Assembly (NCBI RefSeq): GCF_000590925.1
Contig: NZ_CP004372.1
Span: forward strand, 2,585,001 to 2,649,000
Source: Roseibacterium elongatum DSM 19469
Lineage (GTDB): Bacteria; Pseudomonadota; Alphaproteobacteria; Rhodobacterales; Rhodobacteraceae
Direction of reading: 5' to 3'
Length of the DNA: 64,000 nucleotides
The notes below the pieces were generated by a model. That model ran no database searches. It saw only the letters and a list, made by a program, of their open reading frames with translations, and was not told where the DNA came from. Below are positions 1-64,000 of the stretch, in pieces; within the stretch, counting starts at the first letter, position 1, and each line of letters starts with the position of its first letter. A program made the translations under genes and the position numbers.

Positions 1-1201
1 GAAATCGACGATCAGCGGCCCGCGGGCGTTTGGCAGGATCTCCCACAGCATGATGTACCACGGGCCTTCACCGCGGGTCTGGCCCGCGGCGACGTAATCG
101 CGCGTCTTGATGTCCAGCACGATGCCGCGAACGATGCGGAACACGGTGGGGCTGTTCACGAAGACCACCGAGACAAAGACGATCAGGATATTGCCGGGCA
201 TCGAGATGATGCCGAGCGGATCGGCATTGAAGGCCAGCCCGGAATACAGCCAGAAGCCGATGACCAGCGAAATGGCGATATAGGTCATCCGTTTCGCAGG
301 CTGCGTGTAGTAGCGCGAGTTGAACAGCACCACGAAGAACAGGATCGGGAACAGGAACAGAACCGCCGCCATGTAGGTGGGGATGCCGGCCGCCACGATC
401 TCGGGCGTCACCAGCAGGTAGAAGAGCAGGATCACCGGGAAGGCCAAGACGAGATTGGCGATGAAGGTCAGGATGGTGTCCAGCTTGCCGCCGAAATAGC
501 CGGCCGGCAGGCCCAGGGTGATACCGACCATGAAGGCGAACAGCGTCGCGGCCGGGGCGATCTTGAGCACTTCGCGCGCGCCCATGACCATGCGGCTGAA
601 CACGTCGCGGCCCACGGTTGTCACCGCCCAGAAGGTAGTACAGATAGGCCCCGTCATCGGGGCTGGGGACGGGCGTGCCCGGCACTTCGTTGCGCATCTG
701 GCTGATCACGTCGATCGGCCCGTAGGTGATGACCATGCCCGCGAAGATCGCGGTGAACATCCAGAACATCACGATGCCAAAGCCGATCATGCCGATCAGG
801 CTGTCGAACAGTTTGCCATAGAGGCCCAGCTTGCGCTTGAAGGCGATCGACACGGCGAAAAGCACGATCAGCGCGATCCAGACCGGCAGGAATTGCCGCG
901 CCATGGCGCCGATGACCCCCTGGTCCATCGGGTCGGACTGTACAAGGCCGCCGATGATGAACACCACGCAGCAGGCGAGGAACAGGAACACCGCGTATTT
1001 CATCGCCATAAGGGCGTAATCGACCGGGGTGCGGCTGACGGTCAGCGTGTGGTCGGGGTTGATCTGCACCTCGCCCGCGCGCAGCCCGGCAAGGGTGAGG
1101 GCGAAGTTCGACAGCATGCCGATGGCAAAAACCACCACCGCCGCCAGCATCAAGGGGTTCAGGATGGGGCCGAGCGCGCCAGTCCAGGTCAGAAGGTCCA
1201 T
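1..1201 (-). CDS. Peptide-type ABC transporter permease (OppC/DppC-like), 3' end outside window, frameshifted
   Basis: Inner-membrane permease of the binding-protein-dependent transporter encoded with the two genes upstream. After an unusually long N-terminal part (about 190 residues with several hydrophobic segments near 15-35, 68-90, 105-125 and 138-160) comes the family motif LLG-x-DNRGRDVFSR that precedes the transport domain. That motif is split: one extra base in the C run at 611-613 moves the frame, and the sequence downstream continues only in the other frame (RIVRGIVLDIKTRDYVAAG region, EAA-loop-like). The gene runs off the left edge. ATG at 1201 has a GGAGAG ribosome site; an in-frame GTG lies at 1207. 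It starts 12 bases after the oppB-like gene. The family is secure, the substrate is not. Confidence 0.85.
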
Positions 1202-1213
1202 GGGCACTCTCCC

Positions 1214-2299
1214 TTATGAGATGCGGATGCGCGGATTGAGGAAGACATAGCCGATATCCGAGATCAGCTGCGTCACCAGCACGACGAAAACCGCGACGAT
1301 CGAACAGGCCAGAAGCAGCTCGATATCGTTGTTCGAGGCCGCCTGCACCAGCGTCCAGCCAAAGCCGTTGTAGTTGAACAGGGTCTCGACGATCACGACA
1401 CCCGTCAGCAGCCACGGGAATTGCAGCATGATGACCGTGAAGGGCGCGATCAGCGCATTCCTGAGCGCATGTTTCAGCACGATGTTGCGAAAGCTCACGC
1501 CCTTCAGCCGGGCGGTGCGGATGTATTGGGCGGTCATCACCTCGGCCATCGAGGCACGCGTCATCCGCGCGATGTAGCCCATGCCGTAAAGGGCGATGGT
1601 CATCACCGGCAGGGTGAAGTTCCAGAAGGTTATCCCCTCCATCGCCGAACGGGCCGAGCCCAGGAACAGCGTGCGTCCCTCGATCCAGCCCATCTCGGAC
1701 AGCCACGGCGACAGGCCCGTGGTGGACGAGGCCAGCAGCACGATGAAGATCACCCCCGAGACATATTCCGGCGTCGCGGTCGAGGCGATCGAGACGGTCG
1801 ACAGGGATCGGTCCATGCGCGACCCCTCTCGCATGCCCGCCAGCACGCCAATGATCAGCGCCGCGGGCACCATCACCGCAAAGGCCCAGAACATGAGCTT
1901 GCCGGTCAGCGCCAGGCGTCCGCCGATGATGTTGGACACCTCGTCATCGGACACTGTCGAATAGCCAAGGTCACCCTGCAGCAGCCCGCAGAAGGTGGGC
2001 GCGATGTCGGCCGGCGTGTCGCTGTCGATGCAGCGCCCGGTGATCTCACCCTCGGGGCCCTCGCGCGTCCAGCCCGGAACGACGCCCAGCCATTCGCCAT
2101 AACGCAGGATCAAGGGGCCGCCATAACCGTTTCGATCCAGCCAGCTGGCGACCTCGGCATCGGTCATGCGCGCGTTGCCCTGGGTTTTCGCCAGCTTTTC
2201 GAGGTTGGGGTAGAGGTTCGTGAGAAAGAACACCACGAAGGTCAGGCAGATCGCCGTCAAAACCATCACGCCGAACCGGCGGAGAATGAAGAGTCCCAT
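1214..2299 (-). CDS. Peptide-type ABC transporter permease (OppB/DppB-like)
   Basis: 361-residue inner-membrane permease, partner of the OppC-like gene that follows it. It begins with the family hallmark MGLFILRRFGVMVLTAI, a first membrane helix followed by a long periplasmic loop (residues about 32-125), then five more hydrophobic segments. The EAA-type coupling motif is visible near 255-285 (EVMTAQYIRTARLKGVSF), and the C-terminus ends DIGYVFLNPRIRIS, as in DppB-like proteins. The periplasmic loop is longer than usual and contains two cysteines. It lies in one operon with the binding protein (upstream, 159-base gap holding a strong hairpin) and the OppC-like permease. No ATPase genes are visible; they would lie beyond the left edge. 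Confidence 0.92.
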   Translation of the reverse strand: MGLFILRRFGVMVLTAICLTFVVFFLTNLYPNLEKLAKTQGNARMTDAEVASWLDRNGYGGPLILRYGEWLGVVPGWTREGPEGEITGRCIDSDTPADIAPTFCGLLQGDLGYSTVSDDEVSNIIGGRLALTGKLMFWAFAVMVPAALIIGVLAGMREGSRMDRSLSTVSIASTATPEYVSGVIFIVLLASSTTGLSPWLSEMGWIEGRTLFLGSARSAMEGITFWNFTLPVMTIALYGMGYIARMTRASMAEVMTAQYIRTARLKGVSFRNIVLKHALRNALIAPFTVIMLQFPWLLTGVVIVETLFNYNGFGWTLVQAASNNDIELLLACSIVAVFVVLVTQLISDIGYVFLNPRIRIS

Positions 2300-2414
2300 G
2301 TCTATCCCTGTCTGTACGGGTCGCGCCGCGTGCGGCCGCGCCCCCGATGGCCGGGCCTCTTGTCGGTGAGGGCCCTTTTGATCTGGATGGGTCCCGCCGG
2401 GACTGGCAGGGGAA

Positions 2415-2444
2415 CCGGGGCGAGGCCGTCATGGCCCGCCCCGG
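2415..2444 (-). other. Strong stem-loop between binding-protein and permease genes
   Basis: An inverted repeat with outer arms CCGGGGCG/CGCCCCGG and inner arms GGCC/GGCC around a five-base loop sits just after the binding-protein stop codon. There is no T run, so it is not a classical terminator. In many ABC importer operons such a hairpin protects the 3' end of the abundant binding-protein message or partly attenuates readthrough to the permeases; that role here is inference. Confidence 0.45.
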
Positions 2445-2458
2445 CAGGTGTCACGAGA

Positions 2459-4102
2459 TCAGGCTTCGACGCCCAGGTAGTGGACGTTGATCTCGAACTT
2501 GGGATGCATGTCGGCGTTGATGACCTCGGCCTTGTGGTGCCGGAAGAGCGAGCGCCAGTAGGGCTGCAGCGTCACCGCGTCCTCCTGCAGGATGCTTTCG
2601 AGCTGCGCCATCACCTCGCTGCGGGCCTCGGCATCCAGGATACCGTTGGCCTGATCCAGCAAAGCGTCGAATTCCGGGTTGGAATAGCCGAATTCATTCC
2701 ACGCCACGCCCGAGCGGTAGGCGAGGTTGTGGATGATCACGCCCAGTTCGCGGTGGTTCCAGTTGGTCGAGCTGAACGGATAGGTCGTCCAGTCGTTCCA
2801 GAAGGTCGAGCCGGGAATGACGGTCCGTTCCACGTTGAAGCCGGCGTCGCGCAACTGCGCCGCGACGGCGTCGGTCGTGTTGCGGCGATAGTCGTCGTCG
2901 ATCGACACGATCTCGAACACGTGGTCGGCATGCCCGGATTCCTGCAGCATGGCATTGGCCGCATCGGGGTCGACCGTCAGCGGCGGCAGTTCGGCATATT
3001 CGGGATGGATCGGGCAGACATGGTGATGTTCGCCCAAGGTGCCCTGACCGTTGATGCCGAGATCGAGGCAGACCTGCGGGTCGACCGCCAGCTGGATCGC
3101 CTTGCGCACCATCGGGTTGTCATAGGGCGCAGTGTTCTGGTTGGGGCGGATGACCACGGTGGCCGCGGTCGTCACCTCGGACTGGGTCCAGCCGATGGCG
3201 GCGAACAGATCGACGAACTCGCCCACGGTCTCGTAGGTCATGTCGAATTCATCGGCTTCGGCGGCGGCGAACCATGCGGCGGGATCCTGGCCCAGGTCGA
3301 CGAAGATCACCTCGTCCAGATAGGCCTCGCCCCAGTAGTCGTGATCGGGGTTCTTCTCCAGCCGCGCCTGCACGCCGACCTCGTAATCGGTGATGCGGTA
3401 GGCGCCCGTGCCCACGCCGTGATCCAGCGGGTTGGTGCCGATCAGGTCGCGGTGCTGCACGGCCGACGGGTAGTCGGCGATACCGGGCACCAGGGTGATG
3501 TCGGGGGCAGGGTAGTTGATGCGCACCGTCAGCGGATCGACCACCTCGATCGCGCCGTCGCGGGCCACGCCGGTATCAGGGTCGACCAGACCGCCCATGC
3601 GCGCGGCCATCGAGTTGCCTTCGACGGTCGAGTCGCACCAGCCGATGAAGTTCGCGGCCACGTCCTCGGCGGTGAAATCGTCACCGTTGTTCCACTTGAC
3701 GCCCTCGCGCAGGCGCAGCGTGTACTGGGTGGCGTCCTCGTTGGCCTCCCAGCTGTCCAGAAGGACACCGCTGAACGAGCCATCGGCATTGTATTCGATC
3801 AGATATTCCAGGATGCCGCGGCTGACATTGGCCATTTGCGACCAGTCATAGGTGCGCGGGTCCTTCAGGGCGCGCACCTCCATCTGAATGCGCAGGCTAC
3901 CGCCCATCGGCGGCGTGGCGCGCATGGTTTCGGCGGCGGCGGGTGTGGCGCCGATCATCGAATAGGCGGCGGCGGCGGTGACCCCAAGGGCGGTCGAGCG
4001 CACGAGGAATTCACGTCGGCTGAGTTTGCCGTCCTTGTATTCCCGGGCGTACATCTCGGCCACCGGATGCGAGGCAAGGCCCTGTGTCTGGGTTTTCGTC
4101 AT
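2459..4102 (-). CDS. Peptide/oligosaccharide-type ABC transporter substrate-binding protein, Tat-exported
   Basis: 547-residue periplasmic binding protein of the SBP_bac_5 (DppA/OppA) family. The N-terminus has a twin-arginine signal: SRREFLV at residues 28-34 followed by a hydrophobic stretch ending TPAAAE near 57, so it should be exported folded by Tat. Family signatures include the LRIQMEV strand at mature start, LREGVKWNNGDDFTAEDV (about 137-154) and the C-terminal domain around WNDWTTYPFS. First gene of an operon with two permeases. Substrate cannot be read from sequence. The ATG at 4102 is well placed; the 280 bases upstream, before the end of the AraC gene, should hold the promoter. 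The long open frame on the opposite strand is a GC-driven shadow. Confidence 0.93.
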   Translation of the reverse strand: MTKTQTQGLASHPVAEMYAREYKDGKLSRREFLVRSTALGVTAAAAYSMIGATPAAAETMRATPPMGGSLRIQMEVRALKDPRTYDWSQMANVSRGILEYLIEYNADGSFSGVLLDSWEANEDATQYTLRLREGVKWNNGDDFTAEDVAANFIGWCDSTVEGNSMAARMGGLVDPDTGVARDGAIEVVDPLTVRINYPAPDITLVPGIADYPSAVQHRDLIGTNPLDHGVGTGAYRITDYEVGVQARLEKNPDHDYWGEAYLDEVIFVDLGQDPAAWFAAAEADEFDMTYETVGEFVDLFAAIGWTQSEVTTAATVVIRPNQNTAPYDNPMVRKAIQLAVDPQVCLDLGINGQGTLGEHHHVCPIHPEYAELPPLTVDPDAANAMLQESGHADHVFEIVSIDDDYRRNTTDAVAAQLRDAGFNVERTVIPGSTFWNDWTTYPFSSTNWNHRELGVIIHNLAYRSGVAWNEFGYSNPEFDALLDQANGILDAEARSEVMAQLESILQEDAVTLQPYWRSLFRHHKAEVINADMHPKFEINVHYLGVEA

Positions 4103-4381
4103 CTATGTCGTCTCCCTGTGACATGTCGTGTTTTCTTGTTTTGGGCCTCGTGACCGCAGGGTGCGGTGCGTCCGCGGGATAGACCTGTGCGGACTGCGTA
4201 CGCGAGACCAACGATACCATATCGCCATTGGCGCCCGGAGTCGCCCCAGCGTCAACGGTAAGTCGCGACCAGTAATTGTCCAATTGCGACATCATTATCG
4301 AAGAAAAACGACATCTCCCCCGAGCGCAACCCGATTCTGCGCAGCAGCACGGGCGCGGCGGCCTGTCTGGTCGGAGATGGT

Positions 4382-5188
4382 TCAGGCGCGTCGCGCCGGC
4401 GATCGGAAATCCGAAGGGGTCTGTCCGGTCGCCTGTGAAAAGGCGCGGGTGAAATAGGCCGCCGAGGAAAACCCGAGATGTTCGGCGATCTCGCGGGCCG
4501 GCATGTCGGTGCTCATCAGCAGGCGTCGGGCCTCGGACATGATCCGTTCGACCAACAGGGCATGGGCCGGACGCCCCGAAGCTTCGCGACACACACGGCT
4601 GAGATGGGTCGGGGTCACCTGCAGTTGCGCCGCGTAGTCGGCCACGCCGCGCCCGGTGCGGAACTGGGCCTCCATCCGCTCGGCGAACAATTCGGCCAGC
4701 CGGTGGCTTTTCTCGCGCAGGACGCTGCCTTCCTGCCGCGTCAATTCGCGCGCGATCCAGACCGAGATCAGCAGTGAATAGGCTGTCAGGGCGCGCTCCA
4801 TCGCCGGGGCCTGGGCGGCGATTTCGCGTTCGATCTTTTCCAGATGGCTGGTCAGGCTGCCCTGCGCCTCGATATTCGAGACGCGCAGGTGCAGCGCCCC
4901 CTCGGGCAGGCCGAGGCTGTCATCGGGCGGAAGGCCCAGTTCCAGGCCCTGGGTCTGCGCCGGCAATTCCAGCGCCAGTTGCGCGCGCGCCGGAACGAAG
5001 ATCGCGGTGTTGGGGCCGTAGCCGCGCGTGATGCCGTTGACGGTGATGCGCCCCTGGCCGCGCGTGATCCAGTACAGCCGGTTTCTGGGGCTGGAATGCA
5101 GAAGCTCCAGCTTCCAGGCCCCCTGCATCCTGAGTTTGCCCAGGGACAGGACCGAGTGAACGAGCGGACGGCGGGTGGTTTCGAACAT
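4382..5188 (-). CDS. AraC-family transcriptional regulator
   Basis: 268-residue DNA-binding protein. The N-terminal half looks like a cupin-type sensor (GQGRITVNGITRGYGPNTAIFVPA near 45-70) and the C-terminal about 100 residues form the double helix-turn-helix of AraC/XylS proteins, with REIAEHLGFSSAAYFTRAF and a following TGQTPSDFR. The open frame extends upstream, but MFETTRRP at 5188 is the sensible start because the upstream extension overlaps the region before miaA's end and has no signature. It is upstream of, and on the same strand as, the peptide ABC operon, 279 bases away, so it is a candidate regulator of that operon; this is positional inference only. Confidence 0.88.
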   Translation of the reverse strand: MFETTRRPLVHSVLSLGKLRMQGAWKLELLHSSPRNRLYWITRGQGRITVNGITRGYGPNTAIFVPARAQLALELPAQTQGLELGLPPDDSLGLPEGALHLRVSNIEAQGSLTSHLEKIEREIAAQAPAMERALTAYSLLISVWIARELTRQEGSVLREKSHRLAELFAERMEAQFRTGRGVADYAAQLQVTPTHLSRVCREASGRPAHALLVERIMSEARRLLMSTDMPAREIAEHLGFSSAAYFTRAFSQATGQTPSDFRSPARRA

Positions 5189-5244
5189 GTGCGCAACGCT
5201 ACTCTTCTCTGAGGCGAGCGCAAGCGGGATGGCCGCGCGCCCGG

Positions 5245-6166
5245 TCAGGGTCGGCGGATCTTTTCCCAATGCCCCATGCGCGCCCTGAACCAGGTGCGCT
5301 GGCGCTTGGCGTATTGGCGGCTGGCGATGATGGCGGCCTCGCGCGCGGCATCGAGGGTCATCTCACCGCGCAGATGGGCGATCAGGTCCGGCGCGCCGAT
5401 GGCCTTGCGCGCGCCCCCGGCCGTGTCCCAGCGATGCAGGTTGGCGCGCGCTTCCTCCAGCGCACCGGCGGCAAGCATCGCGTCGAAACGCTGCGCGATC
5501 CGCGCGTTCAGCCAGTCACGATCGGCCTCGACGACAAAGGCGCGTGTGCGATCGAGCGGCAGCAGGGGCGGTGGCGTGGCGTCCTGCCACCGGCTCGAGG
5601 GCCGTACCCGTGGCCGCGCCAGACCCTCCCAGCCCGCGCTGCACGCGGGCGCGGTTGGCCCTGTCGATCCTGGCGGCAAGCACCGGATCGACCCGGTCGA
5701 GATCGGCCAGCAGCGCGTCATGGGACATGGCATCGGCCTCGGCCCGCACCTCGGGCGGCACGGGCGGGATCTCGGCCAGCCCCTCGGTCAGGGCACGGAA
5801 ATAGAGGCCGGTTCCCCCAACGATCACCGGGCGCCGGTCGCCCGACAGCACCGGGCGCAGGTCGCGCAACCACTGCCCGACGGAATACTCGGCCCCGAAC
5901 GGGACATGCCCGTAAAGGGCGTGGGGCAGGGCGGCCTCTTCTGCCGCACTGGGGCGCGCTGTCAGAACGCGCCATCCGTCATAGACCTGCAAGGCATCGG
6001 CATTCACGATCATCCCGCCGCGGTCGGACACGATGCGGGCGGCCAGGGCCGACTTGCCCGAGGCCGTCGGCCCGGCAATCAGAACCGGCAGATCAGGGGG
6101 CAGGTCGTCGAGTGTCACCAATGGATCACGCAGCCATCCGAATGTGTCGCCGGCGCGGGTGCGCAA
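5245..6166 (-). CDS. miaA: tRNA dimethylallyltransferase MiaA (frameshifted as read)
   Basis: MiaA adds the dimethylallyl group to N6 of A37 in tRNAs reading UNN codons. The P-loop GPTASGKS (residues 32-39), [17 protein letters not shown] and [14 protein letters not shown] are present in the first frame; [11 protein letters not shown] and the C-terminus are in another. The break at 5592-5635 needs four separate one-base insertions to be removed (near 5592, 5614, 5625 and 5634); then the stretch reads [20 protein letters not shown], exactly what the family has there. Four errors in 45 bases of a conserved gene suggest bad consensus. Start ATG 6166; a GTG near 6118 close to the P-loop domain is an alternative. 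Divergent from pyrH across 95 bases. Confidence 0.88.
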
Positions 6167-6261
6167 GGCGTTGAACCGGGCCCGGTTTTAGACCATGTTG
6201 CGGCGAACTCAACCAAAGCCGTCTTACCGCCGACCCTGCGTCGCAACAGGAACCTGCCCTC

Positions 6262-7032
6262 ATGCCCGAAACCCCGTCCGACATGCCCGCCGACGACGCG
6301 CGTCCCATCGAACGCACGGTCGATCCGCTTTATGGCCGTGTGATGCTCAAGATTTCGGGCGAGGCGCTGATGGGGGACCAGGGGTTCGGCCTGCATCCGC
6401 CCACGGTCGAGCGCATCGCGCGCGAGGTCAAGTCGGTGCGCGATCTGGGCGTCGAGATCTGCATGGTGATCGGGGGCGGAAACATCTTTCGAGGGCTGCA
6501 GGGCAGCGCGCAGGGGATGGAGCGGACGACCGCCGATTACATGGGCATGCTGGCCACGGTGATGAACGCGCTGGCGATGCAATCGGCGTTGGAATCGATG
6601 GGCGTCTTTACCCGCGTGATCAGCGCCATTCCCATGGACCAGGTCTGCGAGCCCTATATCCGCCGCCGCGCCGTGCGGCATCTCGAAAAGAAGCGTGTGG
6701 TGATCTTCGCCGCGGGCACCGGCAACCCGTATTTCACCACCGACACCGCCGCCACCCTGCGCGCCAACGAAATGAAATGCGAGGCGATTTTCAAGGGGAC
6801 CAAGGTGGACGGCGTCTATGACAAGGACCCGAAAAAGCACGCAGATGCCAAGCGCTACGAGACGGTCACCTATGACGAGGTGCTGGCCCAGCATCTGGGC
6901 GTGATGGATGCCTCGGCCATCGCGCTGGCGCGCGAGAACGACATGCCGATCATCGTCTTCAGCCTGGACGAACCCGGCGGCTTCCGCGGCATCCTGGCGG
7001 GCGAGGGGACCTATACCCGCGTCGCAGACTGA
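6262..7032 (+). CDS. pyrH: UMP kinase
   Basis: 256-residue cytoplasmic kinase that phosphorylates UMP to UDP in pyrimidine synthesis; homohexameric amino-acid-kinase fold. Visible signatures: [15 protein letters not shown] near 29-43, the glycine-rich [10 protein letters not shown] near 70-79, [15 protein letters not shown] near 151-165 and [13 protein letters not shown] near 178-190. The N-terminus carries about 25 extra residues before the core, common in alphaproteobacteria. First gene of the long envelope/translation cluster; frr follows after 108 bases. In many relatives rpsB-tsf precede pyrH, but here miaA is divergent upstream. Confidence 0.98.
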
Positions 7033-7140
7033 TCGGGACGGCGCGCACGCGGCGGATGCCGTCGAATCGAGTTCTGGAAACTTGCCGCGCGCCGCGTTAT
7101 CACCACGCACGACAAGCCTGAATAGGAGTGGGCAGAAAAC

Positions 7141-7710
7141 ATGGCCGAGGATGAAATCGAGATCGATACCGATGACCTGCAGCGCCGCATGGATGGCGCG
7201 CTGGCGTCCTTGAGGACGGAATTCGCGTCTCTGCGCACGGGGCGGGCCTCGGCCCAGATGCTGGACCCGGTCATGGTGGAGGCCTATGGCCAGCCCACCC
7301 CGATCAACCAGGTGGGCACGGTCAATGTGCCCGAGCCGCGGATGGTCACCATCAACGTCTGGGACAAGTCGATGGTGGGCAAGGTCGAAAAGGCGATCCG
7401 CGAAAGCGGCCTCGGCATCAACCCGCAGCTCAACGGCACCATCATCATGCTGCCCATCCCCGAGCTGAACGAGGAACGCCGCCGCGAACTGACCAAGGTG
7501 GCCGCGCAATATGCCGAACATGCCCGTGTCGCCATCCGCAACGTGCGGCGCGATGGCATGGACCAGATCAAGAAGGCCAAGGCACAAGGCCACATGTCCG
7601 AGGACGACCAGAAACTCTGGGAAGCCGAGGTGCAGGAGATGACGGACGCCCATATCGCTCGTGTCGACGACGCGCTCGAGCACAAGCAGAAAGAAATCAT
7701 GCAGGTATGA
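7141..7710 (+). CDS. frr: Ribosome recycling factor
   Basis: 189-residue factor that, with EF-G, splits the post-termination ribosome. Length is typical (about 185). Signatures: [20 protein letters not shown] (about 24-43), PLNQ-like [17 protein letters not shown], and the helical hairpin [21 protein letters not shown] (about 120-140). The start ATG follows AGGAGTGGG at a good distance. Placed between pyrH and uppS as in most proteobacteria. Confidence 0.98.
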
Positions 7711-7821
7711 TGCGGGGCGCGCGGGCCCTGCGCGCATCGCGCGGCCCGTGGTCCAAGGCGCCGGATGGCTTCGTGCGGGCCGGCTTTTCTTTAAGGTCCA
7801 CATGAAGAACGGAATTTTGAC

Positions 7822-8532
7822 ATGACGCAGAAGACACCCACGCATGTGGCCATCATCATGGACGGCAACGGCCGATGGGCTCAGACACGCGGCCGTCCGC
7901 GACTGGTCGGCCACCATGCCGGGGCGCGCCGGGTCAAGGAAATCGTCCGCGCCTGTCCCGATCTGGGGGTGGATTACCTGACCGTCTTCGCCTTCTCGAC
8001 CGAGAACTGGAAACGCACCCAGACCGAGGTCGCGGGCCTGATGAAGCTGTTCAAGCGCTATATCCGGCGCGAGGCGCGTGCGCTCTTCGAGGAAAATGTG
8101 CGCGTGCGCTTCATCGGCGACCGGGTGCGGCTGGAGCCGGCGCTTGTCGATCTGATGGACGGGCTGGAGTTGATGACCGCGGGCAACACCGGCATCAATC
8201 TGACCATCGCGCTGAATTACGGCGGGCGGGACGAGGTGACGCGCGCCGCGCGGCGCCTGGCCAACGATGTGAAGCTGGGCAAGCTCGATCCGCGCAACAT
8301 CTGCGACGAGACCTTTCCGCGCTATCTCGACACCCATGTCCTGCCAGATCCCGACCTGGTGATCCGCACATCGGGCGAGGCGCGGATCTCGAACTTCCTG
8401 CTGTGGCAGTCGGCCTATTCGGAATACGAATTCATCGACACGCTCTGGCCCGATTTCACCCCCGAGGTGTTCGCCGAAGTGCTGGAAAGGTTCGGCACGC
8501 GCGAGCGTCGCTTCGGCGCGGTTCCGGTCTGA
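7822..8532 (+). CDS. uppS: Isoprenyl transferase (undecaprenyl diphosphate synthase)
   Basis: 236-residue cis-prenyltransferase that builds the C55 lipid carrier for peptidoglycan and O-antigen from FPP and IPP. The N-terminal IIMDGNGRWAQ (residues 11-21) supplies the catalytic Asp and pyrophosphate-binding site; FAFSTENWKR follows near 57-66, and the C-terminal substrate motif RTSGEARISNFLLWQ is near 186-200. Length typical. cdsA starts 7 bases after the stop, so translation of the two is likely linked. Confidence 0.97.
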   Translation: MTQKTPTHVAIIMDGNGRWAQTRGRPRLVGHHAGARRVKEIVRACPDLGVDYLTVFAFSTENWKRTQTEVAGLMKLFKRYIRREARALFEENVRVRFIGDRVRLEPALVDLMDGLELMTAGNTGINLTIALNYGGRDEVTRAARRLANDVKLGKLDPRNICDETFPRYLDTHVLPDPDLVIRTSGEARISNFLLWQSAYSEYEFIDTLWPDFTPEVFAEVLERFGTRERRFGAVPV

Positions 8533-8539
8533 GGCGCGC

Positions 8540-9336
8540 ATGGCGCTGTCGCGCGACAGTTTTTCGGATCTGCTGACGCGGTTGCTGACGGGCATCGTGC
8601 TGGCCGCGGTGGGTTTGGGGGCCGTCTGGGCCGGGCATCCTTGGTTCAGCCTGCTGGTCGTGGCGGTCGTGGCGACGCTGATCTGGGAACTGGCCCGCAT
8701 GCTCGAGGCCGGCGCCAAGCGCGCCTTGATTCTGGGCGCACTGGCCGGGGCGCTTTTGCTCGCGGCCAAGTTCCTGCCCGTCGGACTTGCGCTGCCGTTG
8801 CTGATGCTGGCGGGCATTTCGGGGATTGCGGTGCTGGATCGCAACCGCACGCTGTTCGTCATCCTGACAGTGCTGATCATGCTGGCCAGTTTCGGCCTGA
8901 TGTTTCACCGCGACGAATTTGGCGTGACCTGGATGCTGTGGCTGGTGCTGGTGGTCGCGGTGACCGACATCTTCGGCTATTTCGCCGGGCGCGTTTTCGG
9001 CGGGCCGAAGTTCTGGCCGCGTGTGAGCCCCAAGAAAACTTGGTCCGGCACGATCGCGGGATGGGTCGGCGCCGGCGGGATCGGCGCCATCTTCATGGCG
9101 GTGACGGGCGCTGGCCTGGAACTGATCGGCGTTTCGGTCGCATTGAGCATGGCCAGCCGATGGGCGATATCGCCGAGTCGGCTGTCAAGCGACGTGCCGG
9201 CGTCAAGGACAGCTCGTCGCTCCTGCCCGGCCATGGCGGGTTGTGGGACCGGTTCGACGGTATGCTGGGGGCGGCGCTGGTGCTGCTGGTGGTCGAAAGC
9301 CTGACCGAGTTTCCGCCCATGCCCGGAGTGATGTGA
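8540..9336 (+). CDS. cdsA: Phosphatidate cytidylyltransferase CdsA (frameshifted as read)
   Basis: Multi-span inner-membrane enzyme making CDP-diacylglycerol from phosphatidate and CTP. Hydrophobic helices fill residues 10-130; then [25 protein letters not shown] in one frame. The family signature [18 protein letters not shown] and the end [15 protein letters not shown] lie in a second frame. One base is missing around 9156-9160 (the family expects SMASQMGDIAES where the sequence reads out of frame). Since cdsA is essential, an assembly error is the likely cause. The reconstructed protein is about 265 residues, normal for the family. Its stop is two bases before the dxr start. Confidence 0.93.
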
Positions 9337-9338
9337 GC

Positions 9339-10517
9339 ATGACACGACGGATCAGCATTTTCGGCGCGACGGGGTCCATCGGGCAGAACACGGTCGATCT
9401 GATTGCCCGCGATCCCGACGCTTACGATGTGGTCGCCCTGACCGGCGGCGCGAATATCTCCCGACTGGCCGAGGACGCGAAGCGCCTGAATGCCGACCTG
9501 GCTGTCACCTGCTACCCGGATCGTCTCGACGACCTGCGCGCGGCGTTGCGCGGGACGGGCATCGAGGTGGCCGCGGGCGAGGCGGCCCTGATCGAGGCGG
9601 CCGATCGACCCGCCGACTGGATCATGTCGGCCATTGTGGGCGCGGCGGGTCTTGCCCCCGGTTTTCGCGCCCTGCGCCATGGCACCACGCTGGCCCTGGC
9701 CAACAAGGAGAGCCTGGTGACGGCCGGCCCCCTTCTGCTGGCCGAGGCGCGGGCGCATGACGCCACCATCCTGCCGGTCGACAGCGAACACTCGGCCGTT
9801 TTCCAGGCCTTGGTGGGCGAGGAGATGGACGCGGTCGAGCGCATCATCATCACCGCATCGGGCGGCGGGCTGCGCGACTGGTCGCTCGAGGCGCTGGCCA
9901 ATGCCACCGTCGCGGATGCCGGCGCGCATCCCAATTGGGACATGGGGCAGCGCATCACCATCGATAGCGCGTCGATGTTCAACAAGGCGATGGAGCTGAT
10001 CGAAACCAAGGAGTTTTTCGGCGTGCCCCCCGCAAGGATCGAGGCGGTGGTGCACCCGCAATCCATCGTCCACGCGCTTGTCGGGTTCAACGACGGGGCG
10101 TTGATGGCGCATCTGGGCGCGCCCGACATGCGCCACGCGATCGGCTATGCGCTGCATTGGCCCGACCGGCGGGATCTGCCCGTCAACCGGATCGATCTGG
10201 CGCAGGTCGCCACGCTGGAGTTTCGCGCCCCCGACCTGCGGCGCTATCCCGCGCTCGGGATCGCGCAATCGGTCATGGAAACGGGCGGGCGCGCGGGCTG
10301 TATCTTCAACGCCGCCAAGGAGATCGCGCTGGACGGATTCATCGCCGGCCGCATCGGGTTCATGGACATGGCCGGCGTGGTCGAGGCGACCCTTGACGCG
10401 ATGTCGTCGGAATTCGGCCTCACAATATCCCCATCTACCCTTGAGGAGGTGCTCGAGGTGGACCAAATGGCACGAGATCGCGCGTGGTCCTGCATCCGTC
10501 AGAAGGAGATAGCCTGA
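9339..10517 (+). CDS. dxr: 1-deoxy-D-xylulose 5-phosphate reductoisomerase
   Basis: 392-residue NADPH-dependent enzyme, second step of the MEP isoprenoid pathway, converting DXP to MEP. The nucleotide-binding GATGSIGQNT is at residues 9-18; the metal/substrate motif PVDSEHSAVFQAL is near 147-159; ASGGGLRDW and GQRITIDSASMFNKAMELIE follow. The frame is open further upstream, but ATG 9339, right after the cdsA stop, puts the dinucleotide-binding strand at the right place. It feeds the isoprenoid supply used by UppS nearby. Confidence 0.98.
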   Translation: MTRRISIFGATGSIGQNTVDLIARDPDAYDVVALTGGANISRLAEDAKRLNADLAVTCYPDRLDDLRAALRGTGIEVAAGEAALIEAADRPADWIMSAIVGAAGLAPGFRALRHGTTLALANKESLVTAGPLLLAEARAHDATILPVDSEHSAVFQALVGEEMDAVERIIITASGGGLRDWSLEALANATVADAGAHPNWDMGQRITIDSASMFNKAMELIETKEFFGVPPARIEAVVHPQSIVHALVGFNDGALMAHLGAPDMRHAIGYALHWPDRRDLPVNRIDLAQVATLEFRAPDLRRYPALGIAQSVMETGGRAGCIFNAAKEIALDGFIAGRIGFMDMAGVVEATLDAMSSEFGLTISPSTLEEVLEVDQMARDRAWSCIRQKEIA

Positions 10518-10520
10518 GTC

Positions 10521-11849
10521 ATGGAGTTCATTCCCGATTTCGGTGGGTTCGCCTTTACCCTTCTGGCTTTCATCGCGGCCCTGTCCGTGATCGTCGCGAT
10601 CCATGAATACGGCCATTACATCGTCGGTCGCTGGTCCGGCATCCATGCCGAGGTGTTTTCGATCGGCTTCGGGCCGGTCCTGCTCAGCCGGGTGGATCGG
10701 CACGGCACCAAATGGCAACTCGCGGCCTTGCCCTTCGGCGGGTACGTGAAATTCCTGGGCGATTCCGACGCCGCCAGCGGCAAGGACGCCGCCGCGATCG
10801 ATGCGCTCGATGTGCAGGAACGGCGACGGTCGATGCATGGTGCCCCGCTCTGGGCGCGGGCGGCGACGGTTGCGGCCGGGCCGATCTTCAACTTCATCCT
10901 GTCGATCATCATTTTCGCCGGCGTGTTGATGGTGTCGGGCCGTCCGGTCGAGGCGCCGATTGTCGGTGCGCCCGCGGCCCTGCCGGCCGAGCGTATCACG
11001 CTGCAGGAAGGCGACCTGATCCTCGCCGTCGACGGGCAGCCGGTCGAAACCCTGTCGGAGCTTTATGCGACCGCGCGCGATCTCGCGCCGTCCCCGACGC
11101 TCGACTACCGTGTCGAGCGGGCAGGGGAGGAGATGACCGTGACGGCCTCGTTCCTGCTGTTGCCGCTGGTCCAGTCGGTGACGCCGCAATCGGCGGCCAT
11201 CGAGGCCGGGCTCGAGGAAGGCGACCTGATCGAGGCGGTCAACGGCACGCCGATCTATGCCTTTTCCGAACTGCGCGAGGCGGTCGATGCCTCGGCCGGG
11301 GCGCCGATGGACCTGACCATCTGGCGCGATGGCGCGCGTCTTCCGATCACCCTCAGCCCGCGCCGCACGGATCTGCCCACCGCCGATGGCGGGTTCGAGA
11401 CCCGCTGGCTGATCGGGATCAGCGGCGGCCTGATCTTCGACCCGGTGACCGAACGCGTCGGTCTTTGGTCGGCGATCGTATCGGGCGCGGACCAGACCTG
11501 GTTCGTCGTACGCTCGTCGCTGTCGGGGCTATGGCACATGATCACGGGGGCGATTTCCTCGTGCAACCTGCAAGGCCCAATCGGGATCGCCGAAACCTCG
11601 GGCGCGGCGGCCAGCCAGGGCCTCGACAATTTCATCTGGTTCATCGCCGTCCTGTCCACGGCGGTCGGGTTGCTGAACCTGTTCCCGATCCCCGTTCTCG
11701 ACGGCGGGCACCTGATGTTCCACGCCTACGAGGCCGTCTCGGGCAAGCCGCCGTCCGACAAGGCGTTGCGCGTCTTCATGACGGTGGGTCTGACGCTGCT
11801 CTTGTCGCTGATGCTGTTTGCCCTGACCAACGATCTGTTCTGCCCCTGA
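10521..11849 (+). CDS. rseP: RIP-type site-2 zinc metalloprotease RseP
   Basis: 442-residue intramembrane protease that cleaves anti-sigma factors and remnant signal peptides. The zinc motif HEYGH is at residues 28-32 in the first helix, a PDZ-type pair occupies about 125-330 (EGDLILAVDGQPVETLSELY and the second EGDLIEAVNGTPIYAFSELR), and the third metal ligand LDGGH is near 393-397, followed by a last membrane segment. Starts 3 bases after dxr. The order dxr-rseP-bamA is conserved in proteobacteria and ties envelope stress to outer membrane assembly. Confidence 0.97.
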   Translation: MEFIPDFGGFAFTLLAFIAALSVIVAIHEYGHYIVGRWSGIHAEVFSIGFGPVLLSRVDRHGTKWQLAALPFGGYVKFLGDSDAASGKDAAAIDALDVQERRRSMHGAPLWARAATVAAGPIFNFILSIIIFAGVLMVSGRPVEAPIVGAPAALPAERITLQEGDLILAVDGQPVETLSELYATARDLAPSPTLDYRVERAGEEMTVTASFLLLPLVQSVTPQSAAIEAGLEEGDLIEAVNGTPIYAFSELREAVDASAGAPMDLTIWRDGARLPITLSPRRTDLPTADGGFETRWLIGISGGLIFDPVTERVGLWSAIVSGADQTWFVVRSSLSGLWHMITGAISSCNLQGPIGIAETSGAAASQGLDNFIWFIAVLSTAVGLLNLFPIPVLDGGHLMFHAYEAVSGKPPSDKALRVFMTVGLTLLLSLMLFALTNDLFCP

Positions 11850-11948
11850 GCGCAAACGCAGGTTTCGCCAAATCGTCTTTGGGTAGCCACAATCGCGCCA
11901 TCTTCTTTCGGCATACCCGGTTCGGTAACGCCTGCGAAGGAGTGCGCG

Positions 11949-12086
11949 ATGAAACTCATCAACGAAAGCTACCGCGGCCTGTCGCTCGTCATCCGGCTGA
12001 ACACCGACCGTCTTCTCGTGCCGGTGATGATCGTTGCGGCCCTGACGCTGGCCGGGTGGTTGCTGTCGCTGATGCCGGCCGTCTGA
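11949..12086 (+). CDS. Small single-span membrane protein, unknown function
   Basis: 45-residue reading frame between rseP and bamA. It begins with ATG after a near-perfect ribosome site (GAAGGAG, 8 bases upstream) and encodes an amphipathic start, MKLINESYRGLSLVIRL, then N-T-D-R-L-L and one hydrophobic segment of about 22 residues (VPVMIVAALTLAGWLLSLM) to the C-terminus. The strong ribosome site, the sensible membrane topology and the otherwise empty 457-base gap argue for a real gene. I do not recognise a family. It could be a membrane microprotein linked to RseP or BamA, but nothing in the sequence shows a function. Confidence 0.6.
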   Translation: MKLINESYRGLSLVIRLNTDRLLVPVMIVAALTLAGWLLSLMPAV

Positions 12087-12241
12087 GGCGCAGCTTCGAC
12101 TCGGGACATCGCGCCGCAATCGGGGCGGCGACCTGTCAAGTCCAGCGCTGTCGAGATCGGGCCGAGGGGCCGATTTCGTGCTTCCATGGCCACAGGTTGT
12201 GACAAAGACGGCGCTACACCCAATCCCTGCTTATCATCGTT

Positions 12242-12270
12242 TTGACAAGCCAATGCCCAATGGCTACGCA
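12242..12270 (+). promoter_or_regulatory. Candidate sigma-70 promoter for bamA
   Basis: TTGACA at 12242-12247 and TACGCA at 12265-12270 are separated by 17 bases. Transcription would start near 12277, about 30 bases before the ATG at 12307. The -35 is perfect and the -10 is weak. It would give the bamA-skp-fabZ-lpx genes their own promoter and supports the downstream start chosen for bamA. Confidence 0.5.
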
Positions 12271-12306
12271 GATCACGTCTGCAAGGTTACTGAGGGGTTG
12301 GATTCG

Positions 12307-14688
12307 ATGATCCGGCATGTCGGCGCATGGTTCGCAGCGGTTGCTGTACGACTTTTGGCTTTGCAGGGGCGTGCGCCAAGGACTCGGGCCGTGTCGGTCC
12401 CGTCGGTCGTGGTGGCAGTCGCGCTGGCCCTGGCGCCGGTCCCGGCCGATGCGCAGAACTTCCGCTTTTCCAATTTCTCGGTCGAGGGCAACACCCGCAT
12501 TCAGGCCGAAACCATCCTGGCCTATGCCGGCATTGCGCCCGGTGCGACCGTATCGGCGGCGCAGGTGAACGATGCCTTGCAACGGCTTCAGGCTACCGGG
12601 TTGTTCGAAGAGGTCGAGATCCTGCCGCGCGGCGGCACACTTGTCATTCAGGTCCGCGAGTATCCGGCCATCAACCGCATCGCGATCGAGGGCAACCGCC
12701 GGCTGGATGACGAGGATCTGCTGGCGATGATCGACTCGCAGCCGCGCCGCGTCTACTCGCCCGCCGTGGCCGAGGCCGATGCCGCGACGATTGCCGAAGC
12801 CTATCGTCAGTCCGGCCGCCTGACCGCCACCGTCAATCCGGTCATCATCCGTCGGGACGACAACCGCGTGGACCTGGTTTTCGAAGTGGCCGAGGGTCGT
12901 GTGGTCGAAACCCAGCGCATCTCCTTCGTCGGTAACCGCGAATACTCGGACCGCCGCCTGCGGCAGGTCCTCGAGAGCACGCAGGCCGGCCTGTTCAATG
13001 CGCTCATCCGCTCGGACACCTTCATCGACGACCGCATCGCGCTGGACCGGCAATTGCTGACCGATTTCTACCAGGATCGCGGCTATGTCGACTTCGAGAT
13101 CCTGTCGGTGACGCCCGAGTTGTCGCGCGACCGGGGCGCCTATTTCGTGACCTTCAACATCCGCGAGGGGCAGAGCTTCGACATCGGTCGCATCTCGGTG
13201 GTCTCGGAGATCCCCGAGGCGAATGCTGATCAATATCGCGACGTCATCCGCATCCGCGAGGGTGTCACCTACAGCCCGCGCCTGGTCGACAACACCATCA
13301 GCCGGATGGAAAACCTGGCCACGCAGCAGGGTCTGCGCTTTGTCCGGATCGAGCCTCGGGTCACGCGCAACCCCGCCAGCCTGACGCTGGACCTGGAATT
13401 CGTGATTTCGCGGGGTGAGCGCGTCTTTGTCGAGCGGATCGACATCGAAGGCAACGCCACGACGCTCGATCGCGTGATCCGCCGCCAGTTCGACACCGTC
13501 GAAGGGGATCCGTTCGATCCGCGGGCAATCCGTCAGGCCGCCGAACGCATCCGCGCCACGGGCTTCTTTGCCGATGTGCAGGTCGAGGGTCGCCAGGGCA
13601 GCGCGCCCGATCAGGTCGTGGTCGATGTCGATGTCGAAGAGCAGCCCACCGGTTCGCTCGGATTCTCGGCCAGCTATTCGTCCGACACGGGGGCGGGTCT
13701 TGCGGTGAACTTCTCCGAGAATAATTTCCTTGGCCGTGGACAACGCCTTGCCTTTGCGTTCAACACCGTGGAAGGCGGGCAAAGCGCCAGCTTCTCCTTC
13801 ATCGAGCCGAATTTCATGGCACGCGACGTGGGCCTTGGCATGTCGCTCGGCTATAGCCAGACCACCGGGCAGGACCGCGCCTATGATACCGAGGACTACA
13901 CGCTCGGCACGTCGATCAGCTTCCCGTTGAGCGAGCTTGGCCGCCTGCGCATTTCCTATGACCTCTCGCAGAACGAGATTTCGGACGTGCCCGATGGCTC
14001 TTCGGCCATCATCCGCGCCGACGAAGACGCGGGCGCGCGGATCGCCTCGATCCTGGGCATCAGCTATGCCTATGACAGCCGCGATGCCGGCCTGAATCCG
14101 AACGCCGGTGTGCGGCTGCAGTTCGGCGCGGAATATGCGGGCCTTGGCGGCGATGCCGAATTCATTCGGGCCCGCGCCCTGGCCATTGCCGAAACCTCGG
14201 TGATGCGCGAAGAGGTCAGCCTGCGGGCGACGTTCGAGGGCGGCGCGCTCTACTCGATCGACGGTGACAGCCGCCAGTCGGATCGCTTCTACCTCAGCTC
14301 GCGCCAGATGCGTGGTTTCGACACCTATGGCATGGGGCCGCGCGACCTGGCCGCCGACAACGAAGACGCCCTTGGCGGCAATTATTTCGCCGTGGCGCGG
14401 TTCGAGGCAGGCTTCCCCCTTGGCCTTCCGGAAGAATACGGGATCACCGGCGGTGTCTTCTATGACATCGGAACGGTTTGGGGCTTGGACAACACCGCGG
14501 GCGGCAACGCCGACGGATCGACCAACGGCACCGTGGATGACGACCTGTATTGGCGTCAGGCCATCGGTGTGTCGATCTTCTGGGACACGGTCCTTGGCCC
14601 GCTGCGGTTCAACTTCAGCCACGCGCTGGATACCCAGCCCTATGACCGCACGCGCGAGTTCGATTTCACCGTCGAAGCGCGGTTCTGA
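12307..14688 (+). CDS. bamA: Outer membrane protein assembly factor BamA
   Basis: 793-residue outer-membrane barrel that folds other beta-barrel proteins. After a long signal region ending PADAQ near residue 54 come repeated POTRA domains (start NFRFSNFSVEGNTRIQ; later repeats at RISFVGNREYSDRRLRQ and RIDIEGNATTLDRVIRR), then the Omp85 barrel from about 420 to the end, terminating FDFTVEARF with the C-terminal aromatic needed for insertion. The frame is open for 43 further codons upstream, but ATG 12307 is preferred: it sits just after a candidate promoter and gives a normal signal peptide. Confidence 0.97.
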   Translation: MIRHVGAWFAAVAVRLLALQGRAPRTRAVSVPSVVVAVALALAPVPADAQNFRFSNFSVEGNTRIQAETILAYAGIAPGATVSAAQVNDALQRLQATGLFEEVEILPRGGTLVIQVREYPAINRIAIEGNRRLDDEDLLAMIDSQPRRVYSPAVAEADAATIAEAYRQSGRLTATVNPVIIRRDDNRVDLVFEVAEGRVVETQRISFVGNREYSDRRLRQVLESTQAGLFNALIRSDTFIDDRIALDRQLLTDFYQDRGYVDFEILSVTPELSRDRGAYFVTFNIREGQSFDIGRISVVSEIPEANADQYRDVIRIREGVTYSPRLVDNTISRMENLATQQGLRFVRIEPRVTRNPASLTLDLEFVISRGERVFVERIDIEGNATTLDRVIRRQFDTVEGDPFDPRAIRQAAERIRATGFFADVQVEGRQGSAPDQVVVDVDVEEQPTGSLGFSASYSSDTGAGLAVNFSENNFLGRGQRLAFAFNTVEGGQSASFSFIEPNFMARDVGLGMSLGYSQTTGQDRAYDTEDYTLGTSISFPLSELGRLRISYDLSQNEISDVPDGSSAIIRADEDAGARIASILGISYAYDSRDAGLNPNAGVRLQFGAEYAGLGGDAEFIRARALAIAETSVMREEVSLRATFEGGALYSIDGDSRQSDRFYLSSRQMRGFDTYGMGPRDLAADNEDALGGNYFAVARFEAGFPLGLPEEYGITGGVFYDIGTVWGLDNTAGGNADGSTNGTVDDDLYWRQAIGVSIFWDTVLGPLRFNFSHALDTQPYDRTREFDFTVEARF

Positions 14689-14698
14689 TCGCGGGCTC

Positions 14699-15352
14699 AT
14701 GCGACGTTTCGTGAGGATCATGCCGGCCGCCGTCCTGGCGGCCGTGCTGCTTTTCGTTCCGCCCGGCCTTGCGCAGGAGGCGGCCCCGACCGGCGGTATC
14801 GCCATTCTCAACCAGGAACGCCTGATTTCGCAGACACTCTATGGCCAGCGCATCCAGCGCGAACTCGAGTTGGCCTCGAACGCGCTTGCGGCTGAAAACC
14901 GTCGCATCGAGGGGCAGTTATCCGAGGAAGAGCTGCGCCTGACCGAGTTGCGCGACACGCTGCAGGCCGAGGAGTTTCGCGCCCTTGCCGATGATTTCGA
15001 CAGCCGCGTCGAGGGCATTCGCGCGGCACAGGATGCCAAGGCACGCGATCTGCAGGACCAGACCGAGATCGCGCAGGCCCGTTTCTTCGAGCTGACACTG
15101 CCCATTCTGCTGGACCTCGTGCGGGCGCGCGGGGCGGCGGTGTTGATGGACAGTCGCGCGGTGTTGCTGTCCGCCGACAGCGTCGACATTACCGAGGCGG
15201 CCATCACCCGGATCGATGCCGAGTTGGGCGAGGGCGGCGCGCGCCCCCTGATCTCGCTGGATGGCGCGGCATCCGCCGACGCCCCCGACGACGATCCGGG
15301 CGCGGACCCCGATGCACCGCCGCCGCCCATCCCGCCGCAGACCGAGCCTTGA
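14699..15352 (+). CDS. skp: OmpH/Skp-family periplasmic chaperone
   Basis: 217-residue secreted protein. A signal peptide (MRRFVRIMPAAVLAAVLLF... cut after GLAQ, about residue 23) is followed by the Skp-like strand IAILNQERLISQTLYGQR and a long helical, coiled-coil stretch (about 45-130, rich in E, R, A and L) that forms the chaperone tentacles. The C-terminal 30 residues are an acidic proline-rich tail (PDDDPGADPDAPPPPIPPQ), longer than in E. coli Skp. It starts 10 bases after bamA and precedes fabZ, the standard arrangement; it would carry unfolded outer membrane proteins to BamA. Confidence 0.92.
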   Translation: MRRFVRIMPAAVLAAVLLFVPPGLAQEAAPTGGIAILNQERLISQTLYGQRIQRELELASNALAAENRRIEGQLSEEELRLTELRDTLQAEEFRALADDFDSRVEGIRAAQDAKARDLQDQTEIAQARFFELTLPILLDLVRARGAAVLMDSRAVLLSADSVDITEAAITRIDAELGEGGARPLISLDGAASADAPDDDPGADPDAPPPPIPPQTEP

Positions 15353-15469
15353 TGCGCGGCGAGACACCCGCGCTTGCCCGAGGCAGACCAAGTTGCTAAG
15401 CCGCGCAGGAACGGGCCGGGCGGCAGTGGCGCCCCGACGCCCCAGATCCGACCCTGAGGAGAGCCGCCG

Positions 15470-15949
15470 ATGAGCCGCACGGCCGATACGCCCACCACCG
15501 CCGATATCGAGTTGATCCAGCGCATTCTGCCGCACCGCTACCCGTTTCTTCTGATCGACAAGGTGCGCGATATCGTTCCGTTCAAATCCGCGGTCGGCAT
15601 CAAGAATGTCACCTATAACGAGCCTCATTTTCAGGGGCATTTTCCGGGCGTTCCGATCATGCCCGGCGTGACCATCGTCGAGGCGATGGCCCAGACCGCG
15701 GCGGTGATGGTCGGCGTCAGCTCGAACCTCGCCGACGAGGACCTGCTGGTCTATTTCATGGGCATCGACAAATGCAAGTTCCGCCGCAAGGTCGGCCCCG
15801 GCGATGTGTTGGAGCTTGCCATCGACGTGACCCGCGGCAAGCCTGGCGGCAAGGTCTGGAAATTCGCCGCGCGGGCGACGGTCGAGGGCGACGTCGCGGC
15901 GGAATGCGAGTTCACCGCGATGATGGACCTGCCCGCCGAGGGCGCGTGA
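15470..15949 (+). CDS. fabZ: 3-hydroxyacyl-ACP dehydratase FabZ
   Basis: 159-residue hot-dog fold dehydratase of type II fatty acid synthesis. The substrate-side [13 protein letters not shown] (about 22-34), the catalytic-His loop [15 protein letters not shown] (about 52-66) and the catalytic Glu in [11 protein letters not shown] are all visible. A clear GAGGAGAG ribosome site precedes the ATG. Its stop overlaps the lpxA start by one base (TGATG), so lipid A acylation and fatty acid dehydration are translated together. Confidence 0.98.
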
Positions 15950-16749
15950 TGGCCATCGATCCAAGCGCGCAGGTTCACCCCTCGGCGGTGGTCGAGGATG
16001 GGGCCAACATCGGGCCGGGGTGCCGGATCGGGCCGTTTTGCGTTGTGGGGCCCGAGGTGACGCTTGGCCCCGAGGTGGTGCTGAAATCGCATGCGGTTGT
16101 CACAGGCTGGACCGAGATCGGCGCGCAAACGGCGATCTTTCCCTTCGCCAATATCGGCGACATCCCGCAGGATCTGAAATACGGCGGCGAACGCACCCGC
16201 CTCGTTGTGGGCGCGCGCAACCGGATCCGCGAAGGTGTGACGATGAACACCGGGACCGAGGGCGGCGGCGGTGTCACGCGCATCGGCGATGACGGTCTGT
16301 TCATGGCCGGGGCCCATGTGGCCCATGATGCGCAGATCGGGGATCGCGTGATCCTCGTCAACAATGCCTCGGTCGCGGGGCATTGCGTGATCGACGATGA
16401 CGTGATCATCGGTGGCCTGTCGGGCGTGCATCAATGGGTACGGATCGGGCGGGGGGCCATCATCGGGGCGGTCACGATGGTGACCAACGATGTCATTCCC
16501 TACGGGTTGGTGCAGGGCCCCCGCGGCGGCCTGGACGGGCTGAACCTGGTCGGGTTGAAACGCCGCGGCGTGGACCGGGCCGATATCACCGCGCTCAGGG
16601 CGGCGTTTCAGGCGCTGGCCCAGGGCGAGGGCGCGTTCCAGGATCGTGCCAAGCGCCTTGGTGACAGCGAGTTGGCCGACAGCGCCTATGTGCGCGAGAT
16701 CGTCGAGTTCGTGCTGGGCGTCAGCGACCGCTCCTACCTGACGCCCTGA
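15949..16749 (+). CDS. lpxA: Acyl-ACP-UDP-N-acetylglucosamine O-acyltransferase
   Basis: 266-residue trimeric enzyme of the first lipid A step, transferring 3-hydroxyacyl to UDP-GlcNAc. The left-handed beta-helix hexapeptide repeats run from about 8 to 190 (VHPSAVVEDGANIGPGC onward), with the catalytic-His region MAGAHVAHDAQIGD near 119-132 and the C-terminal helical domain DITALRAAFQAL. The start ATG overlaps the fabZ stop. Followed after 14 bases by lpxI. Confidence 0.98.
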   Translation: MAIDPSAQVHPSAVVEDGANIGPGCRIGPFCVVGPEVTLGPEVVLKSHAVVTGWTEIGAQTAIFPFANIGDIPQDLKYGGERTRLVVGARNRIREGVTMNTGTEGGGGVTRIGDDGLFMAGAHVAHDAQIGDRVILVNNASVAGHCVIDDDVIIGGLSGVHQWVRIGRGAIIGAVTMVTNDVIPYGLVQGPRGGLDGLNLVGLKRRGVDRADITALRAAFQALAQGEGAFQDRAKRLGDSELADSAYVREIVEFVLGVSDRSYLTP

Positions 16750-16763
16750 GCGGAGACAGACCC

Positions 16764-17546
16764 ATGGTCAAGCGGGCCATCATTGCGGGAACGGGGGCTT
16801 TGCCGGCCTTGCTGCTGGCCGGCTCCCCGGCCCATGTGGTCAGTTTCGACGATGTCCCGCCCGACCTGCCCGGCATGGCCCGCCTGATCCCGGCCCGGTT
16901 CGAAAAGCTGGGCAAGCTGTTTTACGACCTGTCGGTCGCCGGGGTGCGCGAGGTGGCCTTTGCCGGGGCGATGTCGCGGCCGGTCCTCGACCCCGGCCAG
17001 TTCGACGCCGCCACGGCCGCTCTTGTGCCGCGTCTGACCGCGGCCATGGCGCAAGGCGACGATGCGCTGCTGCGCGATGTCATGGCCTTGTTCGAGGAAC
17101 GCGGCTTCGCGATTCTGGGGGCGCATCAGATCCGGCCCGACCTGGTGGCCGAGGCCGGGGCCCTGTGCGGCCCGGCGCCGAATGCGGTGGATGTCGCCCG
17201 CGCGCGGGCCGTGCTGGACGCGCTTGGCCCGCTGGATGTGGGGCAGGCCGCCATCGCCGCGCAGGGGCAGGTGATCGGCATCGAAACGCTGCAAGGCACC
17301 GACGCGCTGTTGCAATATGTCGCCGCCACCGCGCCCGCATCCGGGGGCGTTCTGGTCAAGCGCCCCAAGCCGGGGCAGGATCTGCGGGTCGACATGCCCG
17401 CGATCGGCCCGCGCACCGTGCATCTGGCCGCCGAGGCCGGCTTGTCCGCGATCGAGATCGCGGCGGGGGCGGTGTTGCTGCTGGATCGTGCGGCCGTGCT
17501 GGAGGCCTGCGCTGAAACGGGCCTGGCCCTGTGGGCGGCGGCGTGA
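16764..17546 (+). CDS. lpxI: UDP-2,3-diacylglucosamine diphosphatase LpxI
   Basis: 260-residue LpxI (DUF1009 family), the alphaproteobacterial replacement for LpxH; it hydrolyses UDP-2,3-diacylglucosamine to lipid X plus UMP. Features: N-terminal IIAGTGALPALLLAG, LGKLFYDLSVAGVREVAFAG near 50-69, and the C-terminal part with IGIETLQGTDALLQ and VKRPKPGQDLRVDMPAIGPRT. Its position between lpxA and lpxB agrees with this role; lpxC and lpxD are not in the window. Confidence 0.95.
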   Translation: MVKRAIIAGTGALPALLLAGSPAHVVSFDDVPPDLPGMARLIPARFEKLGKLFYDLSVAGVREVAFAGAMSRPVLDPGQFDAATAALVPRLTAAMAQGDDALLRDVMALFEERGFAILGAHQIRPDLVAEAGALCGPAPNAVDVARARAVLDALGPLDVGQAAIAAQGQVIGIETLQGTDALLQYVAATAPASGGVLVKRPKPGQDLRVDMPAIGPRTVHLAAEAGLSAIEIAAGAVLLLDRAAVLEACAETGLALWAAA

Positions 17547-18718
17547 GCTTGCGCGTGTTTCTGGTGGCGGGCGAGCCATCGGGCGACCGGCTGGGGGCCG
17601 CGCTGATCCGTGGTCTGAAACAGCTTCATTCAGGGCCGGTCGAGCTGCACGGGATCGGCGGGCCGTTGATGCAGGCCGAGGGGCTGGTCAGCCTGTTCCC
17701 GATGGAGGAGTTGTCGGTCATGGGCCTGACCGAGATCGTCCCGCGTTTGCGCAGCCTGCTGGCGCGGGTCAGCCAGACCGCCGAAGCCGTGATCGATCTG
17801 AAACCCGATGCGCTGATCACCATCGACAGCCCCGAGTTCTCATTGCGCGTGGCAGCCCGGGTCAAGGCGCGGGCCGAAACCCTGCCGACCATCCATTACG
17901 TCGCGCCGACGGTCTGGGCTTGGCGGCCCAAGCGCGCCGCGAAAATGGCGAAATCCATCGACCATGTGCTGGCCCTCCTGCCATTCGAGCCGCCCTATAT
18001 GGAAGCGGCCGGCATGAGTTGCGATTTCGTCGGCCACCCCGTCACGACCGAGCCGGTCGCGTCCGAGGCCGAGGCCGCGGCCTTTCGCGCGCGCCACGGT
18101 ATTGCGGACCTTGCGCCCCTGATCCTGGTTCTGCCCGGCTCGCGCCGAGGCGAGGTGGAGCGTCTTGCACCGGTTTTCGGCGCGGGATTGCAGCCGGTTC
18201 TGGCCGCACACCCGGCCGCGCGTCTGGTGGTGCCCACGACCGAGGCGGTGGCCGGCGGTCTGCCCGCGAAACTGTCGGATTGGCCCGGCGATCCCATCAT
18301 CCTCGACCCGCGCGGGCAGGACGGGGGCGCCTTCATGGCCGAGAAACGGGCGGCTTTCGCGGCGGCCGATGTCGCGCTGGCGGCCTCGGGCACGGTCAGC
18401 CTGGAACTGGCGGCGACTGCGACACCCATGGTCATCGCCTATGATTTCAGTTGGCTGACGCGCAAGGTCATCGCCTCGATGCTGCGGGTGGATACGGTGA
18501 CCCTGGTCAATCTGGTGTCCGATACGCGCGCGGTGCCCGAATTTCTCGGGCCCGATTGCCGCGCGGATCGGATCGCGCCGGCCCTGCGACGCCTGATCGA
18601 GAATGACGCCGCCCGCAGGGACCAACTGGACGCGATGGCGGCAACCATGCTGCGGCTGGGGCGCGGGGGCGAGGATCCGGGCCTGCGCGCGGCCCGGTCG
18701 GTCCTGTCGGTGATCTGA
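17543..18718 (+). CDS. lpxB: Lipid-A-disaccharide synthase
   Basis: 391-residue glycosyltransferase (GT19) that joins lipid X to UDP-diacylglucosamine. Signatures: FLVAGEPSGDRLGAALIRGL at the N-terminus, YVAPTVWAWRPKRAAKM (about 118-134), LPGSRRGEVERL (about 195) and VALAASGTVSLELAA (about 280). I place the start at GTG 17543, overlapping the lpxI stop by four bases; a GTG at 17531 is possible but overlaps more. Last gene of the lipid A block. Confidence 0.96.
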   Translation: MSLRVFLVAGEPSGDRLGAALIRGLKQLHSGPVELHGIGGPLMQAEGLVSLFPMEELSVMGLTEIVPRLRSLLARVSQTAEAVIDLKPDALITIDSPEFSLRVAARVKARAETLPTIHYVAPTVWAWRPKRAAKMAKSIDHVLALLPFEPPYMEAAGMSCDFVGHPVTTEPVASEAEAAAFRARHGIADLAPLILVLPGSRRGEVERLAPVFGAGLQPVLAAHPAARLVVPTTEAVAGGLPAKLSDWPGDPIILDPRGQDGGAFMAEKRAAFAAADVALAASGTVSLELAATATPMVIAYDFSWLTRKVIASMLRVDTVTLVNLVSDTRAVPEFLGPDCRADRIAPALRRLIENDAARRDQLDAMAATMLRLGRGGEDPGLRAARSVLSVI

Positions 18719-18732
18719 CGCGGCCGCCCGTG

Positions 18733-19203
18733 TCAGGCGGTGAAATCCGCTGCAACCGCTTCCGACAGCCGCAGCAAATCGTCCGGCGCGATGGCGAAGA
18801 TGTGGCGCGGCGTTCCGGCGGCGGCATAGACGCGGTCGAACGCCAACAGGCGCGGGTCGAACCACGCGCGGATGGGCGACAGGTGCCCAACCGGCGCCAC
18901 GCCCCCGATCACGAACCCGGTCTGGGCCCGGATCAGCGCGGCATCGGCCTTGCCCAGGGGCTCGCCGGCCAGCGCCGTGGCCTTGGCATCGTCGACGCGG
19001 TTGCCGCCCGCGGTGACGAACAGAACTGCGGTGCCGTGATCCTCGGCGCGGAAGATGATGGATTTCGCGATCTGGTCGATCTCGCATCCGGCCGCGCGCG
19101 CGGCCTCGGCGGCGGTGCGGGTCCCTTCGGCCATTTCGACGATCTCGGCCCCGATCCCCGCGGCCTCCAGTGCCTGTTTCACACGTTTCAAGCTTTTGGA
19201 CAT
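18733..19203 (-). CDS. YbaK/EbsC-type aminoacyl-tRNA deacylase
   Basis: 156-residue cytoplasmic protein of the YbaK/ProX family, which removes wrongly attached amino acids from tRNA (for example Cys from tRNA-Pro). Family features: AKSIIFRAEDHGTAVLFVTAGGNRVD (about 40-65) containing the substrate-contact Lys, and FVIGGVAPVGHL with the conserved GGVxPxGH loop. The frame continues upstream, but MSKSLKRVKQAL at 19203 is the natural start. Convergent with lpxB (14-base gap) and divergent from the DUF4440-like gene. Exact tRNA preference cannot be inferred. Confidence 0.9.
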   Translation of the reverse strand: MSKSLKRVKQALEAAGIGAEIVEMAEGTRTAAEAARAAGCEIDQIAKSIIFRAEDHGTAVLFVTAGGNRVDDAKATALAGEPLGKADAALIRAQTGFVIGGVAPVGHLSPIRAWFDPRLLAFDRVYAAAGTPRHIFAIAPDDLLRLSEAVAADFTA

Positions 19204-19279
19204 CGCTACACCCCTTGTCGTCGCGCGCCGACCCTTGCAAGGTCGTCCCCGGGCTGCAAGCCACAAGAAAGGGGGGCGC

Positions 19280-19658
19280 TTGGACGACGCCACGAAAACC
19301 GCGTTGCGGCGGGCCGAATGCGCCGTGTGGGAGGCCCTGCGCCGCGGCGATGTCGAGACGGACAAGGCCTTGTCGTCGGACGATTTCCTGGGCGTTTACC
19401 CGGATGGGTTCGCCGGGCGCTCAGCCCATGTCGATCAGCTGTCCTTTGGTCCCTCGATCGTGGCATACGAGATCACCGAGGATCACGTGCGCCCCCGTTG
19501 GGGTCGGGCACTATCTCTATGCCTATCGCGTGCGCTATGCGCGGCCCGGCCACACGCCCGACACCATGCTGGTCAGCTCGATCTGGCGGCTCGAACAGGG
19601 GCGCCTTGTGAACATCTTCAGCCAAGACACGCCCCTGACGGGCAAGCAAGTGCCATGA
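19280..19658 (+). CDS. SnoaL/DUF4440-like small protein (frameshifted as read)
   Basis: Reconstructed as about 125 residues. The first part, TTG start at 19280 after AAAGGGGG, reads ALRRAECAVWEALRRGD and FLGVYPDGFAGRSAHVDQL; after the C run at 19492-19496, where one extra base is present, the continuation GHYLYAYRVRYARPG and SSIWRLEQGRLVNIFSQDTP lies in another frame. This pattern (helix, AWxALxxGD, D-F region, then YxVxY and W strands) is that of NTF2-like DUF4440/SnoaL proteins, which bind small ligands. The stop overlaps the glnE start by four bases (ATGA). Function unknown. Confidence 0.65.
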
Positions 19659-22501
19659 GTTTCGCAAATCGCATCACGCGCCATCCGATCGCCCACGCCC
19701 CCGACCGCGGGGCCGAGGCCCTTGCCCATCTGCACGATCTGGCGCCCGAGTTGCGTCCGCTGATCCAAGGGACAGCCGGCTGCTCCCCCTATCTGGCGGG
19801 TCTTATGGCCAAGGACGGCCATTGGCTGTCGCATGCCCTGACCGAGCCGCCCGAGGACACCATCGCCACCCTGATCAAGGAGGCGGGCGAGTTGTCGCTC
19901 AAAGACCTCGCGCCCGGTTTGCGGCAGTTGAAGCGGCGCGCGGCGCTGATCGTGGCGCTGGCCGATCTGGGCGGCGTCTGGGCGTTGCACACGGTCACGC
20001 AGGCCTGGACGGATTTCGCCGATGCCTGTGTGCAGGCCGCACTGCACCGCCATGTCGCGGCCGAGGCCAAGCGCGGCAAGATCCCCGGCGTGACCGAGGA
20101 CCAGGCCCTTGCGGATGCGGGCGGCATGGTGGCGCTGGCGATGGGCAAGATGGGCGCGGGCGAGTTGAATTATTCCTCGGATATCGACCTGATCTGCCTG
20201 TTCGATGAAACCCGCTTCGACGACGCCGACGAGATGGAGGCGCGCGCGGGCTTCATCCGGGCCACGCGCAAGATGGCCGCCGCCCTGTCGGACAACACGG
20301 CCGAGGGTTACGTGTTTCGCACCGACCTGCGCCTGCGGCCCGACGCATCCGTCACGCCCGTCTGCATCTCGATGGCCGCCGCCGAACGCTATTACGAGGC
20401 CGAGGGGCGCAGCTGGGAACGCTCGGCCTATATCAAGGCCCGCGCGGCGGCGGGCGACATCGCGGCGGGCGAGCGGTTTCTCGACACGCTGACGCCCTTT
20501 GTCTGGCGGCGGCATCTCGACTTCGCGATGGTGCAAGACACGATGGACATGCGCCGCCGCATCCGCGAGCACAAGGGCCTGCATCGCGGCAGCGGGGCGA
20601 TCGTTCTGGAAGGCCACAACATGAAACTGGGCGCGGGCGGCATCCGCGAGATCGAGTTTTTCGCCCAGACACGGCAATTGGTGGCCGGGGGGCGCGACGA
20701 CAGCCTGCGCCAGCGCCGTACGGTCAAGGCGCTTCAGGCGCTGGCCCGCGCGGGCTGGATCGAGGGCGCAGCCGCGGGCGATCTGGCCAAGTTGTACGTC
20801 CAGCACCGTGAAATCGAACACCGGTTGCAGATGATCGATGATGCCCAGACCCACAGCCTGCCGAAATCGGCCGAAGGGTTCGACCGGCTGGCGCGGTTTT
20901 GCGGCGAGGCCGACACCGAGGCGTTTCGCGATCAGCTCTCTGCCCGTCTGGAGCAGACCGAAGAGATCTGCGGCGCCTTCTTTGCACCGACCGGGCGCGA
21001 AAAGGCCGATGGTCCCTCGGAGATTTCCCAGGAGGCCGCCGAGATCGTCGCGCGCTGGCCTGGTTACGCCGCGTTGCGCTCCGTGCGGGGGCAGGAGATT
21101 TTCGAACGCCTCAAGCCCGGCTTCCTGGCCCGCTTCGGCAAGGCCGCCAAACCGCTCGAGGCGCTGCAGAATTTCGACGGGTTCCTGCGCGGGCTGCCCG
21201 CCGGGGTGCAACTTTTCTCGCTGTTCGAGGCCAACCCGCCCCTGGTCGATCTGATCGTCGATATCTGCGCCACTGCGCCGGGCCTGTCGCAGTATCTGTC
21301 GCGGCATTCGGCGGTTCTGGACGCGGTGCTGGACGGGCGCTTTTTTGCCCCATGGCCGGGGCGGGCGGAACTCGTGGCCGATCTCGGCGCGGCGCTCGAG
21401 GGGCTCGATTACGAAGACCGGCTGGACGAGACGCGCCGCTGGCAGAAGGAATGGCATTTTCGCACCGGCGTTCATCAGTTGCGCGGCATGATCGATGCCG
21501 AGACCGCCGGCGCGCATTACACCGATCTGGCCGATGCGGTCCTGATCGCGCTGTGGCCGGCGGTCTGCGACGAGATCGCCCGCCGCCATGGTCCCGCGCC
21601 TGGACGCGGCGGGGCGGTGGTGGCCATGGGCAGTCTGGGCTCGGGTCGGATGACGGCGGCCTCGGATCTCGACCTGATCGTGATCTACGACGCCGGCGGC
21701 GTCGAGATGACCGAGGGGCGGCGCCCGCTGGATGCGCGCGGCTGGTTCGCCAAGGCGACCAAGGCGCTTGTCACCGCGCTCTCGGCGCCGACCGCGGCGG
21801 GCAAGCTCTATGATGTGGACATGCGCCTGCGGCCGTCTGGCCGGCAGGGGCCCGTGGCCACCGCCTTGTCCGCCTTCGACCGCTACCAGCGCGAGGAGGC
21901 GTGGACATGGGAGCACATGGCCCTGACCCGCGCGCGGGCGGTGGCGGGGGAGGCGTCGTTGCAAGCGGATATCGAAACGATCCGGGCCGCCGTGATCCAG
22001 GACAAGGCCGATGCCGCCCGTGTCCTCCCCGATGCGGCCGAGATGCGCGCCCGGCTTGCGGCGGCCGGGCGCAAGGGCGGCACCTGGCAGGTCAAGGACG
22101 GCCCCGGCGGGATGCAGGATATCGAGCTGGTGTCCCAGGCCGCAGCCCTGATCGCCGGTGTGCCGCTGCGCCCGGTGTCCGACCAGATCCGGGCCGGGGC
22201 CGAGATCGGATGGCTGTCGCAAGGCGCGGCCGACACATTGTGCGCGGGGCATCTGCTGTTTGCCACGGTAAACCAGTCCATGCGCCTGGTGACCGATGAC
22301 GCCTTCGACCCCGATCAGGTGGGGGCGGGCGCGCGCGCCTTTGTGTCGGAACAGGCCGGCATGCCGGACGCGGCGGCGCTGGCCGGCCAGCTCGACAGCT
22401 TGCGCGCCAGCGCGGTCAGCGTGATTGACGCAGCGCTGGAATGCCATGACAGTGACCGCATCACCGCAAAGGCCGCACCCCATGCCGACCCGACCGATTG
22501 A
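19655..22501 (+). CDS. glnE: Glutamine synthetase adenylyltransferase/deadenylase
   Basis: 948-residue bifunctional enzyme that adenylylates (inactivates) or deadenylylates glutamine synthetase in response to nitrogen via PII. Two nucleotidyltransferase domains are visible: the N-terminal deadenylase with MGKMGAGELNYSSDIDLICL near 166-185, and the C-terminal adenylase with GSLGSGRMTAASDLDLIVIY near 658-677; each has the GS/GAG...DxD metal site. Linker helices lie between. Length is right for the family. The start ATG overlaps the stop of the DUF4440-like gene, and a short gene overlaps its 3' end. Confidence 0.96.
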   Translation: MSFANRITRHPIAHAPDRGAEALAHLHDLAPELRPLIQGTAGCSPYLAGLMAKDGHWLSHALTEPPEDTIATLIKEAGELSLKDLAPGLRQLKRRAALIVALADLGGVWALHTVTQAWTDFADACVQAALHRHVAAEAKRGKIPGVTEDQALADAGGMVALAMGKMGAGELNYSSDIDLICLFDETRFDDADEMEARAGFIRATRKMAAALSDNTAEGYVFRTDLRLRPDASVTPVCISMAAAERYYEAEGRSWERSAYIKARAAAGDIAAGERFLDTLTPFVWRRHLDFAMVQDTMDMRRRIREHKGLHRGSGAIVLEGHNMKLGAGGIREIEFFAQTRQLVAGGRDDSLRQRRTVKALQALARAGWIEGAAAGDLAKLYVQHREIEHRLQMIDDAQTHSLPKSAEGFDRLARFCGEADTEAFRDQLSARLEQTEEICGAFFAPTGREKADGPSEISQEAAEIVARWPGYAALRSVRGQEIFERLKPGFLARFGKAAKPLEALQNFDGFLRGLPAGVQLFSLFEANPPLVDLIVDICATAPGLSQYLSRHSAVLDAVLDGRFFAPWPGRAELVADLGAALEGLDYEDRLDETRRWQKEWHFRTGVHQLRGMIDAETAGAHYTDLADAVLIALWPAVCDEIARRHGPAPGRGGAVVAMGSLGSGRMTAASDLDLIVIYDAGGVEMTEGRRPLDARGWFAKATKALVTALSAPTAAGKLYDVDMRLRPSGRQGPVATALSAFDRYQREEAWTWEHMALTRARAVAGEASLQADIETIRAAVIQDKADAARVLPDAAEMRARLAAAGRKGGTWQVKDGPGGMQDIELVSQAAALIAGVPLRPVSDQIRAGAEIGWLSQGAADTLCAGHLLFATVNQSMRLVTDDAFDPDQVGAGARAFVSEQAGMPDAAALAGQLDSLRASAVSVIDAALECHDSDRITAKAAPHADPTD

Positions 22502-22760
22502 CCCCTACGACCCGAAGGGTCTCGTCTTCGAAGCGTTCCGCATCGAGGGGATCACCGATGACGAATGCCGCTCGATCCTTGTGGACTGGGCGCTGTCGGT
22601 GACGGCGGCGGACATGCGTGACCCCATCGCGGCCCTGATCGCCCGGCACGCCGAAGCCCCGGCCGATCACCCGATGCACAAGGTTCTGGCCGAAGGGCTG
22701 GAGCACCCGCCGATGCCGCGCCGACGCGGTGGCCGCCGCGCCCGGCTGGCCGACTCGTGA
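22482..22760 (+). CDS. Hypothetical protein, about 92 residues
   Basis: Short soluble acidic-to-basic protein overlapping the end of glnE by 20 bases in another frame. It starts MPTRPIDPYDPKGLVFEAFR and contains EGITDDECRSILVDWALSV and a C-terminal basic stretch RRRGGRRARL. An ATG at 22446 would add 12 residues. Codon pattern (G/C at third positions) supports coding. I do not recognise a characterised family; position suggests co-expression with glnE. Confidence 0.6.
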   Translation: MPTRPIDPYDPKGLVFEAFRIEGITDDECRSILVDWALSVTAADMRDPIAALIARHAEAPADHPMHKVLAEGLEHPPMPRRRGGRRARLADS

Positions 22761-22787
22761 TCCCCGACCATCCTAAGGAGTGCCCAG

Positions 22788-23222
22788 ATGGCCCGACTGT
22801 TTTCCGCCCTTGCCCTTGTCCTGTCGCTGGTGGCGACATCACCGGCCCTGGCCCAGACCCCCGGCTCGGGCATGTTCGCCAGTTACGAGCAGATGCGGGC
22901 GACCCTCGATCAGCTGATGAGCACGCGCCAGATCACGCAATTGCTGACCATGTTCGGCGGGGCCGATGAAATCAGCCAGGCCGACATGGCCCAGATCGAG
23001 GGGCAGGTCCGCGCGCTGTTCCCGCGCGATTTCACCGGCAATGCCGTCATGCTGCGCCAGCCGATGGGCGGCGGGTTCCAGCAGGAACTGATCGCCTATT
23101 GGGAGGGGGGGACGAATTACATCTATGCCCGGCTTCTGTTTCATACGCGGCCCGAGGGGGGCGTGGTGGCGCTGAACATGACCTTCAACAGCGATCCCGA
23201 CGTTCTGATCCCGTTGTTCTGA
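22788..23222 (+). CDS. Secreted hypothetical protein, 144 residues
   Basis: Begins with a clear Sec signal peptide (MARLFSALALVLSLVATSPA, cut after LAQ near residue 23) and a CCTAAGGAG ribosome site. The mature part is mixed helix and strand: an N-terminal helical region MRATLDQLMSTRQITQLLTMF and a C-terminal strand region ELIAYWEGGTNYIYARLLF. No metal-binding or catalytic motif seen. Likely periplasmic, function unknown. Sits 27 bases after the preceding small gene on the same strand. Confidence 0.75.
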   Translation: MARLFSALALVLSLVATSPALAQTPGSGMFASYEQMRATLDQLMSTRQITQLLTMFGGADEISQADMAQIEGQVRALFPRDFTGNAVMLRQPMGGGFQQELIAYWEGGTNYIYARLLFHTRPEGGVVALNMTFNSDPDVLIPLF

Positions 23223-23234
23223 GGGGGCGGCGCG

Positions 23235-24239
23235 TCAGCTTTCGGTCTCTGTCTTGCGGTGCGCCTGCGACCCACGTTCGCGATAGGGCGTGGTGTCGTA
23301 ATGCGCCCGGTAGCATTTCGAGAAATGCGACGGGCTGGCAAAGCCGCAGGCCATGGCGACATTGATGACACTCATGTCGGTCTGCATCAGCAGGTTGCGC
23401 GCCTTGGCCAGCCGCAACTCCATGTAGTAGCGCTTGGGCGAGCGGTTGAGGTAGCGGCGGAACAGCCGCTCGAGTTGCCGGGTCGACATGCCGACCTGCG
23501 TGGCCAGTTGCGCGGGGCTGATCGGGTCTTCGATGTTCTGTTCCATCATCCGGATGACCTGCCCCAGCTTGGGGTGGCGCACGCCGATGCGGGTCGGGAT
23601 CGACAGGCGCTGCGTGTCCTGATCGGTGCGGATCGAGGTATAGATCAACTGATCGGCCACCAGATTGGCCAGATCCTCGCCATGATCCTGCGCGATGATC
23701 TTGAGCATCAGGTCGATCGAGGCCGTGCCGCCGGCGGTGGTGATGCGCTTGCCGTCGATGACGAAGACCGACTTGGTCAGCATCACCTCTTCGAATTCCT
23801 CGGCGAAACTGTCCTGGTTTTCCCAGTGGATCGTGGCGCGCTTGCCATCCAGCAGCCCCGCCTTGGCCAGCGTGTAGCCCGCGGTGCATAAGCCGCCGAT
23901 CACCGGGCCCTTGCGCGCCTCGCGGCGCAGCCAGCCGATGACGCGCTTTGTGGTAGCGCCCTGCACGTCGATGCCGCCGCACACGAGGATAGTATCGTCG
24001 CGGTTGATCTCTTCGAGATCGCAGTCGAGCTTGAAGCTGATGCCGGCGCTGCATTCGGCGAATTCGCCGCCTTCACCGGCCAGAACCCAGCTGTAAAGCG
24101 GGCGGCCCGACATGCGGTTGGCGATGCGCAAGGCTTCGACGGCGCTGGAAAAACACAGCATTGTGAAGCGGTCGAGCAGCACGAACACGAAGCGGCGCGG
24201 CGATGACGCCTGCTGGATCGGATCGACTGGCTCGCCCAT
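23235..24239 (-). CDS. GlxA-type AraC-family transcriptional regulator
   Basis: 334-residue regulator with an N-terminal DJ-1/PfpI-like sensor (FVFVLLDRFTMLCFSSAVEAL at 17-37, GGLCTAGYTLAKAGLLDG near 130-147, TIHWENQDSF) and a C-terminal AraC helix-turn-helix pair (STRQLERLFRRYLNRSPKRY and ACGFASPSHFSKCYRAHY). Proteins of this architecture regulate amine, betaine or nitrogen compound metabolism in several bacteria, for example GbdR-like factors. Divergent from the DAHP synthase gene across about 175 bases. The target is unknown. Confidence 0.9.
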   Translation of the reverse strand: MGEPVDPIQQASSPRRFVFVLLDRFTMLCFSSAVEALRIANRMSGRPLYSWVLAGEGGEFAECSAGISFKLDCDLEEINRDDTILVCGGIDVQGATTKRVIGWLRREARKGPVIGGLCTAGYTLAKAGLLDGKRATIHWENQDSFAEEFEEVMLTKSVFVIDGKRITTAGGTASIDLMLKIIAQDHGEDLANLVADQLIYTSIRTDQDTQRLSIPTRIGVRHPKLGQVIRMMEQNIEDPISPAQLATQVGMSTRQLERLFRRYLNRSPKRYYMELRLAKARNLLMQTDMSVINVAMACGFASPSHFSKCYRAHYDTTPYRERGSQAHRKTETES

Positions 24240-24413
24240 GTCTGCCTCGCGCCTCCTGTTGTCGGGTCCGTGTGCCCACGCGGTTTCAGCTCGGTTTTTT
24301 AGCGAAGCACCAATTTTGACCGGGCGCAATCCCCGGTCGGTCGCAAATGCGGGATTGGCCCGCGTCCTCACCTCCAGTATAGACACGGTTCGTGAGACAA
24401 GCGGAGAGCGGCC

Positions 24414-25784
24414 ATGACCACGCAGCCCTGGAGCAAATCGAACTGGCGCGAGAAACCTCGGGTGCAGATGCCCGACTATGCCGACGCCGCGGCCCTGGCC
24501 GAGGTCGAGGCCCAGCTTGGCAAGTATCCGCCCCTCGTTTTCGCCGGCGAGGCGCGGCGCCTGCGTGACGAGTTGGCCGCGGCCAGCCGGGGCGAGGCGT
24601 TCCTGCTGCAGGGCGGGGACTGCGCCGAAAGCTTTGCCGAGTTTTCCGCCGACACCATTCGCGACACGTTCAAGGTGATGCTGCAGATGGCGATGGTGCT
24701 GACCTATGGCGCCAAGGTGCCGGTGGTGAAGGTCGGCCGCATGGCCGGTCAGTTCGCCAAGCCGCGCAGCGCGCCGACCGAGGTGGTCGATGGTGTCGAG
24801 ATGCCCTCCTACAAGGGCGACATCATCAACGACATCGCGCCCACGCTCGAGGCGCGCAGCCCGAACCCGATGCGCATGTTGCAGGCCTATACGCAGGCCG
24901 CGGCCTCGCTCAACCTGTTGCGCGCCTTCTCGACGGGGGGATTTGCGGACATCCATCGCGTGCATAGCTGGACGCTGGGGTTCACCGACGGCGACGATGC
25001 CGAGCGCTACCGCGATCTGGCCAACCGGATTCAGGACAGCCTCGATTTCATGACGGCGGCGGGCCTGACGGGGGACACCAATCACGAACTCAGCACGGTC
25101 GATTTCTACACCAGCCACGAGGCGCTGCTGCTGGAATACGAAGAGGCGCTGTGCCGCCTCGACAGCACGTCGGGCAAATGGCTGGCCGGATCGGGGCACA
25201 TGATCTGGATCGGCGACCGCACCCGCCAGCCCGATGGCGCCCATGTCGAATTCTGCCGCGGCGTGCAGAACCCCATCGGCCTGAAATGCGGGCCGAGCAC
25301 GACCGCAGAGGACCTGAAGGTGCTGATGGCCAAGCTGAACCCCGCAAACCAGGCCGGACGCCTGACGCTTATCGCGCGCTTCGGCGCGGGAAAGGTCGGC
25401 GATCACCTGCCGCGTCTGATCAAGACCGTGCAGGAGGAAGGCGCCAACGTGCTGTGGTGCTGCGATCCGATGCATGGCAACGTCATCAAGTCCTCGACCG
25501 GGTACAAGACGCGGCCCTTCGACTCGATCCTGCGCGAGGTGCAGGAGTTTTTCGGCATCCACCGCGCCGAGGGCACGGTGCCGGGCGGTGTGCATTTCGA
25601 GATGACAGGCAAGGATGTCACCGAATGCACCGGCGGCATGCGCGCGCTCAGCGACGAGGACCTGTCCTCGCGTTATCACACGGCCTGCGATCCGCGCCTG
25701 AACGCCAGCCAGTCGCTGGAACTGGCCTTCCTCGTGGCCGAGGAGTTGCAGCAAAGCCGCGATGCGTTGCGCGCCGCCGGCTGA
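24414..25784 (+). CDS. Class II 3-deoxy-7-phosphoheptulonate (DAHP) synthase
   Basis: 456-residue plant-type (class II) DAHP synthase, first step of the shikimate pathway, condensing phosphoenolpyruvate and erythrose 4-phosphate. Signatures: [10 protein letters not shown] at the N-terminus, [14 protein letters not shown] near 63-76 with the metal-binding Cys, [14 protein letters not shown] (about 105-118), and CDPMHGNV near 350 plus [15 protein letters not shown] near 385. Length matches the family. A bidirectional terminator follows. Complete single gene, no neighbouring shikimate genes in view. Confidence 0.96.
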
Positions 25785-25808
25785 GCCTGTCACATCCGCG
25801 AATAACGG

Positions 25809-25843
25809 GAAAACCGCGTCGCCGCAGGGCACGCGGTTTTTTC
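25809..25843. terminator. Rho-independent terminator between convergent genes
   Basis: Arms GAAAACCGCGT (25809-25819) and ACGCGGTTTTTT (25831-25842) form a stem of about 10 pairs with an 11-base loop and a T run on the plus strand; the A run on the left gives T residues on the minus strand. It lies between the DAHP synthase stop and the end of the PAS gene, so it can serve both. Confidence 0.85.
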
Positions 25844-25848
25844 ACGAC

Positions 25849-26479
25849 TTACCGTTTGCCGCCCTGGATGACACGCAGGCGCGGCCCCGCCTGTGCGCGC
25901 GCGGTTTCGGGGGTCACGGGCTGGCCGGCAGACAGCGCAACCCGCGTCATCTGTGCGATCCGCCAGCGGCAGGGCGGCGGCCCCGAGACACGGCAGGCGC
26001 CTTCGCCCAGTACGCACAGGGCCTGACACAACTCGCCACGCGCATCGCTCAGGGGAAGAATGGCCATCTGGGTCGTGACCGGCGCGGCGCTGCGCTCTGC
26101 CGCCGCCGAGACCGTCGCCAACACAGGCGGGGGGTGCAAAGGCCGCTTCGACCTCGGCTGTCAGGCGTGGCCGGTCCCGCCGGTCGAACAGGCAGCGCAG
26201 CGGCATGCCATGCAGCTCCATCCCCATCAGCCGGGTGATGCGCCCACCCACGAGGCGCAGGCGCAGCGTGCCGGGGCGTGGCCGCGCGATCAGGGCGGCA
26301 TGGCCCAGGATATCGGCCATCTCCGCCGGGTCGAGATCATGGCGCGCCGGGACGATCCTGCCAGCCCGCCGCGTGTCCCAGTACCGCAGCGCATCGCGCA
26401 AGATCGCATCGCCATAGCGCGGCGGGATCATCGCGTGTGTCCGGGCACGCTCGGATGGTGGTGGTTTTGGGGTTTCCAT
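25849..26479 (-). CDS. PAS-domain protein (PAS_5-like; frameshifted as read)
   Basis: Reconstructed as about 209 residues. The first frame gives an N-terminal PAS-like part: DAILRDALRYWDTRRAGR, LDPAEMADILGHAALI, LRLVGGRITRLMGMELHGMP and CLFDRRDRPRL. One extra base in the G run at 26129-26134 (plus strand) breaks the frame; the rest, with PVTTQMAILPLSDARGELCQ and a basic C-terminus RLRVIQGGKR, continues in the second frame. Such proteins are common in Rhodobacterales and have a PAS fold without an attached kinase. The start has a strong GGAAGGAGG ribosome site. A CtrA-type box lies 160 bases upstream. Confidence 0.8.
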
Positions 26480-26638
26480 GGCCTTGCCTCCTTCCGGGAT
26501 CGGGGTGGCCGTCGCATCGCGCCTCCGAGACCCACAAGGGCCGATCGGGGTCCGGTCGGGGGCCTTGCTTGACCATGGGGGCGTTTTCCTTTCCCATTCC
26601 TTAATAGCTTGGATTAATTTTTAGGGGCAGGGGGAGAG

Positions 26639-26654
26639 TTAAGCATTGGTTAAC
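26639..26654. promoter_or_regulatory. Candidate CtrA-binding site TTAA-N7-TTAAC
   Basis: TTAA at 26639-26642 and TTAAC at 26650-26654 are separated by exactly seven bases, the full CtrA consensus of alphaproteobacteria. Two more TTAA words occur within 55 bases upstream in an otherwise GC-rich region. It lies between the divergent PAS gene and yicC, overlapping the proposed TTG start of yicC, so the PAS gene is the likelier target. Consensus match is seen; binding is inferred. Confidence 0.55.
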
Positions 26655-27554
26655 GATACCGAGGGGCACGGCGCCATCGCGTCGATGACGGGCTACGCGG
26701 CGCGCGAAGGCGGGGACGGGGCCATGGGCTGGTCGTGGGAGTTGCGCAGCGTGAATGCCCGTGGCCTCGACATCCGCCTGCGTCTGCCCGAGGGTTTGGG
26801 CGCGATCGAGGCGCCGCTGCGCAAGATGCTGTCCGCGCGTCTGTCGCGCGGATCGGTCGCCCTGGGCCTGCGCCTGGCGCGCAGCGGCCTGCCCGGCGCA
26901 GGTGGGCCGAGTGCCGAGGCGCTGGATCATGCCCTTCACGCGCTTGCGCAGATCCGCGTCGCGGCCGAGGCGCGCGGCATGCCGCTGGCCGACCCCAGCG
27001 CGGCCGATATCCTGTCGCTGCGCGGCGTGGGCGACAGCGCCGACGGGGCGGGCCTGCCATCTGCGGACCGGCTCCTGGCCGATGCCACGCCCCTGATCGA
27101 CGCCTTCGTCGAGATGCGCCGCACCGAAGGCGCGGCGCTCGCGGGCGTGCTGGCCGCCCAGATCGACCAGATCGCGGATCTGACCGAACAGGCCGCCAAG
27201 GCGGCCGCCGCCCGGACCGAAACCCAGGTCGATACGTTTCGCGCCAACCTGGCGAAATTGGTCGAGGCCAGCGACCTCGACGAGGCGCGTCTGGCGCAGG
27301 AACTGGCGCTTCTGGCCGTGAAATCCGACGTCACCGAGGAAATCGACCGTCTGCGGGCGCATATCGCGGCCGCGCGCGCGTTGCTGGCCGGTGGCGGCCC
27401 GGTCGGCCGCAAGCTCGATTTCCTGATGCAGGAGTTCAATCGCGAGGCCAACACGCTGTGTTCGAAATCCGGCGACGCCGCGCTGACGGCCATCGGGCTT
27501 GACCTGAAACTCGCCATCGACCAGACCCGCGAACAGGTTCAGAACGTGGAGTGA
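26646..27554 (+). CDS. yicC: YicC-family endoribonuclease
   Basis: 302-residue YicC/YloC protein, a family with RNA-cleaving activity shown for E. coli YicC. Landmarks: [12 protein letters not shown] at the N-terminus, the following [18 protein letters not shown], and the C-terminal [21 protein letters not shown] that is nearly invariant. The start is uncertain: TTG 26646 has a good GGGGGAG site and keeps the conserved residues before SMTG, but lies inside a CtrA-type box; ATG 26685 lacks a ribosome site. The stop overlaps the region just before gmk, the usual partner. Confidence 0.92.
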
Positions 27555-27556
27555 GC

Positions 27557-28213
27557 ATGGCCTCCGACATCGTTGCCCGGCGCGGGCTGTTGATCATCCT
27601 GTCCTCTCCATCCGGCGCCGGCAAATCCACGTTGGCCCGGCGGCTGATGGAGTGGGACCCGACGCTGAGCTTTTCGGTTTCGGCCACCACGCGCAGGCCG
27701 CGCCCCGGCGAGGTGGATGGCCAAGACTACCGGTTCTTGTCCGAGGCGGCCTTCAAGTCCATGGTCGCCGAAGGCGCGATGCTGGAACACGCCCATGTCT
27801 TTGGCAATTTCTACGGCTCGCCCATGGCGCCGGTCGCCACGGCCATTGAAAGCGGCTGCGACGTGCTGTTCGACATCGACTGGCAGGGCGCGCAACAGAT
27901 CCGCAATTCGGCCCTGGGGCGGCACACCTTGTCGATCTTCATCCTGCCGCCCTCGATCGCCGAGTTGAAACGGCGGCTGATTTCGCGCGGGCAGGATGGC
28001 GATGAGGTGATCGCCAAGCGCATGCAGAAAAGCTGGGATGAGATCAGCCATTGGGACGGGTATGATTACGTTCTGGTCAACGACGACCTGGACGCGACAT
28101 TCGATCGGTTGAAAACGATTGTCACCGCGGAACGGTTGCGGCGGGCGCAGCAGCCGGGCCTGGCCGGCCATGTCCGCCAGTTGCATGATGAATTCGAGGA
28201 GGGCGCCGCATGA
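27557..28213 (+). CDS. gmk: Guanylate kinase
   Basis: 218-residue cytoplasmic enzyme converting GMP to GDP. The P-loop [15 protein letters not shown] is near residues 16-30, the GMP-binding [19 protein letters not shown] near 42-60, and [12 protein letters not shown] near 100-111. ATG 27557 follows GGAG at five bases; a GTG at 27551 overlapping the yicC stop is the alternative. The stop overlaps the start of the carbonic-anhydrase-like gene (ATGA), forming a yicC-gmk-gamma-CA operon. Confidence 0.97.
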
Positions 28214-28734
28214 TCTATGAACTGGACGGAATCGCACCCGAGCTGGCCGAGGATACCTGGGTCGCCCCGGATGCGAATCTGATCGGCCGCGTCGTGCTCG
28301 AGGCCGGGGCCTCAGTCTGGTTCGGCGCGACCTTGCGCGGCGACAACGAAGAGATCCGTATCGGCGTGGGGTCGAACGTGCAGGAGAACAGCGTGTTTCA
28401 CACCGATATGGGCTATCCGCTGCAGGTCGGTCGTGACTGCACCATCGGCCACAAGGCGATGCTGCATGGCTGCACCATCGGGGACGGGTCGCTGATCGGC
28501 AGTGGGGGCGACGGTGCTCAATGGCGCGCGGATCGGGCGGGGGTGCCTGAGTCGGGGCCGGTGCGTTGATACCCCGAAGGAAAAGAGATCCCCGACGGAT
28601 CGCTTGTCATGGGCATGCCGGGCAAGATCGTGCGCAGCCTCGATGCGGCGGCGCAAGGCGACCTGCTCGGCTCGGCCGCGCATTACCGCGACCGGATGCG
28701 CCGGTTTCGCGAGGGTCTGCGCCCGATCGGGTGA
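28210..28734 (+). CDS. Gamma carbonic anhydrase family protein (frameshifted as read)
   Basis: Left-handed beta-helix protein of the YrdA/PaaY type; reconstructed to about 173 residues, the normal length. [17 protein letters not shown] and [19 protein letters not shown] carry the hexapeptide repeats, and [19 protein letters not shown] contains the zinc-ligand histidines. Three one-base insertions (28502, 28551 and the C run 28572-28575) break the frame; removing them reads [20 protein letters not shown] and [19 protein letters not shown], after which the original frame resumes. Carbonic anhydrase activity of this subfamily is often unproven. Confidence 0.85.
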
Positions 28735-28758
28735 TGCGGGTGACGCAGGCCCCGCCAG

Positions 28759-29392
28759 CTAGCGGGTCGCCATGCGCAGGACAGGCTCATCGGCGACGAA
28801 ATTGATCGTCAGGTTCATGTCCTCGGCCAGGGTGTGCAGCGCGAGAAACTGCACCTCGGCCGGGCGCAGGGCCCGGCCAGCCCCGCCAGCCCCGAACCGC
28901 AGCACGGACCACAGCGGTTCATCCAGCACCAGGCGCGGCCCCTCGGCCATAAGCTGCCATGCGCCGGGGCCGGTCGCCTCAAACGCCAGCGTTCCCCCCA
29001 TGGGCAAGGCGCGGTCGGCGCAGAGGGCCATCAGATAGGCCAGCTTCACCTCGCGGCGGGGCAGGTCGCGTGTCACGCTCAGTGCGGGGGACAGGCGGCT
29101 GGTGCGATAGTATCCCTCCAGGGTGCCGATGGCCTCGCGCGGGCTGGTCAGCTGCTGCGCGTTGGCCGCGCCAAAGGCGAGCCGAAAGAAGCGCACCCGG
29201 GCCTGCGCATCCGTCACGGCGTCACGGATCAGGTCCATCTCGGGGCCGTCGGCCGTCCCCGTCATGCCCAGAAGCTCGACCCCACTTGCCGATCGCGCCA
29301 AGCGGGTTACTTAGGTCGTGACACAGACGCGAGCCGATCAGGTCGGCCAGGCTTTGCCCGGTCTGGGCGGGATATGCGTGATCATCCATCAT
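28759..29392 (-). CDS. chpT: Histidine phosphotransferase ChpT (frameshifted as read)
   Basis: Reconstructed as about 210 residues. ChpT passes phosphate from the hybrid kinase CckA to CtrA (and CpdR). The phospho-accepting helix SRLCHDLSNPLGAIG, with the active His at about 25, is in the first frame; one extra base at 29285 shifts the rest, which continues VELLGMTGT and ends in a degenerate ATPase-like domain (VLDEPLWSVLRFGA). Removal of the base restores GNGVELL as in the family. In Rhodobacterales ChpT controls motility, gene transfer agents and quorum responses through CtrA. Its start is only 12 bases from the divergent DUF3553 gene. Confidence 0.9.
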
Positions 29393-29404
29393 GAAAGGGG
29401 CCTC

Positions 29405-29590
29405 ATGTCCGACTCGGTCAATGCAATTCTGGAACCGGGAATGTTCGTGCGCCACCCCGACCGGCCAGATTGGGGATTGGGGCAGGTCCAGTCCAACATC
29501 GCCGACCGGATCACGGTGAATTTCGAGAACGAGGGAAAGGTCGTGATTGACGGCCGCCGCGTGACGCTGATCATGGAATTCCTCCCGTAA
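29405..29590 (+). CDS. DUF3553 family protein
   Basis: 61-residue protein almost entirely made of the DUF3553 domain: EPGMFVRHPDRPDWGLGQVQ followed by ITVNFENEGKVVIDG. The fold is SH3-like, similar to the CarD/UvrD C-terminal domains, suggesting contact with nucleic acid or RNA polymerase partners; that is inference. ATG 29405 has AAAGGGG eight bases upstream. Divergent from chpT with 12 bases between the start codons. Confidence 0.85.
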   Translation: MSDSVNAILEPGMFVRHPDRPDWGLGQVQSNIADRITVNFENEGKVVIDGRRVTLIMEFLP

Positions 29591-29635
29591 GGGTCGCCGG
29601 ATCTCCGGTTCTTGGCTCACCCTAGGCGCGAGCGG

Positions 29636-29651
29636 TTAACACGAGTTTAAC
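29636..29651. promoter_or_regulatory. Candidate CtrA-binding site TTAA-N7-TTAAC
   Basis: TTAA at 29636-29639, seven bases, then TTAAC at 29647-29651: a full CtrA consensus. It lies in the 177-base gap between the DUF3553 gene and olsB and about 245 bases from the chpT start. The likely target is olsB/olsA. The match is direct; regulation is inferred. Confidence 0.5.
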
Positions 29652-29767
29652 ATGGCGCGGCGCTGCGGCCCATCGCCATCGCTTGCACAGGTCTGCCCGT
29701 CTCGGGTAACCCCTCAGCAACCGCGCGGCCTCCGCGTGCCAGATCCAAATACCCGAGCCGCCCCGAG

Positions 29768-30550
29768 ATGCAGATCGACGACAGCCATTTCGAACTGCGC
29801 CTGGCCCGCGATGCGCAGGACCGGCGCGCGGCGCAGCGGCTGCGCTACGAGGTCTTCGTCGCCGAATTGGGTGGCGACGGGCCGCTTGTCGATCATGCCG
29901 CCCGGCTCGAGGCGGACCGTTTCGATCCCTATTTCGATCACCTGCTGCTTCTGGATCACCGCCGCACGGGCGACGATCAGGTGGTCGGCGTCTACCGGGT
30001 CATGCGCCTCGATCAGGCCGAGGCGGCGGGCCAATTCTATTCCGAGGATGAATATGACCTGACCCCGCTGCGTCGGTCGGGGCGGCCCCTGCTGGAGCTT
30101 GGCCGCTCCTGCGTGCATCGCGACTATCGCGGCGGCACGGCGATGATGCATCTGTGGAACGGTCTTGCGGCCTATATCGCCGCGCATGACATCGAGGTCA
30201 TGTTCGGCGTCGCCAGCTTTCATGGCACCGATCCCGCGCCCCTGGCCGCGCCGCTGTCGCTGTTGCATCACCGCCACCTCGCGCCGCCCGATATCCGGCC
30301 GGCCGCCCGTCCGCCCGGGGCGACGCGGATGGACCTGATCGGGGCCGAGGCCCTCGACCGGCCCGCTGCGATCCGCTCCATGCCGGCCCTGATCAAGGCC
30401 TATCTTCGGCTGGGCGGCTTTGTGGGCGAGGGGGCCTTCATCGACCGCGCCTTCAACTGCATCGACGTTTGCCTGGTGATGGATGTGGCCCGCATGTCCG
30501 AAAAGCACCGCGCGATCTATCAGCGCGGCGCCGGGGTCGCGGTACCATGA
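29768..30550 (+). CDS. olsB: Ornithine-acyl-ACP N-acyltransferase OlsB
   Basis: 260-residue GNAT-like enzyme that transfers a 3-hydroxyacyl group to ornithine, giving lyso-ornithine lipid. Signatures: AQRLRYEVFVAELGGDG (about 22-38), YRVMRLDQAEAAGQFYSEDE (about 77-96), LELGRSCVHRDYRGG (about 110-124) and the C-terminal FNCIDVCLVMDV. The stop overlaps the olsA start by four bases. Ornithine lipids replace phospholipids under phosphate limitation in marine alphaproteobacteria. Close homologues also include hemolysin-like acyltransferases, but the olsA neighbour settles the role. Confidence 0.95.
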   Translation: MQIDDSHFELRLARDAQDRRAAQRLRYEVFVAELGGDGPLVDHAARLEADRFDPYFDHLLLLDHRRTGDDQVVGVYRVMRLDQAEAAGQFYSEDEYDLTPLRRSGRPLLELGRSCVHRDYRGGTAMMHLWNGLAAYIAAHDIEVMFGVASFHGTDPAPLAAPLSLLHHRHLAPPDIRPAARPPGATRMDLIGAEALDRPAAIRSMPALIKAYLRLGGFVGEGAFIDRAFNCIDVCLVMDVARMSEKHRAIYQRGAGVAVP

Positions 30551-31428
30551 GCGTGACCTGGACGGATGACGCGCCGCCGCCGCCACAGCGCCGCCTTGCC
30601 CTTGGCGATTGGCTGCGCGTTGCCCGGCGGGGCGGCGCGATCCTGGTCACGCTGATGATCTGTTTTCCGTTGCTGTTGCTCTTGCGGGTGCCCGAGCGGG
30701 CGCTGTTCGGGTTGAACCGCCCGGTGACGCCCTGGATCACCCAGGCCGTCTGCGTGCTGGCCTGCCGGTTCATGGGGCTGCGCCGCAAGGTGATCGGCCA
30801 GCCGATGCCGCAGCGCGGGGCGTTCGTGGCCAACCATTCCACTTGGCTGGATATTTTCGTGCTGAATGCCGGCAAACGGCTCTATTTCGTCTCCAAGGCC
30901 GAGGTGGCGGGATGGGCGGGCATCGGCTGGCTGGCGCGGGGCACCGGCACCGTGTTCATCCGCCGCGACCGGCGCAGCGAGGCCGCCGCCCAGACCCGGA
31001 TGTTCGAGGATCGGCTGCGCGCGGGGCACAAGCTCTTGTTCTTTCCCGAGGGCACCTCGACCGACGGGCGGCGGGTTCTGCCGTTCAAGACCACGCTTTT
31101 CGCGGCGTTTCTGTCCGACCGTCTGCGCGATATCCTGTGGGTGCAGCCAATCAGCTTGCACTACCACGCCCCGCACGGGGCGGATGCGCGATTCTACGGG
31201 TGGTGGGGCGATATGGAGTTCGGCGCAAACCTGCTGCAGGTGCTGGCCGCGCCACGGCAGGGCTGGGTCGAGCTGCGCTATGGCACGCCCCTGAAAGTCA
31301 GCGATTTCGAGGATCGCAAAGCCCTGGCCCGCGCGGCCGAACGGGCGGTGCGCGCCGGTTACGACCAGGGCCGGTCGCCTGACGACGGCGGGGCAAAGGG
31401 CGGCACCCGATCGACCAAGTCGGTTTGA
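30547..31428 (+). CDS. olsA: Lyso-ornithine lipid O-acyltransferase OlsA
   Basis: 293-residue membrane-associated acyltransferase of the PlsC family, completing ornithine lipid by O-acylation. A hydrophobic segment (about 30-50) anchors it. The catalytic HX4D motif NHSTWLD has His 97 and Asp 102; FPEGTSTDGRRVLPFKTTL (about 166-184) is the acceptor-binding EGTS block. Second gene of the olsBA operon, ATGA overlap with olsB. The C-terminus ends with a Gly/Lys-rich tail. Confidence 0.94.
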   Translation: MSVTWTDDAPPPPQRRLALGDWLRVARRGGAILVTLMICFPLLLLLRVPERALFGLNRPVTPWITQAVCVLACRFMGLRRKVIGQPMPQRGAFVANHSTWLDIFVLNAGKRLYFVSKAEVAGWAGIGWLARGTGTVFIRRDRRSEAAAQTRMFEDRLRAGHKLLFFPEGTSTDGRRVLPFKTTLFAAFLSDRLRDILWVQPISLHYHAPHGADARFYGWWGDMEFGANLLQVLAAPRQGWVELRYGTPLKVSDFEDRKALARAAERAVRAGYDQGRSPDDGGAKGGTRSTKSV

Positions 31429-31438
31429 CCCGGCCGCG

Positions 31439-32059
31439 TCAGTCCAGGGGGGCGATCATCCGACGGAGCGCATCCAACGGATCGTCCTGACGCCAGATCT
31501 CGGCGCCGATGGCGAAGAAATCGACGACCGGGGCGAAGTCTGCCACCAGATCGGGTGTCAATGCCCCTTCGGCAACCACAGGCAGTTCGATCATCTGCGA
31601 CCACCAGGCGAACAGGTCACGCCCGGCCGGGGCGCCATCGTCGAGATCGCTGTGTCCGACAGGCCCGAAGCTGATGTAATCGGCACCGGCCTCGCCCGCG
31701 ACCAGCCCGTCATGGCGCGAGGCCCCGCAATGGGCCCCGAGGATCGCGTCGGCCCCAAGCGCCTTGCGCGCCGCCCGGACCGAGCGCGCGCCATCCGAAA
31801 GATGCACCCCGTCGAGGCCCAGGCGCTCGACCAGCCCGAAAGGACCGTCGATCACCAGGGGCACGTCGCGGGCATGGGCCAGCTCGCGGCAGGTATCGGC
31901 GGCGCGCGCAAGGTCATCCTCGGCGTCGGCGACGAGGGCCAGGCGCAAACAGGCGATCTCGACCCCGTCGAGAACGGCCGCAAGTTGCGGGGCGAAGGCC
32001 TGCGGATCGAAAGTCTTGGGGGTGACCAGGTAGATTTGCGGGCGCTCGGCGTCGGCCAT
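31439..32059 (-). CDS. Thiamine-phosphate synthase-like protein
   Basis: 206-residue TIM-barrel protein of the TMP synthase/TenI family. The C-terminal signature is clear: GLDGVHLSDGARSVRAARK, ILGAHCGASRHDGLVAGE and AGADYISFGPVG, followed by VVAEGALTP. The classic ThiE pyrophosphate residues are only partly kept, and the N-terminal part (IYLVTPKTFDP) is that of a ThiE paralogue found in Rhodobacterales, so synthase activity is likely but not certain. No other thiamine genes are adjacent. ATG 32059 chosen; the frame upstream has no signature. Convergent with olsA. Confidence 0.82.
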   Translation of the reverse strand: MADAERPQIYLVTPKTFDPQAFAPQLAAVLDGVEIACLRLALVADAEDDLARAADTCRELAHARDVPLVIDGPFGLVERLGLDGVHLSDGARSVRAARKALGADAILGAHCGASRHDGLVAGEAGADYISFGPVGHSDLDDGAPAGRDLFAWWSQMIELPVVAEGALTPDLVADFAPVVDFFAIGAEIWRQDDPLDALRRMIAPLD

Positions 32060-32174
32060 GATGCGGTGTCCTCTGTTTCGCGTGGGCGTCGATACGCGCA
32101 GCCGGACGTGCAAGCAAGGGGCAGGTGGCGTGCGGTGCCTTGCCTGTGCGCGCCGCAACGGCTATCGGGCCGCC

Positions 32175-32933
32175 ATGCAACAGAACGATCCTGCGACACA
32201 GCCCGCCTTCGTCCTCGTCCGCCCGCAGATGGGCGAGAATATCGGCGCCTCGGCGCGCGCGATGTGGAATTTCGGCCTGGACCGGATGCGGGTCGTGGGC
32301 CCGCGCGACGGCTGGCCGAACGAACGCGCCGTGGCCCTAGCCAGCGGGGCGGGGCGGCTGCTGGATCGGGCGGGCCTGTTCGACCGGGTCGAGGATGCGG
32401 TGTCTGATTGCATATATGTCTTTGCCACCACCGCGCGCGAGCGCGGGTTGACCAAGCCGGTGGTCACGCCCGAACGCGCCATGCAGCAGGCGCGCGCGAT
32501 CGCAGCCGAGGGCGGAAAGGTCGCCGTTCTGTTCGGGCCGGAACGGGCCGGGCTGGAGAATGCCGATATCGCGCTGGCCAATGCCATCGTCTCGGTTCCG
32601 GTGAACCCGGCGTTCCCCTCGCTCAATCTGGCGCAATGCGTGCTGCTGACAGCCTATGAATGGCGCCGCGTCACGGTCGAAACACCGCCCGAGGTGACGG
32701 AGATGGCCCGCACCGATTTCGCCACTGCGCTCGAGGTCGAGAAACTGGGCGATCATTTCGAGGAACGGCTGGAAGAGGCGGGGTTCTTCTTTCCCGCGCT
32801 CAAGGCCGAGGGGATGAAGCTGAACCTGCGCAACATGTGGTCGCGCCTGCCGCTGACGCGCGCCGATGTGCAGATGCTGCATGGCATGCTGCGCCAGATG
32901 GTCCGCTGGGCCGACAAGCGCCGCGACGGGTAG
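32175..32933 (+). CDS. trmJ: tRNA (cytidine/uridine-2'-O-)-methyltransferase TrmJ
   Basis: 252-residue SPOUT-fold methyltransferase that modifies the ribose of position 32 in tRNA. Motif 1, PQMGENIGASARAMWNFGLD, is at about 17-36; motif 2, VLFGPERAGLENADIA, about 117-132; and motif 3, SVPVNPAFPSLNLAQCVLL, about 138-156, with the trefoil knot. A C-terminal helical extension follows, as in TrmJ. Divergent from the thiamine gene over 115 bases. Confidence 0.94.
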   Translation: MQQNDPATQPAFVLVRPQMGENIGASARAMWNFGLDRMRVVGPRDGWPNERAVALASGAGRLLDRAGLFDRVEDAVSDCIYVFATTARERGLTKPVVTPERAMQQARAIAAEGGKVAVLFGPERAGLENADIALANAIVSVPVNPAFPSLNLAQCVLLTAYEWRRVTVETPPEVTEMARTDFATALEVEKLGDHFEERLEEAGFFFPALKAEGMKLNLRNMWSRLPLTRADVQMLHGMLRQMVRWADKRRDG

Positions 32934-33087
32934 GGGGCGTCTGCCCCCGCGCGCGTCCCGCGCCCCCCCCGGACGGTTTCTTGCCAAGATGAAGGGACGG
33001 GTGCGGCGATGTCGGGCAGGCGCAGGCGCTTGAAGGCGGTTGGGGCACGGGATAGGTCTGAACCCGAAATGTGAGGGGAGACGGGCC

Positions 33088-34221
33088 ATGGCCGAACGTC
33101 GCAGCATTTTCGAGGACGTCAGCGAAACGCAGAAACCCGCCGCCACGCCCGGTGGCATCAGCCGCGATCGCACACGCGCGCGGCGGCTGGTGCGTGGCTG
33201 GCTGAAGATCCTGTTCGCGCTGGTCGTGGTGATGGTTGCCGTGGGCGGATTGACCCGGCTGACCGACTCGGGCCTGTCGATCACCGAATGGGCACCCTTG
33301 TCGGGGGCGATCCCGCCTTTGTCCGAGGCCGACTGGCAGGCCGAGTTCGAGGCCTACCGCGCCATTCCCGAGTACCAGTTGCAGAACCGCGGCATGAGCA
33401 TGGCCGAGTTCCAGGTCATCTATTGGTGGGAATGGGGGCATCGGCAGCTTGGCCGCTTTATCGGGTTGGTCTGGGCGGTCGGGTTCCTGGGCTTGCTGGT
33501 GACGCGCAACATTCCGCGCGGCTGGTCCTTGCGGTTGCTGATGCTGGGCGCGCTGGGGGGCGCGCAGGGCGCCATCGGCTGGTGGATGGTGGCCTCGGGG
33601 CTGGAAGAGGGCATGCTCGACGTGGCCTCGTACCGGCTGGCGACGCATCTGGGCCTGGCCTTTCTGATCCTGTCGCTGATCGCGTGGTACGTCATGCGGC
33701 TGGGGCGCGCGGAATCCGAGCTGCTGGCCGCCCGGCGCGAGGGCGACCGCAAGCTCAAGGGCGTGTCCACGGGCGTGATGCACTTGGCGTTTCTGCAGAT
33801 CATCGTCGGCGCCCTTGTGGCGGGCATCGATGCGGGGCGGAATTACACCGACTGGCCGCTGATGGCCGGTGGCTTCACGCCGCCGGGGATGTGGGCGATC
33901 GAGCCGGTGTGGCGCAACCTGTTCGAGAATGACGGCACGGTCCAGTTCATCCATCGCATGCTGGGATATCTGGTCTTGCTGATGGGTCTGGTGGCGTGGG
34001 TCATGGCCCTGCGCTCGGCCCGCAAGGCCACGCGCGGGGCGTTTCACGACATGATGGCAATGCTCGTGGTGCAGGTCGCCATCGGCATCATGACGGTCAT
34101 GGCCTCGGCACCGTGGTACATGGCCATTCTGCATCAGGTGGGCGCGGTGTTGCTGATGGTGCTGATCCTGCGCGCACGCTTTTTGTCCATGTACCCCCTG
34201 AAACAATCCATCCGAGGCTGA
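33088..34221 (+). CDS. ctaA: Heme A synthase
   Basis: 377-residue inner-membrane enzyme oxidising heme O to heme A for aa3-type cytochrome oxidase. It has eight hydrophobic segments. Conserved: GGLTRLTDSGLSITEWAPLS (about 53-72), EFQVIYWWEWGHRQLGRFIG (about 108-127) with heme-binding His, IVGALVAGIDAGRNYTDWPL, and QFIHRMLGYLV with the second pair of His. ATG 33088 follows GAGGGGAG; an ATG-like start upstream at 33040 is less likely. Followed by the M32 peptidase after five bases. Confidence 0.96.
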   Translation: MAERRSIFEDVSETQKPAATPGGISRDRTRARRLVRGWLKILFALVVVMVAVGGLTRLTDSGLSITEWAPLSGAIPPLSEADWQAEFEAYRAIPEYQLQNRGMSMAEFQVIYWWEWGHRQLGRFIGLVWAVGFLGLLVTRNIPRGWSLRLLMLGALGGAQGAIGWWMVASGLEEGMLDVASYRLATHLGLAFLILSLIAWYVMRLGRAESELLAARREGDRKLKGVSTGVMHLAFLQIIVGALVAGIDAGRNYTDWPLMAGGFTPPGMWAIEPVWRNLFENDGTVQFIHRMLGYLVLLMGLVAWVMALRSARKATRGAFHDMMAMLVVQVAIGIMTVMASAPWYMAILHQVGAVLLMVLILRARFLSMYPLKQSIRG

Positions 34222-34226
34222 CCGAG

Positions 34227-35706
34227 ATGACCGCATTGACCGATCTGCTGGCCTATCAGCGCCAGACCGAAGCCCTGTCGCAGGTCATGGGCCGGCTCGG
34301 CTGGGATCAGGAAACCGTGATGCCGCGCGGCGCGACCGAGCAGCGGGCCGAGGAAATGGCCGCGTTGGAGGCCGTTCTGCATCGCCCGCCGGACCGACCC
34401 GCGCGTGGGCGACTGGCTGTCGGCGGTCGAAGACATGGAACTGGGTGAGGTCGAGGCGGCGCACCTGCGCCTGATCCGCCGCGGCCATGAGCGCGCGGTC
34501 AAGGTGCCCGCGGACCTTGCCACGGCCCTGGCGCGGACCACGTCGCTGGCGCAAGGCATCTGGGCGCGGGCGCGCGCCGCCGATGATGTCGCGGGGTTTC
34601 TGCCCACGCTCGAAGGGGTGGTGAACCTGCGTCGTCAGGAGGCCGCCGCCCTTGCCGGTGACGGCCCGCTTTACGACGCCCTGCTCGAAGACTACGAGCC
34701 GGGCACCAGCGCCGCCGATATCGCCGGGCTGTTCGACCGGATGCGCCCGCGTCTGGTCGCCCTGCGCGAGCGTGTACTGGGCGCGGGCCACCCGCCCAAG
34801 GGCCTGTCGGGCGCCTTTGGCGAGGCCGGGCAACTGGCGCTGGCCCAGGAGGTGGCCGAAGCCTTTGGCTATGACATGCTGCACGGGCGGATCGATCAGG
34901 CCGTGCACCCGTTCTCCTCGGGGTCGGGCAAGGATGTGCGCATCACCACGCGGGTGGACGAGGCCGAACCACTGGGGTGTCTGTATTCCACGATCCACGA
35001 GGTCGGGCACGCCACCTATGAGCAGAATATCGATGACGCCTACCTGCTGAGCGCCTTGGGGCAGGGCGTGTCGATGGGTGTCCACGAAAGCCAGAGCCGG
35101 ATCTATGAAAACCAGCTGGGCCGGTCCACCGCCTTCACCGGCTGGCTGTTCAACCGGATGCGGGCGCATTTCGACGAGATCGGCCTGCCCGACGAGGCCG
35201 CCTTTCATGCGGCGGTGAACCGGGTCAGCGCGGGCTTCATCCGGACCGAGGCGGACGAGGTGCATTACAACCTGCACATCATGCTGCGGTTCGATCTGGA
35301 GCGCGCGCTGATTGCCGGGGATCTCGCCGTCGCCGATCTCGAGGCCGCGTGGAACGACCGGTTCGAGTCCGATTTCGGGGTCAGGGTCGACCGTCCCAGC
35401 CACGGCATGTTGCAGGACGTGCATTGGTCGGTGGGCCTGTTCGGCTATTTCCCGACCTATGCCCTGGGCAATGTCTATGCCGGCTGCCTGCACGAGGCGA
35501 TGCGCCGCGATATCCCGGCGCTCGACGAACATCTGGCCGAGGGCGACCCGTCGCCGGCCACCGCATGGCTGCGCGAACGCCTGCAACGCCATGGCGGGCT
35601 ACGCACCCCGCGCGAGACGATCATGGAAGCGACCGGCGCCGAGATCAGCGAAGCACCCCTTCTGGACTATCTCGACGCCAAGTTCGGGGCGATCTACGAC
35701 CTTTAG
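34227..35706 (+). CDS. M32 family carboxypeptidase (frameshifted as read)
   Basis: Reconstructed as about 492 residues, the usual size of Taq-type metallocarboxypeptidases. The N-terminus LLAYQRQTEALSQVMGRLGWDQETVMPRG is in one frame; an extra C at about 34383 breaks it, and the remainder, from VGDWLSAVEDMEL on, is in another frame. The zinc motif HEVGH is near residue 256-260, preceded by DVRITTRVDE and followed by GVHESQSRIYENQLGRS, all family hallmarks. Cytosolic peptide turnover is the expected role. Directly after ctaA, probably co-transcribed. Confidence 0.9.
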
Positions 35707-35735
35707 GCCCCGGTCCGCGCGCGCCGGTCAAGCGA

Positions 35736-36530
35736 TCAGCCGGGCTGGTTCCAGTCCGGCTTGCGCTTTTCGATGAAGGCATCGACCCCTTCGGCCGTGC
35801 CCTTGTCGAGCATGTTCTCGACCATCACCGCGCCGGTCAGCGCATAGGCCTTGTCGAGGGGCAGGTCGATCTGGTCGTAGAAGGCGCGCTTGCCGATGCG
35901 CACGGCTGTGCCCAGCTTGCTGGCGACAAGGGTGGCCAGGGCCTCGGCCTCCTGATCCAGGGCGTTGTCGGGCACGACGCGGTTCACCAGGCCCAGGTCC
36001 CGCGCGCGGGCGGCGTCGATGAACTCGCCCGTGGTCAGCATCTCGAACACCTGCTTGCGCGGGGCGTTGCGCGACAACGCCACCATCGGGGTCGAGCAGA
36101 ACAGGCCGATATTGACGCCGTTCACACCGAAACGGCAGCTTTCGGCGCTGACCGCCATGTCGCAGGACGCCACCAGTTGACAGCCCGCGGCCGTGGCGAT
36201 GCCATGGGTCTGGGCGATCACGGGCTGGGGCAGGCGCGGGATCACCTGCATCATCCGCGCACAGCGGTCGAACAGGTCGCGCAGCTCGGCCGCGCCGCTG
36301 CCGCCTTCGCGTTTGGCCTTCATCTCCTTGAGATCATGACCGGCGCAGAACGCCTTGCCCGTCCCCTTGAGCACGATCACGCGCTGCGTGTCCGAGGTCA
36401 TCAGGTCCTGAAAACTGTCGGTCAATCGCGCCAGCATGGCATCCGACAGTGCATTCAGGCTGCCCGGCGCGTTCAGCGTCAGATGCGTGACCGCGCCGCG
36501 ATCTTCGCGCAAAAGGATTTCGTCGGTCAT
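35736..36530 (-). CDS. Enoyl-CoA hydratase/isomerase family protein
   Basis: 264-residue crotonase-fold protein. The oxyanion loops are visible as AFCAGHDLKEMKA (about 60-72) and THGIATAAGCQLVASCDMAV (about 110-129), followed by FGVNGVNIGLFCSTPMV. The C-terminal trimerisation helix region ends FIEKRKPDWNQ. This matches a subgroup similar to ECHDC3-type hydratases. The catalytic glutamates cannot be assigned with certainty, so the specific substrate is open. Convergent with the M32 peptidase. Confidence 0.9.
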   Translation of the reverse strand: MTDEILLREDRGAVTHLTLNAPGSLNALSDAMLARLTDSFQDLMTSDTQRVIVLKGTGKAFCAGHDLKEMKAKREGGSGAAELRDLFDRCARMMQVIPRLPQPVIAQTHGIATAAGCQLVASCDMAVSAESCRFGVNGVNIGLFCSTPMVALSRNAPRKQVFEMLTTGEFIDAARARDLGLVNRVVPDNALDQEAEALATLVASKLGTAVRIGKRAFYDQIDLPLDKAYALTGAVMVENMLDKGTAEGVDAFIEKRKPDWNQPG

Positions 36531-36615
36531 TCGTGGATGTCTCCCTTGCCACCGTCCCGTCCGGGCGGCACGTTAGCCGCAATCGGGGGCGGTGAAAACA
36601 GCAAGGGGTGGTGTG

Positions 36616-37038
36616 ATGCCGGTGGTGATGAACGAGGACGACTTGCAGGGCTTTCTCGCCCGCGAGTTTCCGCAGACGGCCGATGATTTCGTGATCGAAG
36701 AGGTGGCCGACATGTCGATCCGCGTTCGCCTGCCTGTGGCCGAGCGGCACCTGCGGCCCGGTGGCACCGTCTCGGGGCCGTCGATCTTTGCCTTGGCCGA
36801 TGTGTCCGTCTACCTGGCGCTGCTGGCCATGATCGGGCCCAAGGCGTTGGCCGTCACGACGAATTGCTCGATCGATTTCATGCGCAAACCCGCCGCGCAG
36901 ACCGACCTGATCTGCATCTGTCGCCTGCTCAAGCTGGGGCGCGTGCTGGCCGTGGGCGAATGCCTGATCTTTTCGGAAGGAACCGAGGCCCCGGTCGCCC
37001 GTGCCTCGATGACCTATTCGATCCCGCCCGAGCGCTGA
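36616..37038 (+). CDS. PaaI-family thioesterase
   Basis: 140-residue hot-dog-fold protein. The core shows ERHLRPGGTVSGPSIFALAD, the helix preceding the active site, then a long helix VYLALLAMIGPKALAVTTN and strand NCSIDFMRKPA. ATG 36616 follows AAGGGGTG; ATG 36628 also possible. Divergent from the enoyl-CoA hydratase gene across 85 bases, which fits a shared acyl-CoA role. Substrate unknown. Confidence 0.87.
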   Translation: MPVVMNEDDLQGFLAREFPQTADDFVIEEVADMSIRVRLPVAERHLRPGGTVSGPSIFALADVSVYLALLAMIGPKALAVTTNCSIDFMRKPAAQTDLICICRLLKLGRVLAVGECLIFSEGTEAPVARASMTYSIPPER

Positions 37039-37133
37039 GGGCGCGGGCCTGCGACACCCTGCACCGCTGCATTCCGCCGGGTGCGGGCCTAGGTAGTTGA
37101 CGAAATCAATCGAATGAGGATCGGAGGACCGTC

Positions 37134-38111
37134 ATGACCGAGACCGCTGCGCCCCAGGCCACCCATAGCCGGTTGGAACACATGCCGGTGACCTTTCATG
37201 CCATCCTCATGGGGCTGTTCGGCCTGACGCTCGCCTTGCATGCGGCGGCGCATCACACGCCCTGGACCGACGCGCTGTCGCTGATCATGCTGTGGGTCGG
37301 TATCGGGTCCTTCGCCGTGATCTCGGGAACCTATCTGCTCAAGGCGCTACGCTTTCCGCGCGCCGTCGTGGCCGAGTGGCACCACCCCGTCAAGCTGGCC
37401 TTCTTTCCGACGATCTCGATCTCGCTGCTGCTGACCGCCACCGCGATGATGACGCCCTATCCGGATGTCGCGCGTGTGGTCTGGATGATCGGCGCGGTCG
37501 CGCAGGGGGTACTCACGCTGAGCGTCATCAACGGCTGGATCAGTCACCGCGCCTTCGAGGTTGGGCATCTGAACCCGGCCTGGTTCATTCCTGCCGTCGG
37601 CAATGTCGTCGTCCCTGTGGCCGGCGCGCCCCTCGGGTTCGAAGAGATCAGCTGGCTGTTCTTTTCCGCCGGGATGATCTTTTGGCTGGTGCTGCTGGTG
37701 CTGGTCTTCAACCGGCTGATCTTTCACAATCCGCTGCCGGGCAAGCTGTTCCCGACCATGGTGATCCTGATCGCGCCGCCGGCCATCGGCTTCATCGCCT
37801 ATATGCGGCTGGTGGGCGCGCTCGATACCTTTGCCATCATGCTGATCAACATCGCCTATGTCTTCGCGGCGCTGGTGCTGTTCGAACTGCCCAAGCTGCG
37901 CAAGCTGCCCTTCGCGCTCAGCTGGTGGGCATTGACCTTTCCGGTCGCGGCGCTGTCGATCGCCTCGTTCCTCTATGGCGGCCTGCGTGAAAGCGCCTTT
38001 CACATCGCGCTGGGGCAGGGCGTGCTGATCTTTCTCGCGCTGGTCGTGGGCGGCCTGATCCTGCGCACGGGCCTGGCCCTCGCCCGCGGGGAAATCTGCG
38101 TGCCGGAATGA
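37134..38111 (+). CDS. SLAC1/TehA family anion channel-like membrane protein
   Basis: 325-residue protein with ten hydrophobic segments. FHAILMGLFGLTLALHAAA opens it, KALRFPRAVVAEWHHPVKLAFFP (about 78-100) is the conserved TDT/SLAC1 region, and VINGWIS, NPAWFIPAVGNVVVPVAG and FELPKLRKLPF mark later helices. Relatives include the tellurite-resistance/dicarboxylate transporter TehA. The gene starts after GATCGGAGGACC and ends beside a triple-hairpin element before the convergent speE. Confidence 0.9.
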   Translation: MTETAAPQATHSRLEHMPVTFHAILMGLFGLTLALHAAAHHTPWTDALSLIMLWVGIGSFAVISGTYLLKALRFPRAVVAEWHHPVKLAFFPTISISLLLTATAMMTPYPDVARVVWMIGAVAQGVLTLSVINGWISHRAFEVGHLNPAWFIPAVGNVVVPVAGAPLGFEEISWLFFSAGMIFWLVLLVLVFNRLIFHNPLPGKLFPTMVILIAPPAIGFIAYMRLVGALDTFAIMLINIAYVFAALVLFELPKLRKLPFALSWWALTFPVAALSIASFLYGGLRESAFHIALGQGVLIFLALVVGGLILRTGLALARGEICVPE

Positions 38112-38118
38112 GAAAGGA

Positions 38119-38185
38119 GCGGAAAACACCTGTTTTCCGCCCCGAAAATCCCGAGATTTTCGTCCGTTTTCCTTCAGGAAAACGG
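38119..38185. repeat. Triple tandem hairpin element in convergent intergenic gap
   Basis: Three perfect inverted repeats follow each other: 38119-38140 (arms GCGGAAAACA/TGTTTTCCGC), 38143-38162 (CGAAAATC/GATTTTCG) and 38164-38185 (CCGTTTTCCT/AGGAAAACGG). Loops are 2-4 bases. The element fills the 79-base gap between the channel gene and the convergent speE. The A and T cores allow termination on both strands. The same design recurs at 50631-50698. Confidence 0.85.
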
Positions 38186-38190
38186 CGCGG

Positions 38191-39057
38191 TCAGGGGATG
38201 AGCCGCGCCACGTAAGGGGGCAGGGCGAAGGCGCCCTGGTGCACCTCGGGGGTGTAGTAGTCGGTCGCCAGACCCGCCGAGTCGAACCGCGCGCGCAGGG
38301 TGGCAAGATCGGTCTGCCGGGCGCCGCCATTCGTGCCCCAGCCAAACGCCATTGGCCCGCCCGCATAGGTCGGGATTGTGGCAAGGTAGCAGGTCGCATC
38401 CGCAAACAGCGCGCGAAAGGCCCGCATCGTGTTGGTCAATTCCTCGCCCTGCAGGAAGGGCACACCGTTCTGTGTCACGAGGATACCGCCCTCGGCCAGT
38501 CGTGCGCGGGCGTGGCCATAGAACGTGTCGGTGAACAGCACCTCGCCGGGGCCGACCGGATCGGTCGAGTCGACGATGATGACATCGTAGAGGTCGGCGT
38601 TTTCCTTCATGAACACCGCGCCGTCCGCGATCACCAGGTCCAGCCGCGGATCGTCGAAGGCCCCGTCCGAGATGCCGGGCAGGTATTCGCGGCAGAAGGT
38701 GAGGACGCCATCGTCGATTTCGACCATGGTGACCTGTTCGACACTGTCATGCTTGAGCACCTCGCGGGCCATGCCGCCATCGCCCCCTCCGATGATCAGC
38801 ACCCGCCTGACATTGCCATGGGCGAGGATCGGCACATGGGTCAGCATCTCGTGATAGATGAAATTGTCGGCTTCGGTGACCTGCACCACGCCATCGAGTG
38901 TCATGATCCGGCCAAAGGTCGGGTTCTCGAAGACACGGATGCGCTGGTGCTCGGTCGCGCTGTCGTAGAACTCGGTGGTGATGCGCAGGCCCTGCAGGTG
39001 ATCGTCATGCAGGCGTTCGATGTTCCAATCTGCGGGCCAGTCGATCCGGTCGGTCAT
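38191..39057 (-). CDS. speE: Spermidine synthase
   Basis: 288-residue aminopropyltransferase that makes spermidine from putrescine and decarboxylated SAM. Motifs: VFENPTFGRIMTLDGVVQVT (about 44-63), THVPILAHGNVRRVLIIGGGDGG (nucleotide-binding, about 75-97), and DVIIVDSTDPVGPGEVLFT (about 158-176) with the catalytic Asp. Downstream of speD on the same strand, 88 bases apart, so the pair forms a polyamine unit. Confidence 0.97.
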   Translation of the reverse strand: MTDRIDWPADWNIERLHDDHLQGLRITTEFYDSATEHQRIRVFENPTFGRIMTLDGVVQVTEADNFIYHEMLTHVPILAHGNVRRVLIIGGGDGGMAREVLKHDSVEQVTMVEIDDGVLTFCREYLPGISDGAFDDPRLDLVIADGAVFMKENADLYDVIIVDSTDPVGPGEVLFTDTFYGHARARLAEGGILVTQNGVPFLQGEELTNTMRAFRALFADATCYLATIPTYAGGPMAFGWGTNGGARQTDLATLRARFDSAGLATDYYTPEVHQGAFALPPYVARLIP

Positions 39058-39145
39058 GTCGTCGGTCCCCTTGAGGCTCGTGAAACGGATGCGGGCCGCG
39101 GCGGGTGCGCGCGGCCCGTGTGATCTGTCGATGCGGTGGGGCGGG

Positions 39146-39655
39146 TCAGGCCGCCGCGGTCTCGGTCACAAGGCCCTCGCCGCGGCGCAGTTCCTTGACA
39201 TGCACCGTGTCGGTTCCGAAGGCGCGCTTGAGCACGTCGACGGCGCGCCACGGCTGGGCATCGCCGCACATGAACACGTCGAAGGCGCCATAGCCGATCT
39301 CGGGCCATGTATGCACCGAGATATGGCTTTCAGCCAGCACCGCCACGCCGCTCACGCCCTGGGGCGAGAACTTGTGCGTATGGATGTGCAACAGCGTCGC
39401 GCCGCATTCGTCGACGCAATCGCGAAACGCCTGCTGGATGCGGCTTTCGTCATCCAGACCGTGGCCGTTTTCGACCTCGATGATCAGGTGCGTGCCGGCG
39501 AACACCGCGCCGTCACGGCGAATGAAATGATCGTCGCGGGTCTCGTCGAAAATGTCGCGAGACATGTCGTTTGCAGCCGAAAGGCTGCGGGAATCTTCCG
39601 CATGGGCGCCTGTCTCCAGACCAGTCCCCAGTTGGAAGAGGTCTGCGCGGTCCAT
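39146..39655 (-). CDS. speD: S-adenosylmethionine decarboxylase proenzyme
   Basis: 169-residue class I prokaryotic SpeD. It self-cleaves between Glu 109 and Ser 110 in LAESHISVHTWPE to give the pyruvoyl cofactor, and GATLLHIHTHKFSPQGVSG is upstream as expected. Its product, decarboxylated SAM, feeds the SpeE downstream. The start at 39655 removes a spurious upstream extension. The 5' flank is the gap shared with the sulfide:quinone oxidoreductase gene. Confidence 0.95.
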   Translation of the reverse strand: MDRADLFQLGTGLETGAHAEDSRSLSAANDMSRDIFDETRDDHFIRRDGAVFAGTHLIIEVENGHGLDDESRIQQAFRDCVDECGATLLHIHTHKFSPQGVSGVAVLAESHISVHTWPEIGYGAFDVFMCGDAQPWRAVDVLKRAFGTDTVHVKELRRGEGLVTETAAA

Positions 39656-39828
39656 GGCGCGTCCCCTTCTTACCAGTAGAGTGATGTGGTGGGTCCTTAG
39701 CGCCCCCCCGGCTGTCGCCGAAGTTGGGATCGGTCCCGGTTCGTGAAGGCGCACCTAAGGCCCCGCCGGATTCGGATCAAGAGGGAAATTGCGCGTGCCG
39801 CGACAAATTCACGCCAGGGGCGAGTCAT

Positions 39829-39842
39829 TTGATATATGTCAA
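39829..39842 (+). promoter_or_regulatory. Candidate FNR/FnrL-type binding site
   Basis: TTGAT-ATAT-GTCAA is a near-perfect FNR/CRP-family palindrome (TTGAT-N4-ATCAA, one mismatch). Its centre lies about 42 bases before a likely transcription start near 39878 (candidate -10 TATTGC at 39866), a class II activator position, and about 78 bases before the oxidoreductase start codon. Predicted oxygen- or nitric-oxide-responsive control is inference. Confidence 0.55.
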
Positions 39843-39913
39843 AGTCGGAAATTAACTCGGCACACTATTGCATGCCAAGAGAGAGACGCGCCTAGGACAC
39901 GGGAGACATGCGT

Positions 39914-41227
39914 ATGACCGAAAAATTCAAAACCAGCCGCCGCGCCTTTCTGGCGCTGGCCGCAGCAGGGGGCGCAGCCGCCACGCTGCCCGGCGCCGAG
40001 GCGCGCGCGCAACAGGTGCCGACCAATGCCCGCATCGTCATCATCGGGGCCGGCGCCGCCGGCACGGCGCTGGTCAACCGTCTGGTCGAACGCCTCGACG
40101 GGGCGCAGATCACGCTGATCGACCCGCGGGCGCGCCACCTCTACCAGCCCGGCCTGACGCTGGTGGCCGCGGGCCTGAAGCCCGCCGATTACGTCGTCAG
40201 CACGACGACTGAATGGATGCCCGATGGCGTGACCCTGATCGAGGACGCGGTTTCGGCCGTCGATCCCGAGGTACAGCGCGTTGAAACCGAAGGCGGCGAA
40301 ACGGTCGACTATGATTTCCTCGTGCTGGCCCCTGGTCTGATCCTGGATCATGGCGCGATTGAAGGATTTTCGCGTGACATGATCGGCACGAACGGCATCG
40401 GGGCGCTTTATGGCGGGCCCGAAGACGCCGCCGCCACCTGGGCTGCCGCTGCGCAATTCGTCGAAGAGGGGGGCAAGGGCCTGTTCACGCGCCCCGCGAC
40501 CGAGATGAAATGCGCCGGGGCGCCGCTGAAGCACACGTTCCTGATCGACGACCGGCTGCGTCGCGCCGACAATCGCGGTGCGGCCGAAATCCTCTATGCC
40601 GCGCCGCAGACCAACCTGTTCGGCGTGCCCATCGTGGCCGAGCGGGTGCGGATGCTCTTTGGGGATCGCGATATCGAGTACAGCTATCAGCGCACGCTGC
40701 GTGCCATCGATTCGGAGCGCAAGATCGCGACCTTCGACACGCCGGACGGCACCGAAGAGCAGGATTACGACTATATCCACATCATCCCGCCGCAGCGCGC
40801 GCCGCAGTTCATCCGCGACTCGGGCCTCAGCTGGGCCGATCGCTGGACCGATCAGGGCTGGGTGGATTGCGACCAGTACACCATGCGTCACAACCGCTAT
40901 GACAACATCTGGGCGGTGGGCGATGTGGCCGGCGTGCCCAAGGGCAAGACCGCGGCCAGCGTCAAGTTCCAGGTGCCGGTGGTCGAGGATCATCTCGTCG
41001 CGGCGATCCAGGGCCAGGAAGGTACGGCCACCTATGGCGGCTATACCTCTTGCCCGATGATCACGCGCATCGGGCGCGCCATGCTGATCGAATTCGACTA
41101 CAACAACAACCTGACGCCGTCCTTCCCCGGGGTCATCGCCCCGCTAGAGGAATTGTGGATCAGCTGGCTGATGAAGGAAATCGCCCTGAAAGCCACCTAC
41201 AACGCCATGCTGCGCGGCCAGGCCTGA
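39914..41227 (+). CDS. Tat-exported FAD-dependent sulfide:quinone oxidoreductase-like protein
   Basis: 437-residue flavoprotein. Twin-arginine signal TSRRAFLAL (about 7-15) with a hydrophobic AAAGGAAATLPGAEARA cut. FAD-binding IVIIGAGAAGTALVNRL follows (about 41-57). Family-typical RPATEMKCAGAPLKHTF has Cys 200, and later TSCPMITRIG carries another Cys near 382. It probably sits on the periplasmic membrane face and passes electrons from sulfide to quinone. ATG 39914 (GGGAG 8 bases upstream) is chosen; ATG 39908 is possible. The small DUF5368 gene follows after 13 bases. Confidence 0.87.
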   Translation: MTEKFKTSRRAFLALAAAGGAAATLPGAEARAQQVPTNARIVIIGAGAAGTALVNRLVERLDGAQITLIDPRARHLYQPGLTLVAAGLKPADYVVSTTTEWMPDGVTLIEDAVSAVDPEVQRVETEGGETVDYDFLVLAPGLILDHGAIEGFSRDMIGTNGIGALYGGPEDAAATWAAAAQFVEEGGKGLFTRPATEMKCAGAPLKHTFLIDDRLRRADNRGAAEILYAAPQTNLFGVPIVAERVRMLFGDRDIEYSYQRTLRAIDSERKIATFDTPDGTEEQDYDYIHIIPPQRAPQFIRDSGLSWADRWTDQGWVDCDQYTMRHNRYDNIWAVGDVAGVPKGKTAASVKFQVPVVEDHLVAAIQGQEGTATYGGYTSCPMITRIGRAMLIEFDYNNNLTPSFPGVIAPLEELWISWLMKEIALKATYNAMLRGQA

Positions 41228-41240
41228 GGAGACCGAAACC

Positions 41241-41597
41241 ATGGAAGAACTCACACTGGAAACCATGATCGCCGTGTTCGAAGAAGTCTTCGGCCCCGGC
41301 CTGTTCTGGACCATGGTGGCCGTCGCCGCCATCATCACTGTCGGGTATCTCTACGTGCTGATCCGCGACCACAACCTGGGCATGCGGCGCTTTCTGATCG
41401 CGCAGCTCTTCATGCCGGTGGGTGCCGTGCTTGCCATCTGGTTCGTGATGTTCATGACCGACTCGCAACTGGCAGATATCGGCGGGCCGGTGGACATCAT
41501 CGTCTTCCTCGGGATCGCGGTCCTGGGGGCGGTCGGGATGTCGATCCTGGTCTACACGGTCGAGTCGCTGTTTTTCCGCGACAAGCTGGGCGACTGA
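41241..41597 (+). CDS. DUF5368 family small membrane protein
   Basis: 118-residue protein with three hydrophobic segments (about 21-40, 54-72 and 82-105: LFWTMVAVAAIITVGYLYVL, LFMPVGAVLAIWFVMFM and IIVFLGIAVLGAVGMSILVY). Starts after GAGGAGACC. Encoded 13 bases after the oxidoreductase, so probably its membrane partner or anchor. The family assignment rests on general pattern and neighbourhood; no enzymatic motif is visible. Confidence 0.75.
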   Translation: MEELTLETMIAVFEEVFGPGLFWTMVAVAAIITVGYLYVLIRDHNLGMRRFLIAQLFMPVGAVLAIWFVMFMTDSQLADIGGPVDIIVFLGIAVLGAVGMSILVYTVESLFFRDKLGD

Positions 41598-41628
41598 CCC
41601 CGCCCAACGGCGCATCGGCGGCGTTATG

Positions 41629-41658
41629 CACCGTCCCCGAGAGGGGGCGGTGTTTCTT
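41629..41658 (+). terminator. Rho-independent terminator
   Basis: Arms CACCGTCCCC (41629-41638) and GGGGGCGGTG (41643-41652), with one G-T pair and a GAGA tetraloop, followed by TTTCTTGTT. It ends the oxidoreductase-DUF5368 unit before rplM. Confidence 0.85.
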
Positions 41659-41741
41659 GTTCGGCGCGGTATTTTGTGGGGTAAAATAGTACCACAAACG
41701 TAAACCATTGAATATCAATATTTTTCACTGATCTGCAGCGC

Positions 41742-41769
41742 TTGACGCCGCGTTGGAAATGCTTAGAAC
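41742..41769 (+). promoter_or_regulatory. Candidate sigma-70 promoter of rplM-rpsI
   Basis: TTGACG (41742-41747) and TAGAAC (41764-41769), 16 bases apart. The start would be near 41776, leaving an 82-base leader with a GGGCACG...CGTGTCCC stem that could serve ribosomal autoregulation (inference). Confidence 0.6.
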
Positions 41770-41857
41770 ACCGCCATCCACCAAAGGGGCACGTGGGAAC
41801 TGTGCGTGTCCCGTGTGTTTCCGGCCGGCCCACCGGCCCCCGAAAGGACGAAAACCG

Positions 41858-42319
41858 ATGAAAACCTTCACCGCTACCCCGGCGGATATCGAGAAGGACT
41901 GGATCGTGATCGACGCCGAAGGCGTCGTGCTCGGCCGTCTCGCCTCGATCATCGCCATGCGGCTGCGCGGCAAGCACAAGCCGAGCTTCACGCCTTCGAT
42001 GGACATGGGCGACAATGTCATCGTCATCAACGCCGACAAGGTGCAGTTGACGGGCAACAAGCGCAACAAGCCGAATTACTGGCACACCGGCTATCCGGGC
42101 GGGATCAAGTCGCGCACGACCGGCCAGATCCTCGAGGGGGACCACCCCGAGCGTGTCGTCATGCAGGCCGTCAAGCGCATGCTGCCGGGCGGCAAGCTGT
42201 CGCGCCAGCAGATGACCAACCTGCGCGTCTATGCCGGTGCCGATCACCCGCACGAGGCGCAGCAGCCCAAAGTGCTCGACGTCAAGTCGATGAACCCCAA
42301 GAACACCCGGAGCGCATGA
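41858..42319 (+). CDS. rplM: 50S ribosomal protein L13
   Basis: 153-residue L13. Family strings: [20 protein letters not shown] (about 14-33), [18 protein letters not shown] (about 49-66), [20 protein letters not shown] and the end [16 protein letters not shown] 41858 chosen over upstream in-frame codons since the conserved [14 protein letters not shown] start follows directly; ribosome site AAAGGACG. rpsI overlaps its stop. Confidence 0.98.
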
Positions 42320-42819
42320 CAATGGCCGAGACTCTCTCTTCGCTCGATGCGCTGAAAGGCGCCGTGGACGGGGCGGATGCCGCTGCCGCCGTCACCATGG
42401 ACGAAACCCCGCGCGAGCCTCAGCGCGATGCGCTTGGCCGCTCCTACGCCACAGGCAAGCGCAAGGACGCGGTCGCCCGCGTCTGGATCAAGCCCGGCTC
42501 GGGCAAGGTCGTGGTGAACGGCAAGTCGATGGACAAGTACTTTGCCCGTCCCGTTTTGCAGATGATCCTGCGCCAGCCCTTCACCGTCGCCGGTGTCGAG
42601 GACCAGTTCGACGTGATGGCCACCGTCAAGGGTGGCGGCCTGTCGGGTCAGGCCGGCGCGGTCAAGCACGGCATCTCGAAGGCGCTGCAACTGTACGAAC
42701 CGTCGCTGCGCGGTGCGCTGAAAGCGGCCGGGTTCCTGACGCGCGACAGCCGCGTGGTCGAACGCAAGAAGTTCGGCCGCCGCAAGGCGCGCCGCAGCTT
42801 CCAGTTCTCCAAGCGCTGA
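42316..42819 (+). CDS. rpsI: 30S ribosomal protein S9
   Basis: 167-residue S9 with the alphaproteobacterial N-terminal extension (about 35 residues, acidic) before the conserved [47 protein letters not shown], and the basic C-terminus [20 protein letters not shown] that reaches the P site. ATG 42316 overlaps the rplM stop (ATGA); ATG 42322 is a close alternative. Confidence 0.97.
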
Positions 42820-42843
42820 TCATCCCGGTTTCCGGACCGACAC

Positions 42844-42873
42844 GGGTCGCCCTTCGGGGCGGCCCATTTTCTT
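42844..42873 (+). terminator. Rho-independent terminator after rpsI
   Basis: GGGTCGCC (42844-42851) pairs with GGCGGCCC (42858-42865, one G-T pair) around a CTTCGG loop, then ATTTTCTT. Located 24 bases after rpsI. Confidence 0.85.
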
Positions 42874-43011
42874 ATGCCGATACCGCGTCACATCTTCGTG
42901 AGGCGATCTTCCGTGGGAGCCACGGATCTCCCGGATCGCGGGCGTCGCGCGGTGATCTGCGGGTCAGTCCCCCGCGCGATCCTTGCACATCCATACCAGG
43001 GAGTTCCGATC

Positions 43012-43287
43012 ATGACACGCTTGGTGCTTTCGCTCGTCCTGTCCCTCGGCCTGCCGACGCTTGCCGCAGCCTCGGGCAGCCCGGTCGCCGTCGGGGCAGG
43101 GACGCCCGATCCTGCGGCAAAGCTGCATGACGCGGCCGCGCCCTTGCCGGCAGATGCGCTTTTGGCGCTGCAAGGCAAGAAGCAGATCTTTGACGAGGCC
43201 TTGGTCCTCGACGCCGATACCGCCGCCAGCGGCGAGGGGCTCAAGCCCGCAGGCGCAGATCCCGTGACACCCGCCCCGGCGCTGTAA
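43012..43287 (+). CDS. Small secreted hypothetical protein
   Basis: 91 residues: a Sec signal peptide MTRLVLSLVLSLGLPTLAAA followed by a short acidic, Ala/Pro/Gly-rich, low-complexity mature part (AVGAGTPDPAAKLHDAAAPL and later KKQIFDEALVLDAD). ATG 43012 follows CAGGGAG. The frame is open upstream, but no signal or similarity is there. No recognised family; probably periplasmic. Confidence 0.55.
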   Translation: MTRLVLSLVLSLGLPTLAAASGSPVAVGAGTPDPAAKLHDAAAPLPADALLALQGKKQIFDEALVLDADTAASGEGLKPAGADPVTPAPAL

Positions 43288-43290
43288 TCC

Positions 43291-43314
43291 GCGCCCCCGG
43301 CTCTTGGGGGGCGG
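43291..43314 (+). terminator. Possible terminator hairpin
   Basis: GCGCCCCC and GGGGGCGG arms around CGGCTCTTG follow the small secreted gene by three bases. The tail TCGTTC is weak, so it may only mark an mRNA end. Confidence 0.4.
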
Positions 43315-43467
43315 TCGTTCAAGACCTTGGGTCGCCTCTCGGCGGCCCAATCAACCGGACCCGTTGAAACCCACGCGCGCAAAGCCAGCGCGGTGTCGGG
43401 CTTGACAAGGCGGGGGCAAGCCCGCCCATCTGCGTGAAAGACCGACCAAATCCAGCGAGGCCAAGCC

Positions 43468-43779
43468 ATGTATCTGACGATGAACCGCTTTCGTGTGAAA
43501 TCCGGCTCGGAAGAGGCGTTCGAGGACATGTGGGTGTCGCGCGACAGCCACCTCAAGACCGTGGACGGTTTCGTCAGTTTCTACCTCATGAAGGGCGAGT
43601 CCGCGGACGGGTTCCGCCTCTATGCCAGCCACACGATGTGGCGCGACAAGGCGGCCTTCGAGGCGTGGACCAAGTCCGAGGCGTTCCGTCGGGCGCACAA
43701 GGGCGCGAAATCCTCGGGCGAGATGTATGATGGCCCGCCCGTGCTGGAGGTGTTCGAAACTGTGCAGGAATTGAGCTGA
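43468..43779 (+). CDS. Antibiotic biosynthesis monooxygenase (ABM) domain protein
   Basis: 103-residue ferredoxin-like-fold protein: MYLTMNRFRVKSGSEEAFED, RDSHLKTVDGFVSFYLMKG, RLYASHTMWRDKAAFEAWTK and AFRRAHKGA. These match ABM/IsdG-type small monooxygenases, some of which degrade heme. The residues needed for heme cleavage (Asn, Trp, His) cannot be confidently placed. Single gene before the PotABC-type operon. Confidence 0.85.
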   Translation: MYLTMNRFRVKSGSEEAFEDMWVSRDSHLKTVDGFVSFYLMKGESADGFRLYASHTMWRDKAAFEAWTKSEAFRRAHKGAKSSGEMYDGPPVLEVFETVQELS

Positions 43780-43916
43780 CGGCGCGCGGGGGCGGGCGGT
43801 TTTCGTCATGGCGCGCCCCGTGATCGTTCATGCCCCCTTGCAGCGGCGCACGCATGCCGCCATCGTCGATCACCGGGGCCGGGGACGGGGCTCCGGCACA
43901 GGGGAACGGCCAGACC

Positions 43917-44807
43917 ATGGGCGATAGCCAATCACGGCTCAGGCGCGCGTTGCGCAGCGAGGGGGGCAAGGGCCTGACCATCGTCAGCCCGCCCTTGGTC
44001 TATACCCTCCTGCTTCTGGCGGCCCCGTTGGCCACCATCGTCCTGCTGAGTTTCTGGACCCAGCAGTTTCTGACCATCGACACCAATTTTACCCTCGCCA
44101 ACTACGAAGAGGCGCTGACTGACCCGCTCTATCGCGAGTTGATGCTGCGGTCGCTGCGCATCTCGGGGCTGGTGACGCTGGCCACGGTGGTGACGGCCTT
44201 TCCCATCGCCTATTTCATCAGCTTTCACGTTCAGTCGAACCGGAAATCGCTGTGGCTGTTTCTGATCACCATTCCGTTCTGGACCAGTTACCTGATCCGC
44301 GTCTTTCTGTGGCGCGTGATCCTGGCCTATGACGGGCCGGTGAACGGCACGCTGCTGGGGCTGGGGGTGATCGACGAGCCGTTGGGCTTCATCCTCTACA
44401 ACGCCAATGCGGTGGTCATCACCCTGGCCCACGCCTTTGCGCCCTTTGCCATTCTGCCGATCTTCGTCAGCCTCGAACGCATCGACCGCAGCCTTCTGGA
44501 GGCCGCGCGCGATCTGGGCGAAAGCCATGTGATGACCTTCTTTCGCGTGACCCTGCCATTGGCCATGCCGGGTGTGCTGGCCGCGGCGCTGATCGTGTTC
44601 ATCCCGACGGTGGGCGATTACGTCACCCCACGCCTTGTGGGCGGATCGGGCGGCACGATGATCGCCAACATGATCTACGCGCAGATCTTCGACCTCAACA
44701 ATCGGCCCATGGGGGCGACGCTGGCCGTTCTGGCGATGGGCACGGTCGCGGTCATCTCGATCGGGTTGATCCTGCTGACGCGCCGCTGGACGGGGCCGAA
44801 ACGATGA
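43917..44807 (+). CDS. PotB-like ABC transporter permease
   Basis: 296-residue inner-membrane permease of the spermidine/putrescine type. Six hydrophobic segments; after the first, FWTQQFLTIDTNFTLANYEE is characteristic of PotB; the EAA loop ERIDRSLLEAARDLGESHVM (about 182-201) contacts the ATPase; VGDYVTPRLVGG is a typical PotB end-loop. ATG 43917 chosen, after GGGGAACGG. The stop overlaps the PotC-like start by four bases. Confidence 0.93.
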   Translation: MGDSQSRLRRALRSEGGKGLTIVSPPLVYTLLLLAAPLATIVLLSFWTQQFLTIDTNFTLANYEEALTDPLYRELMLRSLRISGLVTLATVVTAFPIAYFISFHVQSNRKSLWLFLITIPFWTSYLIRVFLWRVILAYDGPVNGTLLGLGVIDEPLGFILYNANAVVITLAHAFAPFAILPIFVSLERIDRSLLEAARDLGESHVMTFFRVTLPLAMPGVLAAALIVFIPTVGDYVTPRLVGGSGGTMIANMIYAQIFDLNNRPMGATLAVLAMGTVAVISIGLILLTRRWTGPKR

Positions 44808-45610
44808 GGGGCGGGGGTCTGAAGCTCTACGCGATCCTTTATCTCGCGTTCCTCTATGCGCCCATCGTGCTGCTGCCGCTGTTTGCGTTCAACGACGGCA
44901 CGATCATCGCCTTTCCGCTGCAGGGCTTCACCCTGGGATGGTTCGCGGCCCTTCTCGAAACGCCGGCACTGCACGAGGCGACGTTGAATTCACTGATCAT
45001 CGCGGTGTCTGTCGCGCTTCTGGCCACCTCGCTTGGGCTGTTTGCCGCGCGCGCGGCCACGCGCTACCGCTTTCCGGGCAAGCCGGGCATCCTCGGCTTT
45101 ATCATGCTGCCCCTGGTTCTGCCCGAGGTGATCGTGGCGATCTCGCTGTTGGCGGTGCTGATGCAGCTGGGGCTGGATTCGGGCCTGTGGACCATCATCC
45201 TGGGCCACACGCTGCTCTGCATGCCGTTTTCCATCGCGATCCTGCAGGGCAGTTTTGCCAATATGGACCAAAGCCTGGAGGAGGCCGCGATCGATCTGGG
45301 CGAAACACCGGTCTCGACCTTTCGGCTGGTGACATTGCCGCTGGTCCTGCCGGGGATCATCGCGTCGCTTCTGATCTGTTTCACGATTTCGCTGGACGAG
45401 TTCATCATCGCCTTCTTCCTGTCGGGCAACGAGCCGACGCTGCCGGTCTATCTGTGGGGTCAATTGCGCTTTCCCGCGCGTCTGCCGGTGGTGATGGCGC
45501 TTGGCACGATCCTGGTGGCGCTGTCCGTGCTGCTGCTGGTGGTGGCCGAGATTTTCCGCCGCCGCGGATTGCGGCGGGCGGGCCTGGAAGACACCGGAGG
45601 GTTCCTGTGA
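44804..45610 (+). CDS. PotC-like ABC transporter permease
   Basis: 268-residue permease, second membrane half of the importer. Signature LYLAFLYAPIVLLPLFAFND, coupling loop NMDQSLEEAAIDLGETPVST (about 154-173), and SLDEFIIAFFLSGNEPTLPV (about 195-214), typical of PotC. Its stop TGA overlaps the GTG start of the ATPase gene. Confidence 0.94.
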   Translation: MRGGGLKLYAILYLAFLYAPIVLLPLFAFNDGTIIAFPLQGFTLGWFAALLETPALHEATLNSLIIAVSVALLATSLGLFAARAATRYRFPGKPGILGFIMLPLVLPEVIVAISLLAVLMQLGLDSGLWTIILGHTLLCMPFSIAILQGSFANMDQSLEEAAIDLGETPVSTFRLVTLPLVLPGIIASLLICFTISLDEFIIAFFLSGNEPTLPVYLWGQLRFPARLPVVMALGTILVALSVLLLVVAEIFRRRGLRRAGLEDTGGFL

Positions 45611-46713
45611 CAGACACGACACCGCCGAGCGCCATCATCACGCTGGACAAGGTGCACAAGTATTACGGCGATTATCACGCGCTGCGCGGCATCTCGGCCG
45701 AGATCCGGCAGGGCGAGTTCTTTTCGCTGCTGGGGCCCTCGGGCTGTGGCAAGACCACGCTCTTGCGCGCCATCGCGGGGTTCGAGGATATCTCCTCGGG
45801 GGAGATCCAGTTGAGCGGGCGCAACATGGAAGGCGTACCGCCCAACCGGCGGCCCACCAACATGGTGTTTCAGTCCTACGCGATCTTTCCGCATCTCAGC
45901 GTGGCCGAGAACGTCGCCTTCGGCTTGCGGAAGTCGGGCAAGACGCCGGGCGAAAAGCGTCGCGACGTGGCCGAAGCGCTGGAGATGGTGGGATTGGCCG
46001 ATTTCGGCAAACGCGCCGCGCATGCGTTGTCGGGCGGGCAGCGGCAGCGTGTGGCGCTGGCGCGCGCGCTGATCCTCAAGCCCAAGGTGCTGCTGCTGGA
46101 CGAGCCGCTTTCGGCTTTGGACAAGAAGATGCGCGAGCAGATGCAGGTGGAGTTGATCAAGCTGCAGCGCGAGGTGGGGATCACCTTCATCCTTGTCACC
46201 CACGATCAGGAAGAGGCGCTGGTCATGTCCGACCGCATCGCCGTGATGTTCGAGGGCGAGATCGCGCAGCTGGATGACCCGGAGATGCTTTATCGCAGGC
46301 CCCAGTCGCGCCGCGTGGCCGAGTTCATCGGGATGATGAACTTCCTGCCCGCCGAGGTTGTCGATGTCGCGGGCGGCAAGGCCGAGGTCGAGGTCGCGGG
46401 ACTGGGCCGCGCGGCGCTGGAGGCCGGCCAATGCCCCGGCGGCGCGGCCAAAGGGGCCGCACGGATCGGCTTGCGGCCCGAAAGCCTGACCATCCTGTTC
46501 GAAGGCCAGACCGCCGAAAGCGGGCGCAGCGCCGAGGGCGTGGTCGAAGAGGTCGTCTATTATGGCGACATGACCTATTACGACGTGCTCATTCACGGCG
46601 CGCCGTCGAAAGTGTCGGTCTCGATGCGCAACATGCCGGGCCGCAGGGTGCTGGAACGTGGTGACCCGGCGCGTCTGGCCTGGGACCCGCGGGCGATGGT
46701 TCTGTTCCCTTGA
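45607..46713 (+). CDS. potA: PotA-like ABC transporter ATP-binding protein
   Basis: 368-residue ATPase for the two permeases. Walker A LGPSGCGKTTLL (about 40-51), Q-loop FQSYAIFPHLSV, signature ALSGGQRQRVALARAL (about 140-155), Walker B VLLLDEPLSALD (about 162-173), switch His VTHDQEEA, and a C-terminal TOBE domain (about 250-365: RIGLRPESLTIL). GTG start overlaps the PotC-like stop. No substrate-binding gene follows; a PotD-like gene lies 10 kb away. Confidence 0.95.
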   Translation: MTDTTPPSAIITLDKVHKYYGDYHALRGISAEIRQGEFFSLLGPSGCGKTTLLRAIAGFEDISSGEIQLSGRNMEGVPPNRRPTNMVFQSYAIFPHLSVAENVAFGLRKSGKTPGEKRRDVAEALEMVGLADFGKRAAHALSGGQRQRVALARALILKPKVLLLDEPLSALDKKMREQMQVELIKLQREVGITFILVTHDQEEALVMSDRIAVMFEGEIAQLDDPEMLYRRPQSRRVAEFIGMMNFLPAEVVDVAGGKAEVEVAGLGRAALEAGQCPGGAAKGAARIGLRPESLTILFEGQTAESGRSAEGVVEEVVYYGDMTYYDVLIHGAPSKVSVSMRNMPGRRVLERGDPARLAWDPRAMVLFP

Positions 46714-46746
46714 GGGGTTGCGCCGGCTTTGCCGTCGCCGGGGGCA

Positions 46747-46781
46747 AGCGCCGCACGGGGCATCGAGCCCCGTGCGGCGCT
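46747..46781. terminator. Very strong 15-bp hairpin between convergent potA and tusA
   Basis: AGCGCCGCACGGGGC (46747-46761) pairs perfectly with GCCCCGTGCGGCGCT (46767-46781) around ATCGA. No T run follows, but between convergent genes it probably ends or protects both transcripts. Confidence 0.6.
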
Positions 46782-46835
46782 GTCGCGCGTGCCGCGCGGG
46801 GGCATATTTGAAGGATAAAGAGGGGGCGGGGCGGC

Positions 46836-47066
46836 TCAGGCCCCCTTGCGCACCAGATAGGCGGGGCAGGGGCCGCCGGTGTCAGCCCCGAGAAAGCCGT
46901 GACCGTGTTCGGCGCAGAAATGCGGCACATCGATCGCGGCCATGGGATCGGTGGCCAGCAGGCGCAGCACCTGTCCGGGCGCGAGGGTCCGCAAGCCCTG
47001 TTGCAATCGCAGTACGGGCAAGGGGCATTTCAGCCCTTCGGCGTCGAGTTCAAGATCCCAATCCAT
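46836..47066 (-). CDS. TusA/SirA-family sulfur carrier protein
   Basis: 76-residue small cytosolic protein. The family's sulfur-accepting Cys lies in the CPLPVL motif (Cys 14) after DLELDAEGLK; later RLLATDPMAAIDVPHFC and HGFLGADTG match TusA-like proteins. Likely carries persulfide in tRNA thiolation or sulfur oxidation. ATG 47066 fits the family N-terminus; the frame upstream is spurious. Divergent from ccdA, a thiol-disulfide transporter, which fits a sulfur-handling context. Confidence 0.85.
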   Translation of the reverse strand: MDWDLELDAEGLKCPLPVLRLQQGLRTLAPGQVLRLLATDPMAAIDVPHFCAEHGHGFLGADTGGPCPAYLVRKGA

Positions 47067-47160
47067 GCCACGGGGCTTAGCCCCGGGCGCGACGCCCTGT
47101 CCACGGCAATGTGACCCGTGGCGGCGTGACGCCGCCCCGATTTCGGCGTATGCCTCGGTC

Positions 47161-47931
47161 ATGTTCGGAATTGACCTGTTCGATGCGTCGCTCTTGCCGG
47201 CGATGCTGGTGGCGCTGACCGCCGGGGTGCTGAGTTTCCTCAGCCCCTGCGTCTTGCCCATCGTGCCGCCCTATCTGGCCTACATGAGCGGCATCACCAT
47301 GGCCGATGTCGCCGAAGACGCCGCGACCGAGGCTCGGCGCGCGGCGCGCAGAAAGGCGTTGCTGGCAGCGGTGTTCTTTGTGCTGGGCCTGTCGACGGTG
47401 TTCGTCTTTCTGGGGTTCACGGCGTCGATTTTCGGGCAGTTCTTTTTGCAGAACCAGATGCTGCTGGCGCGGATCGCAGGTGCGGTCATCATCATCTTCG
47501 GCCTGCATTTCCTTGGGATCATCACCATCCCGCTTTTGAACCGCGAGGCCCGGTTGGATGCCGGTGACCAGGGCGGGTCCGCCTTTGGGGCCTATGTGCT
47601 GGGGTTGGCCTTTGCCTTTGGCTGGACGCCCTGTATAGGGCCGCAACTGGGCGCCATCCTGTCGATCGCCGCCACCGAGGCGAGTGTCACGCGCGGCACG
47701 GTTTTGCTGGGTGTCTATGCCGTTGGGCTGGGTATCCCCTTCCTGCTGGCCGCGGGCTTCATCGACAAGGCGATGTCGGTCATGACGCGTCTGAAGCGGC
47801 ATATGCGCCTGATCGAGCGGGCCATGGGCCTGCTGCTGGTCTCGGTGGGGGTGGCTCTGATGACGGGGGCGTTTTCGGCCTTTTCCTTCTGGCTCCTCGA
47901 GACCTTCCCGGCCTTGGGTAACCTGGGCTGA
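47161..47931 (+). CDS. ccdA: Cytochrome c biogenesis protein CcdA
   Basis: 256-residue inner-membrane thiol-disulfide transporter passing reducing power to the periplasm for cytochrome c maturation. Six to seven hydrophobic segments. The first redox Cys is in LSFLSPCVLPIVPPYLAYMSG (Cys 30) and the second in FAFGWTPCIGPQLGAI (about 159), the classic pair. MFGIDLFDASLL start chosen at ATG 47161; upstream frame is noise. Confidence 0.93.
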   Translation: MFGIDLFDASLLPAMLVALTAGVLSFLSPCVLPIVPPYLAYMSGITMADVAEDAATEARRAARRKALLAAVFFVLGLSTVFVFLGFTASIFGQFFLQNQMLLARIAGAVIIIFGLHFLGIITIPLLNREARLDAGDQGGSAFGAYVLGLAFAFGWTPCIGPQLGAILSIAATEASVTRGTVLLGVYAVGLGIPFLLAAGFIDKAMSVMTRLKRHMRLIERAMGLLLVSVGVALMTGAFSAFSFWLLETFPALGNLG

Positions 47932-47975
47932 TTTGTGCCATAGGCGTGCCGGAATTGGCCGCTAAACATGCGCTC

Positions 47976-49281
47976 ATGTGCAGGGGCGAGCCAGACCCAC
48001 CGCGCGCAAGCGTGTCCCGCCGCCGGGTGATCTACATCCCCGGATACGATCCTGTGCCGCCGCGCAAGTATCGCGAGCGGTATCGGCGCGAGGCCGCGAA
48101 ACAGGCCGTATTGGCGTGCTACGAGATCGACATGGGCAAGGCGCGGGGCGACGCGCGCTTCGGCTGGCATGTCTCGGCGCGGATCGGAGGGGGCCGCGGT
48201 CGAGACCGAAATCGAGGTCGCCTATTGGGCCGATATCGTGCGCGCATCGATGCAGCAGGGTGTTCTGGCGACCTATGGACAGCTTTTGCGCACGGCTTGG
48301 GCCTATATCGGCTCGGGCGCGTTGTTTCGCCTGATGCGCTTGCGCAAGGGGCCGGTGATCGCGGCGCTGTACCCGGTTGTGCTGCTTTTGGCCGAATTGG
48401 TCATCGCGGCGGTGATCGGTGTTGTCGCGGGGCTGGGCCTGTATCAGGTGCTGGTCTGGTCCGCGACCGGTCTGGGGCTTTTCGGCACGGGGGGCGGCGT
48501 GACGCTGGCCTTTGCCTTGATCGCGGCGACCGGCGGGGGGGCAATGGTCTGGCTTGTGCTGCGCTGGTGTCAGCGGCGCGATGCCCTGTTCGAGTGGTAT
48601 CTGATGCATGATTATGCATTCTCCGCGCGCCTGGGCGGGGCCTTCCCGCAGGAACAGGAGGCCCGGATGGCCGAGGTGGCCGACAGGATCGCCGAGGCCC
48701 TGAAGCGGGATCTCGACGAAGTGCTGATCGTCGGCCATTCCTCGGGGGCCTATCTCGCGGTGTCGATCCTGGCCGATCTGATCCGCGACGGGCGGGTGCC
48801 GAACGAGGGGCCGTGCCTGTCGTTCCTGACGCTTGGCCATGTTGTCCCGATGGTCGCGTTTCTGCCGCGCGCCGACAGGTTGCGCGCCGATCTGGCCTAT
48901 CTGTCCACCCGGCCCGAGTTGAGCTGGGTCGATGTCAGCGCACCGGGCGATGGCTGCTGCTTTGCGCTCTGCGATCCGGTTGCGGTCAGCGGTGTGGCGC
49001 CCGTGGGCAAACGCTGGCCCCTGATCCTGTCGGCCGCCTATACGCAAACCCTGAAACCCGAGACATGGGCCGCCCTGCGCTGGCGGCTGTTCGAGTTGCA
49101 TTTCCAGTATCTCAACGCCTTCGACAATCTGTCCGGGGCGGTGGGCGAGTATGATTACTTCCGTGTGACGGCCGGTCCGCTGACGCTATGGCAACGGTTC
49201 GGGCGGCGGGCCCCCTCGGCCAGTCGGATCGAACGCGCCGTCAACCGCCACACGGGGCAGAAGGAAAGACCCAAGGCATGA
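47976..49281 (+). CDS. Membrane alpha/beta-hydrolase-like protein (frameshifted as read)
   Basis: Reconstructed as about 434 residues. The N-terminus (RRVIYIPGYDPVPPRKYRER, DARFGWHVSARI) is in one frame; one extra G at 48185-48186 separates it from the rest, VETEIEVAYWADIVRAS. Two hydrophobic segments (PVIAALYPVVLLLAELVIAA and the next) are followed by a nucleophile elbow, EVLIVGHSSGAYLAVS, of serine hydrolases, and a late His/Asp region. This looks like a lipase-type hydrolase anchored in the membrane. GTG 48012 and ATG 47976 are both possible starts. Its stop overlaps the P450 start by four bases. Confidence 0.72.
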
Positions 49282-50627
49282 TCCTGCCCCCGAAGCCCCC
49301 GGCACGCCCCGATCGCGTCTCGTTGCGCCAATACCTGAAGCTGTTCCGACAGGATATTCTGTCGGCCCAGCCGGCGCGGCTATACCGGGCGTGGATGGCC
49401 GAGTTTCGGACCCCCTTTTTTCGCAGCTACCTGGTGAACCAGCCCAGCCTTGTGGACGAGGTGCTGAAAGCGCGGCCCATGGATTTCCCGAAGTCCGACC
49501 GCGTGGGCGAAGGGTTGCGCCCCTTGCTGGGCAATTCGGTCTTTCTGACCAATGGCGCGGCATGGCTGCGGCAGCGACGGATCATCGACCCGGCCTTCGA
49601 GGGGGGGCGGCTGCGCGACACGTTTCCCGCCATGTGGGCGGCGGGAGAGGCGGCGGTGGCGCGCATGGGCACCGGCGAGGTGGAAGTCGAGGCCGAGATG
49701 AGTCATGCGGCGGCCGATGTGATCTTTCGCACGCTCTTTTCCATCCCGATCGAGAACGAGGTCGCCGCCGAGACCTTTCACCAGTTCCGGGCCTATCAAC
49801 GCACGCAGCCCATTCTGAATGCGGCGGCCTTCGTGCCATTGCCGCGCTGGATGCCGCGGGGGTTCGCGGCCGAAACAAAACGGACCGCCCGCGCCATCCG
49901 CGGCCTGATCGAGACCTTGACCGCCGAGCGCATGGCCCTGATCCAGGCGGGCACGGCGCCTGACGATCTGGCGACCAAGATCATGACGACCAGCGATCCC
50001 GAAACCGGCGAATGCTTCACGACCGAAGAGATGGTGGACCAGGTTGCGATCTTCTTTCTGGCCGGCCACGAGACCAGCGCCAGCGCTCTGGGGTGGACGC
50101 TCTACCTTTTGGCGCTGTTTCCCGATTGGCAGGACAAGGTGGCCGCCGAGGCCGAGGCGGTCCTCGCGGGCGGCATGGATTTCGCAGTGATGTCGCGGCT
50201 GAAACTGGCGCGGGACGTGTTCCGCGAGGCGCTGCGCCTTTATCCGCCCGTGCCGATGATGGTGCGTGAAACCGTCAGGCCGGAACGGTTCCGCGACCGC
50301 GACCTGCCAGTCGGCAGCCAGGTGGTGCTGTCGCCCTGGCACCTGCATCGCCATGAGCGGGTGTGGGACAACCCCGATGGCTTCGATCCGGGCCGGTGGG
50401 CGACCGAGAACGGCAAGACATGCCTGCGCGAGGCGTGGATCCCGTTTTCGACGGGCGCGCGGGTCTGTACCGGGGCCGGTTTCGCCATGGTCGAAGGGCC
50501 GCTTTTTCTGGCGATGCTGCTGCGCGCGTTCCGATTCGAGCGGATCGACGGCAAGGACCCCGTTCCGGTGGCCTACCTGACCGTGCGCGCCAAGGACGGG
50601 ATCTGGTTGAAACTCGCACCAAGATAG
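49278..50627 (+). CDS. Cytochrome P450
   Basis: 449-residue heme-thiolate monooxygenase. The heme-binding loop FSTGARVCTGAGFA has the proximal Cys near 397; the I-helix AGHETSASALGW (about 264-275) carries the acid-alcohol pair; the K-helix EALRLYPPVPMMVRE gives the ExxR motif. The N-terminus is soluble (KPPARPDRVSLRQYLKLF), no membrane anchor, as in bacterial P450s. Redox partners are not adjacent. Translationally coupled to the hydrolase gene upstream (ATGA), suggesting a shared substrate such as a lipid; that is inference. Confidence 0.94.
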   Translation: MILPPKPPARPDRVSLRQYLKLFRQDILSAQPARLYRAWMAEFRTPFFRSYLVNQPSLVDEVLKARPMDFPKSDRVGEGLRPLLGNSVFLTNGAAWLRQRRIIDPAFEGGRLRDTFPAMWAAGEAAVARMGTGEVEVEAEMSHAAADVIFRTLFSIPIENEVAAETFHQFRAYQRTQPILNAAAFVPLPRWMPRGFAAETKRTARAIRGLIETLTAERMALIQAGTAPDDLATKIMTTSDPETGECFTTEEMVDQVAIFFLAGHETSASALGWTLYLLALFPDWQDKVAAEAEAVLAGGMDFAVMSRLKLARDVFREALRLYPPVPMMVRETVRPERFRDRDLPVGSQVVLSPWHLHRHERVWDNPDGFDPGRWATENGKTCLREAWIPFSTGARVCTGAGFAMVEGPLFLAMLLRAFRFERIDGKDPVPVAYLTVRAKDGIWLKLAPR

Positions 50628-50630
50628 CAA

Positions 50631-50698
50631 ACGGAAATCTCGAGATTTCCGTACGGAAAACTGCCGTTTTCCAGGCAGAAAAACTCGCGTTTTTCTGC
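50631..50698. repeat. Second triple tandem hairpin element
   Basis: Three inverted repeats: 50631-50652 (ACGGAAATCTC/GAGATTTCCGT, perfect palindrome), 50655-50672 (GGAAAAC/GTTTTCC) and 50675-50698 (GCAGAAAAAC/GTTTTTCTGC). It fills the gap between the P450 stop and the convergent small gene that ends at 50701. Same build as the element at 38119-38185. Confidence 0.85.
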
Positions 50699-50700
50699 AC

Positions 50701-50964
50701 CTAGATGTCATGGCGGCTGTACGATGCCGACTTCGGGCGCAGGATGCGCACGGGGTCCCGGTTGCAGAAGACGATGATCTGACCGGCATTCTCGATGGCG
50801 CGAAAGCCGCGGCGATAGACCTCTTCGACGAAGACCTCTTTTCCGAAATAGCGCTCGATATCCCGCGCGCTGCGCCGCAGGACCTTGCCATCGCGGACAA
50901 GGCGCGTGCCGAAAACATCGGCGAGAAAGGCCTCGGGCGAATGGTTCGGGGGCAGGTTTTCCAT
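50701..50964 (-). CDS. Hypothetical protein, 87 residues
   Basis: Small soluble protein: SPEAFLADVFGTRLVRDGKV, LRRSARDIERYFGKEVFVEE and RGFRAIENAGQIIVFCNRDP. I do not assign a family; the strand GQIIVFCN and helical N-terminal part suggest a compact mixed fold. Last gene of the fumC-DUF4169-RHH set on the minus strand, 34 bases after the RHH gene, ending beside the triple-hairpin element. Confidence 0.7.
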   Translation of the reverse strand: MENLPPNHSPEAFLADVFGTRLVRDGKVLRRSARDIERYFGKEVFVEEVYRRGFRAIENAGQIIVFCNRDPVRILRPKSASYSRHDI

Positions 50965-50998
50965 GCAGCCACCCTGCCACAGAAGGGTTAAGGCCCGG

Positions 50999-51220
50999 TT
51001 ACCGCCCGGCCTTGACTTCGTCCAGGACGAACACCCGGATCGCCGAGGCCAGGCCCGAGCTGAGCCCCCGCGCGGCGTCCACCTCGGCGGCCAGATCGTT
51101 GACCGAGGATCCGCGCGCCGCCGCGATGCGTTGGAACTCGGTCCAGAAGGCATCCTCGAGAGACACGCTGGTACGATGCCCTTTCAGGGTCAGCGACCGT
51201 TTTCGCGGGCGGGCGTTCAT
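50999..51220 (-). CDS. Ribbon-helix-helix domain protein
   Basis: 73-residue small DNA-binding protein: KRSLTLKGHRTSVSLEDAFW contains the beta strand of the RHH fold, followed by EFQRIAAARGSSVNDLAAEV and a terminal helix SAIRVFVLDEV. Overlaps the DUF4169 stop by four bases. Many Rhodobacterales carry this gene next to fumC. It may act as an autoregulator of the operon. Confidence 0.85.
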   Translation of the reverse strand: MNARPRKRSLTLKGHRTSVSLEDAFWTEFQRIAAARGSSVNDLAAEVDAARGLSSGLASAIRVFVLDEVKAGR

Positions 51221-51408
51221 TCCTCGTCGGCCCCGTCGCGCCGGTGGGCGTCGAGATGGGCTGCCTCTTTCCCGGTGCGGGCCTGATCGAGATCGCGCTC
51301 GGCCTTGTTGCGGCCGAAGCGGGCGGCATTCGCATCCGCCTGCCGCCGCTTGTCGTCGCGCGCGCGGGTCTTGCGCGCGCGCGACAGGTTCACGATCTTG
51401 CCGCTCAC
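51217..51408 (-). CDS. DUF4169 family protein
   Basis: 63-residue, highly charged protein: [20 protein letters not shown], then [18 protein letters not shown], the DUF4169 core, a basic helical polypeptide likely to bind nucleic acid. Start overlaps the fumC stop, stop overlaps the RHH start. Function unknown. Confidence 0.85.
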
Positions 51409-52808
51409 TTGGGCCCGATCATGTCTTCGGGGCGCACGACCCGCTCGAAGGTTTCTTCATCGACAAAGCCGAGGCGGATCGCCTCTTCCTTGAGGGTGGT
51501 GCCGTTCTTGTGCGCGGTCTTGGCGACGGTGGTGGCGTTGTCATAGCCGATGGTGGGCGCCAGCGCGGTGACCAGCATCAGGCTTTCCTTCATCAGCCGG
51601 TCGATACGTTCGACATTGGCCTGGGTGCCCATCAGCATCCGTTCGGTGAAGCTGTCGGCGGCATCGCCCAGAAGCTGCATGGACTGCAGCAGGTTATAGG
51701 CCATCATCGGGTTGTAGACGTTCAGCTCGAAATGGCCCTGCGACCCGGCGAACCCGATGGCCGCGTCATTGCCCAGCACATGGGCGCAGACCTGCGTCAT
51801 GGCCTCGGCCTGGGTCGGGTTGACCTTGCCCGGCATGATCGAAGAACCGGGCTCGTTTTCCGGCAGGATCAACTCGCCCAAGCCTGAGCGCGGGCCCGAG
51901 CCGAGAAAGCGCATGTCATTGGCGATCTTGTAGCAGGCCATGGCCGCCGTCTTGATGGCACCCGACATGAAGACCATCGCGTCATGGGCGGCCAGCGCCT
52001 CGAACTTGTTCGGCGCGGTGACGAAGGGCAGGCCGGTGATCGTGGCGATGTTGCTGGCGACGGTCGTGTCCCAGCCCGGCGAGGTGTTCAGCCCGGTGCC
52101 CACGGCGGTGCCGCCCTGCGCCAGTTCGTAGATGCCGGGCAGCGCCATCTTGATCCGCTCGATCCCGTTGCGCACCTGCTTGGCATAGCCCGAGAATTCC
52201 TGCCCCAGCGTCAGTGGCGTCGCATCCTGCGTGTGGGTGCGGCCGATCTTGATAATGTCCTTGAACTCCGCGGACTTGGCCTCCAGCCCCGCCGCCAGTT
52301 TCTCAAGGCCGGGGATCAGCACCTCATGCGCCGTTGTGGCCGCGGCGATATGCATGGCTGTGGGGAACGTGTCGTTCGACGACTGGCCCATGTTGCAGTG
52401 ATCGTTCGGGTGCACCGGGTCCTTCGAGCCGATCTGCCCGCCAAGGATTTCAATCGCACGGTTCGAGATCACCTCGTTCGCGTTCATGTTCGACTGGGTG
52501 CCGGACCCGGTCTGCCAGACAACCAGCGGGAAGTGGCCGTCGAGCTTGCCCTCGATCACCTCGGTGGCGGCGGCGATCATCGCATCGGCCAGCTTGGCGT
52601 CCAGCTTGCCCGAGGCCTTGTTCGCCTCGGCGCAGGCGCGCTTGATGACGCCGAGCGCGCGGACGATGGCAATGGGCTGCCGTTCCCATCCGATGGGAAA
52701 GTTCATCAGGCTGCGCTGCGTCTGTGCGCCCCAGTATTTGTCGACGGGCACCTCGAGCGGGCCGAAGCTGTCGGACTCGGTGCGGGTTTCTGGGCGAGTG
52801 GCGGTCAT
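51405..52808 (-). CDS. fumC: Class II fumarate hydratase
   Basis: 467-residue homotetrameric fumarase of the TCA cycle. Signature [20 protein letters not shown] (about 318-337), [57 protein letters not shown]. Typical length. It leads a minus-strand operon with DUF4169, RHH and an 87-residue gene (four-base overlaps between the first three). Confidence 0.98.
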
Positions 52809-52871
52809 GTTGTCCCTCCGGTATGCTGTTGCATGCCGTTTAGCCTGACCCAGGGTCGCAGCGCAACGGCA

Positions 52872-53450
52872 TCAAATGGCGCAGGCGCCTGCGGCGCGTT
52901 GCGTAAAGCGATAGACCCGTGCGGGTGGCATGTTCCACCAGATTTTTCGGCTGACCCGCCAAGCAAGCTGCAAATCCTCGCGCACCGGGCGTGCGACGGG
53001 TGGCTTTGGCCCATAGGTGAATTGCACATAGCTGCCCCCCGGTTTGACCCGTTGAAACGTGCCCGACAGAATGGCGCGTTGCAGATCGATGGGCATCGAC
53101 AGCAGGGGCAGGCCCGAAACCACCGCCTGCGCGCCCTCGACCGGCAGGGTGCCGACATCGCCCGCGCTCATCTGATAAACGTTCAGGCCGGCAAAACGCG
53201 TGCGCAATCGGGCGCAGAAGTCGGGGTTCATCTCGATGGAATGCAGGTTCTGCGGCGCCACGCCGCGATCGAGGATGGCCTGCGTGATGTTGCCGGTCCC
53301 GGCACCCAGTTCGATCACCGGGCCGGCGTTCGGGTCGATCTCGGCCACCATTTCGGCGCAGAGAAAGCGCGAGGATGGGGCCAGTGCGACCACCTGATGC
53401 GGTCTGCGCAGAAGCTGCCCCATGAACAGGGCAAAATCGGACGTGGCCAT
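52872..53450 (-). CDS. Phospholipid N-methyltransferase-like protein (PmtA family)
   Basis: 192-residue SAM-dependent methyltransferase. Motif I VIELGAGTGNITQAILDRGV (about 45-64), motif with NLHSIEMNPDFC, and the hydrophobic membrane-association region. Short length and sequence resemble Rhodobacter-type PmtA, which methylates phosphatidylethanolamine to phosphatidylcholine. ATG 53450 (MATSDFALFMGQLLRRP) is chosen; the upstream codons look non-coding. Not every member of this family has been tested. Confidence 0.82.
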   Translation of the reverse strand: MATSDFALFMGQLLRRPHQVVALAPSSRFLCAEMVAEIDPNAGPVIELGAGTGNITQAILDRGVAPQNLHSIEMNPDFCARLRTRFAGLNVYQMSAGDVGTLPVEGAQAVVSGLPLLSMPIDLQRAILSGTFQRVKPGGSYVQFTYGPKPPVARPVREDLQLAWRVSRKIWWNMPPARVYRFTQRAAGACAI

Positions 53451-53557
53451 GTGAAATATCCGCCTGAGCCGCGTTGAAAATCCTTTGCGGCCCACAGGCC
53501 ATGGCCGGCCGCCCAAGGCAAGCCCCGATCGCGGCGCGGTGGCCTTTCGGCGCCGTG

Positions 53558-54058
53558 TCAGTGGTTGCGGCGGAAGGTGTCGAGGCTGACGACCTCGGCA
53601 TCCTTGTGCGGCTCGGGCGCGGCGACGCTGTCGCTTGGGGCCGGTGCTGCCGGGGTTTCGGCGCTTGGCGTATCCTCGTCTTCGGCGTCCTCGACCCCGA
53701 TGCTTTCGAAACGGAGGCCGAATTCGACCGATGGATCGACGAAGGTCAGGATCGCATCGAACGGGATCGACAGCCTTTCGGGGCTGTCGCCGAAGTTCAG
53801 CGTGATCGCAAACCCGTCGTCATCGACCTCCAGCGCATCGTACCAGTGCTGGATCACGATGGTCATCTCGTCGGGGTAGCGATCTGTCAGCCATGGCGCG
53901 ATATCGACGCCCTCGGCCTGCGTGTCGAACGTGATGAAGAAATGATGATGGCCCGGCAATCCGTTCTGCGCCACCTCCGTCAGGACCGTCTGGATCAGGC
54001 CCCGCATCGCATGATGCATCAAACGGCCATAGGCAATGGTTTGCGGTTTGTCGGACAT
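53558..54058 (-). CDS. sspB: SspB family ClpXP adaptor
   Basis: 166-residue protein. The substrate-binding core AYGRLMHHAMRGLIQTVLTE, HHHFFITFDTQAEGVDI and MTIVIQHWYDALEVDDDGF match alphaproteobacterial SspB. The C-terminal tail, with a long acidic/proline linker ending VVSLDTFRRNH, resembles the ClpX-docking peptide. SspB brings ssrA-tagged proteins to ClpXP; the ssrA gene itself lies about 650 bases away, a functional neighbour. Confidence 0.92.
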   Translation of the reverse strand: MSDKPQTIAYGRLMHHAMRGLIQTVLTEVAQNGLPGHHHFFITFDTQAEGVDIAPWLTDRYPDEMTIVIQHWYDALEVDDDGFAITLNFGDSPERLSIPFDAILTFVDPSVEFGLRFESIGVEDAEDEDTPSAETPAAPAPSDSVAAPEPHKDAEVVSLDTFRRNH

Positions 54059-54188
54059 GACGGAGGTTTCCTCTGAGCAGGTGCCCCCACCATAGACGTT
54101 TGAGCCCGATTCGAAAGCCGCCGCAGAAGAAAGCCGCACCCCCTGAGAGATGCGGCCATCTGGTCCGGCTTGGAGGCCGGTGTCTTCG

Positions 54189-54557
54189 TCAGATGTTCGC
54201 GAGGATGAGCCACGAGGCCAGCGACGCCTCGGCCCCGAAGAACGTCCAGCTCTGGCGCGAGGCGGCGTTGTCGCGAAAGATCGAGGTCACGCGCCCGACC
54301 GCTGCACCGCCATAGGCCAGACCCATCACCACCCAGCCCAGCGGTTCGTTCAGCACCATCGCGCCCAGACCCATCCCGACGAACAGCGCACCCGACACGG
54401 CCGACACCTCGGTATAGGCCATGTGTGTCGGCCCGGCGACCATGTCCAACTGTTCCATCGTCCAGCGCGGGGCCAGCCAGCCCAGCAGGCCCAGGCCGAT
54501 GGTCAGAAGGCCTACGGTCATGTTGATGATGTCGATCGCGGTGAATGCGCCCAGCAT
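54189..54557 (-). CDS. Hypothetical membrane protein (DUF4345-like)
   Basis: 122 residues with four hydrophobic segments: AIDIINMTVGLLTIGLGLLG, AVSGALFVGMGLGAMVLN, WVVMGLAYGGAAVG and SLASWLILA. It resembles small four-helix DUF4345-type proteins. ATG 54557 (MLGAFTAIDI) after GAGAGAG; a GTG seven codons upstream is possible. Function unknown. Confidence 0.7.
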   Translation of the reverse strand: MLGAFTAIDIINMTVGLLTIGLGLLGWLAPRWTMEQLDMVAGPTHMAYTEVSAVSGALFVGMGLGAMVLNEPLGWVVMGLAYGGAAVGRVTSIFRDNAASRQSWTFFGAEASLASWLILANI

Positions 54558-54687
54558 GGGATACTCTCTCTTTGCCACTTTCTTCTTAAACGCATGAGGC
54601 AGGGCGGCGGATCACTCGGATGTGAATTATTTTTTTCATCCGCAAAGATCGCGAAAAATTTCTGGCGCTGTCAGGCTTTGGCTTTGA

Positions 54688-55006
54688 GGGGAAGTGCAGG
54701 CTTCTGTTGCCAGGTGCCTGCGAACCCCGCCTTACGCGGCTAGGCGCAAGGGCTTAGATTTCGATTCCTCGAACTGCTTACGCAGCCAGAGCAACCGGAG
54801 CACGATTGTCGTTGGCAATTATGCTTTACGGACCGATAACGGTGGTACCTCACCGGGACAAAGCCACGTCTTTACACGTTCGTCGATCCTGTTTCGGCCC
54901 CATGATCCCCCAACGACGGGATGTCTGGTGGAGCCGCCGGGTACCGCCCCCGGGTCCGAACCGCTTATTTCACGCGCGTTTATGCCCATAGTCCCGTTGC
55001 CGGGAC
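54688..55006 (-). ncRNA. ssrA: Two-piece (circularly permuted) tmRNA
   Basis: tmRNA rescues stalled ribosomes. The tag reading frame at 54816-54778 reads GCC AAC GAC AAT CGT GCT CCG GTT GCT CTG GCT GCG TAA, ANDNRAPVALAA. The transcript is permuted: the acceptor piece comes first (about 55006 to 54926, ending CGGCTCCACCA), then a 24-base spacer (54925-54902) removed in processing, then the coding piece starting GGGGCCG at 54901, whose first seven bases pair with the acceptor end. The coding piece, about 214 bases, ends near 54688 after a GCAGGC/GCCTGC hairpin. Sizes match alphaproteobacterial two-piece tmRNA. Coding-piece 3' end is approximate. Confidence 0.95.
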
Positions 55007-55012
55007 ACGCCT

Positions 55013-55041
55013 TAGATACGGTGCGCGGCGGCGTATTTCAA
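55013..55041 (-). promoter_or_regulatory. ssrA promoter
   Basis: On the minus strand TTGAAA (55041-55036) and TATCTA (55018-55013) are 17 bases apart, a good sigma-70 promoter. The first transcribed base would be near 55006, at the start of the acceptor piece. Confidence 0.75.
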
Positions 55042-55201
55042 GCGTCTCGCCCGTCTCGCCCGCGCAAATGCGGGCGCCCCTATCCGGACGGATAGCTGGT
55101 GGGGCGAATGCATGATGCGTCTGGTTTTGTGCCGAAAGATCGGTAGGTAACGACCAGCCCCTGTCTTGTGGGGCCGTGACGATCACCTGGGGGTACACAT
55201 C

Positions 55202-56782
55202 ATGAGCACATCGGACACGCAAAGCGGGTCGGATACCGGCACGATCAACGGCATCGATGTCGGCCTGACGGCGACCTTGCCGACCTTCGCAACCGATACG
55301 TTCGATGTATCGGCCGATATCACCACCGGCGCGCTGAGCCAGGATATCAACGTGGCCCTGGTGATCGATACCTCGGGCTCGACCGCCGGCGACTCGGGCT
55401 CGGACGTGGATGGCGACGGGATCAACGACACCTATCTCGCGGCGCAGCAGGCCGCGGCCAAGGCGCTGTTCCAGTCGCTGCTCGAGGCCGGGTACAACCC
55501 AGAGGACGTGACCGTCACGCTGATCGAATACAACAATGCCGGACAGACCGTGGGCAACTTCACCCTGTCCCAGCAGGACGCGTTCGAAACCGCGGTCGAT
55601 GGCCTCGATGCGGGTGGCGGCACGAATTTCGACGATGCGCTGGACGAGGTGCTGCGCGAGTGGCGCGGCACAACGACCGACGGCGCGGCCGATGACAGCC
55701 CGCCCTCCGAGGTGACGGCGGATGATACCAACCTGATCGTGTTCCTCTCGGATGGGCGGCCGACCGTGGATGGCACGAATTTCAACAGCGAGCTTGCGGC
55801 CATCGAGGCCGAGTTCGATGCCGATATCACCGCGATCGGGGTGGGGGCGAACTCGTCTCTGACCCAGCTCGAGGTGATCGACAACACCGGCACGGCCACG
55901 CAGGTCACCGACTTGTCGCAACTGGCCGATGTCATCAACACGCCGCCGCCGCTGCCGGATCTGCAGGAAATCCAGATCCTGGTGAACGGCTCGGTCATCG
56001 AGACGATCCCGGCCGACGATCCGCGCATCATCACCACCCCCCTTGGCTACCGCCTGTCGCATGAAACCGTTACGGGCTATCCCTATGTCGTGGGCGAGAC
56101 GCTGGATGTGGCCGTGCGCGCCGTGTTCCACCCGACGGGCGACACGCTGACGGTCGACGGTCTGATCCTGCCGCTTTTCATCTGTTTCGTCGCCGGAACC
56201 CGCATCCTGACCCCCGAGGGACCAAAACCCATCGAATGCCTGGCCCCCGGCGACCTTGTGATGACCCGCGACCACGGTCTGCAGGCGATCCGCTGGATCG
56301 GGTCGACCACGCTGCCCGATCACGCCCTGGCCCACCGCCCCGAGGCGCGGCCGGTGCGGATCTCGGCCGGGGCCCTTGGCCACGGCCTGCCCGAGCGCGA
56401 CCTGCTGGTCTCGCGTCAGCATCGCATCCTGATCCACGACTGGCGGGCCGAGTTGTTCTTTGCCGCCGATGATGACGGCGTGCTGACCCCGGCCTTTTCA
56501 CTGGTCAATGACACGACCATCCGGCTGGACCGCTCCAAGGGCGGCGTCACCTATGTGCACATGGCCTTTGCGCGGCACGAGGTGGTCTATGCCGAGGGCG
56601 TCGAAGCCGAAAGCTTTCACCCCTATGCCAAGACCGTTGGCATGCTGGCCCCCGCACAGCGGGCCGAATTGTTCGCCCTGTTTCCCGACCTGGCCGAGGG
56701 CGAGGCCTACCCGTCGGCACGGCGCCAGTTGCGGGGCCGGGACGGGCGCGTTTTCGCTGCGGCATCGCCTGCGGTGGGCTGA
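55202..56782 (+). CDS. VWA-domain and Hint-domain fusion protein
   Basis: 526 residues, no signal peptide. VWA domain (about 48-250): metal-ion site DTSGS at 56-60, Thr 142 in GGGTNFDDAL, and FLSDG with Asp 185. The loop after the first helix carries an EF-hand-like DVDGDGIND (68-76). From about 325 a Hint (Hedgehog/intein) domain starts with FICFVAGTRILTPEGPKPIE (Cys 329) and continues GDLVMTRDHGLQAIRWIGS and RDLLVSRQHRILIHDW. The C-terminal HN-C residues of splicing inteins are not seen, so it belongs with Hint_2 proteins, often secreted by type I systems. Adhesion or self-cleavage roles are inference. Starts after CACCTGGGGG. Confidence 0.88.
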   Translation: MSTSDTQSGSDTGTINGIDVGLTATLPTFATDTFDVSADITTGALSQDINVALVIDTSGSTAGDSGSDVDGDGINDTYLAAQQAAAKALFQSLLEAGYNPEDVTVTLIEYNNAGQTVGNFTLSQQDAFETAVDGLDAGGGTNFDDALDEVLREWRGTTTDGAADDSPPSEVTADDTNLIVFLSDGRPTVDGTNFNSELAAIEAEFDADITAIGVGANSSLTQLEVIDNTGTATQVTDLSQLADVINTPPPLPDLQEIQILVNGSVIETIPADDPRIITTPLGYRLSHETVTGYPYVVGETLDVAVRAVFHPTGDTLTVDGLILPLFICFVAGTRILTPEGPKPIECLAPGDLVMTRDHGLQAIRWIGSTTLPDHALAHRPEARPVRISAGALGHGLPERDLLVSRQHRILIHDWRAELFFAADDDGVLTPAFSLVNDTTIRLDRSKGGVTYVHMAFARHEVVYAEGVEAESFHPYAKTVGMLAPAQRAELFALFPDLAEGEAYPSARRQLRGRDGRVFAAASPAVG

Positions 56783-56817
56783 GCGCGCGGGGCCTTGCGC
56801 ATCGCCGGCACGAAGAA

Positions 56818-56841
56818 AGGGGCGCCGCATCGGGCGCCCCT
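56818..56841 (-). terminator. Terminator between convergent genes
   Basis: AGGGGCGCC (56818-56826) and GGCGCCCCT (56833-56841) form a nine-pair stem. On the minus strand it is followed by TTCTTCG, so it terminates the PotD-like gene; it may also serve the VWA-Hint gene. Confidence 0.75.
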
Positions 56842-56864
56842 GTCTCGCTCGTCAAGGCGTCGGA

Positions 56865-57902
56865 TCAGAAGCCGGCCTTGATCCGTTCGAACGCTTCGGC
56901 CTGACGCTCGCGCTGTTCGTTCGAGATCGGCAGTTGCGCCAGAACCGGCACACTCACCTCGCCCAGGCCCGAGGCCTCGAGCGCCTCGGCCCCCTGGGCC
57001 TGCAGCGCCGCGTCATTGGCCGAGCCGAAGCCGTTTTCCAACAGCGGGCCGGCCGATGCCTCGGACAAGAGCGCGTTGACGTAGTCATAGGCCAGATCCT
57101 CGGAGCCTTCGCCCTCGGCCATGTTCACGTAGCCGCAGAGCCAGACGCTGGTGCCCTCGGTGGTGTTGCGGGCAAAGCCGACAGGAAAGCCTTCGTCGGC
57201 CAGGGCGACGGGCACCTCGTTCCACGCCCACGAGGCCAGGATCTGCCCCGAGGCCATCTGCTGCTGCAACTCGGCCGGGTCGCCCCAGTAGTTCAGCAGG
57301 TTCTCGTGGATGCCGCGCAGCCAGGCGGTCGCCGCCTCGAACTGGGCATCGGTCACGTCCGACCAGTCCGACACGCCGGTGGCCAGATAGGCCAGCGCAT
57401 AGGCGTCATCGACATTGTCGGGGATCGACACGCGGCCCGCATAGGCGGGATTGGTAAAGATCTCGAGGCTGGCGACATCCTCGGCCGGGACCTCGTCGGT
57501 GTTGTAGACCACGGCGGTCGAGCCATAATCGGTCGGCAGGAAGAACAGCTCGGACGAGCCCGCCAGCACATCCGCGCCGACCAGATCCGAGTTGAGATCC
57601 GCGAAGGCGGCGATGCGGTCGGTGTCCCAGGGCTCGATGATGCCCGAGGCCTGCCAACGCGGCACGGAGCCGGCGCAGATATGCGTCACGTCCGACCGGA
57701 ACCCGGCCAGAAGGCGCTGGAACGCCTCGTCCTCGTCGCCGAAAAAGACGAATTCGGGGCTGCCGCCATGGGCCTCGACATACGGTTGGTGAAAGGACGG
57801 ATCCTCGAAGCCGGAATAATCGAAGACCAGAAGATCCTGCGAAAACGCGGGGGCGGACAGCGCCAGCGTGATCGCCGTGCCGAGGGTGAAGGTCTTGTTC
57901 AT
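56865..57902 (-). CDS. PotD-like extracellular solute-binding protein, orphan
   Basis: 345-residue periplasmic binding protein. Signal peptide MNKTFTLGTAITLALSAPAFSQ (cut about 21). Body: DLLVFDYSGFEDPSFHQPYV, FVFFGDEDEAFQRLLAGFRS, TDYGSTAVVYNTDEVPAEDV, typical of spermidine/putrescine or Fe(III)/thiamine type proteins. No permease or ATPase gene is adjacent; it may work with the PotABC-type set at 43.9-46.7 kb. It lies downstream of the gntR gene, same strand, 91-base gap, near the DMSP operon; substrate unknown. Confidence 0.9.
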   Translation of the reverse strand: MNKTFTLGTAITLALSAPAFSQDLLVFDYSGFEDPSFHQPYVEAHGGSPEFVFFGDEDEAFQRLLAGFRSDVTHICAGSVPRWQASGIIEPWDTDRIAAFADLNSDLVGADVLAGSSELFFLPTDYGSTAVVYNTDEVPAEDVASLEIFTNPAYAGRVSIPDNVDDAYALAYLATGVSDWSDVTDAQFEAATAWLRGIHENLLNYWGDPAELQQQMASGQILASWAWNEVPVALADEGFPVGFARNTTEGTSVWLCGYVNMAEGEGSEDLAYDYVNALLSEASAGPLLENGFGSANDAALQAQGAEALEASGLGEVSVPVLAQLPISNEQRERQAEAFERIKAGF

Positions 57903-57993
57903 GTCTCAAGATGTCCCTTTTGGTGTTGCGGTGACAGACTGCCGCAGAGGTTAGGAAAGCCCCCAGCCCCCCGCAAGGGAAATCGCGCGTGGA

Positions 57994-58734
57994 TCAGCGC
58001 GTCTCGGCCCTTGCCGCGCGGGCGGCGCGCACCGATTGGCCCAGTTCGAGCGTGTAGGCTTCCAGGGCGCTCAGGATCTCGGCGGCGCGCGGCCCGTCGC
58101 CGGCCTCGATGGCATCGGCAAGCGAGGTGTGCAGCGCCCCGATCCGCTCGCGCGATCGGGCGGTGAAGGTGATCATGTTCATCAGCGGCTGCATCGCCTC
58201 GACCGCGCCGGCCAGCTGGTAGGACAGCACCGGGTTGCCCGCCGCATCCACCAAGGCGCGGTGAAAGGCGACATCCGAGGCGCAGAACGCCTCGTCCGTC
58301 AGGCCGGGCTGGCCCTGGCGGTGTATCTCGGCGCGCATGGTGGCCAGCTGGTCGGGGCTGCACCGTTCGGCCGCCAGCGGTGCACAGGCGCGTTCCAGCG
58401 CATAGCGCGCCTCGCAGGCGGTCTCAAAGGCGACCCCGTTCATCGACAACAGCAGCGTCGCGGTCGTGATCTGCTGGGCATAGGCCTCTTCATAGGACAG
58501 GCGGTTGACGAAGGCACCCCCGAAAGCCCCGCGTGTCGTGCGGATCAGCGATTGCGCGGCCAGCCGCTTCAGCGCTTCTCGGATCGTGGGGCGCGAGACC
58601 TCGAACTGCTCGGCCAGCTCTGCCTCGGAGGGGAGGCGTTCATCCACGATCAGACGGCCCGCAACGATCGAGTCGCGGATCGCATCGGCGATCTGTGCGG
58701 GCAGGCCGCGCGGGTTGTTGGGATCGATTTTCAT
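57994..58734 (-). CDS. GntR-family (FadR subfamily) transcriptional regulator
   Basis: 246-residue regulator: N-terminal winged helix RPTIREALKRLAAQSLIRTT (about 50-70; LPSEAELAEQFEVSRPTI precedes), then the all-helical FCD ligand domain with metal-binding His (FHRALVDAAGNP, LADAIEAGD). Divergent from the DUF2182-DUF1326-dmdA-acuI set. A perfect inverted repeat overlies its 5' flank, indicating autoregulation and control of the divergent operon. Candidate ligand: a DMSP- or acrylate-derived compound. Confidence 0.92.
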   Translation of the reverse strand: MKIDPNNPRGLPAQIADAIRDSIVAGRLIVDERLPSEAELAEQFEVSRPTIREALKRLAAQSLIRTTRGAFGGAFVNRLSYEEAYAQQITTATLLLSMNGVAFETACEARYALERACAPLAAERCSPDQLATMRAEIHRQGQPGLTDEAFCASDVAFHRALVDAAGNPVLSYQLAGAVEAMQPLMNMITFTARSRERIGALHTSLADAIEAGDGPRAAEILSALEAYTLELGQSVRAARAARAETR

Positions 58735-58735
58735 T

Positions 58736-58759
58736 TGTCAGACATTTAAAGGTCTGACA
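58736..58759. promoter_or_regulatory. Inverted-repeat operator of the GntR regulator
   Basis: TGTCAGAC-N8-GTCTGACA, a perfect palindrome of eight-base arms, begins two bases before the gntR start codon; a third GGTCTG word follows at 58764. It lies between gntR and the DUF2182 gene (start 58809). FadR-type regulators use such half-sites. Confidence 0.75.
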
Positions 58760-58808
58760 TTTTGGTCTGCAAGCGAAAACCGACTCAGCACGGCAAGGGA
58801 GGGCCGCG

Positions 58809-59567
58809 ATGATCGCCGCGCGCATCAGGTCCATGGCCGCGCCGCATTGGCTGGCGCTTTACGGTGGCATCCTGGCGACGTGGGCGCTGCTTTGGGTCAT
58901 GGCGCTGCCCGCCGATCTGCGCGCGGCCGCAGGGATCTATGGCGCGGACCTGATCGCGGCGCTGTGTACCACCGGGCCGGGCGGGGCGGGCTATCCCGGC
59001 CTCGTGCTGATGTGGGCGCTGATGGCGGGCGGCATGATGGCGCCCACCGCGCTGCCGGCATTCGCCACCTATGACGACCTGTCCCATGCGGGGGCCACGC
59101 GCTTTGGCGCGCTGGTCGCGGGCTATCTGGTGATCTGGCTGGGATTTGCCGTGCTGGCGGCGGCGGCGCAACTGGGCCTGACCCGCGCCGGTCTGCTGGG
59201 CGCCTTGGGCGAGAGCCGCTCGGCCCTGTTTTCGGGCGCGCTGCTGGTGGGCGCAGGCCTCTACCAATTTTCATCGCTGAAAGAGGCCTGCCTCAGTCGC
59301 TGCCGCGCGCCGCTGACGTTTTTCATGCAGCACTGGGGCGAGGGCGCGTTCCGGCAGGGCCTGCGGCTGGGGGCCGATTGCCTCGGCTGTTGCGCGGCCC
59401 TGATGGCACTGGCCTTTGTCGGCGGGGTCATGAGCCTTGGGTTCATGGCGCTGGGGATGGTGATGATGGCGTTGGAGAAGCTGCCCGTCCTCGGACGCTG
59501 GCTGACCGCGCCCTTGGGGATTGCATTGATCGCGGGCGGGATCTGGACCGCGCTTGCGACGATCTGA
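58809..59567 (+). CDS. DUF2182 family membrane protein
   Basis: 252-residue multi-span protein (six or seven hydrophobic segments). Typical features: LMAGGMMAPTALPAF (about 71-85), LKEACLSRCRAPLTFF (Cys 161, 165), DCLGCCAALMALAFVGG (Cys 191, 194, 195) and VMMALEKLPVLGR. Annotated families of this kind are predicted metal-binding membrane proteins. It starts after AGGGAGGG and lies 19 bases before DUF1326. Function unknown, possibly metal or thiol chemistry at the membrane. Confidence 0.88.
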   Translation: MIAARIRSMAAPHWLALYGGILATWALLWVMALPADLRAAAGIYGADLIAALCTTGPGGAGYPGLVLMWALMAGGMMAPTALPAFATYDDLSHAGATRFGALVAGYLVIWLGFAVLAAAAQLGLTRAGLLGALGESRSALFSGALLVGAGLYQFSSLKEACLSRCRAPLTFFMQHWGEGAFRQGLRLGADCLGCCAALMALAFVGGVMSLGFMALGMVMMALEKLPVLGRWLTAPLGIALIAGGIWTALATI

Positions 59568-59586
59568 AAGGGAGGGAGGAAAGACC

Positions 59587-60261
59587 ATGTATGATGACGT
59601 CGAGACCGAAGCCGGGGTGCAGACCACGCGCGACGAGCCGGGCAAGACCCCTTGGGCGATCAAGGGCGAGTTGATCCTGAACTGCAATTGCACCGTGTTC
59701 TGCCCCTGCGTGGTCAGCCTTGGCAAACACGCGCCCACCGAAGGGTACTGCCAGGCCTGGGCCGGGGTGCGCATCGACGAAGGGTTCTACGGAGACGCGG
59801 ATATCTCGGGCCTGAACGTGGGCCTGCTGCTGGAAATCCCCGGCCTGATGGCGCGCGGCAACTGGAAGGCGGCGGCCTTCATCGACGAGCGCGCCGATGA
59901 CGGCGCCTATGACGGGCTGGTGAACATCTTTTCCGGTGCGGCGCGCGGCACCACGGGCCTGTTCAGCCTGCTGGTGAGCGAGTTCCTGGGGGCCGAGCGC
60001 GCGCCTGTGATCTTCGAGACCGAGGGCAAGGCGCGTCGCCTGATGGTGGGCAAGAAGATCCAGGGCGAGGTCGTGCCCGTCGGCGGCAGCGACCCCGACA
60101 GCGATATCGTCGTGACCAACACGCAATACTGGATGGGCCCCGACATCACCGTCGCCACCGCCACCAAGGGCCGCGTGCGCGCCTTTGGCCGGGTGTGGGA
60201 TTTCGATGGCCGCTCGGCCGAGATCTGCCAGATCGACTGGGTCGGACCACAGGGGCGCTAG
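59587..60261 (+). CDS. DUF1326 domain protein
   Basis: 224 residues, soluble. Near the N-terminus LNCNCTVFCPCVVS contains four cysteines (33, 35, 39, 41) that look like a metal or thiol site; the rest is beta-rich: AGVRIDEGFYGDADISGL, VVTNTQYWMGPDITVATATK and FGRVWDFDGRSAEICQIDW. DUF1326 and DUF2182 genes are often adjacent. ATG 59587 after GGGAGGAAAG. Between DUF2182 and dmdA, likely the same transcript. Confidence 0.88.
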   Translation: MYDDVETEAGVQTTRDEPGKTPWAIKGELILNCNCTVFCPCVVSLGKHAPTEGYCQAWAGVRIDEGFYGDADISGLNVGLLLEIPGLMARGNWKAAAFIDERADDGAYDGLVNIFSGAARGTTGLFSLLVSEFLGAERAPVIFETEGKARRLMVGKKIQGEVVPVGGSDPDSDIVVTNTQYWMGPDITVATATKGRVRAFGRVWDFDGRSAEICQIDWVGPQGR

Positions 60262-60288
60262 GCCCCGTCAGCCGCAAGGGGGCCTGCC

Positions 60289-61392
60289 ATGGCTCAACTC
60301 TCGCTGTCGCGCCGCCTGCGCCGCACGCCGTTCACCGAAGGGGTGCTGGCCGCCGGTGTCACCGGTTACACCGTCTACAACCACATGCTGTTGCCCACGG
60401 TGTTCCGCTCGGTCGAAGAGGATTACCACCATCTCAAATCCGCGGTGCAGGTCTGGGACGTCTCGTGCCAGCGGCAGGTCGAGGTGCGCGGCCCCGATGC
60501 CGGACGGCTGGTGCAGATGCTGACGCCGCGCGACCTGCGCGGGATGCTTCCCGGACAATGCTACTACATGCCCATCGTCGATGAGACGGGGGGCATGCTG
60601 AATGACCCGGTCGTCGTCAAGCTGACCGAGGATCGGTGGTGGATTTCCATCGCCGACAGTGATCTGCTCTACTGGGTCAAGGGCATCGCCTATGGCTATC
60701 GCCTCGACGTTCTGGTGGACGAACCCGATGTGTCGCCGCTGGCGGTGCAGGGGCCGCGCGCCGATGACCTGATGGCCGAGGTTTTTGGCGACTCGGTGCG
60801 GGATCTGCGCTTTTTCCGCTTTGGCCTGTTTGGCTTCGGCGGTCGGCAATTGGTGGTCGCGCGCTCGGGCTATTCGAAACAGGGCGGCTACGAGATCTAT
60901 CTCGAAGGGGGTGATCTGGGCATGCCTCTGTGGAGTGCCCTGATAGAGGCAGGCCGGGCGCTGGACGTGCGCGCGGGCGGCCCGAACCTGATCGAGCGGA
61001 TCGAAAGCGGCTTGCTGAGCTATGGCAATGACATGACCGACGACAACACGCCCCATGAATGCGGGCTGGGCCGGTTCTGCAACACGGCCACGGCCATCGG
61101 CTGTATCGGCCGCGACGCCCTCCTGCGCGTGGCCAAGGAAGGCCCGGTGCAACAGATCCGGCCGCTGGCCATGTCCGGCGCCCCGGTCCCCGCAGTCGAA
61201 GAGTTCTGGCCGGTCATGGCCGGACACCGCAAGGTCGGGCGCGTGTCCTCGGCGGCGTTCTCGCCCGATTTCGGCGTCAACGTCTCGATCGCGATGATCC
61301 GCATGACCCATTGGGATGCGGGGGCGACGTTGACCGTCATGACGCCCGACGGCCCGCGCGAGGCGGTGGTGAAGGAAAAATTCTGGAACTGA
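60289..61392 (+). CDS. dmdA: Dimethylsulfoniopropionate (DMSP) demethylase DmdA
   Basis: 367-residue tetrahydrofolate-dependent methyltransferase of the GcvT family that removes a methyl group from DMSP, making methylmercaptopropionate. It keeps the DmdA N-terminus SRRLRRTPFTEGVLAAGVTG and TVYNHMLLPTVF, then CYYMPIVDETGGMLNDPVVV, RWWISIADSDLLYWVKGIAY, SGYSKQGGYEIYLEGG and NLIERIESGLLSYGNDM. Length is right (E. coli GcvT is similar but differs at these blocks). Followed by acuI, a known partner in roseobacters. This reading is a strong sequence match, not just family level. Confidence 0.93.
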   Translation: MAQLSLSRRLRRTPFTEGVLAAGVTGYTVYNHMLLPTVFRSVEEDYHHLKSAVQVWDVSCQRQVEVRGPDAGRLVQMLTPRDLRGMLPGQCYYMPIVDETGGMLNDPVVVKLTEDRWWISIADSDLLYWVKGIAYGYRLDVLVDEPDVSPLAVQGPRADDLMAEVFGDSVRDLRFFRFGLFGFGGRQLVVARSGYSKQGGYEIYLEGGDLGMPLWSALIEAGRALDVRAGGPNLIERIESGLLSYGNDMTDDNTPHECGLGRFCNTATAIGCIGRDALLRVAKEGPVQQIRPLAMSGAPVPAVEEFWPVMAGHRKVGRVSSAAFSPDFGVNVSIAMIRMTHWDAGATLTVMTPDGPREAVVKEKFWN

Positions 61393-61446
61393 CACAGGGG
61401 TTTGAGCGGAAGGGCTCAGCCAACACTTGAACGAGGAGATGCAGAG

Positions 61447-62439
61447 ATGACCTTTCGTGCGCTGGTGGTCGACAAGAATGACGAGGGCAAGACAAGCGCT
61501 TCGGTGCAGGAGCTGGGCGAAGAACGTCTGCCCGAGGGCGGCGTGACGGTCGCGGTCGAGTATTCGACGCTGAACTACAAGGACGGGTTGTGCATCGGGC
61601 CGGGCGGCGGGCTGGTGCGCAGCTACCCGCATGTGCCCGGCATCGATCTGGCCGGCACGGTCGAGGCCAGTGACGACGACCGCTACGCGCCGGGCGACAA
61701 GGTGGTGCTGACCGGCTGGCGCGTGGGCGAGGTGCATTGGGGCGGCTACGCCGAGAAGGCGCGGGTCAAGGCCGATTGGCTGGTGCCACTGCCCGAGGGG
61801 CTGACGACGCGGCAGGCCATGGCGGTGGGCACGGCGGGGTTCACGGCGATGCTGGCTGTCATGGCACTTGAAGATCACGGCCTAACACCAGAAAATGGCG
61901 AGGTTCTTGTCACGGGCGCTGCGGGTGGTGTCGGATCGGTCGCGACCGCGATCCTTGGGCATCTGGGCTACGAGGTGGCCGCCGTCACCGGCCGGCCCGA
62001 GCAAGAGGATTACCTGAAAAGCCTAGGCGCCGCCCGCATCGTCGCGCGTAGTGATCTGGCCGAGACCACCAAGCGCCCCCTCGAGGCGGAAACATGGGCA
62101 GGCTGTGTCGACGCGGTGGGTGGCGACATGCTGGCGCGCGTGTTGGGGCAGATGAAATACGGCGCCTCGGTTGCCGCCGTTGGGCTGGCCGGTGGCGCGC
62201 AATTGCCCGCGACGGTGATCCCCTTTTTGCTGAGGGGCGTGAACCTTCTGGGTATCGACAGCGTCATGCAACCCTATGAAAACCGTCTGCGCGCGTGGAA
62301 GCGCATCGCCCAGGATCTGCCGATGGACAAACTCGAGGCGATGATCGAGCCGGCGACGCTGGCCGATCTGCCCGATCTGGGCCGCGCCATTCTGAAGGGC
62401 GGCGTGCGCGGCCGCGTGGTGGTTGACGTCACGGCCTGA
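61447..62439 (+). CDS. acuI: Acrylyl-CoA reductase AcuI
   Basis: 330-residue MDR-type oxidoreductase reducing acryloyl-CoA to propionyl-CoA with NADPH; it detoxifies acrylate from DMSP cleavage. Core: VEYSTLNYKDGLCIG, HVPGIDLAGTVEASDDDRYA, VVLTGWRVGEVHWGGYAEKA and nucleotide site LVTGAAGGVGSVATAIL. ATG 61447 after AGGAG. Downstream of dmdA after 54 bases, same order as in other roseobacters. Confidence 0.93.
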   Translation: MTFRALVVDKNDEGKTSASVQELGEERLPEGGVTVAVEYSTLNYKDGLCIGPGGGLVRSYPHVPGIDLAGTVEASDDDRYAPGDKVVLTGWRVGEVHWGGYAEKARVKADWLVPLPEGLTTRQAMAVGTAGFTAMLAVMALEDHGLTPENGEVLVTGAAGGVGSVATAILGHLGYEVAAVTGRPEQEDYLKSLGAARIVARSDLAETTKRPLEAETWAGCVDAVGGDMLARVLGQMKYGASVAAVGLAGGAQLPATVIPFLLRGVNLLGIDSVMQPYENRLRAWKRIAQDLPMDKLEAMIEPATLADLPDLGRAILKGGVRGRVVVDVTA

Positions 62440-62534
62440 GCGCCAGCGCAGAAACAGGGGCAGGGCGGCTTGATCGCCCACCCCAAGCGCTAGATACCGG
62501 GGGACCGCAAAAACAACGGACCCGTCCAACAGAC

Positions 62535-63953
62535 ATGACCGATGCCCCCGTCCTCTACTGGACCCGCCGCGATTTCCGCCTGTCCGACAACCCGGCCCTG
62601 GTCGCCGCCTGCGACAGCGGCGCGCCCGTCATCCCGGTGTTCATCTGCGACGAGGTGGTCGAAACGCACGGTGCCGCGCCGAAATGGCGGCTGGGGTTGG
62701 GGGCCGAAGCCTTTGGCGCGGCGTTGCAGGGGGCGGGATCGCGCCTGATCTATCGGCGCGGTCCGGCGCTGGAGGTGCTGCGTGCCCTGATCGCGGAAAC
62801 CGGCGCGACCGCGGTGCATTGGAACCGCCTGTACGACCCCGACAGCCGGCAGCGCGACGAGGGCGTGAAATCCGGCCTCAAGGCCGATGGCATCGACGCC
62901 CACAGCCACGCCGGCCACATCCTGTTCGAGCCCTGGACGGTCGAAACCGGCACGGGTGGCTTCTACAAGGTGTATACGCCCTTCTGGAAGGCGGTGCGCG
63001 GGCGCGATCCGGGCCCGGCGCTGTCGGCCCCGAAGATCCCGGCGGCCAAGACCTGGCCCGAAAGCGACACCCCGTCCGATTGGGGCCTTGGCAAGGCCAT
63101 GCGGCGCGGCGCCGACATCGTGCACCCCCACCTGGCAATCGGGGAAGAGGCCGCGCGCGGGCGGCTTGGTGCGTTCATGTCCAATGGGATCGACGCCTAT
63201 GTTACGGCGCGGGACGATCTGGCGACCAACGGCACCTCGCACCTGTCGGAAAACCTGACCTATGGCGAGATCAGCGCGCGCGCCTGCTGGTGGGCGGGGC
63301 AACGCGCGATGGACGAGGGCAAGGCAGGGGCCGAGACCTTTCTCAAGGAGATCGTCTGGCGCGATTTCGCCTATCACCTCGTCTACCACACGCCACGCAT
63401 CACCAGCGGAAACTGGCGCGAGGAATGGGATGCCTTTCCGTGGACCGAGGATGAACGCCGCGCCGAGGTGAAGGCGTGGAAACAGGGGCGCACCGGCATG
63501 CAGATCGTCGATGCCGCCATGCGCGAGATGTATGTGACCGGGCGCATGCACAATCGCGCGCGGATGCTGGTGGCCTCCTACCTGACCAAGCACCTGATGT
63601 GTCACTGGAAGATCGGGCTGGACTGGTTCGAGGAATGCCTTGTCGACTGGGACCCGGCCAGCAACGCGATGGGCTGGCAATGGTCGGCGGGTTCGGGGCC
63701 CGACGCAACGCCATATTTCCGGGTCTTCAACCCCGAGACCCAGGCCGAGAAATTCGACAAGCATGGGCGCTATCGCCGCCGCTGGCTGGCCGAGATCACC
63801 AGCCAGCCACCCGACACGGCGACCAGCTATTTCGAGGCGATCCCGGAAAGCTGGGGCATGACGGCCGACGACGCCTACCCCTCGGCGCCGATCGTCAGTG
63901 CCGCCGAGGGGCGCAAACGCGCACTCGCGGCCTATGAGAACCGCGACTTCTGA
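62535..63953 (+). CDS. phrB: Deoxyribodipyrimidine photolyase
   Basis: 472-residue flavoenzyme repairing UV dimers in DNA by light. N-terminal antenna domain VLYWTRRDFRLSDNPALVAA, DNA-binding region TYGEISARACWW, ETFLKEIVWRDFAYH, the FAD-binding domain with GRTGMQIVDAAMREM, TGRMHNRARMLVASYLTKHL and DWDPASNAMGWQWSAGSGPD. Class I CPD photolyase. Own transcription likely; 95 bases after acuI. A GC-rich hairpin follows. Confidence 0.95.
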   Translation: MTDAPVLYWTRRDFRLSDNPALVAACDSGAPVIPVFICDEVVETHGAAPKWRLGLGAEAFGAALQGAGSRLIYRRGPALEVLRALIAETGATAVHWNRLYDPDSRQRDEGVKSGLKADGIDAHSHAGHILFEPWTVETGTGGFYKVYTPFWKAVRGRDPGPALSAPKIPAAKTWPESDTPSDWGLGKAMRRGADIVHPHLAIGEEAARGRLGAFMSNGIDAYVTARDDLATNGTSHLSENLTYGEISARACWWAGQRAMDEGKAGAETFLKEIVWRDFAYHLVYHTPRITSGNWREEWDAFPWTEDERRAEVKAWKQGRTGMQIVDAAMREMYVTGRMHNRARMLVASYLTKHLMCHWKIGLDWFEECLVDWDPASNAMGWQWSAGSGPDATPYFRVFNPETQAEKFDKHGRYRRRWLAEITSQPPDTATSYFEAIPESWGMTADDAYPSAPIVSAAEGRKRALAAYENRDF

Positions 63954-63961
63954 AACAGGGC

Positions 63962-63989
63962 GGCCCGGCCCGGGGACAGGCCGGGCCTT
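63962..63989 (+). terminator. GC-rich terminator-like hairpin
   Basis: GGCCCGGCC (63962-63970) pairs with GGCCGGGCC (63979-63987) around an eight-base loop, followed by only TTG. It sits nine bases after phrB; the T run is short, so it may be a weak terminator. Confidence 0.5.
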
Positions 63990-64000
63990 GTGAAACGACC

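Follow-up and report, generated by a model that had tools for sequence, protein, structure and literature searches.

The window analyzed here is a stretch of 64,000 nt from Roseibacterium elongatum DSM 19469 (Rhodobacteraceae; assembly GCF_000590925.1, contig NZ_CP004372.1, positions 2,585,001-2,649,000). It carries an operon-like run of genes on the plus strand. The first gene (58809..59567) codes for a PpoB2-family membrane protein (PF09948, formerly DUF2182, COG5486; 196.1 bits in the profile search against a cut-off of 28.7); it is followed by a DUF1326 gene (59587..60261; PF07040, 167.9 bits against 25), by dmdA, coding for DMSP demethylase (60289..61392; equivalog NF009133, 654 bits against 410), and by acuI, coding for NADPH-dependent acryloyl-CoA reductase (61447..62439; equivalog NF051456, 445 bits against 440). 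Divergent from the operon, on the minus strand, is gntR (57994..58734), whose product combines a GntR HTH domain with an FCD domain (PF00392, 66.6 bits, and PF07729, 77.1 bits, both above cut-off). The order gntR-operator-DUF2182-DUF1326-dmdA-acuI, given in a preliminary description of this DNA, was confirmed by coordinates and family matches, with intergenic gaps of 19, 27 and 54 bases. Judging from this spacing and from the operator position, the PpoB2, DUF1326, dmdA and acuI genes are probably co-transcribed; a sigma-70 scan found no promoter.

The operator (58736..58759, unstranded) begins 2 bases upstream of the gntR start codon. The preliminary description had reported a perfect inverted repeat, TGTCAGAC-N8-GTCTGACA, and the repeat is indeed there with 0 mismatches; it is the sole match in the window at ≤3 mismatches, with a mean of 0.09 expected from shuffles. 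The element is, however, better described as two TGTCNGACA-type sites, TGTCAGACA (58736-58744) and GGTCTGACA (58751-58759), located 15 bp apart centre to centre. A generalised operator pattern had only one match with <2 mismatches in the whole host genome, the operator itself; with no further site at this level, a genome-wide GntR regulon in the host was rejected. Relaxing the limit to ≤3 mismatches gave 114 matches in the forward scan and 58 in the backward control.

The neighbourhoods of dmdA, a survey of which had been suggested at the outset, were compared among 198 relatives, one genome per genus, with loci sampled through the PpoB2-DUF1326 pair or through dmdA. (Ahead of building a tree, 12 duplicate loci were removed; this was a quick tree that gave long-branch warnings.) The association proved to be non-random: in 64 of 84 dmdA genera, a denominator from which, as in the other counts, neither incomplete genomes nor genes missed at contig ends were removed, the pair lies upstream of dmdA on the same strand and in the same order, within 1.7 kb. 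In all 64 of these loci the PpoB2 gene is upstream of the DUF1326 gene on the same strand, within 2 kb; acuI is present in 57 and a divergent gntR, matched by tblastn, in 51. Over the whole sample, 71 genomes had both the canonical-order pair and dmdA, 24 the pair only, 13 dmdA only and 90 neither (P = 1e-19 in a Fisher test, which counts each genus's genome as independent, while related genera are not). The corresponding counts for a paralogous pair in the opposite order were 8, 13, 76 and 101 (P = 0.82), showing no association; the tie to dmdA belongs to the canonical-order pair only, with the opposite-order pair as an internal control.

All 106 genomes with DUF1326 had a PpoB2 match. The opposite-order pair is a cassette with varying neighbours: none of 43 such loci had dmdA, acuI or an acyl-CoA synthetase gene within 2.6 kb, and among 29 loci, most of them opposite-order, no gene cluster besides the pair recurred in more than four.

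The pair had been thought of as inserted into a DMSP demethylation operon. We rejected such an insertion, given the upstream placement in 64 of 84 genera and the variability of dmdA: it is the pair that usually heads the locus. In canonical loci without dmdA, acuI was found within 2.6 kb in 21 of 30; as acuI usually still follows the pair where dmdA is missing, it is dmdA that is the more labile gene. Two species whose loci otherwise match illustrate this, Tritonibacter mobilis (L250) having dmdA and T. horizontis (L268) having none at the locus. The 24 genera with a canonical pair and no dmdA above cut-off include some incomplete genomes. In group f155 (eight genomes, one other genus) the canonical-order pair has neither dmdA nor a close acuI in the 1.5 kb seen, a layout that counts against a strict tie of the pair to DMSP.

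Outside the family, a pair in the same order heads dmdA and an acyl-CoA synthetase gene in locus L333, and a synthetase gene of the same subfamily in L334 and L335 (in L335 by tblastn only). A reading of this gap gene as dmdB was rejected; the three copies scanned scored above the cut-off of the PRK08162 acyl-CoA synthetase model and below that of the 3-(methylthio)propionyl-CoA ligase model, and we therefore name the gene acyl-CoA synthetase. Adjacency of DUF1326 and acuI was found in none of 240 genomes outside the family (acuI at E 1e-80; contig breaks might hide some cases).

The operator and gntR co-occur across loci. Every one of the 62 gntR loci whose target is divergent had at least one TGTCNGACA site with up to 1 mismatch (7.7% in Markov controls), and 46 of 62 had a double site with spacing of 14, 15 or 33 bp, usually 15 bp (0% in controls); no double site was present in any of the 34 canonical loci without gntR (P = 5e-14). 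The 62 loci take in four without the PpoB2-DUF1326 pair (L144, L145, L148 and L153). Left out were the gntR loci L143 and L185, with gntR and PpoB2 co-directional and acuI divergent; each has a single TGTCNGACA site with one mismatch. The placement of the pair behind a GntR operator, as first described, is supported, and this operator is conserved. As gntR is absent from 34 of 93 canonical loci and is rarer in loci that lack dmdA (9 of 30 versus 50 of 63), this regulator does not accompany the pair everywhere. In all 128 GntR sequences aligned, including that of the window, residues Cys151, Asp154 and His158 are invariant.

Alignments of 76 sequences showed which residues of the pair are conserved. 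In PpoB2, residues 68-79 (59010..59045, plus strand) contain invariant M68, W69, M72, M76, M77 and P79, and residues 161-195 (59289..59393, plus strand) contain invariant C161, C165, C191, C194 and C195. DUF1326 has an NCNCxxxCPC cluster (59683..59709, plus strand), in which C35, C39 and C41, as well as C55 downstream (59749-59751), are invariant and C33 is conserved in at least 90% of sequences. The cysteines singled out in the preliminary description, four near the N terminus of DUF1326 (C33, C35, C39 and C41) and the PpoB2 motifs C161xxxC165 and C191xxC194C195, were all recovered. Inspection by eye of the DUF1326 N terminus revealed nothing signal-like. The AlphaFold2 model of PpoB2 is helical (pLDDT 82.8) and gave no convincing match in a structure comparison with the PDB (best E 0.85); a sequence search of solved structures returned no match for DUF1326 and one chance-level match for PpoB2. 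The predicted model of DUF1326 may have an acetoacetate-decarboxylase (ADC)-like fold, resembling an enzyme fold more than a metallochaperone. Pfam names PF09948 ‘PpoB2, Copper chaperone’; together with the invariant Cys/Met positions, this family assignment makes the handling of copper or thiols a candidate role of the pair, and both are probably metal-binding proteins.

In Marinomonas mediterranea, PpoB2 is described as passing copper to a tyrosinase (PMC2855505). The host locus shares a PF09948 protein with that PpoB1-PpoB2 tyrosinase operon; unlike there, PpoB2 in the host accompanies DUF1326 and DMSP genes, and tyrosinase (PF00264) has no match in the host genome (it was found in 5 of 198 relatives). 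Tyrosinase as the client was therefore rejected and PpoB2 filed as a PF09948 family member rather than as a tyrosinase chaperone. Another close likeness is to the roseobacter dmdA-acuI operon (Todd et al. 2012, PMC3338564), where acuI directly follows dmdA, as it does in the host on the same strand; induction by acrylate and DMSP is described there for Ruegeria pomeroyi DSS-3, whose dmdA is SPO1913. The text covered of that paper treats the operon as dmdA-acuI with no mention of upstream PpoB2, DUF1326 or DinB, and ‘GntR’ has 0 occurrences in the paper. The AcuR system, as far as its description was covered, is similar in that a local repressor, acting at an inverted-repeat operator, controls acuI, with acrylate as co-inducer; it differs in that AcuR is of the TetR family and encoded by the operon's first gene, whereas the host regulator is a divergent GntR/FCD protein with other genes under it. 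A DUF1326 protein of Tritonibacter mobilis (P0046), with 86% identity to the one in the window, already has a database record named ‘FIG098787: protein involved in DMSP breakdown’, the DMSP-related label being a bare name. Full-text literature searches found no paper on the FIG098787 identifier or on DUF1326, and a literature search found none on a PpoB2-DUF1326 head of a DMSP operon.

The observed identities, order, conservation and linkage of these genes, with the co-occurrence of operator and gntR, are best read, with a probability of roughly 0.45, as an extended version of the roseobacter dmdA-acuI operon already known: an acrylate/DMSP operon switched by GntR and headed by a Cys/Met unit of one membrane and one soluble protein. 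The FCD-type GntR would occupy the two TGTCNGACA sites, which would lie between the gntR start codon and the PpoB2 promoter; repression of PpoB2-DUF1326-(DinB)-dmdA-acuI would be lifted by an effector derived from DMSP. Acrylate is the candidate effector, since in R. pomeroyi dmdA-acuI responds to acrylate and to DMSP with an induction of about 10-14-fold (PMC3338564); with acuI changing only 1.0-1.7-fold in low-DMSP chemostats of the same species (PMC9769926), induction depends on conditions. The PpoB2-type protein, with its invariant Met and Cys, and DUF1326, with NCNCxxxCPC, may act as one unit binding a thiophilic metal, most likely Cu(I). Such a unit could keep the metal or its thiol ligands in order when electrophiles (acryloyl-CoA, methylthioacryloyl-CoA) and reactive thiols from DMSP breakdown flood the cell. 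The metal and the physiological role are suggested by sequence features; DmdA is not known to be a metalloenzyme, which we count against the metal reading. YhdH, described as having no Zn co-factor (PMC3338564), counts against it too, as do the missing tyrosinase match in the host and the likeness of the DUF1326 model to an enzyme fold. One could speculate further that the DMSP switch of many roseobacters has its missing regulator in GntR and the double TGTCNGACA site, with effector sensing perhaps via Cys151-Asp154-His158, and also that PpoB2-DUF1326 is a new two-protein copper/thiol relay for surviving DMSP-derived electrophiles and thiols, settled in the locus more firmly than dmdA; this combined proposal we regard as doubtful.

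The predicted fold of DUF1326 brings up the alternative of an enzyme, an ADC-like cone whose cysteine-based site would act on a small acid of the pathway or on a CoA ester; candidate substrates would be acrylate and 3-hydroxypropionate, or a derivative, and the membrane protein would serve as partner or exporter. The ADC mechanism relies on a Schiff-base lysine; however, DUF1326 has no lysine at its 22 invariant columns, nor at the 12 nearly invariant ones (76 sequences). As the cysteines of CxC...CPC resemble a site for metal or thiol, and both families travel together elsewhere without pathway genes (the 43 opposite-order loci), we consider an enzyme unlikely. The pair could also be a bystander, an unrelated metal module carried in a conserved locus by shared ancestry and promoter. 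The cassette nature of the opposite-order pair would agree with this, as would the low conservation of PpoB2, whose median pairwise identity (44%, against 81% for AcuI) was the lowest among six operon proteins, and the existence of dmdA-acuI loci with gntR and without the pair (L144, L145 and L153, among others). Yet the dmdA tie is limited to the canonical type, and in three family groups of Alphaproteobacteria that differ in gene content the canonical pair has DMSP or acyl-CoA genes next to it, which makes a bystander quite unlikely.

Methanethiol oxidase (MtoX) is a copper enzyme consuming the methanethiol from DMSP demethylation, and a role of the pair in handling methanethiol (one possibility raised in the preliminary description) or in loading copper into MtoX would fit the association of SBP56 (mtoX-type) genes with DUF1326 over the 198 genomes (52 with both, 15 SBP56 only, 54 DUF1326 only, 77 neither; P = 1e-6). 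Another point in its favour is the 39-fold increase of mtoX with DMSP in R. pomeroyi chemostats (PMC9769926). The association is gone, however, within dmdA-positive genomes (43, 6, 28 and 7; P = 0.37), the host genome has no SBP56/MtoX match, and the 24 genera without dmdA above cut-off keep the canonical pair. Copper supply to MtoX is not supported on the first two grounds, a role in methanethiol alone fits poorly, and this explanation as a whole appears very unlikely.

Among marine sulfur and carbon compounds DMSP is a major one, and how much dimethyl sulfide is released depends on whether it is demethylated or cleaved. A 2017 review describes no consensus on the signal controlling this switch (PMC5395565). 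Many relatives head their DMSP-breakdown genes with two little-studied proteins, flanked by a putative switch protein and its DNA docking site, and a conserved regulator with an operator in front of dmdA would give a direct handle on the switch question in ordinary roseobacters. If the pair does handle metals or thiols, an unstudied layer, possibly of copper, would be added to DMSP use, and DUF1326 would gain a function.

DMSP lyase cupins (PF16867) were rejected as a common partner, their association with the canonical pair being weak (P = 0.03 in all genomes, 0.10 in dmdA-negative and 1.0 in dmdA-positive genomes); the host carries one PF16867 DMSP lyase cupin gene.

The locus begins with gntR (57994-58734), divergent from four plus-strand genes: PpoB2 (58809-59567; the Pfam name of PF09948, formerly DUF2182), the DUF1326 gene (PF07040; 59587-60261), dmdA (60289-61392) and acuI (61447-62439). 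The coordinates confirmed the order reported in the preliminary description, with gaps of 19, 27 and 54 bases between the four genes, as well as the perfect operator, a 24-base inverted repeat at 58736-58759 that starts two bases upstream of the gntR start codon and is the sole match within the window. In the host, Roseibacterium elongatum, PF09948, PF07040 and the cupin-type DMSP lyase family had one match each; the closest named kin of the host DUF1326 protein were from Roseibacterium beibuensis (90%) and Maritalea mobilis DP3N28-3 (91%).

The PpoB2-DUF1326 pair had been described as an insertion into a DMSP demethylation operon; the family-wide survey of dmdA neighbourhoods that was called for showed instead that the pair usually heads dmdA. 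The survey covered 198 genomes from the host's family, with each genus represented once: dmdA was above its cut-off in 84, DUF1326 was found in 106 and PpoB2 in 110, including all 106 genomes with DUF1326. Of the 84 genomes with dmdA, 64 had DUF1326 within 1.7 kb on the 5′ side of dmdA and in the same orientation, with PpoB2 upstream of DUF1326 within 2 kb in every one of the 64; in the other dmdA genomes DUF1326 was elsewhere (7 genomes, some with short contigs) or absent (13). By tblastn, 57 of these 64 loci had acuI and 51 a divergent gntR. The gap between DUF1326 and dmdA was often empty, as in the window; 31 of the 64 loci had a gene of the DinB family (PF05163) there and 6 an acyl-CoA synthetase. 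Loci L097 and L344, the latter from the host's own genus, are examples with DinB in the gap. The 64 loci also included 28 with a class-V aminotransferase (PF00266; for example, at locus L121) and 16 with a BCCT transporter, for the most part on the 3′ side of acuI. In the window, acuI has neither as a visible neighbour and is followed by a photolyase gene (62535-63953).

Pairs with the opposite gene order served as an internal control. With the canonical order (PpoB2 upstream), 71 genomes had both pair and dmdA, 24 the pair only, 13 dmdA only and 90 neither, a non-random association (p=1e-19); for the opposite order the respective numbers were 8, 13, 76 and 101, with no association (p=0.82). 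As genera are not independent draws, these p-values are guides. A dmdA, acuI or synthetase gene lay within 2.6 kb of 101 of 124 canonical loci (93 of 112 after removal of duplicates) versus none of 43 opposite-order loci; a DUF1326 tree of 170 rows showed just 3 switches in the order of the pair.

In a wider sample at class level, probably Alphaproteobacteria to judge by the named relatives, DUF1326 was present in 33 of 240 genomes (three of the 33 being from the host's family), and host DUF1326 was matched at E 1e-20 in 26 of 299 genomes of a phylum sample. Of the genomes from other families whose loci were retrieved, three had DMSP or acyl-CoA genes next to a canonical-order pair: L333 had PpoB2-DUF1326-dmdA-acyl-CoA synthetase (its dmdA scoring 504 bits); L334 and L335, both from one family group, had the synthetase only. 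Another canonical locus, L336, showed no DMSP or acyl-CoA gene of that kind. In group f155 (L348-L355, L368-L370), one genus of large-genome bacteria of the host's class, eight genomes carried a canonical-type DUF1326 (56-58% identity) preceded by PpoB2, and the pair was adjoined by no dmdA and no close acuI. Thus, the tie of the pair to DMSP genes is strong, though not exclusive.

The steadier partner of the pair is acuI rather than dmdA. Among 93 canonical loci of the family sample, acuI was within 2.6 kb in 75 and dmdA in 63; acuI was kept in 21 of the 30 loci without a local dmdA, often with the wider synteny unchanged. On the DUF1326 tree, the presence of dmdA switched 22 times and that of acuI 13 times. 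The best 80 of 428 candidates, all named loci, had PpoB2 in 78 cases, acuI in 71 and dmdA in 53, several absences falling on short contigs. Tritonibacter mobilis (L250) and T. horizontis (L268), compared at this locus only, had an identical gene row save for dmdA, missing in the latter.

The operator survey took in 62 loci where gntR has a divergent target; 4 of these lack the pair. Beside gntR, every one of the 62 carried a TGTCNGACA site with no more than one mismatch (perfect in 52), and 46 had another site spaced 14, 15 or 33 bp away; Markov controls gave 7.7% for a site with at most one mismatch, 0.3% for a perfect site and 0% for a paired site. The 34 loci with 15-bp spacing yielded the consensus TCATTTGTCAGACATTTAAAAGTCTGACATTTAA, in which CAT, in the window's layout, reads on the opposite strand as the start codon of gntR. 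Across the 3.56 Mb of the host genome, the generalised pattern of the window's inverted repeat had no second match with fewer than two mismatches. None of 34 canonical loci lacking gntR had the paired site (versus 46 of 62, p=5e-14), and 5 of them had a single site, about chance level. Operator and gntR are thus present or missing together, which argues for the operator as a predicted binding site of the GntR protein. Two loci, L143 and L185, have the same parts in a different layout, gntR being co-directional with PpoB2-DUF1326 and acuI divergent, with one one-mismatch site each. Presence of gntR followed that of dmdA (50 of 63 loci with dmdA versus 9 of 30 without; p=7e-6). Residues Cys151, Asp154 and His158 of GntR were present in all 128 aligned sequences; in FCD proteins, a metal and a small acid are often bound at the Cys/Asp/His position.

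We propose that GntR on the double site would repress transcription in both directions until released by an effector derived from acrylate. The derepressed operon would then supply acryloyl-CoA reductase and a demethylase diverting DMSP from acrylate, two outputs that known enzymes account for, along with a PpoB2-DUF1326 unit that may protect either a thiophilic metal or the thiols that ligate it. Thiol transferases are among the relatives of DinB, and by this kinship the DinB gene in the DUF1326-dmdA gap would fit the idea that the unit acts when DMSP breakdown yields electrophiles. According to PMC3338564, 5 mM DMSP raised R. pomeroyi dmdA-acuI ~14-fold by array and ~10-fold by reporter, and acrylate did so ~12- and 14-fold. 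In chemostats at low DMSP, the change in acuI was just 1.0-1.7-fold (PMC9769926).

The metal/thiol module had also been suggested to handle methanethiol. The methanethiol oxidase gene mtoX was indeed associated with DUF1326 over all genomes (p=1e-6), but not within dmdA-positive genomes (p=0.37); moreover, 24 genera kept the canonical pair with no dmdA above the cut-off, and methanethiol oxidase had no match in the host. A methanethiol-only role of the pair thus fits poorly.

A full-text search, with most subscription papers outside its reach, returned no paper for DUF2182 or DUF1326, nor for SPO1910-SPO1912, FIG098787 or TM1040_1445; COG5486 occurred in one paper. No paper linking PpoB2 or DUF1326 proteins to dmdA was found among those listed or in passages of the DMSP or acrylate papers PMC3338564, PMC4334477, PMC9769926, PMC3017554 and PMC5395565. 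One DUF1326 database record bears the name 'FIG098787: protein involved in DMSP breakdown'; therefore, annotators had already noticed the neighbourhood. We rate the operon itself as known, and its conserved head and candidate switch as features for which the literature searched held no description.

Directly 3′ of gntR is a lone gene for an ABC-type substrate-binding protein (PF13343; 56865-57902, minus strand), which may belong to the same unit; its relatives were seen in 10 of the 64 dmdA-linked loci, the host included, and in 22 of the 80 named loci (e.g. Jannaschia, Yoonia). For a long ORF at 55166-56782 (plus strand), inspection by eye suggests a von Willebrand A domain and, after it, a C-terminal region of Hint/intein-like appearance.
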